From: Deltaproteobacteria bacterium
GTDB lineage: Bacteria; Desulfobacterota; DSM-4660; Desulfatiglandales; Desulfatiglandaceae
Direction: 5' to 3'
DNA: 36,731 nt
NCBI GenBank assembly: GCA_021737425.1
Contig: JAIPDZ010000007.1
Location: 1 to 36,731 of the forward strand
How positions within the stretch are numbered: the first letter of the stretch is position 1; every line of letters begins with the position of its first letter. Position numbers and translations under genes: made by a program. The notes beneath the pieces are model-generated. The model was given only the letters and a program-made list of their open reading frames with translations. It was not told where the DNA came from and made no database searches. Shown here piece after piece: positions 1 to 36,731 of the stretch.

Positions 1-1254
1 CTCCCTGCCGAATGCCTTGCGGGCCAGCTCCCTTCTTCTGGGTTGATAGGTGTTGTCCGCCATCTCCTTTTCCATGACCTTCTGCAACAGCTTGAACATC
101 TTTATGGGTTGGGGTTCTTGGGCATAGAAACTGTCCCAGGCAAAATCGAGGAGTTCCTGGAGACGTTGAGCGGACATGTGTTTGGGATGGAAGACCACCT
201 TTTCCGCAGAATAGTCATTCCAGTTGTAGGAAAAGATCCTCCCCTCGCGGTGGAGGGCGTCATAGGCCTTGGTATGGGGGAAGGGGGTGAGCACGGTGAA
301 CTCCGCCAGATCCAGTTCCACCTCCAGGAGGAAATCGATGAGGGCCTTGATGCTGTCCTCTGTATGGGTGTCCAACCCCAGGAGGATGGAGCCTTCCACC
401 CCGATGCCGTGATCGTGGTATCGCTGGATACGCTCCCGGATGTAATCAGAGGTATCAAAAATGGCCTGATATACATACCAGGCACCGGCCTGTGCGGCCA
501 GATCCAGGACTTCGGGTTTATCCTCGATGGGGTGAGAGCACCATTTTTTCTTGAGCGGAATCATCTCCCTGAAGAGGTCCAGTTCCCACCGGGTATCCTG
601 GGCCAGGGAATTGTCCACGATGAACAGCCGGTTGTTTTCTATGCCCGCCATCTCTGCCACGGCCTGGTCTATGGGGCGGGGCCGGAATTGCCTGCCGCCG
701 AGATAGGCCACGGCACAGGGGTAGCAGTGAAACCGGCACCCCCTGGAGGCATGGACCAGGTCCACCATCTGGATCCCTCGATAGTTATACAGATCCCGGG
801 TTAAGATATCCCTGCGTGCGGCCCCCACCAGCTCAATGGGGGGTCTCTCCTCCATGAAATCGTAGACCTTCCGGAGTCGCCCCTCTTTGAAATCCGAAAA
901 GACCCGGTCCATCTTCCCCTCCGCTTCCCCCAAAAAGACGGCATCGGCGTGGGCCAGGGTCTCTTGAGCATGGAGCATGGTGGAAATCCCGCCGAAAATG
1001 ACCTTTACCCCCTGCTTGCGATACCGGTCGGCGATCTCCCATCCCCGCATCACCTGGATGGAGAGCATCATGGATATGCCCACAAAATCCACCGGCTCGT
1101 CGAAGTCTATCCCTTCTACGTTCTCGTCGACGAAGGTCACCTCCACATCATCGGGGAGGGTGGCGGCAAAGACCACGGGTCCATGGGGGGGCAGATGAAA
1201 CTCGGTTTGTCTTTCTAATTTAGGCCATTTTGGGTAAATTAAATGAAACTTCAT
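1..1254 (-). CDS. Radical SAM protein with degenerate B12-binding-type N-terminal domain (3' end outside window)
   Basis: The gene runs off the left edge; 418 codons are visible and no stop is reached. The ATG at 1254 follows a TAGGTG ribosome site 5 bases upstream. Residues about 1-130 look like the Rossmann-type B12-binding domain of COG1032 radical SAM enzymes, with strands ending in FVDEN and FVGISMM, but the cobalamin motif DxHxxG is not seen. The radical SAM domain follows with the iron-sulfur motif CRFHCYPC (C173, C177, C180). Family members make radical-based methylations, rearrangements or ring contractions on lipids and cofactors; the substrate cannot be told here. The next gene upstream on the same strand is the Crp/Fnr regulator, about 380 bp away, so it is probably transcribed separately. 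Family and frame are certain; function is open. Confidence 0.9.
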   Translation of the reverse strand, partial: MKFHLIYPKWPKLERQTEFHLPPHGPVVFAATLPDDVEVTFVDENVEGIDFDEPVDFVGISMMLSIQVMRGWEIADRYRKQGVKVIFGGISTMLHAQETLAHADAVFLGEAEGKMDRVFSDFKEGRLRKVYDFMEERPPIELVGAARRDILTRDLYNYRGIQMVDLVHASRGCRFHCYPCAVAYLGGRQFRPRPIDQAVAEMAGIENNRLFIVDNSLAQDTRWELDLFREMIPLKKKWCSHPIEDKPEVLDLAAQAGAWYVYQAIFDTSDYIRERIQRYHDHGIGVEGSILLGLDTHTEDSIKALIDFLLEVELDLAEFTVLTPFPHTKAYDALHREGRIFSYNWNDYSAEKVVFHPKHMSAQRLQELLDFAWDSFYAQEPQPIKMFKLLQKVMEKEMADNTYQPRRRELARKAFGRE

Positions 1255-1406
1255 TGCAACACCTATTTGTCGCGCAGAGGCGCCCCAGTACCATTTTCCA
1301 GAGCTACGGGGCAAACGGAGACGCAGAGTAAAAGATCGCTGTGGTTCTTTGTTTATGTAAGATTCGGTGTTTATTGTCCATATTGTAATATCTCAATAAG
1401 TGGGGG

Positions 1407-1498
1407 CATAGCCCTTGGATTCCGGCCTTCGCCGGAATGACACAATAAGGTAAGTACCCGTCATTCCGGCGAAGGCCGGAATCCAGAAGTGGGCTATG
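1407..1498. repeat. Two-arm perfect inverted repeat, REP/MITE-like
   Basis: Two 25-base arms at 1417-1441 and 1460-1484 are perfect reverse complements separated by 18 bases. Each arm is itself a hairpin (ATTCCGGC, CTTC loop, GCCGGAAT), so the unit can fold as two small stem-loops or one long cruciform. An outer pair, CATAGCCC at 1407-1414 and GGGCTATG at 1491-1498, extends it. It lies in the 378-bp non-coding space between the Crp/Fnr gene stop and the radical SAM gene start. Its sequence type (GTCATTCCGGCGAAGGCC) resembles dispersed intergenic palindromes common in proteobacterial genomes. It could also help end transcription from the regulator gene. No second full copy is seen in this window. 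Confidence 0.85.
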
Positions 1499-1519
1499 AA
1501 AAAACTCTCCCCTGATTAT

Positions 1520-1584
1520 TGAGAAGATACCCCATCACTTCCATCATTCGCTTTAATTTATCAGGATATTTTGTGAGAAGATAC
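1520..1584. repeat. 11-bp direct repeat TGAGAAGATAC
   Basis: TGAGAAGATAC occurs at 1520-1530 and again at 1574-1584, 54 bases apart, just downstream of the Crp/Fnr gene stop. No further function is visible and it may be chance. Confidence 0.35.
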
Positions 1585-1632
1585 GTCTCCGCAAGGCAAG
1601 CTGGAAGGACTTTTCCCCTAATGGAACCGGCC

Positions 1633-2436
1633 CTACCATCTGTCGTTCTCCGAGAAGGAACCAATTCTGCGGTCTCTTTCAGCTTCCACTGCAGGCAGGT
1701 CGAGTATGTTGATTGTGCCGTGGCTTAAGGTGACAAGCCCCTGTTTCCGCCATTGGCAGAAAAGCCGATTCACCCACTCCCTGCGCGCACCAACCATAGA
1801 GGATAGATCTCCCTGGTTCAGGCCAAGCTTCACTTCGTAGCATTTGTTCTTTTCTATCTCTCTACCAATTTTGGTGTTGTAGTAGAGGATAACATGCAGC
1901 AACCGCCCACCGATGTCATATTGGGCCATGGCCTCTGCATATTCTGTAGTCCATCTGAGCTTTTGAACCAGGAGTCGAAGCATCGTTGTTGCGAAGTCGG
2001 GCATCTCCCTGAGATAACGTGAAAATCTTTCTTGTCGAAGCCTGAGGAGGGTGCAGTCGGTTATGGCCTGTGCCGTGGTTGAGCGTGGATGCTCATCAAT
2101 GGAAGCGAATTCGCCGAGCATTTCATGGGGTACAAGGACTCGGATGGTAGTTTCATTTCCCGAGGGACTATAGCAAAAGATACGTACCTTTCCGCTCATG
2201 ATTAAATTAAAATCATGCGTGTCATCTTCTTGGTAGAAGATGATTTCTTTCTTTCTATAGTGTCGGGCGTGAAAAGCCTCGGAGAGTGCTCGAAGATCCT
2301 CCTCGCGGAACGCGGCAAAAAGTGGAACCTTCCGAAGAAAGTTCATTCGTTTGCTGATGACCTTTTCATACATGAAGAGGCCCATTGATTTATATTTTTT
2401 GCAATCGGGCGCTTCAGGAAATGACACGCTCTTCAT
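1633..2436 (-). CDS. Crp/Fnr-family transcriptional regulator
   Basis: The 267-residue product has a cyclic-nucleotide-binding-type beta-roll at about residues 36-150 (PLFAAFREEDL, then GEFASIDEHPRSTTAQAI at the position of the phosphate-binding cassette) and a C-terminal winged helix with the recognition-helix region LGLNQGDLSSMVGARREWV near 203-221. There is no N-terminal cysteine cluster as in Fnr, which argues against an oxygen-sensing iron-sulfur cluster. The E and R of GEFASIDEHPRSTTA sit where Crp contacts cAMP, so cAMP binding is possible but not shown. The first ATG lies about 20 bases behind a near-consensus promoter, which supports this start; ATGs at residues 18, 22 and 31 have no better ribosome site. 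A class III cyclase gene lies about 1 kb away and is a possible ligand source. Confidence 0.88.
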   Translation of the reverse strand: MKSVSFPEAPDCKKYKSMGLFMYEKVISKRMNFLRKVPLFAAFREEDLRALSEAFHARHYRKKEIIFYQEDDTHDFNLIMSGKVRIFCYSPSGNETTIRVLVPHEMLGEFASIDEHPRSTTAQAITDCTLLRLRQERFSRYLREMPDFATTMLRLLVQKLRWTTEYAEAMAQYDIGGRLLHVILYYNTKIGREIEKNKCYEVKLGLNQGDLSSMVGARREWVNRLFCQWRKQGLVTLSHGTINILDLPAVEAERDRRIGSFSENDRW

Positions 2437-2463
2437 TACAAAACTTTGATCACACTCTTCTCC

Positions 2464-2491
2464 ATTCTAAACAAACATGAAGCGATGTCAA
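2464..2491 (-). promoter_or_regulatory. Sigma-70-type promoter of the Crp/Fnr gene
   Basis: On the minus strand TTGACA (2486-2491) is followed after 16 bases by TAGAAT (2464-2469). The -35 is perfect and the -10 matches 5 of 6. The predicted transcription start is about 20 bases from the regulator's ATG. Confidence 0.6.
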
Positions 2492-2840
2492 TGAAGAAAC
2501 ATGATGATCGAGTCCCGTGATCCAATTATTGGACTTGCATAAAACCTGATTATTCTGCTCTATTAGCGGCTGATGCCGAAAAAAAGGGTAAATATCAGAA
2601 GCTTGTCCACATATAAAATCTATATCCGTACGATTATTGGGACGTTTCTGCAGACTACTGGACGTCCTGACATGACATTCCGCCAATTTTTTCTACATGG
2701 GGTGATAAAAAATTCCCTGATCTCACCTATTTGTTAACCAGTTCACATCTCTTGTGTGCGATGGAATATAGACACGTCTTTTAATTCCACTAAAATACTT
2801 CAGAAAGTTTCAGGAAACCACCTTTTTACAAGTAAGGCAA
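2492..2840. other. AT-rich intergenic region between divergent genes
   Basis: This stretch separates the Crp/Fnr gene (minus) from the receiver-like gene (plus). It is clearly more AT-rich than its surroundings. A 78-codon open frame (2450-2686, minus) lies across the regulator's promoter and has no family resemblance, so I do not call it. No RNA gene or repeat is recognised. A promoter for the receiver-like gene should lie in or just after it but I cannot place one with confidence. Confidence 0.5.
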
Positions 2841-2856
2841 GACCGAGCGTTCGGTC
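2841..2856. promoter_or_regulatory. 16-bp palindrome, operator candidate
   Basis: GACCGAGCGTTCGGTC is an inverted repeat with 6-bp half-sites (GACCGA/TCGGTC) around GCGT, 56 bases upstream of the receiver-like gene. Such palindromes resemble TetR-family operators. No TetR gene is in the window, so assignment is inference. Confidence 0.45.
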
Positions 2857-2912
2857 GAAATGTAAGGAATTGGGGATGAGATTTTGACGGTCATGGTAGA
2901 AAGGAGGGAGAC

Positions 2913-3377
2913 ATGAAACATTGGAGAATTTTAGGAATCGGGGATGACCCTTGGATGCTTTCGAACATCAAAAGGGAGGTGTTGCACCTTTCACCCGGGT
3001 GCCTGATGGATCTGGTCACTACGTTTGAGGATGGACAACAGCTGCTGCTCATGTACACATATAACGTTATCATTGCTGATTTCGGGAGTCCGGTCACGCG
3101 CGATTTGGCAGCCTTTATTACGGAACAGGGGCTACCCGTTGTGGCCATCAGCCAGAACGGTTGTCGGGTTCCAGCCTTTAACATTGCGTGTGTTTCTCAT
3201 TCTGAAAGTCCGGAAGAAATTGGCCCGGCAGCCTTGAGGCTGCTTCCACATCAGAGTTTTCTGCACTTGAGACGCGTTTGCAAAAAGATCCTGATGTGGC
3301 CATCTCGGATACTGTTTTCCCTTGTGCCCAATAAGGCAAATGAGATTGCTCTTTATGAAAGACCGCCTTTTTACTAA
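2913..3377 (+). CDS. Degenerate response-regulator receiver-like protein
   Basis: The ATG follows a strong AAGGAGGGAGAC ribosome site. The 154-residue product resembles a stand-alone receiver domain over about residues 4-120: an acidic pair D11-D12 after the first strand, D56 at the phospho-acceptor position (NVIIADFGSP), and a serine at the end of the fourth strand (VVAIS, S80). The conserved lysine that normally follows strand 5 is not found, and the C-terminal 35 residues (basic and hydrophobic, LRRVCKKILMWPSRILF) are not part of a normal receiver. No output domain is present. It may be an adaptor or pseudo-receiver linked to the nearby kinase or cyclase. It is convergent with the cyclase gene, whose stop is about 135 bp away. 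Confidence 0.65.
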   Translation: MKHWRILGIGDDPWMLSNIKREVLHLSPGCLMDLVTTFEDGQQLLLMYTYNVIIADFGSPVTRDLAAFITEQGLPVVAISQNGCRVPAFNIACVSHSESPEEIGPAALRLLPHQSFLHLRRVCKKILMWPSRILFSLVPNKANEIALYERPPFY

Positions 3378-3512
3378 AGCACTCTTGGAAAATCCGCCTG
3401 AATGGCTATTTTTAGGGCCGGCAACGAAATATTTAGAAGCGCTAAATTTGACACTGAGGATGGAGATGGTAGGCCCAAGAATAAAGAAGAACCTGCAACT
3501 CCCCTTACTTCG

Positions 3513-6500
3513 TCATTGCTGACATTCGGAATCTTCCGGGCCTCCTATACGCTTTCCTACGGACCCAACATCGATTCGTGGAATCATATGTGGGATCCCC
3601 ATCTCCATCAACAGGTGTGAACCCATCTGCAGGTGTTCCTCTGGATTGATATTTTGCAAGGCACCTGTCAAGTGTTTAACGCTTCCAACTCGTTGGGCAA
3701 TCTCCACATGGGTCATGGCGATGTCCCAGCGGCTTTCAAGTCGCTGGGCTTCGCTGAGGCTTTTCCTCCACCAGTTGATCGCCTTAGATGGCCTCCCGGT
3801 AAGCCAGTAATGTAGCCCCATAAGCCTGCAGACTTCAGAAAGGTTGCTTGCATTCTTTTTGGTGTTTTTTAGTGCATGTTTTCCTGCCTTACGGGATTCC
3901 CTCGTATATTTGGAAATGCCGGAATGATCCTCATCATCTATAGCCTGCTGTAGCTGTGAAAGGGTAAGCAAAAAATTGGCCAGTAAAATACTGCCGAGGT
4001 AAAAAGGCGGTATTTGTTCCTGTTTTCCTGGAATCTCTTCTGCTTGAGACAGGGTTTTCTTTGCCCCATCCATGTCATTGAGTTTTATCTGGATGATGGC
4101 TTTGAGTCCAAAATAGTAAAGGCCCACCTGGTTCCTTTCCGTTTGAAGTATAAAGAAGAGGGCCTTATCCACTTCTTTTCGGGCAAGGTCATATTTTCCG
4201 GTTTTCAGATAAAGCATTATACTCAGTGAATACTGATACTCTAAAGCATCTTCGTTTTCGTAATCATTCCCGATATCATTTAATTTCGCTATGATTTCCC
4301 TGGTTTCTTCAAACGCACCTCGATAGACTTTTATGAAACCGTGAAACAGGATGCAGGTGGATACATGCCAGAATTCTCCAACCCTTAAATCATTATCCTG
4401 ATGTTTTTCATTGTATTCCCGTACGTTAGACCAGTTTCCCGTAAAATATTTGTACAGGATGTCGAACAGGTTGTAATAAATGAGTTCCTTGGACTGATCC
4501 TCCCTTATGTCTTCACGGACATATTCCAGTATTTTATTGCTTATCCTGAATGAAAAACCGGACCAGGAGAAAAGACCGCTTGCACTCATCCATATTCCAA
4601 ATCCGTTTTCTATCTCCCTGACTCCATACCGATTCAGCCGTCGTATGACTTTTAGAAGTTCAGCAAAACACCTTTCAGGATCCAAAAAGACCAATGCAAT
4701 GGTCCGCTTGTAACTCAAATTGAAAATATCAGTGGTCCTTTCATCGGGTGCCTGTTTGGCCTGGGTATCCGGGGAAAGGTAGAGATTTTTCAGAAGGACC
4801 GATATATCGCGAAAGACACCCAGGGTGCGAATGAGTCTATTTTTCGAGGATTTAACGCCCCAGCTCTCCAATACTGAGTCAAAATATTTTATGGCCTTGG
4901 CGTATTGGCCCTTATTGAAGAAAGCCAGTGCAATATTTTTTTCAAAAAGGGCCACTCTCTCCGGGTCAGCGGCATGTCCACATTTCTTGAGGTACACGTG
5001 CAAGGCTTCCTGAAAGAAATTTAGGGCCTCACTGGAGGCAGATGATCGCAGGGCCTCTTCACCTGCCTTGATCATATATTCTTCAGCCTTTTCGAAATCT
5101 TCTCCCTTGCCATAGTGATAGGCCAGCATACCGTAGAAGTCGTGCAAGCGCTCTCCAAAGACCTCCTCAATGGCTTGTCCCACCTTGAGATGAAGTGCCT
5201 TTCGTTGCTCAAGCAAGAGGGAGTCATAGGCCGCTTCCTGGGCAAGTGCATGCTTGAACGAATATTCCAGTTCGTGCATTCGTACCCGGTCTCTTATGAG
5301 TTGGATGTCTTTGAGGTAGGTCAGCCTGCGATCCAAATCTCCTATGGGTTCAGCGACGATCCTAATAATTCTGTCAAAAAAGCTACGTCCAATCACCGAA
5401 GCCATCTTGATCAATTCCCGGGTTTGTTCTTCCAGACGATCAATTCTGGCTACCAGGATATCCTTAATGGTGTTTGGAATTATGACGTCATGTATCTTAT
5501 CCGTCACTTCGAACCTGTCATGCCTGTGAACTATGACCCCTTCGTCAATTAGAGAACGTATTATTTCCTCAATGAAAAAGGGATTCCCCCCACTCTTCTC
5601 TACGATCTGATTCTCGATGGCGCGGGGGAGTCGCGTTTTTCTGAGCATATTGTGAATCAGCGTTTCGCTTTCGTTTCTTTTCAGTGAGTGAAGCTCGATG
5701 TTTACAGGGGTAGCCGATGGTCTTTGTCTGAGGATCCCGAGTTCGGTGTCCCGGTCCTCCATGTAACAAGGTCTAAAGACGTTGATCAAAAGCAGCCTGT
5801 GCTTCCCGGCAATCGGATACATTGATTCCAGAAGCTGAACAGAACTGGTATCCGCCCAGTGGAAATCCTCCATAAGAAATACGATTGGTTGATGGTAAGT
5901 GCCTGTGATTACAAGGTTTCGTACATTTTTGACGATGAGCTTTTCGAGCGCGTCCCCTTCTATTCCCCGTATCCTTTCAGCATATCCCCCAGCCAGCTTC
6001 ATACCCATCAGGGTGGCCACAAAGGGCAAGATCTCATCGGTTTCTTCAGGATGGACCTCTTGAATAGCGGCTTTTAGTTTTCCGAATGCCTCCGTTTCTG
6101 AATCATCTTCGCCAATCTTTGCCCATTGTTTTAGAAGGTCGATGACGGGATAAAAGCTCAGATTCTTGCCCATGGAGATGGACTTGCCTTCGAGCACGGT
6201 GGTCTGTTTCATGACATCCCGTTTCTTAAGCTCGGCGATGAGCCGTGACTTCCCGATGCCGGATTCCCCCACCACATTGATTACCCCGCCTCGACCCCTT
6301 ATCATCTTCAGGATTTCACGTTCCAGCACCATGAGCTCTTGGCTTCTTCCCACCAGCTCGGAGTCAACCAGTCGATCAGTCGGGGGGAGCGCTCTTGGGG
6401 CGTTTACCCGTATTACCTTGTAGATGGGAATGGGTTGGGTCTTGCCCTTCAACCTGGTCGGAGCCATGGGCTGAAACCTGATACGATTGCGAGATGCCCA

Positions 6501-7073
6501 GTACGTGTTCGGTCCAACAAGGATTTCGCCGGGCGAAGCCAGGTCAGCGAGTCTGGCGGCAACATTAATTCCGTTACCGGTGACGCCCTGAGTACCCATA
6601 TCGAGATCCATATTCCCAGTAACTGCGAGATCGGTGTTGATTCCACTGTGCATGGAGAGTCGAGGGACTATACTGATTGGATAGGGAAGCCTTAATGCAC
6701 CGACAAAATCGTGAATTTCCTGCGCAGCCCGAATGGCTCTAACGGCGTCATCTTCGTGTGCCATGGGTAGGCCGAACAGCGCTAAGACCCCATCCCCAGC
6801 GAACCTCTCGATGAGTCCTTCATATTTGTTTACGATCTCTCTTACTGCATCAAAGATTTGATTTGTGATCTCCTTGACTTGTTCCGGATCAAGTTGCTCA
6901 GCTATGGTGGTGTAACCGGAGAGGTCTGAGAAAAGGGAAGTGATCCGTCTTCGTTCGGATTTGTGGATGGATCTGGAGGACGAAGCCTTGTGGATAGCGC
7001 TTAGCTCCTGCCCACACTTGAAACAGAAATTAGCAGTGTTGGTCAGCTCAATTTGGCAATTGGGACATTTCAT
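3513..7073 (-). CDS. Class III adenylate/guanylate cyclase fused to AAA ATPase and TPR domains, with N-terminal zinc ribbon
   Basis: The 1186-residue protein begins with a zinc ribbon (C3, C6, C17, C20). A class III cyclase domain follows at about 43-205: metal-binding aspartates D50 (LFSDLSGYT) and D94 (RFAGDGVLALFG), and the catalytic Asn/Arg pair in GNGINVAARL (N170, R174), all present, so it is likely active. Next comes a STAND/AAA-type ATPase: Walker A GESGIGKS (269-276) and Walker B FLMEDFHWAD (about 399-408). The remaining 600 or so residues are helical TPR-like repeats. This layout is common in bacterial signalling proteins in which the ATPase/TPR part gates the cyclase. It is cytoplasmic; no membrane segment is seen. 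AAGGA lies 9 bases before the ATG. Whether it makes cAMP or cGMP cannot be settled by eye. Confidence 0.93.
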   Translation of the reverse strand: MKCPNCQIELTNTANFCFKCGQELSAIHKASSSRSIHKSERRRITSLFSDLSGYTTIAEQLDPEQVKEITNQIFDAVREIVNKYEGLIERFAGDGVLALFGLPMAHEDDAVRAIRAAQEIHDFVGALRLPYPISIVPRLSMHSGINTDLAVTGNMDLDMGTQGVTGNGINVAARLADLASPGEILVGPNTYWASRNRIRFQPMAPTRLKGKTQPIPIYKVIRVNAPRALPPTDRLVDSELVGRSQELMVLEREILKMIRGRGGVINVVGESGIGKSRLIAELKKRDVMKQTTVLEGKSISMGKNLSFYPVIDLLKQWAKIGEDDSETEAFGKLKAAIQEVHPEETDEILPFVATLMGMKLAGGYAERIRGIEGDALEKLIVKNVRNLVITGTYHQPIVFLMEDFHWADTSSVQLLESMYPIAGKHRLLLINVFRPCYMEDRDTELGILRQRPSATPVNIELHSLKRNESETLIHNMLRKTRLPRAIENQIVEKSGGNPFFIEEIIRSLIDEGVIVHRHDRFEVTDKIHDVIIPNTIKDILVARIDRLEEQTRELIKMASVIGRSFFDRIIRIVAEPIGDLDRRLTYLKDIQLIRDRVRMHELEYSFKHALAQEAAYDSLLLEQRKALHLKVGQAIEEVFGERLHDFYGMLAYHYGKGEDFEKAEEYMIKAGEEALRSSASSEALNFFQEALHVYLKKCGHAADPERVALFEKNIALAFFNKGQYAKAIKYFDSVLESWGVKSSKNRLIRTLGVFRDISVLLKNLYLSPDTQAKQAPDERTTDIFNLSYKRTIALVFLDPERCFAELLKVIRRLNRYGVREIENGFGIWMSASGLFSWSGFSFRISNKILEYVREDIREDQSKELIYYNLFDILYKYFTGNWSNVREYNEKHQDNDLRVGEFWHVSTCILFHGFIKVYRGAFEETREIIAKLNDIGNDYENEDALEYQYSLSIMLYLKTGKYDLARKEVDKALFFILQTERNQVGLYYFGLKAIIQIKLNDMDGAKKTLSQAEEIPGKQEQIPPFYLGSILLANFLLTLSQLQQAIDDEDHSGISKYTRESRKAGKHALKNTKKNASNLSEVCRLMGLHYWLTGRPSKAINWWRKSLSEAQRLESRWDIAMTHVEIAQRVGSVKHLTGALQNINPEEHLQMGSHLLMEMGIPHMIPRIDVGSVGKRIGGPEDSECQQ

Positions 7074-7091
7074 CTTAAATGTCCTTGCGAG

Positions 7092-7238
7092 CTAAGAAGA
7101 AATTGAAACCATAAAACTGGGTGGTATTTCAGCTTCTATTGTACCCGTATTTTGGATGGCGGCACTTTGGCCCTTTAAAGACCTCGTATCAGGAGACTCC
7201 ATTCCCAATAATACAGGAAAACCGAAATGATGTCCCAT
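7092..7238 (-). CDS. Candidate 48-codon leader reading frame upstream of the cyclase gene
   Basis: An ATG at 7238 opens a 48-codon frame that starts MGHHFGFPVLLGMESPD and stops 18 bases before the cyclase ATG. It has no ribosome site, but it starts only about 9 bases after the predicted transcription start of the promoter at 7254-7281, so leaderless-type initiation is possible. Its first codons coincide with an 18-bp element that recurs upstream of the histidine kinase gene. It may be a leader peptide, a remnant, or a non-coding element that happens to be open. Coding status is unproven. Confidence 0.25.
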   Translation of the reverse strand: MGHHFGFPVLLGMESPDTRSLKGQSAAIQNTGTIEAEIPPSFMVSISS

Positions 7239-7253
7239 GTTGGTTGTTAGGAA

Positions 7254-7281
7254 AGTCTATTGAAAAAAGAGGCAAAGTCAA
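7254..7281 (-). promoter_or_regulatory. Promoter candidate for the cyclase gene
   Basis: TTGACT (7276-7281) and TAGACT (7254-7259) are spaced by 16 bases on the minus strand. The implied 5' leader of the cyclase mRNA is about 170 nt and contains the short MGHHF frame. The rest of the 341-bp gap (7282-7414) holds three short tandem CAGGAT-type repeats (7314-7336) and a 6-bp hairpin (7360-7377); neither looks like a good terminator. Confidence 0.45.
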
Positions 7282-7414
7282 GGAAAAATTGGCTTTTTAG
7301 GCGGAAGGTGAGACAGGATTGCAGGATTTGCAGGATGAGTTACTCTTGCGTCCGGGGCGCCGGATGGGGGTATCCGGTTTGCAGCGGATGCTGAAAGGCG
7401 TTGCGCATTTCGCT

Positions 7415-9802
7415 TTATGCAGTGGTTTCCCCCAATGCCTTCCTGAGCTTGCTCGATAGCGCGGCAAGGGTGAAGGGCTTCTGAATGAACCCCCGGCACC
7501 CCCGATCCATGATCTCCTGTGCCTGGCCGTTGATGCTGTACCCGCTGGAGAGGAGGACCCTCACGCTTTTGTCAGTTTCTTTCAATCGGTCATAGGTCTC
7601 CCCGCCGCCCATCCCCGGCATGATCATGTCCAGGATCACCAGGTCGATCCCCTTTTTTTGTTGGCCATAAATATCCAGGGCCTCCTGACCGTTCCGGGCG
7701 GTGAGGACCTGATAGCCCAAGGTTTCCAGCATCTTTTTCCCCACCTGGATGATCATGTTCTCGTCGTCCACCAGGAGGATGGTACCTTGGCCGTACTGGA
7801 TCTCCTGACCCTTCGGTTTGGGCCCTTCTTCCACCATGTCCCTGTGAGAGGCGGGGAGATAGATATTGAAGGTGGTTCCCTCTCCCTTTTCACTGTATAC
7901 GTTGATAAACCCGCCGTGGTTCTGGATAATGCCGTACACCGACGCCAGCCCCAGGCCCGAGCCCTGGCCCCGGTCCTTGGTGGAGAAGAAGGGGTCGAAA
8001 ATCTTCTCCAGGGTCGCCTCATCCATTCCGGTCCCGGTGTCGGTCACCGAGATCTTGACGTAGCTCCCGGGCGCAACCTTAACGGGCCGGGTGTATGCCT
8101 CGTCAAGAGTGGTATTTTCGGTTTGAATATAAAGATCGCCCCCGCCCGGCATGGCCTGCCAGGCGTTCACATACAAATTCAAAAGGGCCTGCTGAATCTG
8201 CCCCTGATCCACTTCAGCGGGCCACAGACGCTTTTCATATTTTCCGTGGATGCGAATCTCCTTTTTGGTGCGGCCAAAAACCTCATTTTCATGTTGGATG
8301 AGCGCATTCAGGTCCGTGGGCTTGACCTCATATTTTCCCCCTCTTGCAAAGCCCAAGAGATCCCGGGTCAACTCCACGGCGCTTTTGACGTATTCCTCTA
8401 TGCCGTGCAGGTGTTCATGGTCCGGGTGTGACGGGGTTTTGTCCATCATCATCAGGGAGGCGCGGCCCTGAATCCCCATGAGGATGTTGTTGAAGTTGTG
8501 GGCAATGCCCCCGGCCAGGGTGCCCAGGGACTCCATCTTTTGGGCCTGGGTCAACTTGGCCTGCAGCCTTTTCCGTTCCCTTTCCGCCCGCTTGCGCTGG
8601 GTGATGTCCCTCGCCATGGCCAGCAGACACCTCTCGCCGCCGATCATGGCCCGTTTGAGGTTGACTTCCACCCAGAACAGCCTTCCCGCTTTATCCTTGG
8701 CCCTCCATTCGAACAACTGGGGGTCTCCGTCCATGGCCCTGTGCATCCATTTTAGGGCGTCTTCCTGTGAATAGGGGGCCTTGCCCTCGCTGATGTCCCC
8801 AATGCTGAGTTGTAATGCCTCCTCCCTTGAATACCCGAACATGTCACACATCTTCCGGTTTACGGAGACAATGGCTCCGGTCTTGATATGGTGGATAAAC
8901 AGGGCATCGTTTACAGAGTCGTATATGGACCTATAGTTCTCTTCGCTCCTTTTGAGGGCCTCCTCGGCCTGCTTCCGCTCGGTAATGTCGTGCATGGCCA
9001 CCACCGCACCCATGAGGCTGCCGGTCCCATCGGTCAGGGCCTGTCCGTTACAGACCAAGGATCTGGGGTCGCTGTCTCGAGGGGCCACCACAATCTCTGC
9101 ATTCTGAACGCGGCCCTCCTTGAGGGCCCGGAACAGGGGAACCTCCTCCATGGACAGCGGCGTAATCCCATCCGTACGATACAGATCGTAGTGCCGGGCC
9201 CATTGATCCGGCGGGATGGCTTCCTCAGGTAGCCCGTGCAGCCGTCGCGCCGCCTCATTGAACCGGACCAGCCGACCTTCGCCGTTGCAAATGACAATGG
9301 CCTCTTCAATATTATTGATCACCGCGGACAAAAAGGCCTGTTCGCTCTTTAGTGCTTCCTCGGCCCCCTTTTGCTCGGTGATGTCCCGGATGATCCCGGC
9401 CACCCCTATGACGTCATCACTTTGAATAATCGGAATTTTCCGGGTCTCATATGCGCTTTCACCCACGGACTCCACGCTGATAACCCTCCTTCTTTCTTCC
9501 ATGGCCCGGGTATCCGTGGCCATGCACACCCGGGCAGCCTCTAAGGGCATCAATTCAAGGTCCGTCTTTCCCAGGATTTCGGACTCAGGCCTTCCGAAGT
9601 ACTCGGCATTGGCGGCATTCACCATGAGATACCTTCCGGCCCGGTCCTTTAGGAAACAGAGATCCGGGGTTGAATCCACGAACAATCGAAGTTCCGCTTT
9701 CGATTTCTCCAGCGCCGCTTCGGCCCGTTTGCTTTCATCCTCGACTTGTTCCAACGCCCTGAGCCTTTGCGCCAATTCCTCGTATGAGGGCTTTTTAGAC
9801 AT
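7415..9802 (-). CDS. PAS-domain hybrid sensor histidine kinase with C-terminal receiver
   Basis: The 795-residue protein begins with a short coiled coil (residues 5-40) and has three PAS domains (about 38-145, 152-275 and 285-405), each ending in the DIT(E/Q)(Q/R)K linker. The dimerisation/phospho-acceptor domain has H435 in GGIAHNFNN. The ATP-binding domain shows the N box (LNLYVNAWQAM, 541-551), G1 box (DTGTGMD, 588-594) and G2 box (GSGLGLAS, 614-621). A receiver follows at 673-795 with acidic residues D679-D680, phospho-acceptor D725 and K775. There are no transmembrane segments, so it senses a cytoplasmic or diffusible signal. The ATG at 9802 is preceded by AGGAGGTAAGG. No dedicated output regulator is adjacent; the degenerate receiver 4 kb away is a possible partner. 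Confidence 0.95.
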   Translation of the reverse strand: MSKKPSYEELAQRLRALEQVEDESKRAEAALEKSKAELRLFVDSTPDLCFLKDRAGRYLMVNAANAEYFGRPESEILGKTDLELMPLEAARVCMATDTRAMEERRRVISVESVGESAYETRKIPIIQSDDVIGVAGIIRDITEQKGAEEALKSEQAFLSAVINNIEEAIVICNGEGRLVRFNEAARRLHGLPEEAIPPDQWARHYDLYRTDGITPLSMEEVPLFRALKEGRVQNAEIVVAPRDSDPRSLVCNGQALTDGTGSLMGAVVAMHDITERKQAEEALKRSEENYRSIYDSVNDALFIHHIKTGAIVSVNRKMCDMFGYSREEALQLSIGDISEGKAPYSQEDALKWMHRAMDGDPQLFEWRAKDKAGRLFWVEVNLKRAMIGGERCLLAMARDITQRKRAERERKRLQAKLTQAQKMESLGTLAGGIAHNFNNILMGIQGRASLMMMDKTPSHPDHEHLHGIEEYVKSAVELTRDLLGFARGGKYEVKPTDLNALIQHENEVFGRTKKEIRIHGKYEKRLWPAEVDQGQIQQALLNLYVNAWQAMPGGGDLYIQTENTTLDEAYTRPVKVAPGSYVKISVTDTGTGMDEATLEKIFDPFFSTKDRGQGSGLGLASVYGIIQNHGGFINVYSEKGEGTTFNIYLPASHRDMVEEGPKPKGQEIQYGQGTILLVDDENMIIQVGKKMLETLGYQVLTARNGQEALDIYGQQKKGIDLVILDMIMPGMGGGETYDRLKETDKSVRVLLSSGYSINGQAQEIMDRGCRGFIQKPFTLAALSSKLRKALGETTA

Positions 9803-9869
9803 GGTTATCCCTTACCTCCTGGTGAATGGCGCGGATAAAAAAGAGGGGCTAATTTCATAGAAAAAGGAT

Positions 9870-9977
9870 TCATTTGAGTGCCGGTATGAGCCCACTGGCC
9901 ACTGCAGCCGGATGGGTAAACAGGGTTTCATGCCCCCTGTGCCATGCGCCTTGTAACAGCACAAAATGATGCCCCAT
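9870..9977 (-). CDS. Candidate 35-residue small ORF upstream of the kinase gene
   Basis: An ATG at 9977 has an excellent ribosome site (GGAGG, 6 bases upstream) and opens a 35-codon frame beginning MGHHFVLLQGAWHRG. It ends 67 bases before the kinase ATG. FVLLQGAWH looks like the first strand and oxyanion-hole loop of alpha/beta hydrolases (compare FVLVHGAWH), but nothing of the rest of such an enzyme follows, so it is either a remnant, a leader peptide, or chance. It shares its first residues and an 18-bp DNA element with the short frame in front of the cyclase gene. Confidence 0.35.
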   Translation of the reverse strand: MGHHFVLLQGAWHRGHETLFTHPAAVASGLIPALK

Positions 9978-10357
9978 GTCGCCCTCCGGTTCTGATTATG
10001 GGGTCCTGTTTTTAAGATCTGGTTGACAAGGCAGGGTATCACACCGGGCTTCTGAGGCCAAGTCTCTTGAAGGGGCTTTTTAAGGGATTCCAATAGGTCG
10101 GTCGGAACCCGGAACGGCCTTTGAAACCGGATGCAAGCCGACTTCGGGATGGATTTATGACCCAAAAAGGAATGGGTGCGAAGCGGAAGGGAAAAACCTC
10201 CCTTCCGTCCACACAAGGTTAGAGTAATAAAGAAGCTGACCAAAGGTAGCCCCTGTTTGTTAGAATGGTGTGAGAGAGGGATTATTCATTTGTAAGCGGA
10301 CGTAAGGTCCGCCATAAAGGGGTGCGCGGTGTGGCCGGGAGGGGTAGGGGCCTGGGC
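9978..10357. other. Intergenic region with hairpins, no called gene
   Basis: The region holds two visible stem-loops: CGGAAGGG/CCCTTCCG at 10184-10207 with an 8-base loop, and GCGGAC/GTCCGC at 10296-10312. The second is 46 bases past the stop of the 83-residue gene (minus) and could be a weak terminator, though its T-tract is poor. A 143-codon open frame (9812-10243, minus) crosses the region but lacks any domain signal. No RNA gene is recognised. Confidence 0.5.
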
Positions 10358-10609
10358 TCAGCTCAATCCGTTAATGGCATCGCAGATATGACTGTTTTCC
10401 GTCAACCAGCATTCAAGCCGTTTTCGGACACTTTCCGAAAGCCCGTGATCCAAGACCTGAAAGGTCCTTCGGTTCAACGCCCGGTCGTAGACCATCATCA
10501 CCCGGGTGGGCTTATCGCGACTCCCTTCGGGGTGCTTGTGATGCAGTTCCTCGTTATGGGGAAGGTCAAATACAGAATATAATGTACTGATGTACCGCTT
10601 ATTTTCCAT
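10358..10609 (-). CDS. Small hypothetical protein (83 aa)
   Basis: The ATG is preceded by AGGAG at 7 bases, which supports translation. The product is hydrophilic with no signal peptide, membrane segment or cysteine cluster (one cysteine in ECWL and one in HICD). Its start, MENKRYISTLYSVFD, and a central basic segment are followed by a likely C-terminal helix (SESVRKRLECWL). I do not recognise a family. It stands alone between the kinase gene region and the AtoE-type transporter, both on the same strand but several hundred bases away. Confidence 0.6.
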   Translation of the reverse strand: MENKRYISTLYSVFDLPHNEELHHKHPEGSRDKPTRVMMVYDRALNRRTFQVLDHGLSESVRKRLECWLTENSHICDAINGLS

Positions 10610-10823
10610 GGGTTACTCCTGAATGGGGTTGTCCCGCATTTCTGTTGTGCCATCTAAAGGGTTGCGGTGAGGTTTTACTGTTGGGATTTTGTCGTTCATA
10701 TAATAAGGATGAATTGTTAGGTAAGGATTAGGAGCATGTTAGATTTACAGGAGAGATTCCGAGTAGATAGGGTTTCCAGCAAAATGGAGGCGGATGCGGC
10801 AAAGGGAGATCGAAGAGTTGGAA

Positions 10824-10859
10824 ACCCATTTGACCCGGCCGGAGACGGGGCAAATGGGT
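10824..10859 (-). terminator. Strong hairpin downstream of the AtoE-type gene
   Basis: ACCCATTTG (10824-10832) pairs with CAAATGGGT (10851-10859), and inside it CCCG pairs with CGGG after one mismatch, giving a 9+4-bp stem. On the minus strand it is followed by TTTCCAACTCTT, a weak T-tract. A second hairpin (10880-10907, TCCCCTGG/CCAGGGGA) spans the stop codon. Together they probably end the transporter transcript. Confidence 0.5.
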
Positions 10860-10893
10860 CGTGGAGGGGTAGGGATTGTTCCCCTGGGGCGGA

Positions 10894-12321
10894 TTAAAAC
10901 CAGGGGAGCAGGAGAAATGCGATGGAGGTGATGACAAAATAGACGATGAAGACCACCATGAGGTAGCCCATGATGTCCCGGAAGTTCAACTTGGCCACTG
11001 CCAGCATGGCGATGGCCCAGAAAGGCTGAATCATATCGGTCATCATATCCCCCCAGGCATAGGCGATAACGGTTTTCCATGCCGGGAGTCCCAGTTCATG
11101 CCCGGCCGGGAGCAGGTAGGGCGCGGTCATGAGCCATTCCCCCCCGCCCGAAGGGATCAGGTAATTGAGGAGTCCCCCATACCAGTAGGCGAACATCAAA
11201 AAGGTGGCCGGTGCACTGATGGCCACAAACCATCCGGTGAAGACCTGGGAGAGGAGGGTGAATTTAATCAACCCGTAAATCCCGGCATAAAAGGGGAACT
11301 GGATGACGATGCCCCACACCGCCTTGCCCGCCTCCTCGGTGGCCTTGAGAAAGGACCAGGGCCGCCAGTGGAACAACACCCCCAGCATGAGGAAGAAAAA
11401 GATGACATTATTGAGGGTCAGCCAGTTTCCCGGGGGCTTCCCTCTGAGATAGGTGTACAGGGCAACGGCCCCGCCCACCACGATGATGAGGTTGAAGCCG
11501 GGCCACCAGTTCATCCAGTCCGAAGGCGTTTTGGCCGCCCCCTCCCGTTTGGGGGGTTCATAGATCTTCAGCCGGTCCATGAGCTGCTGGTCCACCACAT
11601 AGGTGTTTTCCTCCGTGGGGTGCATTTTGGCCATCATCCAGGTGACCACGATGACCACTATGACCGCCAGGATGAGATTGAAGGGGCTGAAGATAGTGGA
11701 ACCGGTGGAGATGGGGCCGGCAATCCATCCTTCCTGGGTGGCGGTCTGCACCAGGGAATTCCCGGGCGAGGCCATCATGAGGGTGGCGGAACCGGTGAGT
11801 CCGGAATGCCAGGTACACCCCAGGCCCAAGTAGGCCGAGGCCACCAGGACCCGGTAGTCCACCTTGGGGTTTCGGCGGACGATGAACAGGGCCAGAACCG
11901 CGCTACCGATGATGGAAAGTCCCCACGAAAGCCATGCGGAGAGGGTGGAGAAAAGGGCCATGACCACAATGGCCTGGGCGGGCTTGTTTTGATCCGGAAG
12001 CCCGGCCAGGCCGTCCAGCAGGCGGCGAACCGGCGGGGAAAGGGCCAGAATATACCCGGTCATCATGATCAGGCACATCTGCATGGCGAACTTGAGGTAG
12101 ATCCAGAAACCCTTTCCCCAGGCCTCGACCCCGCCGTACAGCCGGGATCCGAATCCCACCCCTTTGTCAAACCCCCAGATGAGGGCCAGAATATAGGCAA
12201 TGATGCTGAGGATAAAGACGATCACCAGCGAATCGGGAATCCATCGTTCTGTCCAGTTGGTTAGGCCGGCACCCCAGCTCTGAAGGACCCCGGCCTGAGA
12301 CTTATGGGCGTTATTGGCCAT
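10894..12321 (-). CDS. atoE: Short-chain fatty acid transporter, AtoE family
   Basis: The 475-residue polytopic membrane protein matches the AtoE/SCFA transporter family in length and pattern: an N-terminal LTNWTERWIPDSLVIVF segment and about ten hydrophobic helices, with conserved-looking loops such as SAWLSWGLSIIGSAVLA and GLGCTWHSGLTGSATLMMASPGN. The family is proposed to move acetate, butyrate or acetoacetate; AtoE of E. coli serves short-chain fatty acid use. The start at 12321 is chosen because AAGGAGG lies 7 bases upstream; the in-frame ATG five codons earlier would place that ribosome site inside the gene. No beta-oxidation or CoA-transferase gene is adjacent. Expression is probably set by the promoter, leader and terminator between 12322 and 12603. 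Confidence 0.9.
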   Translation of the reverse strand: MANNAHKSQAGVLQSWGAGLTNWTERWIPDSLVIVFILSIIAYILALIWGFDKGVGFGSRLYGGVEAWGKGFWIYLKFAMQMCLIMMTGYILALSPPVRRLLDGLAGLPDQNKPAQAIVVMALFSTLSAWLSWGLSIIGSAVLALFIVRRNPKVDYRVLVASAYLGLGCTWHSGLTGSATLMMASPGNSLVQTATQEGWIAGPISTGSTIFSPFNLILAVIVVIVVTWMMAKMHPTEENTYVVDQQLMDRLKIYEPPKREGAAKTPSDWMNWWPGFNLIIVVGGAVALYTYLRGKPPGNWLTLNNVIFFFLMLGVLFHWRPWSFLKATEEAGKAVWGIVIQFPFYAGIYGLIKFTLLSQVFTGWFVAISAPATFLMFAYWYGGLLNYLIPSGGGEWLMTAPYLLPAGHELGLPAWKTVIAYAWGDMMTDMIQPFWAIAMLAVAKLNFRDIMGYLMVVFIVYFVITSIAFLLLPWF

Positions 12322-12342
12322 AATAACCTCCTTCATTGGTTT

Positions 12343-12420
12343 TCACGTATGGGTTAAGCTGTTCAATGACCCGTGTGACAGACGGATTCGCACGCGACTT
12401 CTCACGCCTTTTTTGATCAC
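12343..12420 (-). CDS. Candidate 25-residue basic leader peptide ORF 2 before atoE
   Basis: A GTG at 12420 opens a 25-codon frame (MIKKGVRSRVRIRLSHG and on) that ends 21 bases before the atoE ATG. Its start overlaps the stop of the preceding leader frame as GTGA and it is preceded by the purine-rich GGGAGGAGAGGAG. The DNA AGGAGGTGATC here is fully complementary to the 16S rRNA 3' end, an unusually strong ribosome site. It may serve leader translation or ribosome standby for atoE. Confidence 0.3.
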   Translation of the reverse strand: MIKKGVRSRVRIRLSHGSLNSLTHT

Positions 12421-12518
12421 CTCCTCTCCTCCCGGGTGACCCCCTTCCCGCCAGAAATAAAAAAAGCCCCTGCTGCGGTTCCATCCGCAAACAGGGGCTC
12501 TGGGAAAGGGATTTTCAT
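12417..12518 (-). CDS. Candidate 33-residue leader peptide ORF 1 spanning the terminator
   Basis: An ATG at 12518 with AGAGGA 6 bases upstream opens a 33-codon frame (MKIPFPEPLFADGTAAGAF and on) that reads straight through the terminator hairpin and its T-tract and ends at TGA overlapping the next small frame. A ribosome translating it would occupy the terminator stem. It may be a true leader peptide or an open frame by chance; no run of regulatory codons of one amino acid is obvious. Confidence 0.3.
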   Translation of the reverse strand: MKIPFPEPLFADGTAAGAFFISGGKGVTREERR

Positions 12519-12568
12519 TTCTAATCCTCTAATGCCCTACCGAATTTCCGTAAGTTTAACTCTTTAAC
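12458..12568 (-). ncRNA. Candidate small RNA or attenuated leader upstream of atoE
   Basis: The promoter at 12575-12603 and the intrinsic terminator at 12459-12499 bound a transcript of about 110 nt lying wholly between the MATE gene stop and atoE. It could be a stand-alone small RNA, or the 5' leader of atoE with conditional termination. GGATT and AATCC at about 12506-12525 can pair and would mask the ribosome site of leader frame 1. Boundaries are inferred from the promoter and terminator only. Confidence 0.45.
12459..12499 (-). terminator. Intrinsic terminator / attenuator before atoE
   Basis: AGCCCCTG (12465-12472) pairs with CAGGGGCT (12492-12499), with an inner TGCGG/CCGCA stem and a short loop. 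On the minus strand the stem is followed by seven T. It lies 141 bp past the MATE gene stop and 138 bp before the atoE start, so it can end the MATE transcript, and it also sits directly downstream of the strong promoter at 12575-12603. Confidence 0.85.
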
Positions 12569-12574
12569 TACGTA

Positions 12575-12603
12575 ATTTTATCCAATATGAACCATTATGT
12601 CAA
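12575..12603 (-). promoter_or_regulatory. Strong sigma-70-type promoter upstream of the atoE leader
   Basis: TTGACA (12598-12603), a 17-base spacer and TAAAAT (12575-12580) on the minus strand make this the best promoter match in the window. It begins 37 bp past the MATE gene stop and points at atoE, with the terminator in between. Confidence 0.65.
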
Positions 12604-12639
12604 GAGTTAAATCGTTTCCATACATTCTCACGCCTCAGG

Positions 12640-14136
12640 TCAGGTCTCCCCGGGGACGGGCACGACATGTCCCACCGGCCGTTCCTCAATGACCCGCATA
12701 TTTTTCCATTTCCCCTTGTGGTACCGCCACCAAAAGGCAATGCCCAGGGCACTGATATACAGGGTGGCCAGGATCCAGGCCGTGTACAGCCCGGCGTCCA
12801 GCACCTCCACCGCCACGTATACCGGGAGGATCATCACCCCGAGGGAGAGCCCGGCCACCGTCCACATGATGAACCGGGTGTCCCCCGCCCCTTTCAGGGC
12901 CCCGGAAAAGACCAGGTTAAGGGCATCGAACAGGCAGAAAACCGCCACGAATCGCAGGAGCGAAACGCCCACCTCCATGACCCGTTCATATTGGGCGGTG
13001 GTGTGCTGATCGTTTTGGAACAGCCCCAGCAAGGGCTCCGGGGTGAGCACGAATACGGCCGCCACCACCACCATGTAGGCCATGGTAATATGCAGGGCGC
13101 TGGTGGTGGCGTATACCCCTGCTTCGGGCCGGCCGGAGCCGATGGCCTGGCCCACCAGGGTGGCGTTGCCGATATGAAACCCCACCATGGGCAGAAAGGA
13201 AAGGGTCTCAATGGAGAGCACGATATTGGAGGCGGCCAGCTCCAGGTCGCCCAGCCTGCCCAGGATCTGGATGAAGAAGGTCAGGCCGAAGATCTCCAAA
13301 AAAAACTGGGTTCCGCTGGGCAGCCCATAGCGCATGAGCCGGCCGAAGAGGTCCTTGTCAAAGGCCCGGTTTTTCCAGGTCCCAAACAGGGTGCGATTCT
13401 TGGGACTGAAGATGAGGACTGCAAAAATAAGACTGATGATCATGCATCCGGTGACCGTAGCGATTCCGGCCCCCACAATGCCCAGCCGGGGAAAGGGCCC
13501 CACGCCGTTGATCAGGCAGTAATCCAGGGGGATGTTGACGGCGGCCCCGGCCATGTTGACGAACATGACCGCCCAGGTAAGCCCCCGGCCGGTATAAAAG
13601 CAGGCCATGGCGGAATTCAAGACAATGAGCCCCGCACCCAGGATGAGGATATTGAAATAGGTGGTTTCCAAGGCCCGAATCGCAGGGGAATGTCCGATCA
13701 GGGCAAACAGTTCGTCTGACAGGAAAAACAAAGAGGCCAGCAAAACGGCGGAGAAGAGGGACAGGTAAATTCCCTGCCATACTGCCGCCCCTACCCGGTC
13801 CAAGGCCTTAGCCCCCGTGTACTGGGCCACAAAGGCATTGGTGTAGTTGGCCACTCCCATGAAAAAGGCCAGGCAGGTGAAGGATGCCACCCCGGCGGGC
13901 AGGGCCGCGGCAATGGCATCCACCGAGTAGTTGGCGAGAAATACCCGGTCCGTGAACTGCATCAGGGTAATGGATCCCATGGAGGCCACCAGGGGGAGAC
14001 TGATGGCCAGGACGTCACGGTATCCGTTGGGTTTGGACCAGCGTTTGATCATTGCCTTGTTGTGGGGCGGTTCGAGTGTCAGGGTTTCAATGTCGGAAGC
14101 ATCATAAGGAGACGTGCCTGAAGTTGTCAATATCAT
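12640..14136 (-). CDS. MATE-family efflux transporter
   Basis: The 498-residue protein has about 12 hydrophobic helices and MATE hallmarks: LPLVASMGSITLMQFTDRVFLANYS in helix 1-2, the repeat-like PMVGFHIGNATLVGQAIGSGRPE at the start of the second half, and GAGDTRFIMW near the end. MATE proteins export drugs, cationic metabolites or other small molecules in exchange for Na+ or H+. The family usually has 440-470 residues, and the first 28 residues here are hydrophilic and unusual; the ATG at residue 29 (14052) would give a typical length but neither ATG has a strong ribosome site. The gene is divergent from smc. Substrate is unknown. Confidence 0.9.
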   Translation of the reverse strand: MILTTSGTSPYDASDIETLTLEPPHNKAMIKRWSKPNGYRDVLAISLPLVASMGSITLMQFTDRVFLANYSVDAIAAALPAGVASFTCLAFFMGVANYTNAFVAQYTGAKALDRVGAAVWQGIYLSLFSAVLLASLFFLSDELFALIGHSPAIRALETTYFNILILGAGLIVLNSAMACFYTGRGLTWAVMFVNMAGAAVNIPLDYCLINGVGPFPRLGIVGAGIATVTGCMIISLIFAVLIFSPKNRTLFGTWKNRAFDKDLFGRLMRYGLPSGTQFFLEIFGLTFFIQILGRLGDLELAASNIVLSIETLSFLPMVGFHIGNATLVGQAIGSGRPEAGVYATTSALHITMAYMVVVAAVFVLTPEPLLGLFQNDQHTTAQYERVMEVGVSLLRFVAVFCLFDALNLVFSGALKGAGDTRFIMWTVAGLSLGVMILPVYVAVEVLDAGLYTAWILATLYISALGIAFWWRYHKGKWKNMRVIEERPVGHVVPVPGET

Positions 14137-14192
14137 TCCACAAACCCAGGCCGATGATCGGAAAAGTCCATATATTGATATTTATCCATTTT

Positions 14193-14224
14193 ATTATACA
14201 CCATATGGTATTTTTTCTTTACAA
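14193..14224 (-). promoter_or_regulatory. Promoter candidate for the MATE gene with operator-like palindrome
   Basis: On the minus strand a perfect TATAAT lies at 14193-14198; the only -35-like sequence, TTGTAA at 14219-14224, is 20 bases away and overlaps the -35 of smc. Between them is the perfect 10-bp palindrome ACCATATGGT (14200-14209), a possible repressor site. Confidence 0.4.
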
Positions 14225-14246
14225 TTCCCCTGAATTCTGATATACA
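14218..14246 (+). promoter_or_regulatory. Promoter of smc-ftsY
   Basis: TTTACA (14218-14223), a 17-base spacer and TATACA (14241-14246) lie about 87 bases before the smc ATG. The -35 overlaps the opposite-strand promoter candidate of the MATE gene. Confidence 0.5.
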
Positions 14247-14332
14247 CTCTTCAGCTTTGGTATCTTATGCACTTTTTCCTTTTTCACGGGTTTCATACCC
14301 GTCAAGATCAGCTCAACTGAGCGGGGGGAAGC

Positions 14333-17300
14333 ATGAAAATCAAAAAGGTGTCAATCCTCGGGTTCAAGTCCTTTATGGAGCGAATGGATATTAATTTCTC
14401 CGAAGGGATCAGCGGCGTGGTGGGCCCCAATGGTTGCGGAAAAAGCAATGTGGTGGACGCCATCCGGTGGTGCATGGGAGAGCAAAGCCCCAAATTATTG
14501 CGGGGCCGGAAGATGGAAGACGTGATATTCAACGGGGCCAATGACCAGAGACCTTTGGGCATGGCCGAGGTCTCGCTGCAGTTTGAAAACGGGAACGGAT
14601 CTTTTCCGGCCGGGTTTGCCCAGGACCCGGAGATCTCCATCACCCGGCGACTGTACCGCTCAGGGGAGAGTGAATACATGATCAACCGGGTCCCCTGCCG
14701 GCTTAAGGATATTCAGGAGGTTTTCATGGACACGGGACTGGGCAACCGGGCCTATTCCATCATCGGTCAGGGCCAGATCGGGAACATCCTGGAACAGAAA
14801 CCCGAAGAGACCCGGGTCATGCTGGAAGAGGCGGCCGGCATTACCAAATACCGGAGAAAGGTGGCGGCATCCCAGCGAAAGATAGAACTCACCCAGGACA
14901 ACCTCCAACGGGTGGAGGATATCCTGGGGGAGGTGGGAAGCCGAATGCGGTCTTTAAAGCGACAGGCTGGAAAGGCCAGACGGTTCAAGGCCCTGTCCAG
15001 GGAGATTCAGGATCTGGAACTCATCTGGTATGCCAATACCTATGAGCAGTTGCGGGAGGATTCAGGAAGAAAATTGAACGCCACAGAGGCACTGGAGCAG
15101 GAAGAGCTTTCCAGGTCCACGGCCGTCTCCCGACTTCGGGCAGGCATAGAGGCCATGAATCTGGAACTCCAGGACAAGGAAGAGGGGCTGGCGGCCTGCA
15201 GGCAGGATTACTTCCGTTTACGGGACCGGGTCCACAAAAAAGAGGCCGGGATAGAGTCTCTCGGTGGCGAGATGAAAATGGTAGATGAACTCAGGTCCCG
15301 CCTGGAAACCGAACAGGAAGAGCTTCAGGCCCGGCTGCTGGAGCTCAACCAAGAGCGGGATGCGCTGGAGACCCAAAAGGGGAGCACCCGGGAAAGGGCC
15401 CAAGAACTGGAGGCGGAGATCTCCCTCAGGGAAGAACGGATGAGGACCCGGAAGAATCGGTTGCGGGAGATCCGGGAGGACTATGAAAGCGCCCGGTCTG
15501 AAATGAACGCAAATGAAAACAAAGAAACCGGGTTAACCCAGCAGTCCGGCTACCTCAACCGGATGCTGGAGCAGATTACCGATGGCCGGGCCAGACTCCA
15601 AAAGGAGCTGGAGGAGGTCAGGGCAAAATCCGAAAGAGTGATTCAGGCCTCTGAACGGAAGAGCATGGCACGTGAGGCCACCTCTGACAGGCTTCAGGAT
15701 ATTCAGGAGGCCATTGTGAAGGAAGATGAACACCTGGGCGAACTGGAGGCCCAAAAGGAAGGCCTGGAAACAGACCTGAAGGCGGCTGAAGCGGATCTGA
15801 ACCGGTACCACTCCCGCCTGTCCAGCCTGACGGCCTTAACAGAGAATTTTGAAGGATACAAGCTCGGCGTCAGGACCATCATGAAGGCCTCGGATTTTGC
15901 GCCCCGCAATCAGGGCCGGGTCTTAGGGATATTGGCGGACAGCATCCGGGTGGATGCACAATATGAACGGGCCGTGGAGGCCGCCCTGACCGACAAGCTC
16001 CAGTACGTGCTGGTGAAATCATTGGAGGACGGGATCCAGGCGGTTCATTATCTCAAGGAAAAGGGAAAGGGGCTGAGCAGCTTTGCCCCGGTCCAGGACA
16101 TGAAGCCGGTTTCCCAAAGACCGTCGCCGCGCCCTGATGTGCCGGCCCTCTTGGATTTTGTCTCTGTGCCCGAGGCCCACGAAGCCCTCATCAGGACATT
16201 GCTGGGAGACGTTTACGTGGCCCAGGATCTGAACCAGGCCGTTTCCCTTTACAAGGAAATCCATGGCCGGACCGAGGGATGCGGGTTCAGTTTTGTGACC
16301 ATGGACGGGGAGATGATCGACCGCCGCGGGGTGATCAGCGGCGGCAGACTTTCCCAAAACTCCCGGGGGCTTCTGTTTCGAAGGCGGGAACTCTCCGAGC
16401 TGAAAAAGAGGGTGCAGGAAGGGGAGGAGCGGGTGGAAGCGCTCCAGGCCCGGCTCCGGGAGCTTACGGAGGTCATCCAAGAAAAGAGGAGGGCCGTGGA
16501 AGGATTGAAAGAGGACCGATGGACGGCCCAGGATGAGATAAACGAATTGGATAAGGTGTTGTTCCGTCTGGGCCAGGAGTTGGACCAGTCAGAGAGAATC
16601 GATCAAAAGATACAAGAGGATCTGGAGAGAAAGGACCGGGAGCGTCACACCCATGAAAGAGAGCTTGTGGAGTTGAAACAAGCCCTTGAACAACATCGGG
16701 AAAAGCGGAAAACCGAAACCGCTTATTTTGAGAGCAAGGAAGCTGAACTGAAAGAGGCAGAGGCGGAATATGAATCGGCCCGGGAAGCGGTCTCCGAAAT
16801 CAAGGCGGACCATCGAATCGCTGAAGAAGAGTACCGGAGCCTGGTGCGCGAAATGGAGCGGGTGGACGGATATATGGAGGATTCCCGCGAACGGATCGAA
16901 AAGATCGAAAAGGAGATATCCTCGGGCACAGAGAGACATACCCAGTGTCAGCACCGAAAACAAAGGCTGGAAGATGAACTCAAGACGCTTTATGAGCAGC
17001 TCAACCAGGCAGAGGCGGATATGAATCAGGCCGATCTGGAGCGGCGTCGTTTCCAGGACCAGACCCGGGAGGAAGAAGCAAAGGAAGCCGATTTGAGGGC
17101 CGAGGTGGATGCGCTCAAGGATCGCATCAACAATGCCAGGATGGAGCACTCGGAAATTCAATTCAAGATGGATAACCTGGCCGAAGCGGTTAAGGAAAAA
17201 TTCAATATGGATCTGGCGGAAGTGTACCGGCAACACCTTGAGGAGGATTTTTCCAAGCCTGAGACGGAGAAGACCCTTCAGGAGAAAAAGGCCATGAGGG

Positions 17301-17926
17301 ATCGAATGGGAGAAGTTAATCTCACCGCCATCAAGGAACATGAGGCCCTAAAAGAGCGCCACGATTTCATTGTGGGCCAGCGGGAGGACCTTCTCAACTC
17401 CATTGAATCCCTGAGGACCGCCATCCGGAAAATCAACCGCACCTCCCTGGAGAAGTTCAGGGATATTTTCAAGGCGGTGGATGAAAAATTAAAGGAGATC
17501 TTCCCCATCCTGTTCAGCGGGGGGACCGCCGGATTGAAGCTGACAGACGAGTCTAAGCCCCTGGAGAGCGGGGTCCTGGTGGAGGTCCAGCCTCCGGGAA
17601 AACGGCTGAGCCACATGGGGCTGCTCTCGGGCGGAGAGAAGGCCCTGGTGGCCATGGCATTGTTGTTCGCCATCTATATGATCAAGCCCAGTCCATTTTG
17701 CCTGCTGGATGAGGTGGATGCCCCCCTGGACGAGTCCAACATCGAACGGTTTAACAACCTTTTGCAGGAGATAAAGCGGGAATCCCAGGTCATTATGGTC
17801 ACCCACAGCCGGAAGACCATGGAGATCATGGACCGGCTGTACGGGATCACCATGGAATCGAAAGGGGTGTCCAAGCTCGTTTCCGTCAATCTCAAGGAAT
17901 TTCGGGACCGGATTTCAGCCAACTGA
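14333..17926 (+). CDS. smc: Chromosome segregation protein SMC
   Basis: At 1197 residues this is a full-length SMC. The N-terminal ATPase half has Walker A GPNGCGKS (31-38). Two long coiled coils (about 170-500 and 680-1000) flank a hinge domain around 500-680 (GRVLGILADSIRVDAQYERAVEAAL region). The C-terminal half carries the ABC signature LSGGEKA (1098-1104) and Walker B LLDE (1124-1127). SMC dimers, with ScpA and ScpB, entrap and compact DNA near the origin for chromosome segregation; scpAB are not in this window. The ATG follows GGGGGGAAGC. The gene is the first of a two-gene unit with ftsY 22 bp downstream. Confidence 0.98.
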   Translation: MKIKKVSILGFKSFMERMDINFSEGISGVVGPNGCGKSNVVDAIRWCMGEQSPKLLRGRKMEDVIFNGANDQRPLGMAEVSLQFENGNGSFPAGFAQDPEISITRRLYRSGESEYMINRVPCRLKDIQEVFMDTGLGNRAYSIIGQGQIGNILEQKPEETRVMLEEAAGITKYRRKVAASQRKIELTQDNLQRVEDILGEVGSRMRSLKRQAGKARRFKALSREIQDLELIWYANTYEQLREDSGRKLNATEALEQEELSRSTAVSRLRAGIEAMNLELQDKEEGLAACRQDYFRLRDRVHKKEAGIESLGGEMKMVDELRSRLETEQEELQARLLELNQERDALETQKGSTRERAQELEAEISLREERMRTRKNRLREIREDYESARSEMNANENKETGLTQQSGYLNRMLEQITDGRARLQKELEEVRAKSERVIQASERKSMAREATSDRLQDIQEAIVKEDEHLGELEAQKEGLETDLKAAEADLNRYHSRLSSLTALTENFEGYKLGVRTIMKASDFAPRNQGRVLGILADSIRVDAQYERAVEAALTDKLQYVLVKSLEDGIQAVHYLKEKGKGLSSFAPVQDMKPVSQRPSPRPDVPALLDFVSVPEAHEALIRTLLGDVYVAQDLNQAVSLYKEIHGRTEGCGFSFVTMDGEMIDRRGVISGGRLSQNSRGLLFRRRELSELKKRVQEGEERVEALQARLRELTEVIQEKRRAVEGLKEDRWTAQDEINELDKVLFRLGQELDQSERIDQKIQEDLERKDRERHTHERELVELKQALEQHREKRKTETAYFESKEAELKEAEAEYESAREAVSEIKADHRIAEEEYRSLVREMERVDGYMEDSRERIEKIEKEISSGTERHTQCQHRKQRLEDELKTLYEQLNQAEADMNQADLERRRFQDQTREEEAKEADLRAEVDALKDRINNARMEHSEIQFKMDNLAEAVKEKFNMDLAEVYRQHLEEDFSKPETEKTLQEKKAMRDRMGEVNLTAIKEHEALKERHDFIVGQREDLLNSIESLRTAIRKINRTSLEKFRDIFKAVDEKLKEIFPILFSGGTAGLKLTDESKPLESGVLVEVQPPGKRLSHMGLLSGGEKALVAMALLFAIYMIKPSPFCLLDEVDAPLDESNIERFNNLLQEIKRESQVIMVTHSRKTMEIMDRLYGITMESKGVSKLVSVNLKEFRDRISAN

Positions 17927-17948
17927 TAAGGAGTATTTAAGAAGGTTC

Positions 17949-18992
17949 ATGGGACGTTTTTTCAAACGAAAAAAGAAAGACCCTGCCCAAGCGGAACAGG
18001 GCCCGCAGGGGGAGGCGCCTGAATCCCCGGACCTCCCGTCTGGAGAGGCGCCTCCGGAGGGGCAGGCGGGACTGTTCAAACGACTCACCCGCGGACTGTC
18101 CAAGACCCGGTCCACTCTCACGGGGCGGATGGGGCGTCTTTTGTTGGGGAAAAAAGAGATCACCCAGGAACTCCTGGACGATCTGGAGGAAATCCTGTTT
18201 ACTTCGGATATGGGGGTGGCCACCACCCAGGAACTGATCGATGATGTCCAGGAAAAGGTGGCGAGAAAGGAACTCAAGGACCCGGAAAAGCTCCTGGCCG
18301 CACTCAGACAGCAGATTCAGGAATTTCTGGAGTTGCCCCCGGCGGATCATTCCACCCCCGAGCCGGGGGATCCCCGGGTGATTATGGTGGTGGGGGTGAA
18401 CGGGGTGGGAAAGACCACCACCATTGCCAAGGCCGCCAATCATTTCAAGTCAGAGGGGAAAAAGGTGATGCTGGTGGCGGCAGACACCTTCAGGGCCGCG
18501 GCCGTAGAACAGTTGAGCATCTGGGGGGAACGGGTGGGGGTGGAGGTCATCAAACAGAAGACCGGGGCAGATCCGTCTGCAGTGGTCTTTGACGCCCTGT
18601 CCGCGGCCGAGGCCAGGAATATGGATGTGGTGCTCATTGACACGGCCGGGCGGCTGCATACCCAAGTGAATCTCATGGATGAACTCCAGAAGATACGCCG
18701 GGTGGCGGGACGGAAGGTAACGGGCGCCCCCCATGAAGTGTGGCTGGTCCTGGATGCCACCACGGGACAGAACGCCATTTCCCAGGCGGAATTGTTTAAT
18801 CAGGCCTTAACCGTCACCGACATCGTCCTTACCAAGCTGGACGGTACGGCAAAAGGGGGGATTGTGGTGGGCATCTCCCGGCAGCTCAACATCCCCATCC
18901 GATACATCGGTATCGGAGAAAAGATGGATGATTTGCGGCCCTTTAACCCCCGGGAATTTGTGCAGGCCCTTTTCGGCGAAGAGGCATCATAA
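17949..18992 (+). CDS. ftsY: Signal recognition particle receptor FtsY
   Basis: The 347-residue GTPase receives ribosome-SRP complexes at the membrane and hands them to the Sec translocon. A short basic N-terminus (FFKRKKK) and a short Pro/Glu-rich linker precede the NG domain. G1 is GVNGVGKTT (149-157), the DTAGR motif is at 231-235, and [10 protein letters not shown] is at 295-304. The acidic A domain of E. coli FtsY is largely missing, giving the compact form common outside enterobacteria. A GAAGG ribosome site lies 5 bases before the ATG and the smc stop is 22 bp upstream, so the pair is likely co-transcribed. Its stop codon sits immediately next to that of the convergent radical SAM gene. 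Confidence 0.98.
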
Positions 18993-19883
18993 GGCCCGCA
19001 TCCACTCCGGTCTGAGTCCGACCTCTCCGTGGAGCGCACTGTCAATCTGGTCCAGGGCCTCCTGCTTCCCCTTGGGCAGCCTGGCCTTGATGGGAAGATA
19101 GTTGGAGGCATGGTTGGAGAAAAACAGGCCGCGGCTTAAGTGGGTGTGTTCAATCATGGTCCTTAATTCCTGCAAGAGCCCCTGCTCATCCGGTAGGCGG
19201 AAGGTCCCGGCCGCCCATTCTTCGTGCAGGGGGGTCCCCGGGATCAGCATCACGGTCAGGGCCCCCACATAATTGGGGTCCATGGCACTTAAAAGGTCGC
19301 CGGTGGCCTTGGCATGGGTAAAGGACCCTTCTACCCCTCCGATCCCCAATAACACGGTAACCGACAATTTGATGCCGGCCTCCCGGACCTTTCTGCCCAT
19401 GCGGATCAGATGCTGGGGGCTGGCCCCCTTGCGGATTTTTTTCAACAGGTCCTCATCCCCGGTTTCCACGCCCATGTACAGGATCCCGAGCCCGTTTTCC
19501 CTGAGCGCCTTCAGCTCCTCCGGGGTCTTCATCTTGATACCTTTGGCATTGGCATAGGCCCCCACCCGCCTGACCCAGGGGAGATGGGTCCGGATCTGAT
19601 CCAGGATCCACAGGAGGCGCTTCTGGGGGATAATCAGGGCATCTCCGTCCATGAGAAACACCCGGTCCTGGCGTTTCATGTACTTGGCAGCGAACCGGAT
19701 GTCGTTATAAATGGTCTCATCATCCTTGATTCGAAACCGTTTGTCCTTATAGGTGCCGCAAAAGGTGCACTTGTTGTGGGAGCATCCCACCGTCACCTGG
19801 AGCAGAATGCTATAGGCCTCGCTGGGGGGCCGGATACAGTTCCCCTCGTAGTGCATGCCTTCGAGTTCAGTGTGGTCATTCAT
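18987..19883 (-). CDS. Radical SAM protein (COG1032-type, no B12 domain)
   Basis: The 298-residue protein opens with [19 protein letters not shown], in which C34, C39 and C42 form a CX4CX2C cluster rather than the usual CX3CX2C. Later elements such as [28 protein letters not shown] and TVLLGIGG fit the SAM-binding barrel. The N-terminal B12 domain seen in many relatives is absent. The reaction is unknown; such proteins are often annotated only as radical SAM. AAGGAG lies about 9 bases before the ATG. It overlaps the ftsY gene tail to tail by 6 bp. The promoter candidate at 20042-20069 may drive it. Confidence 0.88.
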
Positions 19884-20041
19884 CCGTCAGTTCTCCTTAC
19901 ATTCGCGCAAAAGTAGATTCGCAGAATAAACGCTCAGGTCCAAACAGACCAAAAGTGACAATTCCGATTAAAGATGTAACAGTTTAGACCCCCTCATGGC
20001 CTTCATTCACGGGTCGTTATTTCCACATGCTAAATTAATAC

Positions 20042-20069
20042 AATATAATGCATAATTATCCATTGGCAA
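20042..20069 (-). promoter_or_regulatory. Promoter candidate upstream of the radical SAM gene
   Basis: TTGCCA (20064-20069) and TATATT (20042-20047) with a 16-base spacer lie in the AT-rich gap between the hpnH stop and the radical SAM start. Each hexamer matches 5 of 6. The leader would be about 150 nt. Confidence 0.35.
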
Positions 20070-20075
20070 TATCGC

Positions 20076-21140
20076 TTAGAGGATCTCCTTGGGTCGGTGG
20101 CTGTCCCCAAGCACCGCCGATTCATCTACCTTTATTCCGCGGATGCCGACGGTTAGGGCCTTGAGGGGGTGTTTCACCGAATCCATGACCGCAGTGGGCT
20201 CAAACCCGCAATGCAGCATACAGTGGGTACAGCGGGGATCCCGTCCTACGCCGTAGCGGGACCAGTTGGTGTTTTGCATCAACGCTTCAAAGGTGGGTTC
20301 ATATCCGTCGTTTAACAGATAACACGGTTTCTGCCACCCAAAGATATTCCGGGTGGGATTGGCCCAGGGCAGGCATTCATAGGCCTGGTTTCCGGCCAGG
20401 AAATCCAGATACAGGTTGCTGTGATTGAATGTCCATCCCCTCCCCTTGGCAGAGGCCAGAATGGATTGAAACAAAACCGTGGCCTGGTCCCGGGTAAAAA
20501 ACCCGTCCTGATCCGGTGCATTGGGATACCCAAAGGCAGAGGCGATGGTCATGGCTTCCACTCGCAGAGAGGTCAAAAAGTCAAACAGGCGGCAGGCCCC
20601 TGGTGCGGTCTCGCCTTGGAACAGGGTGGTATTGGTGGTCACCCGAAACCCGGAGGCCACCAGATGCCGGATGGCGGATACGGCCCGGTCAAATACCCCC
20701 TTTCGACCCACCCGGTCGTCATGGCGTTGATCCAGGCCGTCCACATGGACATTAAAGGTGAGGTAGGGAGAGGGATCAAATTCATGGATCCGTTTCTCCA
20801 CCCGAAGGGCGTTGGTGCACAGATAGACGAATCGCTTCCGGGCGATGAGGGATCGGGCGATGGCGGCGATATCCGGGTGAAGCAGGGGTTCGCCCCCGGC
20901 AATGGAGACTACCGGGGCCCCGCATTCCTGGGCAGCGGTCACGCATTCCGCCGGCGTCATCCTCTTCTTGAGGATGTGTTCCGGATAATCGATTTTACCA
21001 CACCCTTTGCACCGAAGGTTACACCGGAACAAGGGTTCCAACATCAGGACCAGCGGAAACCGTCCATTATGGGTATGGCTCAGTTTTTTTCTCAATAGGT
21101 AGGCACCGATTCGGGCCTTTTGAATTGCGGGTATTCCCAC
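20076..21140 (-). CDS. hpnH: HpnH, adenosyl hopane synthase (radical SAM)
   Basis: HpnH joins the 5'-deoxyadenosyl group of SAM to diploptene, the first step of extended hopanoid (C35) side chains. The 354-residue protein matches the family: the N-terminal RFPLVLMLEPLFRCNLRCKGCGK contains the radical SAM cluster C40, C44, C47, followed by GKIDYPEHILKKRMTPAEC and SIAGGEPLLHPDI. The C-terminus carries CTHCMLHCG. The start is GTG at 21140 with AAGGAG 7 bases upstream. It is the last gene of the hopanoid operon, 39 bp after the TPR lipoprotein. Its usual partner HpnG, which removes adenine, is not in the window. Confidence 0.95.
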   Translation of the reverse strand: MGIPAIQKARIGAYLLRKKLSHTHNGRFPLVLMLEPLFRCNLRCKGCGKIDYPEHILKKRMTPAECVTAAQECGAPVVSIAGGEPLLHPDIAAIARSLIARKRFVYLCTNALRVEKRIHEFDPSPYLTFNVHVDGLDQRHDDRVGRKGVFDRAVSAIRHLVASGFRVTTNTTLFQGETAPGACRLFDFLTSLRVEAMTIASAFGYPNAPDQDGFFTRDQATVLFQSILASAKGRGWTFNHSNLYLDFLAGNQAYECLPWANPTRNIFGWQKPCYLLNDGYEPTFEALMQNTNWSRYGVGRDPRCTHCMLHCGFEPTAVMDSVKHPLKALTVGIRGIKVDESAVLGDSHRPKEIL

Positions 21141-21179
21141 ACTCCACTCCTTACTGAACTTTTCTTACCCGTCCACGGA

Positions 21180-22028
21180 CTATCTCCGCCCGTCTATTTC
21201 CCGGCACAACCGCCCCAGTAAGTCCAGGGTCATCCGCCATTTTTCCAGAGGGCCGGTCCCCGGGTTGAGCCGGCGCATCACCCGGTTCAGTTCATGACAG
21301 GCCTCGCTCCCTTTTTCTTCGGCCAGCAGGGCTTCCACCAGCCCCAACCGATTGTCAATAAAATCAGGATCCTGGTCCAGGGCTCGTCTGAAATGGGCCA
21401 CACTTTTGGCTGAATCCCCGATGCTCAGTGGAAAGGCCGGGGCCTGTAGGTAGAGTTCTCCCAGCATGCGATCAGGACCCCCGTGATCCAGCCCGGGGTT
21501 GAGACCCGCTGCCGCAAGGGCCTCACGCTCGATTACCGGCACCAGCTGTAGGCCGTGCAGGGAATCGTTTTCCGCCTCAAGGCCGGTCAGATAGGCCAGA
21601 AGGTAGTGGGCGCGCGCCGATTTCGGGAGCCGGGATACGGCAAGTTCCGCCAGTTTTCGGCCCTTTCTGGCGTGGGCCAGCCTGGTTTCCCGGTCGGTGC
21701 CGTGCAGGGCCGGAAATACATGGCAGTTGGCCGCCCGCAATGCGGAAACCCCGTCTTCCTGGGCGGCGGTCTCCCATCTTTCCAACGCTTTGGGGGTGCA
21801 GGCCGCAAAGAGGCGGAATTTTGCCTGGTCCGTATGGGACACCATCCCTTTGGTCCCCTTTTGGGGCCGCGGGTCCGGCCCTTGGGCGCAGGCCCCCATG
21901 AGGAGCCACAGGATGCAGAAAAGGCTACGGAAAACAGCCTGTTTCCTGACCCGGCGCAAATCGAGGGAGGGGCCTGTTCGTCCGGGCAAACCCGTCGGTT
22001 TGAAGGAGCCTGAGGAGTGATTGTGCAT
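21180..22028 (-). CDS. TPR lipoprotein, TatT-like (TRAP transporter T-component family)
   Basis: The 282-residue frame has a hydrophobic segment (AVFRSLFCILWLLMGAC, 31-47) ending in a lipobox-like cysteine, so a lipoprotein anchored in the periplasm is likely. The rest is helical with TPR-like stretches; GGPDRMLGELYLQAPAFPLSIGDSAKSVAHFRRALDQDP resembles TatT, a trimeric periplasmic TPR protein linked to TRAP-type transport of hydrophobic ligands. The first ATG overlaps the preceding gene by 104 bp; a TTG at 21959 would shorten it to a conventional signal peptide but has no ribosome site, so the start is uncertain. Its place between the PhnD-like gene and hpnH suggests a role in hopanoid handling rather than TRAP transport, as no TRAP permease is near. 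Confidence 0.75.
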   Translation of the reverse strand: MHNHSSGSFKPTGLPGRTGPSLDLRRVRKQAVFRSLFCILWLLMGACAQGPDPRPQKGTKGMVSHTDQAKFRLFAACTPKALERWETAAQEDGVSALRAANCHVFPALHGTDRETRLAHARKGRKLAELAVSRLPKSARAHYLLAYLTGLEAENDSLHGLQLVPVIEREALAAAGLNPGLDHGGPDRMLGELYLQAPAFPLSIGDSAKSVAHFRRALDQDPDFIDNRLGLVEALLAEEKGSEACHELNRVMRRLNPGTGPLEKWRMTLDLLGRLCREIDGRR

Positions 22029-22806
22029 CTTTATCCGCCTTCATTCCCAAGAGGATGGATGCCAGCTGCTCGGTCCGCTCATCCGGGGGACCCCGCCACA
22101 CCACCGGGGATGGGGGCAGGGGCCCGGAGGTGTGGAGGACCTTGATCTTGCGGGCCAGGGGGAGGCGCTGAACAGCCTCGTACTGCATCCGGTCCACCAC
22201 GGCCCCGGTCAAGGTTCCTGCCGCCACCTTGCGCAGGGCCCGCAGGGGCCTGAACGTACCGGCCAGGGTAAAGGGGAGATCCCGGGCCGGGACCCCGAAC
22301 AGGAGACAGGCCGCGGCCCGGGTTTCAAACAGCATGTTTCCTGAGACCGTGCCCGTAAGGGTTTGCCACTGATCATTCCCGTCCTTCGGCGCCATTAGAC
22401 GCCACACATCGGTGTCATGTCCCCCCGGCCGGGTGGATGCAATGGGGGTCATATCCAACCGAGCGGCCTCCTGGACATAGAATCCCGGACTCACAATGCC
22501 CCAGGCCGGCCGATGGTCCTGTAAAAAGGCCAGGGCAGGGTCAAGTCGGTTGAAATACCGCCCCTCCACCTGCACCTTGGACCGGAAGCCTTTTTGCACA
22601 TAGGCGGCCAGGGCCTCCATCACCGGCCGGGCAGACTCCGCATTTCCGGGCTGACCCGGTTGAATCACCGCAAAATCAAGGACTTCCTCGGATAGGACGA
22701 CCCCTGTCCACAAAAGGGGGATGACCTGAAGGGCCACCCCCAGGAGGATGGTTTTGATCCGGCACTTGCGTGGGGCTGGCCGGGGTGGTCTGTTTTTGTC
22801 TTGCAT
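21925..22806 (-). CDS. PhnD-like periplasmic substrate-binding protein
   Basis: The 293-residue protein has a basic N-terminus and a hydrophobic segment (about 17-38, TILLGVALQVIPLLWTGVVL) fitting a signal peptide. The mature part begins LDFAVIQPG and continues with features of the PhnD/phosphonate-type binding protein fold: WGIVSPGFYVQEA, and the segment GTVSGNMLFETRAAACLLFGV at the inter-lobe region, then GAVVDRMQYEAVQ. No ABC permease or ATPase is nearby. It starts 6 bp after the hpnN stop and overlaps the TPR lipoprotein gene, so it belongs to the hopanoid operon. In this setting it may bind a ligand for the HpnN exporter or act as a sensor; the ligand is unknown. Confidence 0.72.
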   Translation of the reverse strand: MQDKNRPPRPAPRKCRIKTILLGVALQVIPLLWTGVVLSEEVLDFAVIQPGQPGNAESARPVMEALAAYVQKGFRSKVQVEGRYFNRLDPALAFLQDHRPAWGIVSPGFYVQEAARLDMTPIASTRPGGHDTDVWRLMAPKDGNDQWQTLTGTVSGNMLFETRAAACLLFGVPARDLPFTLAGTFRPLRALRKVAAGTLTGAVVDRMQYEAVQRLPLARKIKVLHTSGPLPPSPVVWRGPPDERTEQLASILLGMKADKDAQSLLRLLQTDGFARTNRPLPRFAPGQETGCFP

Positions 22807-22812
22807 GGCAGC

Positions 22813-25530
22813 TTAATGACGCCTTTTGTTGAAATTGCCCAGTAACTTGAGGGCCGGGGGGAGGGCCAGCAGCGCGGCCATCATCCCCATAAAAGACCCC
22901 AGCACCATCACCACCCCCAGGCTGGCCAATCCCAGGTGATGGGCAAACAGGAGCCCCCCGAATCCGATCATGGTGGTGGCGAAACTGAGGGCCACGGCCG
23001 TAGGGGTACTGGTGTGAAAAAGCCCCCGGATGGGTTCCGTCCCGGCCTGGTGCCCGGGCTCGGTCCCCAATTCCTTCCATCGCGCCAGCAGGTGCACCCC
23101 GCCGTCCACACCAATGGCGATGAGGATGGGAATGGCAAAAAAATTGGCCAGATTAAACTGGATGCCCATTCCCCCCATGAGTTCAAGCAGCCATAGCATA
23201 CTTACGCCCAAAGGTAAAATGGTAAGGAGCACATAACGCCATGACCGGGAGTAACCCCACAGGATCAGGGACACCAGGCAGAGGGTGACCCCGGCAGCAA
23301 AGAGGAATGTCCGGTGCATGAGCCTGGCGGATTCCAGTACCACCACCGGCACCCCGCTTACCCCGGGATCGACGCGGCGCAGATCCGCCACAAAGCGTTT
23401 GAGGTTATCGAACTGCCAGACGTTTTCCCCGGGCATCACCTTGATCTGGTAGGTCCCGTCCTTACCGATATAAAGATCCCGGATGGCCGGGGGAATCTGG
23501 TCTACGGTCAGGGTATCGGCACTCAGCCATATGGTGAGCTTGTCCATGAACCGGGCGATGTTGCGCGTGATTTCCTTTTGAACGGGTTCGAGCAGCCGGG
23601 CGCTTTTTGGATCCTGTTGTAGATGGTGTTGGAGCGCCTCCATGGCGCGGACATTCTGATCCAGCAGGGTGAGTTGTGCGCCGGCCCCTGCTGCAAACAG
23701 GGTTTCCTCCAATTCCATCAGGGCCGTTTTTAGTTGGGACAGGGCATGGGTGAGCCGCCCGGGATCCACCGTTTTTGGGGCCTGGATCCGCATGGGAATA
23801 TGGCCGAGGGCCATGGCCGCCTTTTCATATCGCACGTTTTTCTTAGATGGGTCCTGAGGGAGGTAGTCCAGTATACTATCCAGGTGTCCCACGCTGGGAA
23901 GCGCCTTGAGGGTCCGGCTCAGATCACGGATCTCAGGGATGCTGCGGCCGGTCATGATGGCATACCATGTGGACTCCCCCGATGCCTCGATCAAATCCCG
24001 TTCATACCGGACCGACTCCAGGCCTCGGGCCTGAAGTTCAAGGAGATTATAACTGAACCCCACCTTGAAAAGGGCGGGAAGGCCGGCCAGGCTGATGATG
24101 CCCAACAAAAACAGGGCCCACCCCGGCCTTTTGGACAAACGCTCCAAAAAGGGCATGGCCGTGATCCGGGGCGCCACAGAGGGAAACAGGTTTTTTCGGC
24201 CCGCGATCAGCATCATGGCCGGGAGTATGGTCATCATGGAGATTAGACACAAAAGCACGCCTGTCCCTCCGATCAGTCCCAGTTGGGCCAATCCGGTAAA
24301 GTCCGAAAAAAGAACCGAAAAAAAGGCGCACACAGACGTCACTGCCCCCAGGAAAATGCCCGGTCCGGTCTTCAGCATGGCCGTACGGACCGCCTCGTCC
24401 ACGCCAAGCCCTGCCTTGACCCCTTCCACGTACCGCATGATCATGTGGATGCCGAAATCGACCCCGATACCCACCAGGACCAGGGCGAAGACAATGGAAA
24501 GGAGATTGAGTTCCCCCACGGCCACTGTGGCAAAGCCGAAGCTCCAGGCCATGGCCATGAGCAGGGCGATGAGGAGCAGAAAGGGTCTGAGCCACCCGTG
24601 CAGGACCGCCGTAAACAGCAGGCCCACCAGGCCGATGGCGATAATGGCGGCCAGGGTCATATCCCTGTCCGTGGTTTCCATCTCATCCGCCTGGAGTACG
24701 GGTCTGCCGGTCAATCCGGCCTCCACCCCCGGGAATGCGGCACGGGTATCCTCAATGGCCCGGCGAACCATCTGAAGGGGCTTTCCAATGACATCCATGG
24801 ATCCATAATCCTTGCTGGGAAGGAGCCGCATGATGAGGCGCTTTTCATTGGGGGTAAAAAAATATTGCTCCCCCATCTGGGGAAATCCGGAGAGGGACGG
24901 GTCCGTGTTGTGGGTGAAAAGGGCCTTTTCCATATTCTGGAGGAGACTGCTCAGGTATTCCAGGGCCTGGTTCAGCAGGGCCGGGTCCATGTCCATGGCC
25001 TTGGCCCCGCCTCCTCCCATCAGGGTACTGACCTGTTCCAGGAGTCTGGCCAGGGTGGGGTCCTTCATCCAGGCCTTGATATGGGGAGCCAGAAAAACCA
25101 CTGTCCGGGAGAGTTGTCTGGCCTCTTCGGGAGATGCAAACAAAAGGGCCGCATTCCCCAAGTCTTCCAAAGAGATCCGGTAATACACCGCTTCAATCAA
25201 CTCAGGGTGCAACCGGAGGTTGGCATTGAGACTGTCTGCAAATTCAATGGCGGTCTGTTTCCCTGCCCGGGTACCGTCGGTCTTGATCACCACGTACAGG
25301 TATTCCTGATCCCCGAAATTCTTAAGGTGGCTCAGATATTGTCTCTGAAAGGGCACCTCAGGAGAGACCAGCCGGTCCTGGTCGCTGTTCAGGTCCAGGA
25401 AGAAAAAGGCGGCGAGGACGGACAAAATGGCCACAAGCGCGCCCGTCCCGATGACCCTGCCCGGATATCGGGAAACCATGCGCCAGAGGAGGAGGATGGT
25501 GCGTTCCTTGGGGTTCTTCCGTGGGCTCAT
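22813..25530 (-). CDS. hpnN: HpnN, hopanoid-associated RND (MMPL-type) transporter
   Basis: The 905-residue protein has the MMPL/RND layout: one N-terminal helix (VIGTGALVAILSVLAAFFFLDL), a periplasmic loop, a five-helix block with GIGVDFGIHMIMRYVEG, a second helix and loop, and a last five-helix block with AIGVDGGVHLLARW. Length and context match HpnN, which moves hopanoids to the outer membrane in Rhodopseudomonas. The start at 25530 is chosen because its ATG overlaps the hpnO stop as ATGA; a longer open frame begins at 25791 but runs inside hpnO and its first 87 residues are not protein-like. The PhnD-like gene follows after 6 bp. Confidence 0.9.
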   Translation of the reverse strand: MSPRKNPKERTILLLWRMVSRYPGRVIGTGALVAILSVLAAFFFLDLNSDQDRLVSPEVPFQRQYLSHLKNFGDQEYLYVVIKTDGTRAGKQTAIEFADSLNANLRLHPELIEAVYYRISLEDLGNAALLFASPEEARQLSRTVVFLAPHIKAWMKDPTLARLLEQVSTLMGGGGAKAMDMDPALLNQALEYLSSLLQNMEKALFTHNTDPSLSGFPQMGEQYFFTPNEKRLIMRLLPSKDYGSMDVIGKPLQMVRRAIEDTRAAFPGVEAGLTGRPVLQADEMETTDRDMTLAAIIAIGLVGLLFTAVLHGWLRPFLLLIALLMAMAWSFGFATVAVGELNLLSIVFALVLVGIGVDFGIHMIMRYVEGVKAGLGVDEAVRTAMLKTGPGIFLGAVTSVCAFFSVLFSDFTGLAQLGLIGGTGVLLCLISMMTILPAMMLIAGRKNLFPSVAPRITAMPFLERLSKRPGWALFLLGIISLAGLPALFKVGFSYNLLELQARGLESVRYERDLIEASGESTWYAIMTGRSIPEIRDLSRTLKALPSVGHLDSILDYLPQDPSKKNVRYEKAAMALGHIPMRIQAPKTVDPGRLTHALSQLKTALMELEETLFAAGAGAQLTLLDQNVRAMEALQHHLQQDPKSARLLEPVQKEITRNIARFMDKLTIWLSADTLTVDQIPPAIRDLYIGKDGTYQIKVMPGENVWQFDNLKRFVADLRRVDPGVSGVPVVVLESARLMHRTFLFAAGVTLCLVSLILWGYSRSWRYVLLTILPLGVSMLWLLELMGGMGIQFNLANFFAIPILIAIGVDGGVHLLARWKELGTEPGHQAGTEPIRGLFHTSTPTAVALSFATTMIGFGGLLFAHHLGLASLGVVMVLGSFMGMMAALLALPPALKLLGNFNKRRH

Positions 25531-26903
25531 CCGCTTTTGAGTGTTCTGAGGCCCATATTCATGACGGTGGTCCAGGCAGAGCCCGGGAATCTGTGCGCCT
25601 TCTTCAATACCGAATCCATGGCCTCCAGGAAATAGTCTGCATCGGTTTTTTGGATGACAAGCGGGGGGAGTATCTTGACCGTGTCCAGGCCGTGGCCGGC
25701 CACCTGGGTCAGGATATGATGCCGCTGCATCAGGGGCATGGTGATGATCTGACAGAAGAGGTCTGCATTCATCCGATGAAGCAGGTTCCACCGGTTCCTG
25801 AGTGTAAAGGATGTGGGTTCGCCGAACTGCAGACCGATCATGAGCCCTTTTCCCCGGATCTGGGTTAACATGTCGTAGCGGCCGGCCAGGGCCTCTAACC
25901 CCTGCATGAGGTACTCCCCCATCCGGGCCGAGTTTTCCACCAGCTTTTCCTGCAGGATCACATGAAGGGTGGCCAGTCCGGCGGCCATGGCCAGGTCATT
26001 TTGGCCAAAGGTATTGGAGTGAGCGAAACACCGGTCCATGCAATCAAATATTCTGGCATGGATCTCCCGTCGGGTCACTACCGCCCCCACCGGGATAAAC
26101 CCCCCGGAAAGGGCCTTGGATATCACCAGGATATCCGGCACCACATCCCAGTGGTTGACGGCAAACATCCGCCCGGTTCGACCCAACCCGGTCTGGACCT
26201 CGTCCGCGATGAGCAGGGCGCCGTATTGGTCGCACAGCGCTCTGACACCGGGCAGGTAATCGTCGTCCGGGACAAAGACCCCCTTCCCCTGAATGCACTC
26301 CACAATAAAGGCGGCCACATCGTTCTCTGTAAAGGCCTTTTCCAGGGCCTCCAGGTCATTAAAGGGAACGGGGATGCACCCGGGCAGAAGGGGCTCGTTC
26401 CGGGCCCTGAATTCCTCGTTTCCGTTTACGGACAGGGCCCCCAGGGTGAGGCCGTGAAAGGCCCGTTCACAATAGACCACCCCGCTTCTTCCCGTGGCTT
26501 GTCTGGCAAACTTGAGTGCCCCTTCCACGCCTTCAGCCCCTGAGTTGGTGAAGAATACCGCATCCAGGTCCCCCGGGGTCAATTCTGCCAGGGCCTCGGC
26601 CAATAGGCCGGATATGGCCCCCGCATCCATTTGGATCATGCTGGGCGGATCCGCATCCAGCATCTCCCGCACCACCTGGGCCACCAGGGGATGGTTCCGC
26701 CCGATATTGAAGACCCCAAAGCCCGCCAGAAAATCGAGCACCTCCCGGCCTTTTTCATCGATCAAACGCGCCCCTTTGGCAGAGGAATAGTTGCGGTTGA
26801 ACCCGATGACCTCCAGTACCCGCACAAATTGCGGGTTCAAATAGCGACGGTGGAGGTCATAGGCCTCTCCCCGGCGTCCGTTCACCATTGAAACAATGTC
26901 CAT
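25527..26903 (-). CDS. hpnO: HpnO-type class III aminotransferase (aminohopanoid synthesis)
   Basis: The fold-type I PLP enzyme has 458 residues from the ATG at 26903 (a TTG at 26912 is possible). It shows FFTNSGAEGVEGALKFAR for the cofactor phosphate, DEVQTGLGRTG with the PLP-ring aspartate, and ISKALSGG with the Schiff-base lysine (K263 from this ATG). It resembles ornithine/acetylornithine-type aminotransferases. Position beside hpnB, hpnN and hpnH identifies it as HpnO, which adds the C35 amino group to make aminobacteriohopanetriol. The hpnN ATG overlaps its stop. A perfect 8-bp hairpin lies about 20 bp before the start. Confidence 0.85.
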   Translation of the reverse strand: MDIVSMVNGRRGEAYDLHRRYLNPQFVRVLEVIGFNRNYSSAKGARLIDEKGREVLDFLAGFGVFNIGRNHPLVAQVVREMLDADPPSMIQMDAGAISGLLAEALAELTPGDLDAVFFTNSGAEGVEGALKFARQATGRSGVVYCERAFHGLTLGALSVNGNEEFRARNEPLLPGCIPVPFNDLEALEKAFTENDVAAFIVECIQGKGVFVPDDDYLPGVRALCDQYGALLIADEVQTGLGRTGRMFAVNHWDVVPDILVISKALSGGFIPVGAVVTRREIHARIFDCMDRCFAHSNTFGQNDLAMAAGLATLHVILQEKLVENSARMGEYLMQGLEALAGRYDMLTQIRGKGLMIGLQFGEPTSFTLRNRWNLLHRMNADLFCQIITMPLMQRHHILTQVAGHGLDTVKILPPLVIQKTDADYFLEAMDSVLKKAHRFPGSAWTTVMNMGLRTLKSG

Positions 26904-26923
26904 GCGTATCAATATCCCCGCGT

Positions 26924-26944
26924 CGACCCGCCATATGCGGGTCG
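26924..26944. promoter_or_regulatory. Perfect 8-bp inverted repeat upstream of hpnO
   Basis: CGACCCGC (26924-26931) and GCGGGTCG (26937-26944) flank a 5-base loop, about 20 bp before the hpnO start and within the 110-bp gap after hpnB, the largest gap inside the operon. It is not followed by a T-tract in the gene direction, so an operator or mRNA stem is more likely than a terminator. Confidence 0.45.
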
Positions 26945-27012
26945 GTTTCTTCTTTTCTTTAGGATGAAATGGAGTCTAAGAAAAGAAAGGACCGGTGTCA
27001 AGGCGGGAGAAC

Positions 27013-28134
27013 TCAATCTTCAACGCCGTAGGCCCTCCCTTTCCACCGGGCTCCCGTCCCCTGCCAGAATTGAATGGCCGACATCCAGGTCATGAGCAGA
27101 TAGAGCCCTCCGATGAGGGGCAGGCCCAGGGCCCATCCCATGGACAGCCCATAGAAGCGAAGCGTGGGGACATACGTGATCATCATGATCCCCAGGGCAG
27201 ACAAGGCGATCAGTTTTGGCCAGACAGAGGGGAATGCCAACCCGGCCATTGGGACCCAGAACATGAGGATCATCATCGCAGTAACCAGGAACAGGAGCAC
27301 GGTGGAATGATGCAGTTGATAAAACGCGGTTCGGGCCACCATGTGGGCGATGTCCTTGAGTCCTTGGTAGGGCCTCAGGCTTTGGACCGAATGGCTGAGG
27401 CCGGTCCAGGTCCGGAAACCCGCCGTCTTGATCTGTCCCGCCAGGGCGCAGTCATCGATGAGCGCATCTTTTATGGCGCTGACCCCCCCGGATGTCCTGA
27501 GCGCATCCGTCCTCACCAAGATGCATCCCCCGGCTGCGGCCGCCACCTTTGACGAAGGGGAATTGGCCAGAGCAAAGGGGTAAAGGAGTTTGAAAAAGTA
27601 GACAAAGGCCGGCATGAGCCATTTTTCCCAGAAATGGGTCATCCGCAGGCGGGCCATCAGGGAGAGGAAGTCCACATCATGGGTGTGGGCATGATGTAAC
27701 AGCGCCTGCAGGATCCCGGGCGCCAGCACGATGTCCGCGTCCAAAAGGAGGACCCAGCCCGAGCGGACATGGCGCAGGCCCTGCTCAAGGGCCCACACCT
27801 TTCCGCTCCATTGGGGAGGGAGGGGTTCCCCCGGTATCACCCTCACTCCGTCCCAGGCCATTGCCTCCCGGGTGGTCTGATCCGTGGACTGATCGTCCAC
27901 CACAATGATCCCCATGCCCGGGCCCTGAGCCCGAACCCCCTCCAGGGTCCTGCCGATTACTTCGGCCTCGTTTCTGGCCGGGATTAATACCGTAATATCG
28001 GGCAGGGGCTCGGGACCCACAACGTCCGATGCATTTAGATACTCCCGGGTGGCCCAAGGCCGCCAGGGCAAGAGCAGAATGGCCGTCCACAGGGAGAGCG
28101 GGGCCAATGCCAGAAGCATCCAGATCATGGGCAT
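27013..28134 (-). CDS. hpnB: HpnB, hopene-associated glycosyltransferase
   Basis: This 373-residue GT2-family protein matches HpnB closely: an N-terminal helix followed by LLPWRPWATRE, then ITVLIPARNEAEVI, the nucleotide-binding pair D80-D81 (VVDDQSTD), PPQWSGKVWALEQGL, the DAD motif (132-134), AAAAGGCILVR, ALIDDCALA, and SLRPYQGLKDIAHMVARTAFYQL before a C-terminal block of about four membrane helices. HpnB is thought to glycosylate hopanoid side chains at the inner membrane; the sugar is unknown. The ATG at 28134 overlaps the end of the preceding GT2 gene by 10 bp, and a second ATG two codons later overlaps its stop as ATGA, so coupling is likely. Confidence 0.92.
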   Translation of the reverse strand: MPMIWMLLALAPLSLWTAILLLPWRPWATREYLNASDVVGPEPLPDITVLIPARNEAEVIGRTLEGVRAQGPGMGIIVVDDQSTDQTTREAMAWDGVRVIPGEPLPPQWSGKVWALEQGLRHVRSGWVLLLDADIVLAPGILQALLHHAHTHDVDFLSLMARLRMTHFWEKWLMPAFVYFFKLLYPFALANSPSSKVAAAAGGCILVRTDALRTSGGVSAIKDALIDDCALAGQIKTAGFRTWTGLSHSVQSLRPYQGLKDIAHMVARTAFYQLHHSTVLLFLVTAMMILMFWVPMAGLAFPSVWPKLIALSALGIMMITYVPTLRFYGLSMGWALGLPLIGGLYLLMTWMSAIQFWQGTGARWKGRAYGVED

Positions 28135-29003
28135 CCCTGTGAAACCGCCCCCGGGTGCAGGGGGTCAAAGGACCTTGTCTCCCTGAGGTGCTTGAGGATT
28201 TCCAGATAAAACGCGCCTTCTGCGGCCCTTCCCCGTTTGATGCACCCCTGGCCATAGATGCGACCTTTGAGACGGAGTTCCTGCCGGACCGCTTCCGCTT
28301 GGGACGGGGTCAAGCGGCCGCTTTTCAAAAGCTTCAACAGGGCCTGGATCCGGAAGCGGTCCATCCCTTTGTACTTGGCCGACAACTGGTCAGGATGACC
28401 CCCTTCTTTGACCACCAGGCTTTCCCGGATGAGAGGGGCGGGATATCGGCACAGGATTCGAAGCCAGAGATCATAGTCTTCACAGGCCGGAAGGGATGCA
28501 TCGAACATGCCCACCTCCTCCAGCAGGGTGCGCCTGAGCATTACTGCGGAGGGACTGACCAGGCAGCGTTTAAGGGAGGGCTCGAATATCCAGCCTGAAG
28601 GCTTGCGGTGCTTTTCCTTAGGATTGGCGTACCGGCCGTTGCGGATCCAGGTTTCCTGAGTCTGGCAGATCATGACCTCGGGATGGGCATGCATGAAGGC
28701 CTGTTGCACCGCCAGTTTGCGGGGCAGCCAATAGTCGTCTGAATCCAGAAACGCCACCAGGGGGGATCGGGATGTCATGATCCCGGAATTCCTGGCCGCA
28801 GAGACCCCGCAGTTATGCGGATGGGTGACAACCCGGACCCGATGGTTGAACTGGGACAGGGTCTCGGGGGTATGATCCGTGGAGCCGTCATCCACCACCA
28901 TGATGTCACAGTCCCCTACGGTCTGATACAAGACCGAGGCAACGGCCCGGGCTGTCTTGAGGGGCCGGTTATAGGTGGGAATGATCACGCTGATTTCTGC
29001 CAT
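28125..29003 (-). CDS. GT2 family glycosyltransferase, first gene of the hopanoid operon
   Basis: The 292-residue protein has a GT-A fold: ISVIIPTYNRP at the start, VVDDGSTD (D38, D39) for the nucleotide sugar, NCGVSAARNSGI, and FLDSDDYW (87-90) for the metal. ACEDYDLWLRIL supplies the likely catalytic ED region. There are no membrane segments, so it works on a cytoplasmic-face acceptor. The start at 29003 is chosen because the open frame's upstream part (to 29123) lies across the promoter at 29095-29123 and is not protein-like. It overlaps hpnB, suggesting a role in hopanoid glycosylation; this is inference, as GT2 enzymes have many acceptors. Confidence 0.88.
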   Translation of the reverse strand: MAEISVIIPTYNRPLKTARAVASVLYQTVGDCDIMVVDDGSTDHTPETLSQFNHRVRVVTHPHNCGVSAARNSGIMTSRSPLVAFLDSDDYWLPRKLAVQQAFMHAHPEVMICQTQETWIRNGRYANPKEKHRKPSGWIFEPSLKRCLVSPSAVMLRRTLLEEVGMFDASLPACEDYDLWLRILCRYPAPLIRESLVVKEGGHPDQLSAKYKGMDRFRIQALLKLLKSGRLTPSQAEAVRQELRLKGRIYGQGCIKRGRAAEGAFYLEILKHLRETRSFDPLHPGAVSQGCP

Positions 29004-29094
29004 GCATTTTCCATGCTGTAGTTTTTTGGAAAACAGTTGTCGTTTGGTGGAGGTGCATCCCTCACAGGGCAAATGCGCCCATAACATGGAGACG

Positions 29095-29123
29095 ATCATA
29101 CCAGAAGTGGGTAAGGGATTCAA
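29095..29123 (-). promoter_or_regulatory. Extended -10 promoter of the hopanoid operon
   Basis: TTGAAT (29118-29123), a 17-base spacer and TATGAT (29095-29100) preceded by TGG form an extended -10 promoter on the minus strand. It lies about 85 bp before the GT2 start and marks the probable start of a seven-gene transcript. A 6-bp hairpin at 29140-29157 (TAAGGC/GCCTTA) upstream may partly end the preceding mannosyltransferase transcript. Confidence 0.55.
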
Positions 29124-29193
29124 AACAATGTCATTAACTTAAGGCTCTATGGCCTTATCCCTACAGACGAACGTCATTCCGGGCACAAATAGG

Positions 29194-29910
29194 TCAAGGT
29201 GTGAGTCGGAGTTGCCAGACCCGATAGATCGCCTCTATGAATATGCGTTTGGACATCTTGGATTTTTGTTGGGTCCTGTCGACAAAGATAATCGGGAATT
29301 CGCTGAAGCGGAACCCTTTTTTAAACGCCTGGTATTTCATTTCGATCTGAAAGGCGTATCCTTCGGAGCGTATGGTGTCCGGGTTGATGCCCAGGAGGGT
29401 CGACCGCGTCCAGATATTGTACCCCCCGGTCAGATCATGGATAGGGACGCTTAGAATGCCTTTTGCATACAAAGACCCCCCCCTGGAAATCACCCGCCTC
29501 CATATCCCCCACCCCTTTATGAAACCGCCGGGTACATATCTGGACCCCACCACAACGCTGTGAGTCTTGGTTTTTTTCAGCATCTCGGGGAGATAGACGG
29601 GGTTATGGGACAAGTCCGCATCCATCTGGGCCAAGCAGTGGTATCCGCGATCAAGACCCCAATGAAATCCCGCCACATAGGCGGACCCCAATCCCATCTT
29701 TCGTTTCCTTAGGAGGATAAACAAGCGTGATGAGAATCCATTCTCCTTCAGCCCGAGGACAATTTGGGCTGTCCGGTCCGGGGAGTTGTCATCCACAACA
29801 AGGATGTGCGCTTCCACCCCCTTCTCTTTCAAGACCTCAAAGACCCAAGGGATGAGCACCCCGATGTTCCGGGATTCATTGAATGTGGGTATAATGATCA
29901 GGGCTCTCAT
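29194..29910 (-). CDS. Polyprenol-phosphate mannosyltransferase-type GT2 (DPM1-like)
   Basis: The 238-residue protein starts MRALIIIPTFNE and has VVDDNSPD (D40, D41), RKMGLGSAYVAGFHWG and QMDADLSHNP (D97, D99), all typical of dolichol/polyprenol-phosphate mannose synthases. IHDLTGGYNIWTR and the C-terminal RFSEFPIIFVDRTQQKSKM also fit. It lacks C-terminal membrane helices, as in the DPM1 type that relies on the membrane only peripherally. It would make polyprenyl-phosphate sugars for periplasmic glycosylation. The start at 29910 is preferred because the longer frame's first codons cover the promoter at 29944-29973. It is on the hopanoid operon strand but separated by a gap with its own promoter. 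Confidence 0.9.
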   Translation of the reverse strand: MRALIIIPTFNESRNIGVLIPWVFEVLKEKGVEAHILVVDDNSPDRTAQIVLGLKENGFSSRLFILLRKRKMGLGSAYVAGFHWGLDRGYHCLAQMDADLSHNPVYLPEMLKKTKTHSVVVGSRYVPGGFIKGWGIWRRVISRGGSLYAKGILSVPIHDLTGGYNIWTRSTLLGINPDTIRSEGYAFQIEMKYQAFKKGFRFSEFPIIFVDRTQQKSKMSKRIFIEAIYRVWQLRLTP

Positions 29911-29943
29911 ATTTTTAGTGAACCGGGTATCGGTCGGAACAGA

Positions 29944-29973
29944 TAAATATCCCATCCTTTCCGCGCATGTCAA
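29944..29973 (-). promoter_or_regulatory. Promoter candidate for the mannosyltransferase gene
   Basis: A perfect TTGACA (29968-29973) is followed after 18 bases by TATTTA (29944-29949). The -10 is poor, but the distance to the ATG (about 30 bases) is right. Confidence 0.45.
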
Positions 29974-30043
29974 GGTCGCGACCCCCTATTCCAAATCCCC
30001 GGGCGTAAGGCTTCCCCGTATTATGGATGGCTTCCACCGCATC

Positions 30044-30071
30044 TTGACGAATGCCCCGGAATCCTTATCTT
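30044..30071 (+). promoter_or_regulatory. Promoter candidate for htpX
   Basis: TTGACG (30044-30049), a 16-base spacer and TATCTT (30066-30071) lie 31 bases before the htpX ATG. It looks like a housekeeping promoter; I see no heat-shock sigma-32 consensus (CTTGAA with CCCCAT). Confidence 0.4.
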
Positions 30072-30102
30072 TTGGCTAAAAGGTGATGCGGAGGTAGGTG
30101 TT

Positions 30103-31026
30103 ATGGGCAACTGGTTCAGAACCACGCTCCTTTTGGGCGCCATGACCGCGCTCATGGTCTTCATCGGGGGCCTGTTGGGGGGGCAACAGGGCATGATCCT
30201 GGCCTTTATCCTGGCCGTGGGCATGAACTTTTTCAGCTACTGGTATTCGGATAAGATGGTACTCAAGATGTACAAGGCCCGGGAGGTGGGCCCGGAGGAT
30301 TTTCCCGGCCTGTATACCGCGGTACAGGAACTGGCCCACAAGGCGGAACTCCCCATGCCCCGGGTCTATATCATCCCCGAGTCGTCTCCCAATGCCTTTG
30401 CCACGGGAAGGAATCCCGAGCATGCGGTGATCGCGGTCACGGAAGGCCTGCTCAGTACCATGGATGATGACGAAGCCACGGGGGTGCTGGCCCACGAGAT
30501 GTCTCACATCAAGGATCGGGATATCCTCATCGGTTCCATTGCCGCCACCATGGCAGGGGCCATCATGATCCTCTCCACCATGGCGAGATGGAGTGCCTTT
30601 TTCGGGGGTGGATCCGACGATGACGAAGGGGGCCTGGGCGGTATCGGGCTCATTGTCATGTCCATTGTGGCGCCGCTGGCCGCCATGCTTATTCAGATGG
30701 CCATCTCCAGATCGAGGGAATACCTGGCCGATGCCACCGGGGCCCGACTCACCGGAAACCCGGAATGGCTGGCGAGGGCCCTGGAAAAGCTGGGGGCGGC
30801 CGTCAAAAAACATCCCATGCACGCCAACCCCTCCACCGCCCATATGTTTATTGTAAATCCGCTCTCGGGCGGGGGGCTGATGCATCTCTTCTCCACTCAT
30901 CCCCCGCTTCAGGAACGGATTGCCCGCCTCCGGGGGACAGGGCCCGATCCAACCCCGCAGGCGCCGGTGGAGGAGGACCGGGGAAAGGCCGAAGCCGCGG
31001 CCATGTGGGAACACCTGTCAAAATAG
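30103..31026 (+). CDS. htpX: HtpX-type M48 membrane zinc metalloprotease
   Basis: The 307-residue protein has two N-terminal membrane helices (about 8-25 and 30-47), then the M48 catalytic domain with HEMSH (131-135) as zinc ligands and catalytic glutamate, the third ligand E206 in SRSREYLAD, and a further helical hairpin (about 143-162 and 183-202). HtpX degrades damaged or misassembled inner-membrane proteins, overlapping with FtsH. GGAGG lies about 8 bases before the ATG. The SDDDEGG stretch between the last helices is slightly longer than usual. Its last codons overlap the convergent hypothetical gene by 9 bp. Confidence 0.96.
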   Translation: MGNWFRTTLLLGAMTALMVFIGGLLGGQQGMILAFILAVGMNFFSYWYSDKMVLKMYKAREVGPEDFPGLYTAVQELAHKAELPMPRVYIIPESSPNAFATGRNPEHAVIAVTEGLLSTMDDDEATGVLAHEMSHIKDRDILIGSIAATMAGAIMILSTMARWSAFFGGGSDDDEGGLGGIGLIVMSIVAPLAAMLIQMAISRSREYLADATGARLTGNPEWLARALEKLGAAVKKHPMHANPSTAHMFIVNPLSGGGLMHLFSTHPPLQERIARLRGTGPDPTPQAPVEEDRGKAEAAAMWEHLSK

Positions 31027-31596
31027 AGGGGCAAACAGACCCAGGGGGCTGTGGTCGAGCCGGGTCTTCATCCTGAGCACATATTCAGGCCTTACGCCAT
31101 CCCGCCACTTGGGGTATCCCCCCTCCCATACATAGCGGATCAATGCATCAAATTGGTCTACTGTAAATTCATAGGGCCCCACAGAAATCTCTGCCTCATC
31201 CGGATCGAACACCAGCAGGATCTTTTGCCTGACGCCGTATTTCCGGATGATGGCGTCCATCACTTCTTGGGTGTGATGACCTTCCGGCTTTTGCTTAAAC
31301 TCCGCCTCTTTTTTAGGGAACGGGAACCGCTCATATACTTCTCCCATAAACCCGGTGTGACGGATCCCGTGAATGGCCCCCATAAGATCCCCGATCTGCC
31401 CGGGATCCGGGATAACATACCCCTCCCACCCGGTGGTGAACGGGGTCAGGGTATCCAATGCCGTTAGTTTTTCAATGTGACGGCAGAAGTGTGTGGAAAA
31501 GAAAAAGAGGCGATCCAACAGCAGCATGTCGGAATCGATATTAAAAAATCCAAAGGCGATGGTACCATGGCTGCGGGATTCAAAGGCTAAAGGCAT
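31018..31596 (-). CDS. Conserved-looking hypothetical protein (192 aa)
   Basis: I do not recognise the family. The start at 31596 is chosen since TAGGAG lies upstream at about 10 bases and the frame's first 19 codons are unlike protein. The sequence begins MPLAFESRSHGTIAFGFFN, with a hydrophobic stretch SDMLLLDRLFFFSTHFC, and later GYVIPDPGQIGDLMGAIHGI and QKILLVFDPDEAEISVGPYEF. It has no signal peptide or clear membrane helix and looks like a soluble alpha/beta protein. It converges on htpX with a 9-bp overlap and is divergent from the MoxR gene. Confidence 0.75.
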   Translation of the reverse strand: MPLAFESRSHGTIAFGFFNIDSDMLLLDRLFFFSTHFCRHIEKLTALDTLTPFTTGWEGYVIPDPGQIGDLMGAIHGIRHTGFMGEVYERFPFPKKEAEFKQKPEGHHTQEVMDAIIRKYGVRQKILLVFDPDEAEISVGPYEFTVDQFDALIRYVWEGGYPKWRDGVRPEYVLRMKTRLDHSPLGLFAPLF

Positions 31597-31720
31597 GATG
31601 GGACAGCTCCTACGAATCGAGATCCAGCGGGTTTGAAAAACACGCTGGTACAAGGCCGGTGTTTAGCAGGGATTTGATTTGAATGCAACCTTGCCGGCCG
31701 GATTAACGCCGAGAGGAGGG

Positions 31721-31748
31721 TTGACCCGTTGGAAAGAATGGTTAAAAT
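31721..31748 (+). promoter_or_regulatory. Promoter of the MoxR-VWA unit
   Basis: TTGACC (31721-31726), a 16-base spacer and TAAAAT (31743-31748) lie 84 bases before the MoxR ATG. Both hexamers match 5 of 6. Confidence 0.5.
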
Positions 31749-31832
31749 AATAACTTACATTTTGTTGATTGGAAGAGATCCATGTTTGAGCGGTTTTACG
31801 AGAAAATACCATCGTTAACAAGGAGTAGGCAT

Positions 31833-32687
31833 ATGCAGGAAGAAAGTAACGCCAACGGCAAGTTTAAGGGCGCAACCCAGTATGTATTGGATGAGGAGTT
31901 GGCCCAGATCGTGAACATCTCCATGGCCCTGGAGATGCCCCTCCTGCTCAAGGGGGAACCCGGGACCGGCAAGACCATGCTGGCCCATGCCATTTCAGAG
32001 GCCCTGGACATGAAATTGATCGTGCTGAACGTCAAATCCAGCATGAAGCTGGTGGACGCCCTCTACCAGTACGATACCCTGACCCGCTTAAATGACAGCC
32101 GTTTTGGAGATTCCACCCGGAACGTGAGTCGAATCGAAGACTACATCAAGATGGGAAAGATCGGCCAGGCCTTTGCGTCCGAGGAAAAGGTGGTCCTCCT
32201 GATCGATGAAATCGACAAGGCGGATACGGATTTTCAGGACGATATGCTGGACGTGCTGGATCAGATGGAGTTTGATATTATCGAGATCGATAAGACCATT
32301 ACTGCCAACCACAGGCCGGTGATTATCATCACCTCCAATGCCAAGAAGGATCTGTCGGATCCGTTTTTGGGCCGCTGCAACTTCCACCACATCGCCTTTC
32401 CCGATCCGGATATGATGCAAAAGATCGTCCAGGTCCATTTTCCGGATATCAGCAAGGAATTGTTGGACGCCTCCATTCGGGCCTTTTACAAGATACGGGA
32501 GTTTCGCGGGATCGAGAAGAAACCGGCCACCCGGGAGTTGATCAACTGGATCCGGGCCCTGCAGGCGGATCCGGATTTTAAGGTCAAACACCTCATCAAG
32601 GGAGATCTTCCCTACTTGGGCGTCCTGTTCAAGAAGAGCCCGGATTATGCCGCATCCCGCCAGGCGGCTTCGCGGATGAGGATATAA
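31833..32687 (+). CDS. MoxR-family AAA+ ATPase
   Basis: The 284-residue ATPase has Walker A GEPGTGKT (41-48), Walker B VLLIDEIDKAD (121-131), sensor 1 TSNAKKDLSD (N169) and an arginine finger in FLGRC (R181). MoxR ATPases act as chaperones that insert metals or cofactors, or activate enzymes, together with a VWA-domain partner; the VWA gene follows 76 bp downstream. The start at 31833 is chosen for its AAGGAG at 8 bases; an ATG 17 codons earlier lacks a ribosome site. The closest architecture is CoxD/NorQ/CbbQ-like. The client enzyme is not in the window. Confidence 0.93.
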   Translation: MQEESNANGKFKGATQYVLDEELAQIVNISMALEMPLLLKGEPGTGKTMLAHAISEALDMKLIVLNVKSSMKLVDALYQYDTLTRLNDSRFGDSTRNVSRIEDYIKMGKIGQAFASEEKVVLLIDEIDKADTDFQDDMLDVLDQMEFDIIEIDKTITANHRPVIIITSNAKKDLSDPFLGRCNFHHIAFPDPDMMQKIVQVHFPDISKELLDASIRAFYKIREFRGIEKKPATRELINWIRALQADPDFKVKHLIKGDLPYLGVLFKKSPDYAASRQAASRMRI

Positions 32688-32763
32688 CCTGACGCACAGC
32701 ATGTAGGGCATGGGGCGTACATCTATGGGTTCAGAACCCCGGACGCCCCGCTTGGAGAAGAGC

Positions 32764-33957
32764 ATGTTTACGAGTTTTTTCTATCTATTGAGACAGGTGG
32801 GCATTCCTGCCTCTCCCACCTCTTTTTTGCGTCTTCAGGAGGCCCTGAGACAAGGGCTCATCACCTCCATCGACGACTTCTATACCGCCGCCCGTACCCT
32901 GCTGGTCAAAAGCGAACGATATTTTGACCTGTATGATCAGGTGTTCGCCCATCGTTTTGAAGGGGCGGACCTCAAGGAACCCGAGGAATTTGAGCTCAAT
33001 GAGGTGGCCAAGACCATGCTGGAGGAGTGGTTGAAGGACCCCAAAGGGATGGCCGATGCCCTGGGTGTGGATGAAGAGTCCCTGAACAAGATGAGTCCGG
33101 AGGAGCTGCTTCAGTATTTTCTGGACCGGTTGAAGGAGCAGACCGAGGAACACCACGGGGGCAGCAAATGGATCGGGACCGGCGGCACCTCGCCGGTGGG
33201 CCATTCAGGGTATCATCCCGGCGGCATGCGGGTGGGCGGGGTGTCCAGAAACAAGTCTGCGGTAAAGGTGGCCATGGACCGGCGGTATCGCGATTATTCC
33301 CAGGAAGGCCCCCTGACCCAGGCCCAGATGGGGGAGGCGCTCAAGCGGCTGCGGAACCTGGTTCCTGCCGGGCCCAAGGACGTGGTCAATGTGGACGAAA
33401 CCATCTATCAGACCATGAAGAACGCCGGCGAGATCGAAATCGTCTTCGACCGGGCCCTCAAGGACCGTCTCAAGGTTATCCTGGCCATAGACAACGGGGG
33501 CTGGTCCATGGATCCCTATATCGGGATCGTTCAGACCATGTTCAACTATGCCCGGGCCCAATTCAAGGAATTAAAGACCTTTTTCTTCCACAATACCATC
33601 TACGACAATCTGTGGGAGGATCCGGCCCGGTATCGAAAACCCCAACCGGTGGAAGATCTGGTGCGCCGGGATCCCGAGACCCGCTTTATCATCGTGGGGG
33701 ATGCCAGCATGGCCCCCTATGAACTGATGGCCACGGACGGCTCCATACACATTGAGGAGCGGACCCGAAAACCGAGTTACGAGAGACTCCAATTTATCGC
33801 CGATACCTTTCCCCATTCGGTCTGGCTGAACCCCAAGATGGCTGAGGAGTGGCCCTACACCCGCACCATCAATATGATCCGCGAAATCTTTCCCATGTTT
33901 GAACTCACCGTGGACGGCCTGGAAGCGGCGGTGACCTATCTGATGAACGGGAATTGA
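32764..33957 (+). CDS. VWA-domain protein, CoxE-like partner of MoxR
   Basis: The 397-residue protein has a helical N-terminus (MFTSFFYLLRQVGIPASPTSF, as in CoxE-type proteins), an acidic middle region, a Gly-rich linker (about 132-160) and a C-terminal VWA domain. The metal-site motif reads DNGGWSMD from D243, which is not the canonical DxSxS, so metal binding may be altered; FIIVGDASMAPYEL lies further on. It should work with the MoxR ATPase just upstream to remodel a target protein. The start at 32764 is chosen for the GGAG upstream; the frame's first 18 codons are unlike protein. Confidence 0.88.
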   Translation: MFTSFFYLLRQVGIPASPTSFLRLQEALRQGLITSIDDFYTAARTLLVKSERYFDLYDQVFAHRFEGADLKEPEEFELNEVAKTMLEEWLKDPKGMADALGVDEESLNKMSPEELLQYFLDRLKEQTEEHHGGSKWIGTGGTSPVGHSGYHPGGMRVGGVSRNKSAVKVAMDRRYRDYSQEGPLTQAQMGEALKRLRNLVPAGPKDVVNVDETIYQTMKNAGEIEIVFDRALKDRLKVILAIDNGGWSMDPYIGIVQTMFNYARAQFKELKTFFFHNTIYDNLWEDPARYRKPQPVEDLVRRDPETRFIIVGDASMAPYELMATDGSIHIEERTRKPSYERLQFIADTFPHSVWLNPKMAEEWPYTRTINMIREIFPMFELTVDGLEAAVTYLMNGN

Positions 33958-34009
33958 TCCGGGCAAAATAGAGTTGGCAAGGGTTTCGGGTGTCATCCAC
34001 AATCCCCGA

Positions 34010-34630
34010 TCATGGTTCCACAATCTGATAATACCCTTCTCCCTGACAGCTTGAACAGCGATCGCCCACCCTGGTGGAATAGGCCTCCCCGCAAACCGGA
34101 CAGACGCCTATTTCACCCTTTTTCTTGCGATGATGAAACCGTATCATGTGGATGGGAGCACAGGAGAGGATGTCCCGGCCCGCATTTAGGATGGCCGGGA
34201 TCAGGACTTCCCCGGGGAGTTCTGACTTGGGCCGAGTGCGCATGTACCAGTCACGGACCGGGGGTGAGGATTGAAGCTTGGTCAGGTCGAGCCAGGCCCT
34301 GTAGCCGTGAAGCTTGAACCGGTCGTACAGGGACAGGGCGAACTGATCCCAATCCAGGATTTTGAGCCAGCCGTTTCCCACCGTACAGGGCGTAAATATC
34401 TGTACTGCATCCGGAAGGCAGTGACAGGTTTCCACCACTGCATCGGCCTCTGCCATGGGGTCCATAAGCTCCTGGATCCAGTCCACCATGAGGGCGCCGA
34501 TGACCAGCCCCGGTGCGATAAAACCATGGAAGCCTTCAATCTTTCGTAACAGCGTTTCAGGGGTGCAGCCGCAGATGGTGTCCTGTTTCCCATCCGCTTT
34601 CCGCGCCGCCGGGTCTGTGTGCCGGTCCAT
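34010..34630 (-). CDS. FmdE-family protein (formylmethanofuran dehydrogenase subunit E-like)
   Basis: The 206-residue protein has an FmdE domain: GFHGFIAPGLVIGALMVDW (34-51), ETCHCLPDAVQIFTPCTVGNGW with C69, C71 and C82, and a C-terminal zinc ribbon CPVCGEAY...CSSC. In methanogens FmdE accompanies the molybdenum formylmethanofuran dehydrogenase; bacterial members occur without it and their job is not settled, with metal or molybdopterin-related roles proposed. GAGG lies 8 bases before the ATG. It begins 10 bp after the aconitase stop, so the two are probably one transcript. It is convergent with the VWA gene. Confidence 0.85.
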   Translation of the reverse strand: MDRHTDPAARKADGKQDTICGCTPETLLRKIEGFHGFIAPGLVIGALMVDWIQELMDPMAEADAVVETCHCLPDAVQIFTPCTVGNGWLKILDWDQFALSLYDRFKLHGYRAWLDLTKLQSSPPVRDWYMRTRPKSELPGEVLIPAILNAGRDILSCAPIHMIRFHHRKKKGEIGVCPVCGEAYSTRVGDRCSSCQGEGYYQIVEP

Positions 34631-34640
34631 TTCTGTTCCC

Positions 34641-36731
34641 TCATTGGGTGATGGTGTTGAGTGCGGATCCTGCCCTGAACCACCCTATCTGTTCCCGGGT
34701 AAAGGTGTGATTCAAGAGTAGTTCCAGCGCATGGTCGGTCTTTTTCCGGACCACAGCCCTCACCGGGCTTCCCGGGGTTAGTTCCTTCAAGTTCAGAAAC
34801 CGTATGCGGTCTTCCGCCTCAATGGCCTCATAATCCCCAGGGTCTTGGAAGGTCAGGGCCAATACCCCCTGTTTTTTCAGATTGGCCTCATGGATGCGGG
34901 CAAAGGATCTGGCCAGAACCACCTTGGCGCCCAGAAACCGTGAACTCATGGCCGCATGCTCGCGACTGGAGCCCTCCCCGTAGTTTTCATCCCCCACAAT
35001 CACAAAGCCCCCCGCCCGGTCTGTGTAGCGCTTGGCAAGGGCCGAAAGCCTCACATGGGCTTCCCCGGTGAAGATATCGGTCCCGTGTCCGGTCTCACCG
35101 GTAAAGGCGTTGGTGGCCCCCTCGAGGAGATTCTCTGAGATATTGGACAGATGGCCCCGGTATTGGAGCCATTGACCGCCCGGCGATATGTGGTCGGTGG
35201 TGGTTTTGCCTTGGGTTTTGATAAGGATGGGCAGGTCTGTAAAATCCTCCCCATCCCACGGTTCAAAGGGCTTTAGAAGTTCCAGCCGGTCGGAGTGCGG
35301 ATCAATGTTGATGACCACCTTATCCCCGTCCCGGGCCGGAGGATGGTATCCTGCTTTGGTCAGCACCATCCCCTCTCGGGGCAGATCCGGGGGCTCAGGG
35401 GGGTGGAGTCTAAATCGGATCCCGTCTGTGCCCAGCAGGGTGTCTCTATCCGGGTCGAATCCGGTTTGGCCGGACACGGCCAGGGCCGCGGCCATGACCG
35501 GTGAGGTCAGGAAGGCCCGGGTCTCGGGGTTGGCATCGTTCCTTCCCCGGAAATTGCGGTTGAAGGTGGTAAACAGGACATTGGGCGCCCCCTTTTGGAT
35601 ATCCTTTCGGTTCCATTGCCCGATACAGGGGCCGCAGGAGGCTGCAAGGACCACTCCCCCGACCGCTATGATCTTTTTGAGGATGCCGTCCCGCTCGATG
35701 GTGTGATAGACCTGGGCCGAACCGGGGGAGAGCATGAACGGCACTTTGGCCTTGAGTCCATGTCGTGAGGCCTGTTCCAGTACCATGGCGGCGGCATACA
35801 GGTCGGAATAGGAGGAATTGGTACAGGAGCCTAAGAGCACGGCGGAGATAGACTCCGGCCAGTTTTCAGCCGTGGCAAGGGCCCTGAACTCGCTTACCGG
35901 GGTGACCCTGTCCGGGCTGTAGGGCCCGGCATGGCAGGGCTTAACCTGACCGAGATCGATTTCAACAAACTCGTCAAAAACCGACTCCGGTTGTTTTACA
36001 CAGATATCATCCTGGCACAGTATCTCCTTGACAGAGCAGGCCCAGTCCGCATCCGATTGGCGGCCCACATTCCTGAGATAGGCATCCATGGCCTCATCAT
36101 AGACAAACACCGAGGTGGTGGCCCCCAGTTCCGCCCCCATATTGGTAATGGTGGCCTTCTCAGTGGCGGAGAGGGATTGGGCCCCCTCCCCGAAATACTC
36201 AATGATTTTACCGGTGCCCCCTTTTACACTGAATCTTTTGAGCATTTCAAAGATCACGTCTTTGGCGGAACTCCAGCCCTTCCGTCGACCCCCGAGTCTC
36301 ACCCCCATTAGACGGGGCGCAGGGGTCTCCCACCAAAGCCCGGCCATGGCCTCGGCCGCATCTGCCCCTCCCACCCCCACGGCCAGCATGCCCAGGCCCC
36401 CGGCATTGGGGGTGTGGGAGTCGGTCCCGATCATCATGCTGCCGGGGACGGCATAATTTTCAAAAATGACCTGGTGGATGATGCCGGAGCCGGGGGCCCA
36501 GAATCCGATACCGTACTTCTGGGCCGCCGAAGAGAGGAAGTCGTACACCTCCCGGTTGGCGGCCAGGGCCCTTTCGAGATCCGGCTCTGCACCTTCGCCG
36601 GCCCGTAACAGATGGTCACAGTGGATGGTGGCGGGCACCCGTGATTTGTTTTGTGCCGCCTGAATGAATTGGAGCATGGCCATCTGGGCCGTGGCATCCT
36701 GCATGGCCACCCGATCCGGCCGAAGGCGGAT
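34641..36731 (-). CDS. Aconitate hydratase, mitochondrial/AcnA-like type (5' end outside window)
   Basis: The gene runs off the right edge; 696 residues are visible. Visible marks include RPDRVAMQDATAQM near the edge, GTDSHTPNAGGLGMLAVGVGGADA, the iron-sulfur ligands in LGSCTNSSYSDL and ASCGPCIGQW, and the C-terminal swivelling domain with GEGSSREHAAMSSRFLGA carrying the catalytic serine. The pattern of the visible start fits a loss of about 60-70 N-terminal residues. It converts citrate to isocitrate, in the TCA cycle in either direction. The FmdE-family gene follows after 10 bp. Confidence 0.96.
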   Translation of the reverse strand: MRLRPDRVAMQDATAQMAMLQFIQAAQNKSRVPATIHCDHLLRAGEGAEPDLERALAANREVYDFLSSAAQKYGIGFWAPGSGIIHQVIFENYAVPGSMMIGTDSHTPNAGGLGMLAVGVGGADAAEAMAGLWWETPAPRLMGVRLGGRRKGWSSAKDVIFEMLKRFSVKGGTGKIIEYFGEGAQSLSATEKATITNMGAELGATTSVFVYDEAMDAYLRNVGRQSDADWACSVKEILCQDDICVKQPESVFDEFVEIDLGQVKPCHAGPYSPDRVTPVSEFRALATAENWPESISAVLLGSCTNSSYSDLYAAAMVLEQASRHGLKAKVPFMLSPGSAQVYHTIERDGILKKIIAVGGVVLAASCGPCIGQWNRKDIQKGAPNVLFTTFNRNFRGRNDANPETRAFLTSPVMAAALAVSGQTGFDPDRDTLLGTDGIRFRLHPPEPPDLPREGMVLTKAGYHPPARDGDKVVINIDPHSDRLELLKPFEPWDGEDFTDLPILIKTQGKTTTDHISPGGQWLQYRGHLSNISENLLEGATNAFTGETGHGTDIFTGEAHVRLSALAKRYTDRAGGFVIVGDENYGEGSSREHAAMSSRFLGAKVVLARSFARIHEANLKKQGVLALTFQDPGDYEAIEAEDRIRFLNLKELTPGSPVRAVVRKKTDHALELLLNHTFTREQIGWFRAGSALNTITQ

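Follow-up and report, generated by a model that had tools for sequence, protein, structure and literature searches.

A putative translation-gated attenuator and an orphan Shine-Dalgarno element upstream of atoE in Desulfobacterota

Described leader systems and the atoE leader

In the pyrBI and amino-acid attenuators, termination is decided by the coupling of the ribosome to RNA polymerase. A similar coupling is proposed here for atoE; in contrast to these attenuators, however, neither a single-codon run nor a conserved competing hairpin was found at this locus. In the pil1 leader of Streptococcus gallolyticus, which belongs to another phylum, translation into the hairpin leads to read-through, as demonstrated by mutation (PMC3894217). 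The pil1 and atoE leaders have in common that a promoter, a leader ORF and an intrinsic terminator precede the gene and that regulatory codons are lacking, while the atoE leader possesses neither a repeat tract nor phase variation and differs in the short and regular distance between its start codon and the hairpin. This short fixed distance suggests that initiation alone may suffice at atoE.

A second related device is the STAB-SD of Bacillus thuringiensis cry3A, a Shine-Dalgarno sequence (SD) without initiation, where the bound 30S subunit blocks RNase J1 (PMC4113751; reviewed in PMC3997798 and PMC7509114). The 5′ region of the atoE leader likewise contains a strong SD that apparently does not serve initiation, and RNase J is present. 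In contrast to STAB-SD, which lies ~129 nt from the start codon, this orphan SD is positioned at a median of 77 nt (IQR 70–82, 52 sites) and occurs in Gram-negative bacteria before uptake genes.

Neither the leader nor the element was found to be reported in the open-licence literature on orphan or extra SDs, atoE attenuation, RNase J in combination with SDs, and uORFs of TRAP/TTT transporters. The parts of the atoE leader are of known kinds; it is set apart as a variant by the fixed initiation spacing, the absence of regulatory codons and the widespread SD element lacking a start codon. These findings define a leader in which transcription is seemingly decided by ribosome loading, by neither a codon nor a ligand, and suggest that an mRNA-stability device known from Bacillus may operate at uptake genes of RNase J-bearing Gram-negative relatives of sulfate reducers.

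Architecture and conservation of the atoE leader

The window, which is the whole analysed stretch of 36,731 nt from a Deltaproteobacteria bacterium (contig JAIPDZ010000007.1), contains the features collected in Table 1. Their upstream neighbour is a MATE transporter gene on the same strand, which ends at position 12640, 36 nt before the promoter. A purine-rich stretch, GAGGAGGTGATC, is situated between the terminator and the atoE start, and the leader sequence is present as a single copy in the draft genome of this organism.

Table 1. Positions of the leader features and of atoE in the window
Feature	Positions	Strand	Remarks
Promoter TTGACA-17-TAAAAT, sigma-70-type	12575..12603	-	predicted transcription start near 12568
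Leader ORF1, ATG...TGA, 33 aa	12417..12518	-	AGAGG 7 nt before start; runs through terminator
Intrinsic terminator, hairpin + T7	12459..12501	-	hairpin ~12501-12464, then seven T at 12465-12459; base 17 nt past ORF1 start codon
Orphan Shine-Dalgarno element GAGGAGGTGAT	12416..12426	-	90 nt before atoE start
Second small frame, GTG...TGA, 25 aa	12343..12420	-	probably no gene
Short-chain fatty acid transporter (atoE-like), 480 aa	10894..12336	-	PF02667, E 3.7e-106

AtoE relatives were detected in 33 of the 61 genomes searched, including the own genome of the window. Among named records, they were detected at 74 loci, most of which come from MAGs of Desulfobacteraceae and further Deltaproteobacteria. 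The upstream DNA was scanned at 70 of these 74 loci, with L087, L095, L096 and L097 omitted because their sequence starts within the gene or at its very beginning. The common layout, in which a promoter is followed by a leader ORF and a hairpin with a T run, was found in the window and 20 relatives. Within the own family, an AtoE match was present in 20 of 37 genomes and the leader in 17 of these, which are all 17 genomes that have both an atoE orthologue and upstream DNA. As for the other three, the match in G024 is a distant paralogue with 35% identity, while those in G025 and G033 begin at contig base 9 and 10, respectively, and thus have no upstream DNA.

The promoter agrees with the consensus at 11 of 12 positions, a score that was not reached in any of 100 Markov shuffles of the 155 nt before ORF1. 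It had been described beforehand as the best promoter in the window, a rank that it shares with the sites at 14130 and 2491, which also score 11/12. From the predicted start, the last T of the run is reached after ~110 nt, as previously claimed. In 17 of the 20 relatives, an exact TTGACA precedes the hairpin at a distance of ~70–130 nt; the exceptions are L034 (no upstream DNA), L067 (farther off) and L077 (none). The promoter score is noisy in the relatives because a T was demanded at the last -10 position. No promoter-like site was observed between the terminator and atoE in the window, where the best score was 4/12. The corresponding best scores in the relatives ranged from 5/12 to 9/12, the latter value in L033, L040 and L065, so that a second promoter behind the terminator is possible there. 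As a side observation, a perfect 10-bp inverted repeat, TTTAACTCTT/AAGAGTTAAA (12555-12564 and 12602-12611, 37 nt apart), flanks the promoter and could be an operator pair; on inspection of relatives by eye, this dyad was not noticed.

The 114-nt leader folds with an energy of -37.9 kcal/mol (z -3.5), and none of 200 shuffles reached a value as low. The hairpin was not picked up by a simple terminator scan, presumably due to its interrupted stem. The leaders of the 20 relatives and the window were aligned, whereby L068 and L057 were omitted for their unlike hairpins and L051 and L082 were retained despite a poor fit in the hairpin. In this alignment, 93.3% of the cells are paired and 9 of 13 pairs show changes on both sides, whereas only 39–67% of the cells pair when the structure is slid along the alignment. 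The covariation score of 0.306, compared with 0.136 for shuffled alignments, was reached by none of 500 shuffles. The hairpin with its seven T, which had been noticed in the window, is not only present there as a low-energy fold, but is conserved and covarying upstream of atoE homologues. At the sequence level, an intrinsic terminator is thus found between the promoter and atoE.

A covariance-model search of the 61 genomes returned a correctly oriented match with E <1e-4 in 18 of them, all directly before atoE, and these matches are largely by construction, as most of the matched loci apparently lie on the very contigs from which the model was built. G020 appears to lie outside the model-building set and represents an independent find. 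No confident copy (E <1e-4) was detected away from atoE in the 61 genomes, and a search of 46 family genomes at a threshold of 0.001 gave a match in 18; weak matches had E values of 0.003–1. Eight Pfam families (DUF362, YceG, histone deacetylase fold, TPP enzyme, signal peptidase, POR, cyclase and DUF6178) are represented among the upstream neighbours of ten leaders, so the hairpin does not act as the terminator for a single, constant gene ahead of it. Based on its position on the same strand and shortly behind the MATE transporter gene, the hairpin might simply terminate that gene and stand behind a promoter by chance. We regard this as highly improbable, since the promoter intervenes between the MATE gene and the hairpin, the hairpin stays with atoE while the neighbours change, and L033 keeps the hairpin even though the closest ORF on its upstream side is encoded by the other strand, 617 nt away.

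The preliminary description had left the choice between attenuation and a small RNA. A trans-acting RNA of ~110 nt, with only incidental read-through to atoE, would fit the bracketing of this length by a promoter and a strong terminator, and a short conserved AAGGCTTGCCAGTGAAAGC precedes the hairpin in many relatives. Nevertheless, a terminated leader RNA would arise under attenuation too, and a trans-acting role seems unlikely to us: every confident copy is tied to atoE, for which the window offers no promoter-like site behind the terminator, the 5′ part has no conserved structure, and the most conserved stretch is the SD with the start codon. In addition, no Hfq match was obtained in the own genome, which is 95.9% complete. 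Attenuation, in contrast, is supported by the promoter, the leader start and a covarying terminator that is kept while the neighbours vary.

Leader ORF spacing and the proposed gate

Among the 21 leaders, the leader ORF starts with GTG in 14 and with ATG in 7 cases. The start codon is found at or near the aligned place in the 20 relatives, although the ATG of L067 and L073 is off the column. Most leaders have an AGG-type SD upstream of the start and AAA as the second codon. Outside the SD, start codon and hairpin, the alignment is poor, the SD and start codon forming its most conserved stretch. The encoded peptides comprise 4–43 residues and are unrelated among the relatives; regulatory codons for one amino acid, as in the classical type of attenuator, were not found. 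The first leader frame had been described as reading through the hairpin, which is correct for ORF1 in the window. However, the ORFs of 4–6 aa in L051, L059, L070 and L077 come to a stop ahead of the hairpin or shortly after entering it. Translation through the whole hairpin is thus not a conserved feature, and once a start codon is given, an ORF that extends to the hairpin is likely to arise by chance.

The front edge of an initiating ribosome is located ~15–16 nt past the first base of the start codon. The base of the hairpin lies 15–23 nt after this first base in 16 of the 18 leaders measured (mean 18.6, SD 2.0), the exceptions being L051 (+36), for which the fold was truncated, and L073 (+8). 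Because this spacing is close to the ribosome edge, a ribosome that starts and advances by a few codons must open the 5′ arm of the hairpin. It should be considered that the leaders are of common ancestry, and hence neither their spacing nor the exchange of GTG and ATG represents independent events.

Since the peptides are short and unrelated, the signal would be ribosome loading relative to polymerase speed, or the freeing of the leader start. Thus, ribosome loading rather than a codon probably opens the terminator, and we infer that starvation for one amino acid is not the signal. According to the proposed mechanism, RNA polymerase would start near 12568 and transcribe a short 5′ stretch, followed by the leader start codon and the terminator. 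As long as no ribosome is loaded on the leader ORF, the hairpin would form and an RNA of ~110 nt would be released. When a ribosome initiates and advances, the 5′ arm would be covered, the terminator would not form and atoE would be transcribed. A conserved, atoE-specific, translation-gated transcription attenuator is accordingly predicted as the best reading of this leader, in which we place moderate confidence.

A different kind of attenuator would sense a ligand or a protein through an unknown riboswitch or an RNA-binding repressor, and the small ORF would then be coincidental. Control by riboswitches or repressors is common among transporter genes, and ~35–75 nt are available for a sensor between the promoter and the leader ORF. 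However, the consensus fold of this 5′ region has zero energy and the sequences align poorly beyond the SD, start codon and hairpin. Moreover, a search of the leader with the Rfam covariance models gave no match at the gathering score, which bears out the earlier statement that no known riboswitch class is recognised; permissive settings yielded two weak eukaryotic matches with E >1. We therefore consider a sensing leader rather unlikely.

The orphan Shine-Dalgarno element before atoE and other uptake genes

The sequence AGGAGGTGATC ahead of atoE had been noted as fully complementary to 16S rRNA. Indeed, it matches the canonical 16S tail and forms a duplex of -22.2 kcal/mol, compared with -5.7 kcal/mol for the atoE SD of the window. 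The exact string of this tail was found in 5 of the 61 family and order genomes, and the own draft contains no 16S tail. The motif A[AG]GG[AG]GGTG[AG] is present in 47 of 70 regions upstream of atoE (-260 to -25), compared with 0.27 on average, and 3 at most, in 300 Markov shuffles. In 1.10 Mb of loci (both strands), 45 orphan copies were located in atoE leaders and 7 elsewhere. When each motif position was freed in turn in 71 regions, positions opposite a 16S U carried A or G alone, apart from one C, and positions opposite a 16S C carried G in all but two cases. This substitution pattern is the one expected for 16S pairing, wobble included. In 67 of 70 cases, the orphan SD forms a stronger duplex than the SD of the gene itself, with mean values of -17.7 and -8.6 kcal/mol, respectively. 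Strong anti-SD complementarity in the 5′ region, as in STAB-SD, is thus observed.

The usual start codons are depleted 4–10 nt downstream of the orphan SD at the atoE loci. A start codon at initiation spacing occurs in only 4 of 52 sites (7.7%) there, compared with 26.3% (SD 5.9) expected. At 38 non-atoE orphan SD sites, 9 had a start codon versus 12.4 expected, and the depletion is not clear. In the preliminary description, AGGAGGTGATC was listed together with two small frames that overlap as GTGA. The GTGA overlap exists, while the second frame gives no sign of coding and the sequence represents, rather than the translation signal of a frame, a separate orphan SD element shared by many transporter genes. 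As a gene, this frame was rejected, since its GTG is located inside the SD and its excess in length is slight: across the 52 sites, frames from the GTG average 21.2 codons, versus 19.0 in frame +2. In view of this slight excess and the depletion of start codons, it is quite unlikely that the orphan SD provides the ribosome binding site for a further leader peptide starting at GTG or a rare codon, even though the motif includes GTG and is followed by frames of 2–60 codons. Inspection by eye revealed that in L035 the frame begun within the orphan SD continues into atoE with no intervening stop codon, making an N-terminal extension of this atoE possible.

A CsrA-type binding site or protein operator would agree with the GGA in the orphan SD and a second GGA-bearing SD ~77 nt downstream. 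In 14 of 57 sites, however, the sequence is GGGGG, by which GGA is lost and the 16S pairing kept, and the own genome yielded no CsrA match either. This assignment hence appears very unlikely.

On the genome scale, the motif was counted 54 times in three complete genomes reached via the loci and 43 times in the own genome, for which a looser pattern, one base shorter, was applied; the reversed patterns occurred 4 and 5 times, respectively. Mechanical classing of these sites gave 33 orphans in the three genomes and 7 in the own genome, while the remainder comprises ordinary SDs and sites within ORFs or on their antisense strand. The downstream proteins were scanned for 36 sites, comprising 31 of the orphan class and 5 of other classes that seem intergenic; of the further orphan-class sites, three precede atoE and six without a usable gene call were outside the scan. 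Substrate-binding proteins follow 32 of the 36 sites (27/31 and 5/5, respectively) and include BCAA-like, TRAP DctP, TAXI, TctC, SBP family 1, 5 and 6/8 and sugar types. As exceptions, the orphan SD of L111 in the own genome (C37:6960-6970) is followed at a distance of 92 nt by an acyl-CoA dehydrogenase, one of few non-transport genes with the element, and L201 (own genome, C271) precedes an exported-looking protein of 364 aa with no Pfam match at 1e-5, while the downstream sequences of L144 and L139 contain masked stretches. The motif was found upstream of 7 of 34 BCAA-type binding-protein ORFs, which include some spurious antisense ORFs, versus 0 of 74 other ORFs, so that it marks a subset of the binding-protein genes. 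A terminator was not found ahead of any of the 38 non-atoE orphan SD sites, which indicates that the attenuator is specific to atoE.

RNase J scores 607 bits in the own genome (cut-off 400) and exceeds the cut-off in 16 of 21 genomes. Given this presence and the STAB-SD precedent, mRNA stability seems the likeliest role of the orphan SD. The read-through RNA from the atoE leader would expose the element, where a 30S subunit would probably dock without initiating and might guard the mRNA from 5′-to-3′ decay in a STAB-SD-like manner. In a broader and tentative proposal, to which we give somewhat less than even credence, full-length SDs lacking a start codon ~80 nt before uptake genes would act genome-wide in Desulfobacterota as 30S docks that determine mRNA lifetime, while in the atoE leader such a dock would be coupled to a terminator that initiation alone opens, with the start codon one ribosome edge away from the hairpin.

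The orphan SD may also engage in pairing within the leader. It can be paired with an ACCUCC ~20 nt downstream in L045, L050, L058, L064, L098 and others (~-80), which are Syntrophales-type leaders where the terminator is absent; in many of them, the downstream stretch is CCUCC-like. Across all groups, at least 6 contiguous pairs between the orphan SD and the downstream stretch are formed at 32 of 52 sites, compared with 17.8 (maximum 25) after shuffling, and such pairing may sometimes keep the orphan SD closed.

Follow-up and report, generated by a model that had tools for sequence, protein, structure and literature searches.

A hopanoid-linked variant of the Bst transport cassette beside a distinct HpnN-like RND pump in Desulfobacterota

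The locus analysed here is a real, conserved and hopanoid-linked variant of the Bst sterol-transport locus, and is neither a strict BstABC system nor a canonical HpnN/HpnM system. As judged by sequence, it is a cassette of Bst architecture built on a distinct HpnN-like RND pump, and its function is one that we infer. Hopanoids are bacterial look-alikes of cholesterol; to our knowledge, HpnN is the one known component for their passage across the periplasm, HpnM is a suspected one, and little else has been assigned. The cassette offers two periplasmic candidates for this transit. It would also link the sterol and hopanoid transport machineries, and extend the Bst architecture to organisms without sterol synthesis.

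The window under study is a stretch of 36,731 nucleotides from a member of the Desulfobacterota. On its minus strand the order of transcription is two glycosyltransferases, an HpnB-type glycosyltransferase, a class-III aminotransferase, the RND pump, a PhnD-fold periplasmic protein (hereafter B), a TPR lipoprotein (hereafter C), hpnH and a radical-SAM protein (Table 1). The RND gene starts with the ATG at 25530 and shares 4 bp with the end of the aminotransferase gene upstream, whose stop is at 25527. A gap of 6 bp separates the RND gene from that of B, the B and C reading frames overlap, and 39 bp lie between the end of C (21180) and the start of HpnH (21140), exactly as the first-pass annotation had given these coordinates and spacings. 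The start codon of C is uncertain: among the in-frame start codons checked no ATG lies close to the lipobox, the first being at 22028, and the TTG at 21959 is more likely. Because no HpnO-specific model was among the listed matches of the aminotransferase, it is called HpnO-like by context; a class-III aminotransferase gene occupies the same position in most of the relatives' loci. The radical-SAM neighbour adjoins hpnH in four other loci as well (L017, L018, L020 and L021; 79-85% identity), and HpnH is the sole protein above the TIGR03470 cut-off in the window genome.

Table 1. Features of the hopanoid-linked locus (coordinates refer to the window).
Feature	Coordinates	Strand	Evidence or remark
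Two glycosyltransferases	29973-28125	-	Upstream of the HpnB-type gene
hpnB-type glycosyltransferase	27013..28134	-	TIGR03469 378.4 bits, cut-off 379.25
Class-III aminotransferase, HpnO-like by context	25527..26912	-	PF00202 7e-95
HpnN-like RND (MMPL) inner-membrane pump, 905 aa	22813..25530	-	TIGR03480 517 bits, E 1e-154
BstB-like periplasmic binding protein B, PhnD fold, signal peptide	21925..22806	-	NF045601 2.7e-17
BstC-like TPR lipoprotein C, lipobox LLMGAC	21180..21959	-	NF045602 1.2e-22
hpnH, adenosyl-hopene transferase (radical SAM + DUF3463)	20076..21140	-	TIGR03470 495 bits, cut-off 225
Conserved radical-SAM protein downstream of hpnH	18987..19883	-	Possibly a cluster member

The gene order is conserved. 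Among 61 close relatives, 7 carry B, and a named genome collection yielded 12 loci with it, among them those of Delta proteobacterium NaphS2, a Desulfuromonas, a Syntrophobacteraceae, a Desulfovibrio and, on a contig of 2 Mb, a Methylophilaceae MAG. B and C directly follow the RND gene in every one of the 13 loci with a readable RND gene, which come from several Desulfobacterota families and this one Methylophilaceae MAG, and the arrangement is therefore not due to chance. The genes proposed to belong together thus do co-occur outside the window. An hpnH gene is nearby in 11 of the 13, while the remaining two loci stop at a contig edge. Elsewhere in the phylum, weak matches to B (E 1e-4 to 1e-10) were ordinary-looking binding proteins among those inspected, except in the genomes G141 and G229.

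The nearest characterised relatives of B and C are BstB and BstC, as indicated by sequence, profile and predicted fold alike. The NCBIfam scores are 63 bits for B against the BstB model and 81 bits for C against the BstC model (NF045602), both with a cut-off of 350. Among PDB entries, B matched BstB (7t1m) at 2.7e-11 as a single sequence and at 4e-27 with a 12-row family profile, the next-best protein reaching 0.0035. C matched BstC (7t1s) at 4e-15 with a single sequence, for which the query began at 21950, not at a start codon, so that only the N-terminus was trimmed, and at 9e-26 with a profile. In the latter search one engineered repeat protein ranked above BstC, solely through summed weak repeat matches. 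AlphaFold2 models built from 12-row alignments (pLDDT 85 for B and 81 for C) again had 7t1m as the top PDB fold match for B (TM 0.80 on the target) and 7t1s_A and 7t1s_B for C (TM 0.64 on the target).

According to Zhai 2024 (PMC10942540), BstABC is a putative sterol transporter found in Methylococcus capsulatus with RND, periplasmic and outer-membrane parts, whose proteins, BstB and BstC among them, bind 4-methylsterols, and Deltaproteobacteria are among the closest BstC homologues. Since B and C are kin of BstB and BstC, the combination of an RND pump, a PhnD-fold protein and a TPR protein corresponds to this published architecture, and is not a new mixture of ABC and TRAP parts. The labels "PhnD-type" and "TatT-like" that had been given to B and C were thus right as to the PhnD fold and the TPR repeats, but BstB and BstC are the closer relatives, and the framing as ABC and TRAP components had overlooked the BstABC precedent. 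A TRAP/TatT system was ruled out: C does share the TPR fold family of the TatT/TPAT T-components, which appeared at lower rank among its fold matches (8g53, 8g52 and Tp0956, 3u64), but it is closer to BstC, and a scan of nine neighbouring proteins revealed neither an ABC or TRAP permease nor a TRAP P-component. In this last respect the original reading was correct.

The cassette resembles BstABC (NF045600-NF045602) in the order RND, PhnD-fold protein and outer-membrane-type TPR protein, which the window-type loci share with those Methylococcaceae loci whose RND gene can be read, in the predicted folds and best PDB matches of B and C, and in having triterpenoid genes alongside. However, all three proteins score far under the curated cut-offs (the RND scored 283 bits against a BstA cut-off of 1400), their identity to the Bst proteins is low (A 24-26%, B about 25%, C 29-39%), the RND falls in another clade, and the genomes carry hopanoid genes in place of sterol genes. 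Strict BstABC membership is ruled out by these cut-offs and gene content. A hopanoid-operon version of Bst is not described in the available text of PMC10942540, and a targeted literature search returned no other paper on one.

The sterol-contact residues of the Bst proteins are also swapped. In the same source, BstC Glu86 contacts the sterol hydroxyl and its mutation cuts sterol binding about 4.5- to 100-fold, whereas the BstB sterol site is a docked, predicted position (PMC10942540). Glu86 is Glu in 14 of 15 Bst sequences, but mostly K, R, T or L in the window clade and Leu in the window itself. The window-clade C proteins also show three fixed differences from BstC (Tyr122 to Leu, Arg132 to Glu/Gln and Phe208 to Gly), and the docked polar trio of BstB, Glu118/Tyr120/Asn192, reads Asp/Trp/Asp in 14 of 14 B sequences. 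Hopanoids lack the 3-hydroxyl and have their polar tail at the opposite end, so these shifts would fit a changed ligand, although single cavity positions are tentative because identity in the alignments is about 25-35%.

The RND pump was originally identified as HpnN, which proved to be partly right. TIGR03480 (HpnN) is its best NCBIfam model, its best PDB match is HpnN (5khn, 3e-49; 6wu0 is a further HpnN structure), and it lies with hpnH in a hopanoid operon. Yet its TIGR03480 score of 517 bits is below the cut-off of 752, and its score with the second HpnN model, NF052374, is 318 bits against a cut-off of 1100. In an unrooted tree from a quick search, the window RNDs formed a clade of their own (SH-aLRT 100), separate from BstA and canonical HpnN and adjoining two RNDs of another family, one of which is MlaC-partnered (support 94). 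On these sequence data the pump is a member of a separate HpnN-like clade, distinct from canonical HpnN. Assignment to a canonical HpnN/HpnM system was rejected, as the RND is under the HpnN cut-offs and in a separate clade, and has B and C instead of MlaC alongside.

This difference in partners emerged when the window-type loci were compared with 19 RNDs of the same phylum that score in the range of the window RND, under the HpnN cut-off. Neighbours were tallied with profiles over all frames. An MlaC-family gene lay immediately downstream of 14 of the 19 comparison RNDs and 1.5 kb off in one more, while B or C was next to none of them. Conversely, none of the 13 window-type RNDs, all with B and C, had MlaC beside it. 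These counts cluster by descent and do not represent independent events. Since 31 of the 35 genomes with comparison-type RNDs have a squalene-hopene cyclase (SHC), most of these genomes are also those of hopanoid producers. In these Desulfobacterota the RND-MlaC/HpnM pairs thus resemble the window-type loci in having a related RND, an SHC genome and a periplasmic lipid carrier directly downstream, but differ in that the carrier is of the MlaC family. The MlaC of the window genome sits in an mlaFDCA operon, and MlaC of the window-type genomes, a single gene in nearly all of them, is generally found among mlaD, mlaF or mlaA. Exceptions are G439, where no MlaC was found, and G441, in which one of two MlaC genes forms a pair with an HpnN-like RND. 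The alternation between MlaC and B-C fits the proposal of the first-pass annotation that the two proteins are accessories of an RND-based hopanoid route and take the place of HpnM; the comparison supports this proposal well, while its protein-family framing needed correction. There would then be two alternative carrier solutions beside related pumps, MlaC-like or B-C.

The gene content of the genomes points to the cargo. SHC was found in 13 of 14 genomes with a window-type cassette, the exception being the NaphS2 draft, where no cyclase was found although the cassette and hpnH are present. HpnH was above its cut-off in 13 of 14; the exception here was G441, which has SHC. Eight cyclases from window-type genomes were typed, and all were best assigned as SHC and not as OSC. 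Squalene epoxidase was absent from all window-type genomes, but present in two Bst-positive Methylococcaceae controls. In a sample of 395 genomes of the phylum, SHC was found in 68, and in 4 of the 4 that were strongly B-positive (p 8e-4, a value that ignores kinship); the B-negative genomes of the window's own family in this sample were all without SHC. Given the presence of SHC and the lack of squalene epoxidase, the natural cargo of the window-type cassette should be a hopanoid.

We consider it likely that the cassette is an envelope system of BstABC architecture serving hopanoids, and we infer the ligand, the direction and the handover along the RND-B-C relay as follows. The RND pump would lift bacteriohopanepolyols, made by squalene-hopene cyclase, HpnH and the aminotransferase, from the inner membrane. 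B, a two-lobe carrier, would bind the lipid in the cleft between its domains and ferry it across the periplasm, and C, a helical lipoprotein that is probably anchored in the outer membrane, would receive it there and hand it to that membrane. Together, B and C would do the job of the MlaC/HpnM-like carrier beside related RNDs of other hopanoid producers. That carrier genes akin to those of BstABC follow a hopanoid pump suggests that one type of molecular relay may serve both lipid classes. Counting against such a hopanoid relay are the low identities and scores of B and C relative to the Bst proteins, the NaphS2 draft with its cassette but no cyclase found, and G441, without an HpnH above the cut-off and with its RND-MlaC pair. 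A further point against it is the aligned tail pocket of B, which is more polar and less hydrophobic than that of BstB at several positions, and the BstB site is itself a docked prediction.

We regard it as unlikely that B, C and the RND move another lipid, be it a glycosylated or modified hopanoid or another isoprenoid, with the operon position reflecting co-regulation. HpnB and two more glycosyltransferases do lie upstream in the window, but HpnB or other glycosyltransferases were not seen in several loci. The Desulfobacterota genome G141 carries a near-canonical BstABC cassette, while neither SHC, OSC nor HpnH was found in the genome, which indicates that the architecture has cargo besides self-made cyclase products; the window-type cassettes, however, are tied to hpnH and SHC. 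Little weight can be given to a sensing or regulatory role, in which B reports ligand and C is a scaffold, the pair gating the RND. AioX and ArrX, known as sensors, have the PhnD fold and were present in the B fold-match list, and TPR proteins are often scaffolds. On the other hand, two-component genes did not turn up among the neighbours tested, and direct lipid binding is described for their closest relatives, BstB and BstC (PMC10942540). It is equally hard to credit that the route runs inward, for retrieval or uptake of triterpenoids: while sequence does not reveal direction, and PhnD and T-component relatives serve importers, the presence of hopanoids in the outer membrane is known to depend on HpnN (Doughty 2011, cited in PMC12583986). 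Moreover, the window genome encodes SHC, an HpnG-like protein and HpnH, and makes its own hopanoids.

The PhnD-type Ser-Thr-Ser loop, which we take to be the phosphonate loop of PhnD, was not seen in the B family alignment (from which E. coli PhnD itself is absent), where the loop reads GNMLFETxAAA; the idea of a hopanoid accessory thus withstood the check for a phosphonate pocket. That B is a conventional carrier of phosphonate or phosphite, placed in the operon by chance, as its Pfam label (Phosphonate-bd) might suggest, can be dismissed with near certainty, since the PhnD model reaches just 0.0042 against 2.7e-17 for BstB, the loop was not seen, the neighbouring proteins tested include no ABC component and the RND-B-C order recurs in 13 loci.

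With regard to the origin of the hopanoid-serving cassette, it is a tentative and rather doubtful idea that RND-B-C arose once, long ago, as a triterpenoid exporter for the hopanoids of anaerobes, with the BstABC of methanotrophs an offshoot re-tuned to sterols. That the re-tuning came after oxygen-dependent sterol synthesis had arisen is, within this scenario, a similarly speculative addition. In favour of a single origin, a common branch for all B-C-partnered RNDs was not rejected (AU p 0.079), though the tree did not support it either, and a Bst-type cassette occurs in G141, where no cyclase was found. As relatives of both B and C have been crystallised, binding and transfer assays are feasible at once.

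Within the window's own phylum, one genome (G141) carries a near-canonical version of BstABC, the sterol-transport system of Methylococcus. By profile score its BstB lies above the curated cut-off (378 bits), while its BstA, at 1261 bits, falls slightly below. A search of the same genome found no SHC, OSC or squalene epoxidase, and no HpnH above cut-off. Contamination of the contig is a possible alternative account of this cassette (8% contamination is reported). A more distant BstB-like and BstC-like pair (76 and 49 bits, respectively) in genome G229 adjoins a shorter, HAE3-type RND of 785 aa, and together these may form a third branch of the Bst architecture.

Locations of the Bst-like genes and of the radical-SAM gene
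Feature	Location	Genome	Strand
Near-canonical BstABC cassette	L087:6280-10651	G141, Desulfobacterota	
BstB-like and BstC-like pair beside RND	L090:8812-12564	G229	RND on opposite strand
Radical-SAM gene adjoining hpnH	18987-19883	window	minus

In two Bst-positive genomes, G843 and G845, a cyclase gene directly follows bstC (loci L190 and L191). This cyclase, which shares 25% identity with the window's SHC, is presumably an OSC, and the layout mirrors that of the window on the sterol side.

The Syntrophobacteraceae MAG G441, with no HpnH above cut-off, combines an RND-B-C cassette (L029) with a second, separate system in which an HpnN-like RND is paired with MlaC (L085). In family f33 (L086; G184 and G234), G184 holds a window-type cassette; G234 has SHC but no HpnN-like RND above 300 bits. 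An HpnN-like RND was absent from 15 of the 68 SHC-positive genomes in the 395-genome phylum sample.

The radical-SAM protein occupies the same position in four relatives (79-85% identity). It resembles HpnJ weakly and is a candidate hopanoid-linked enzyme.
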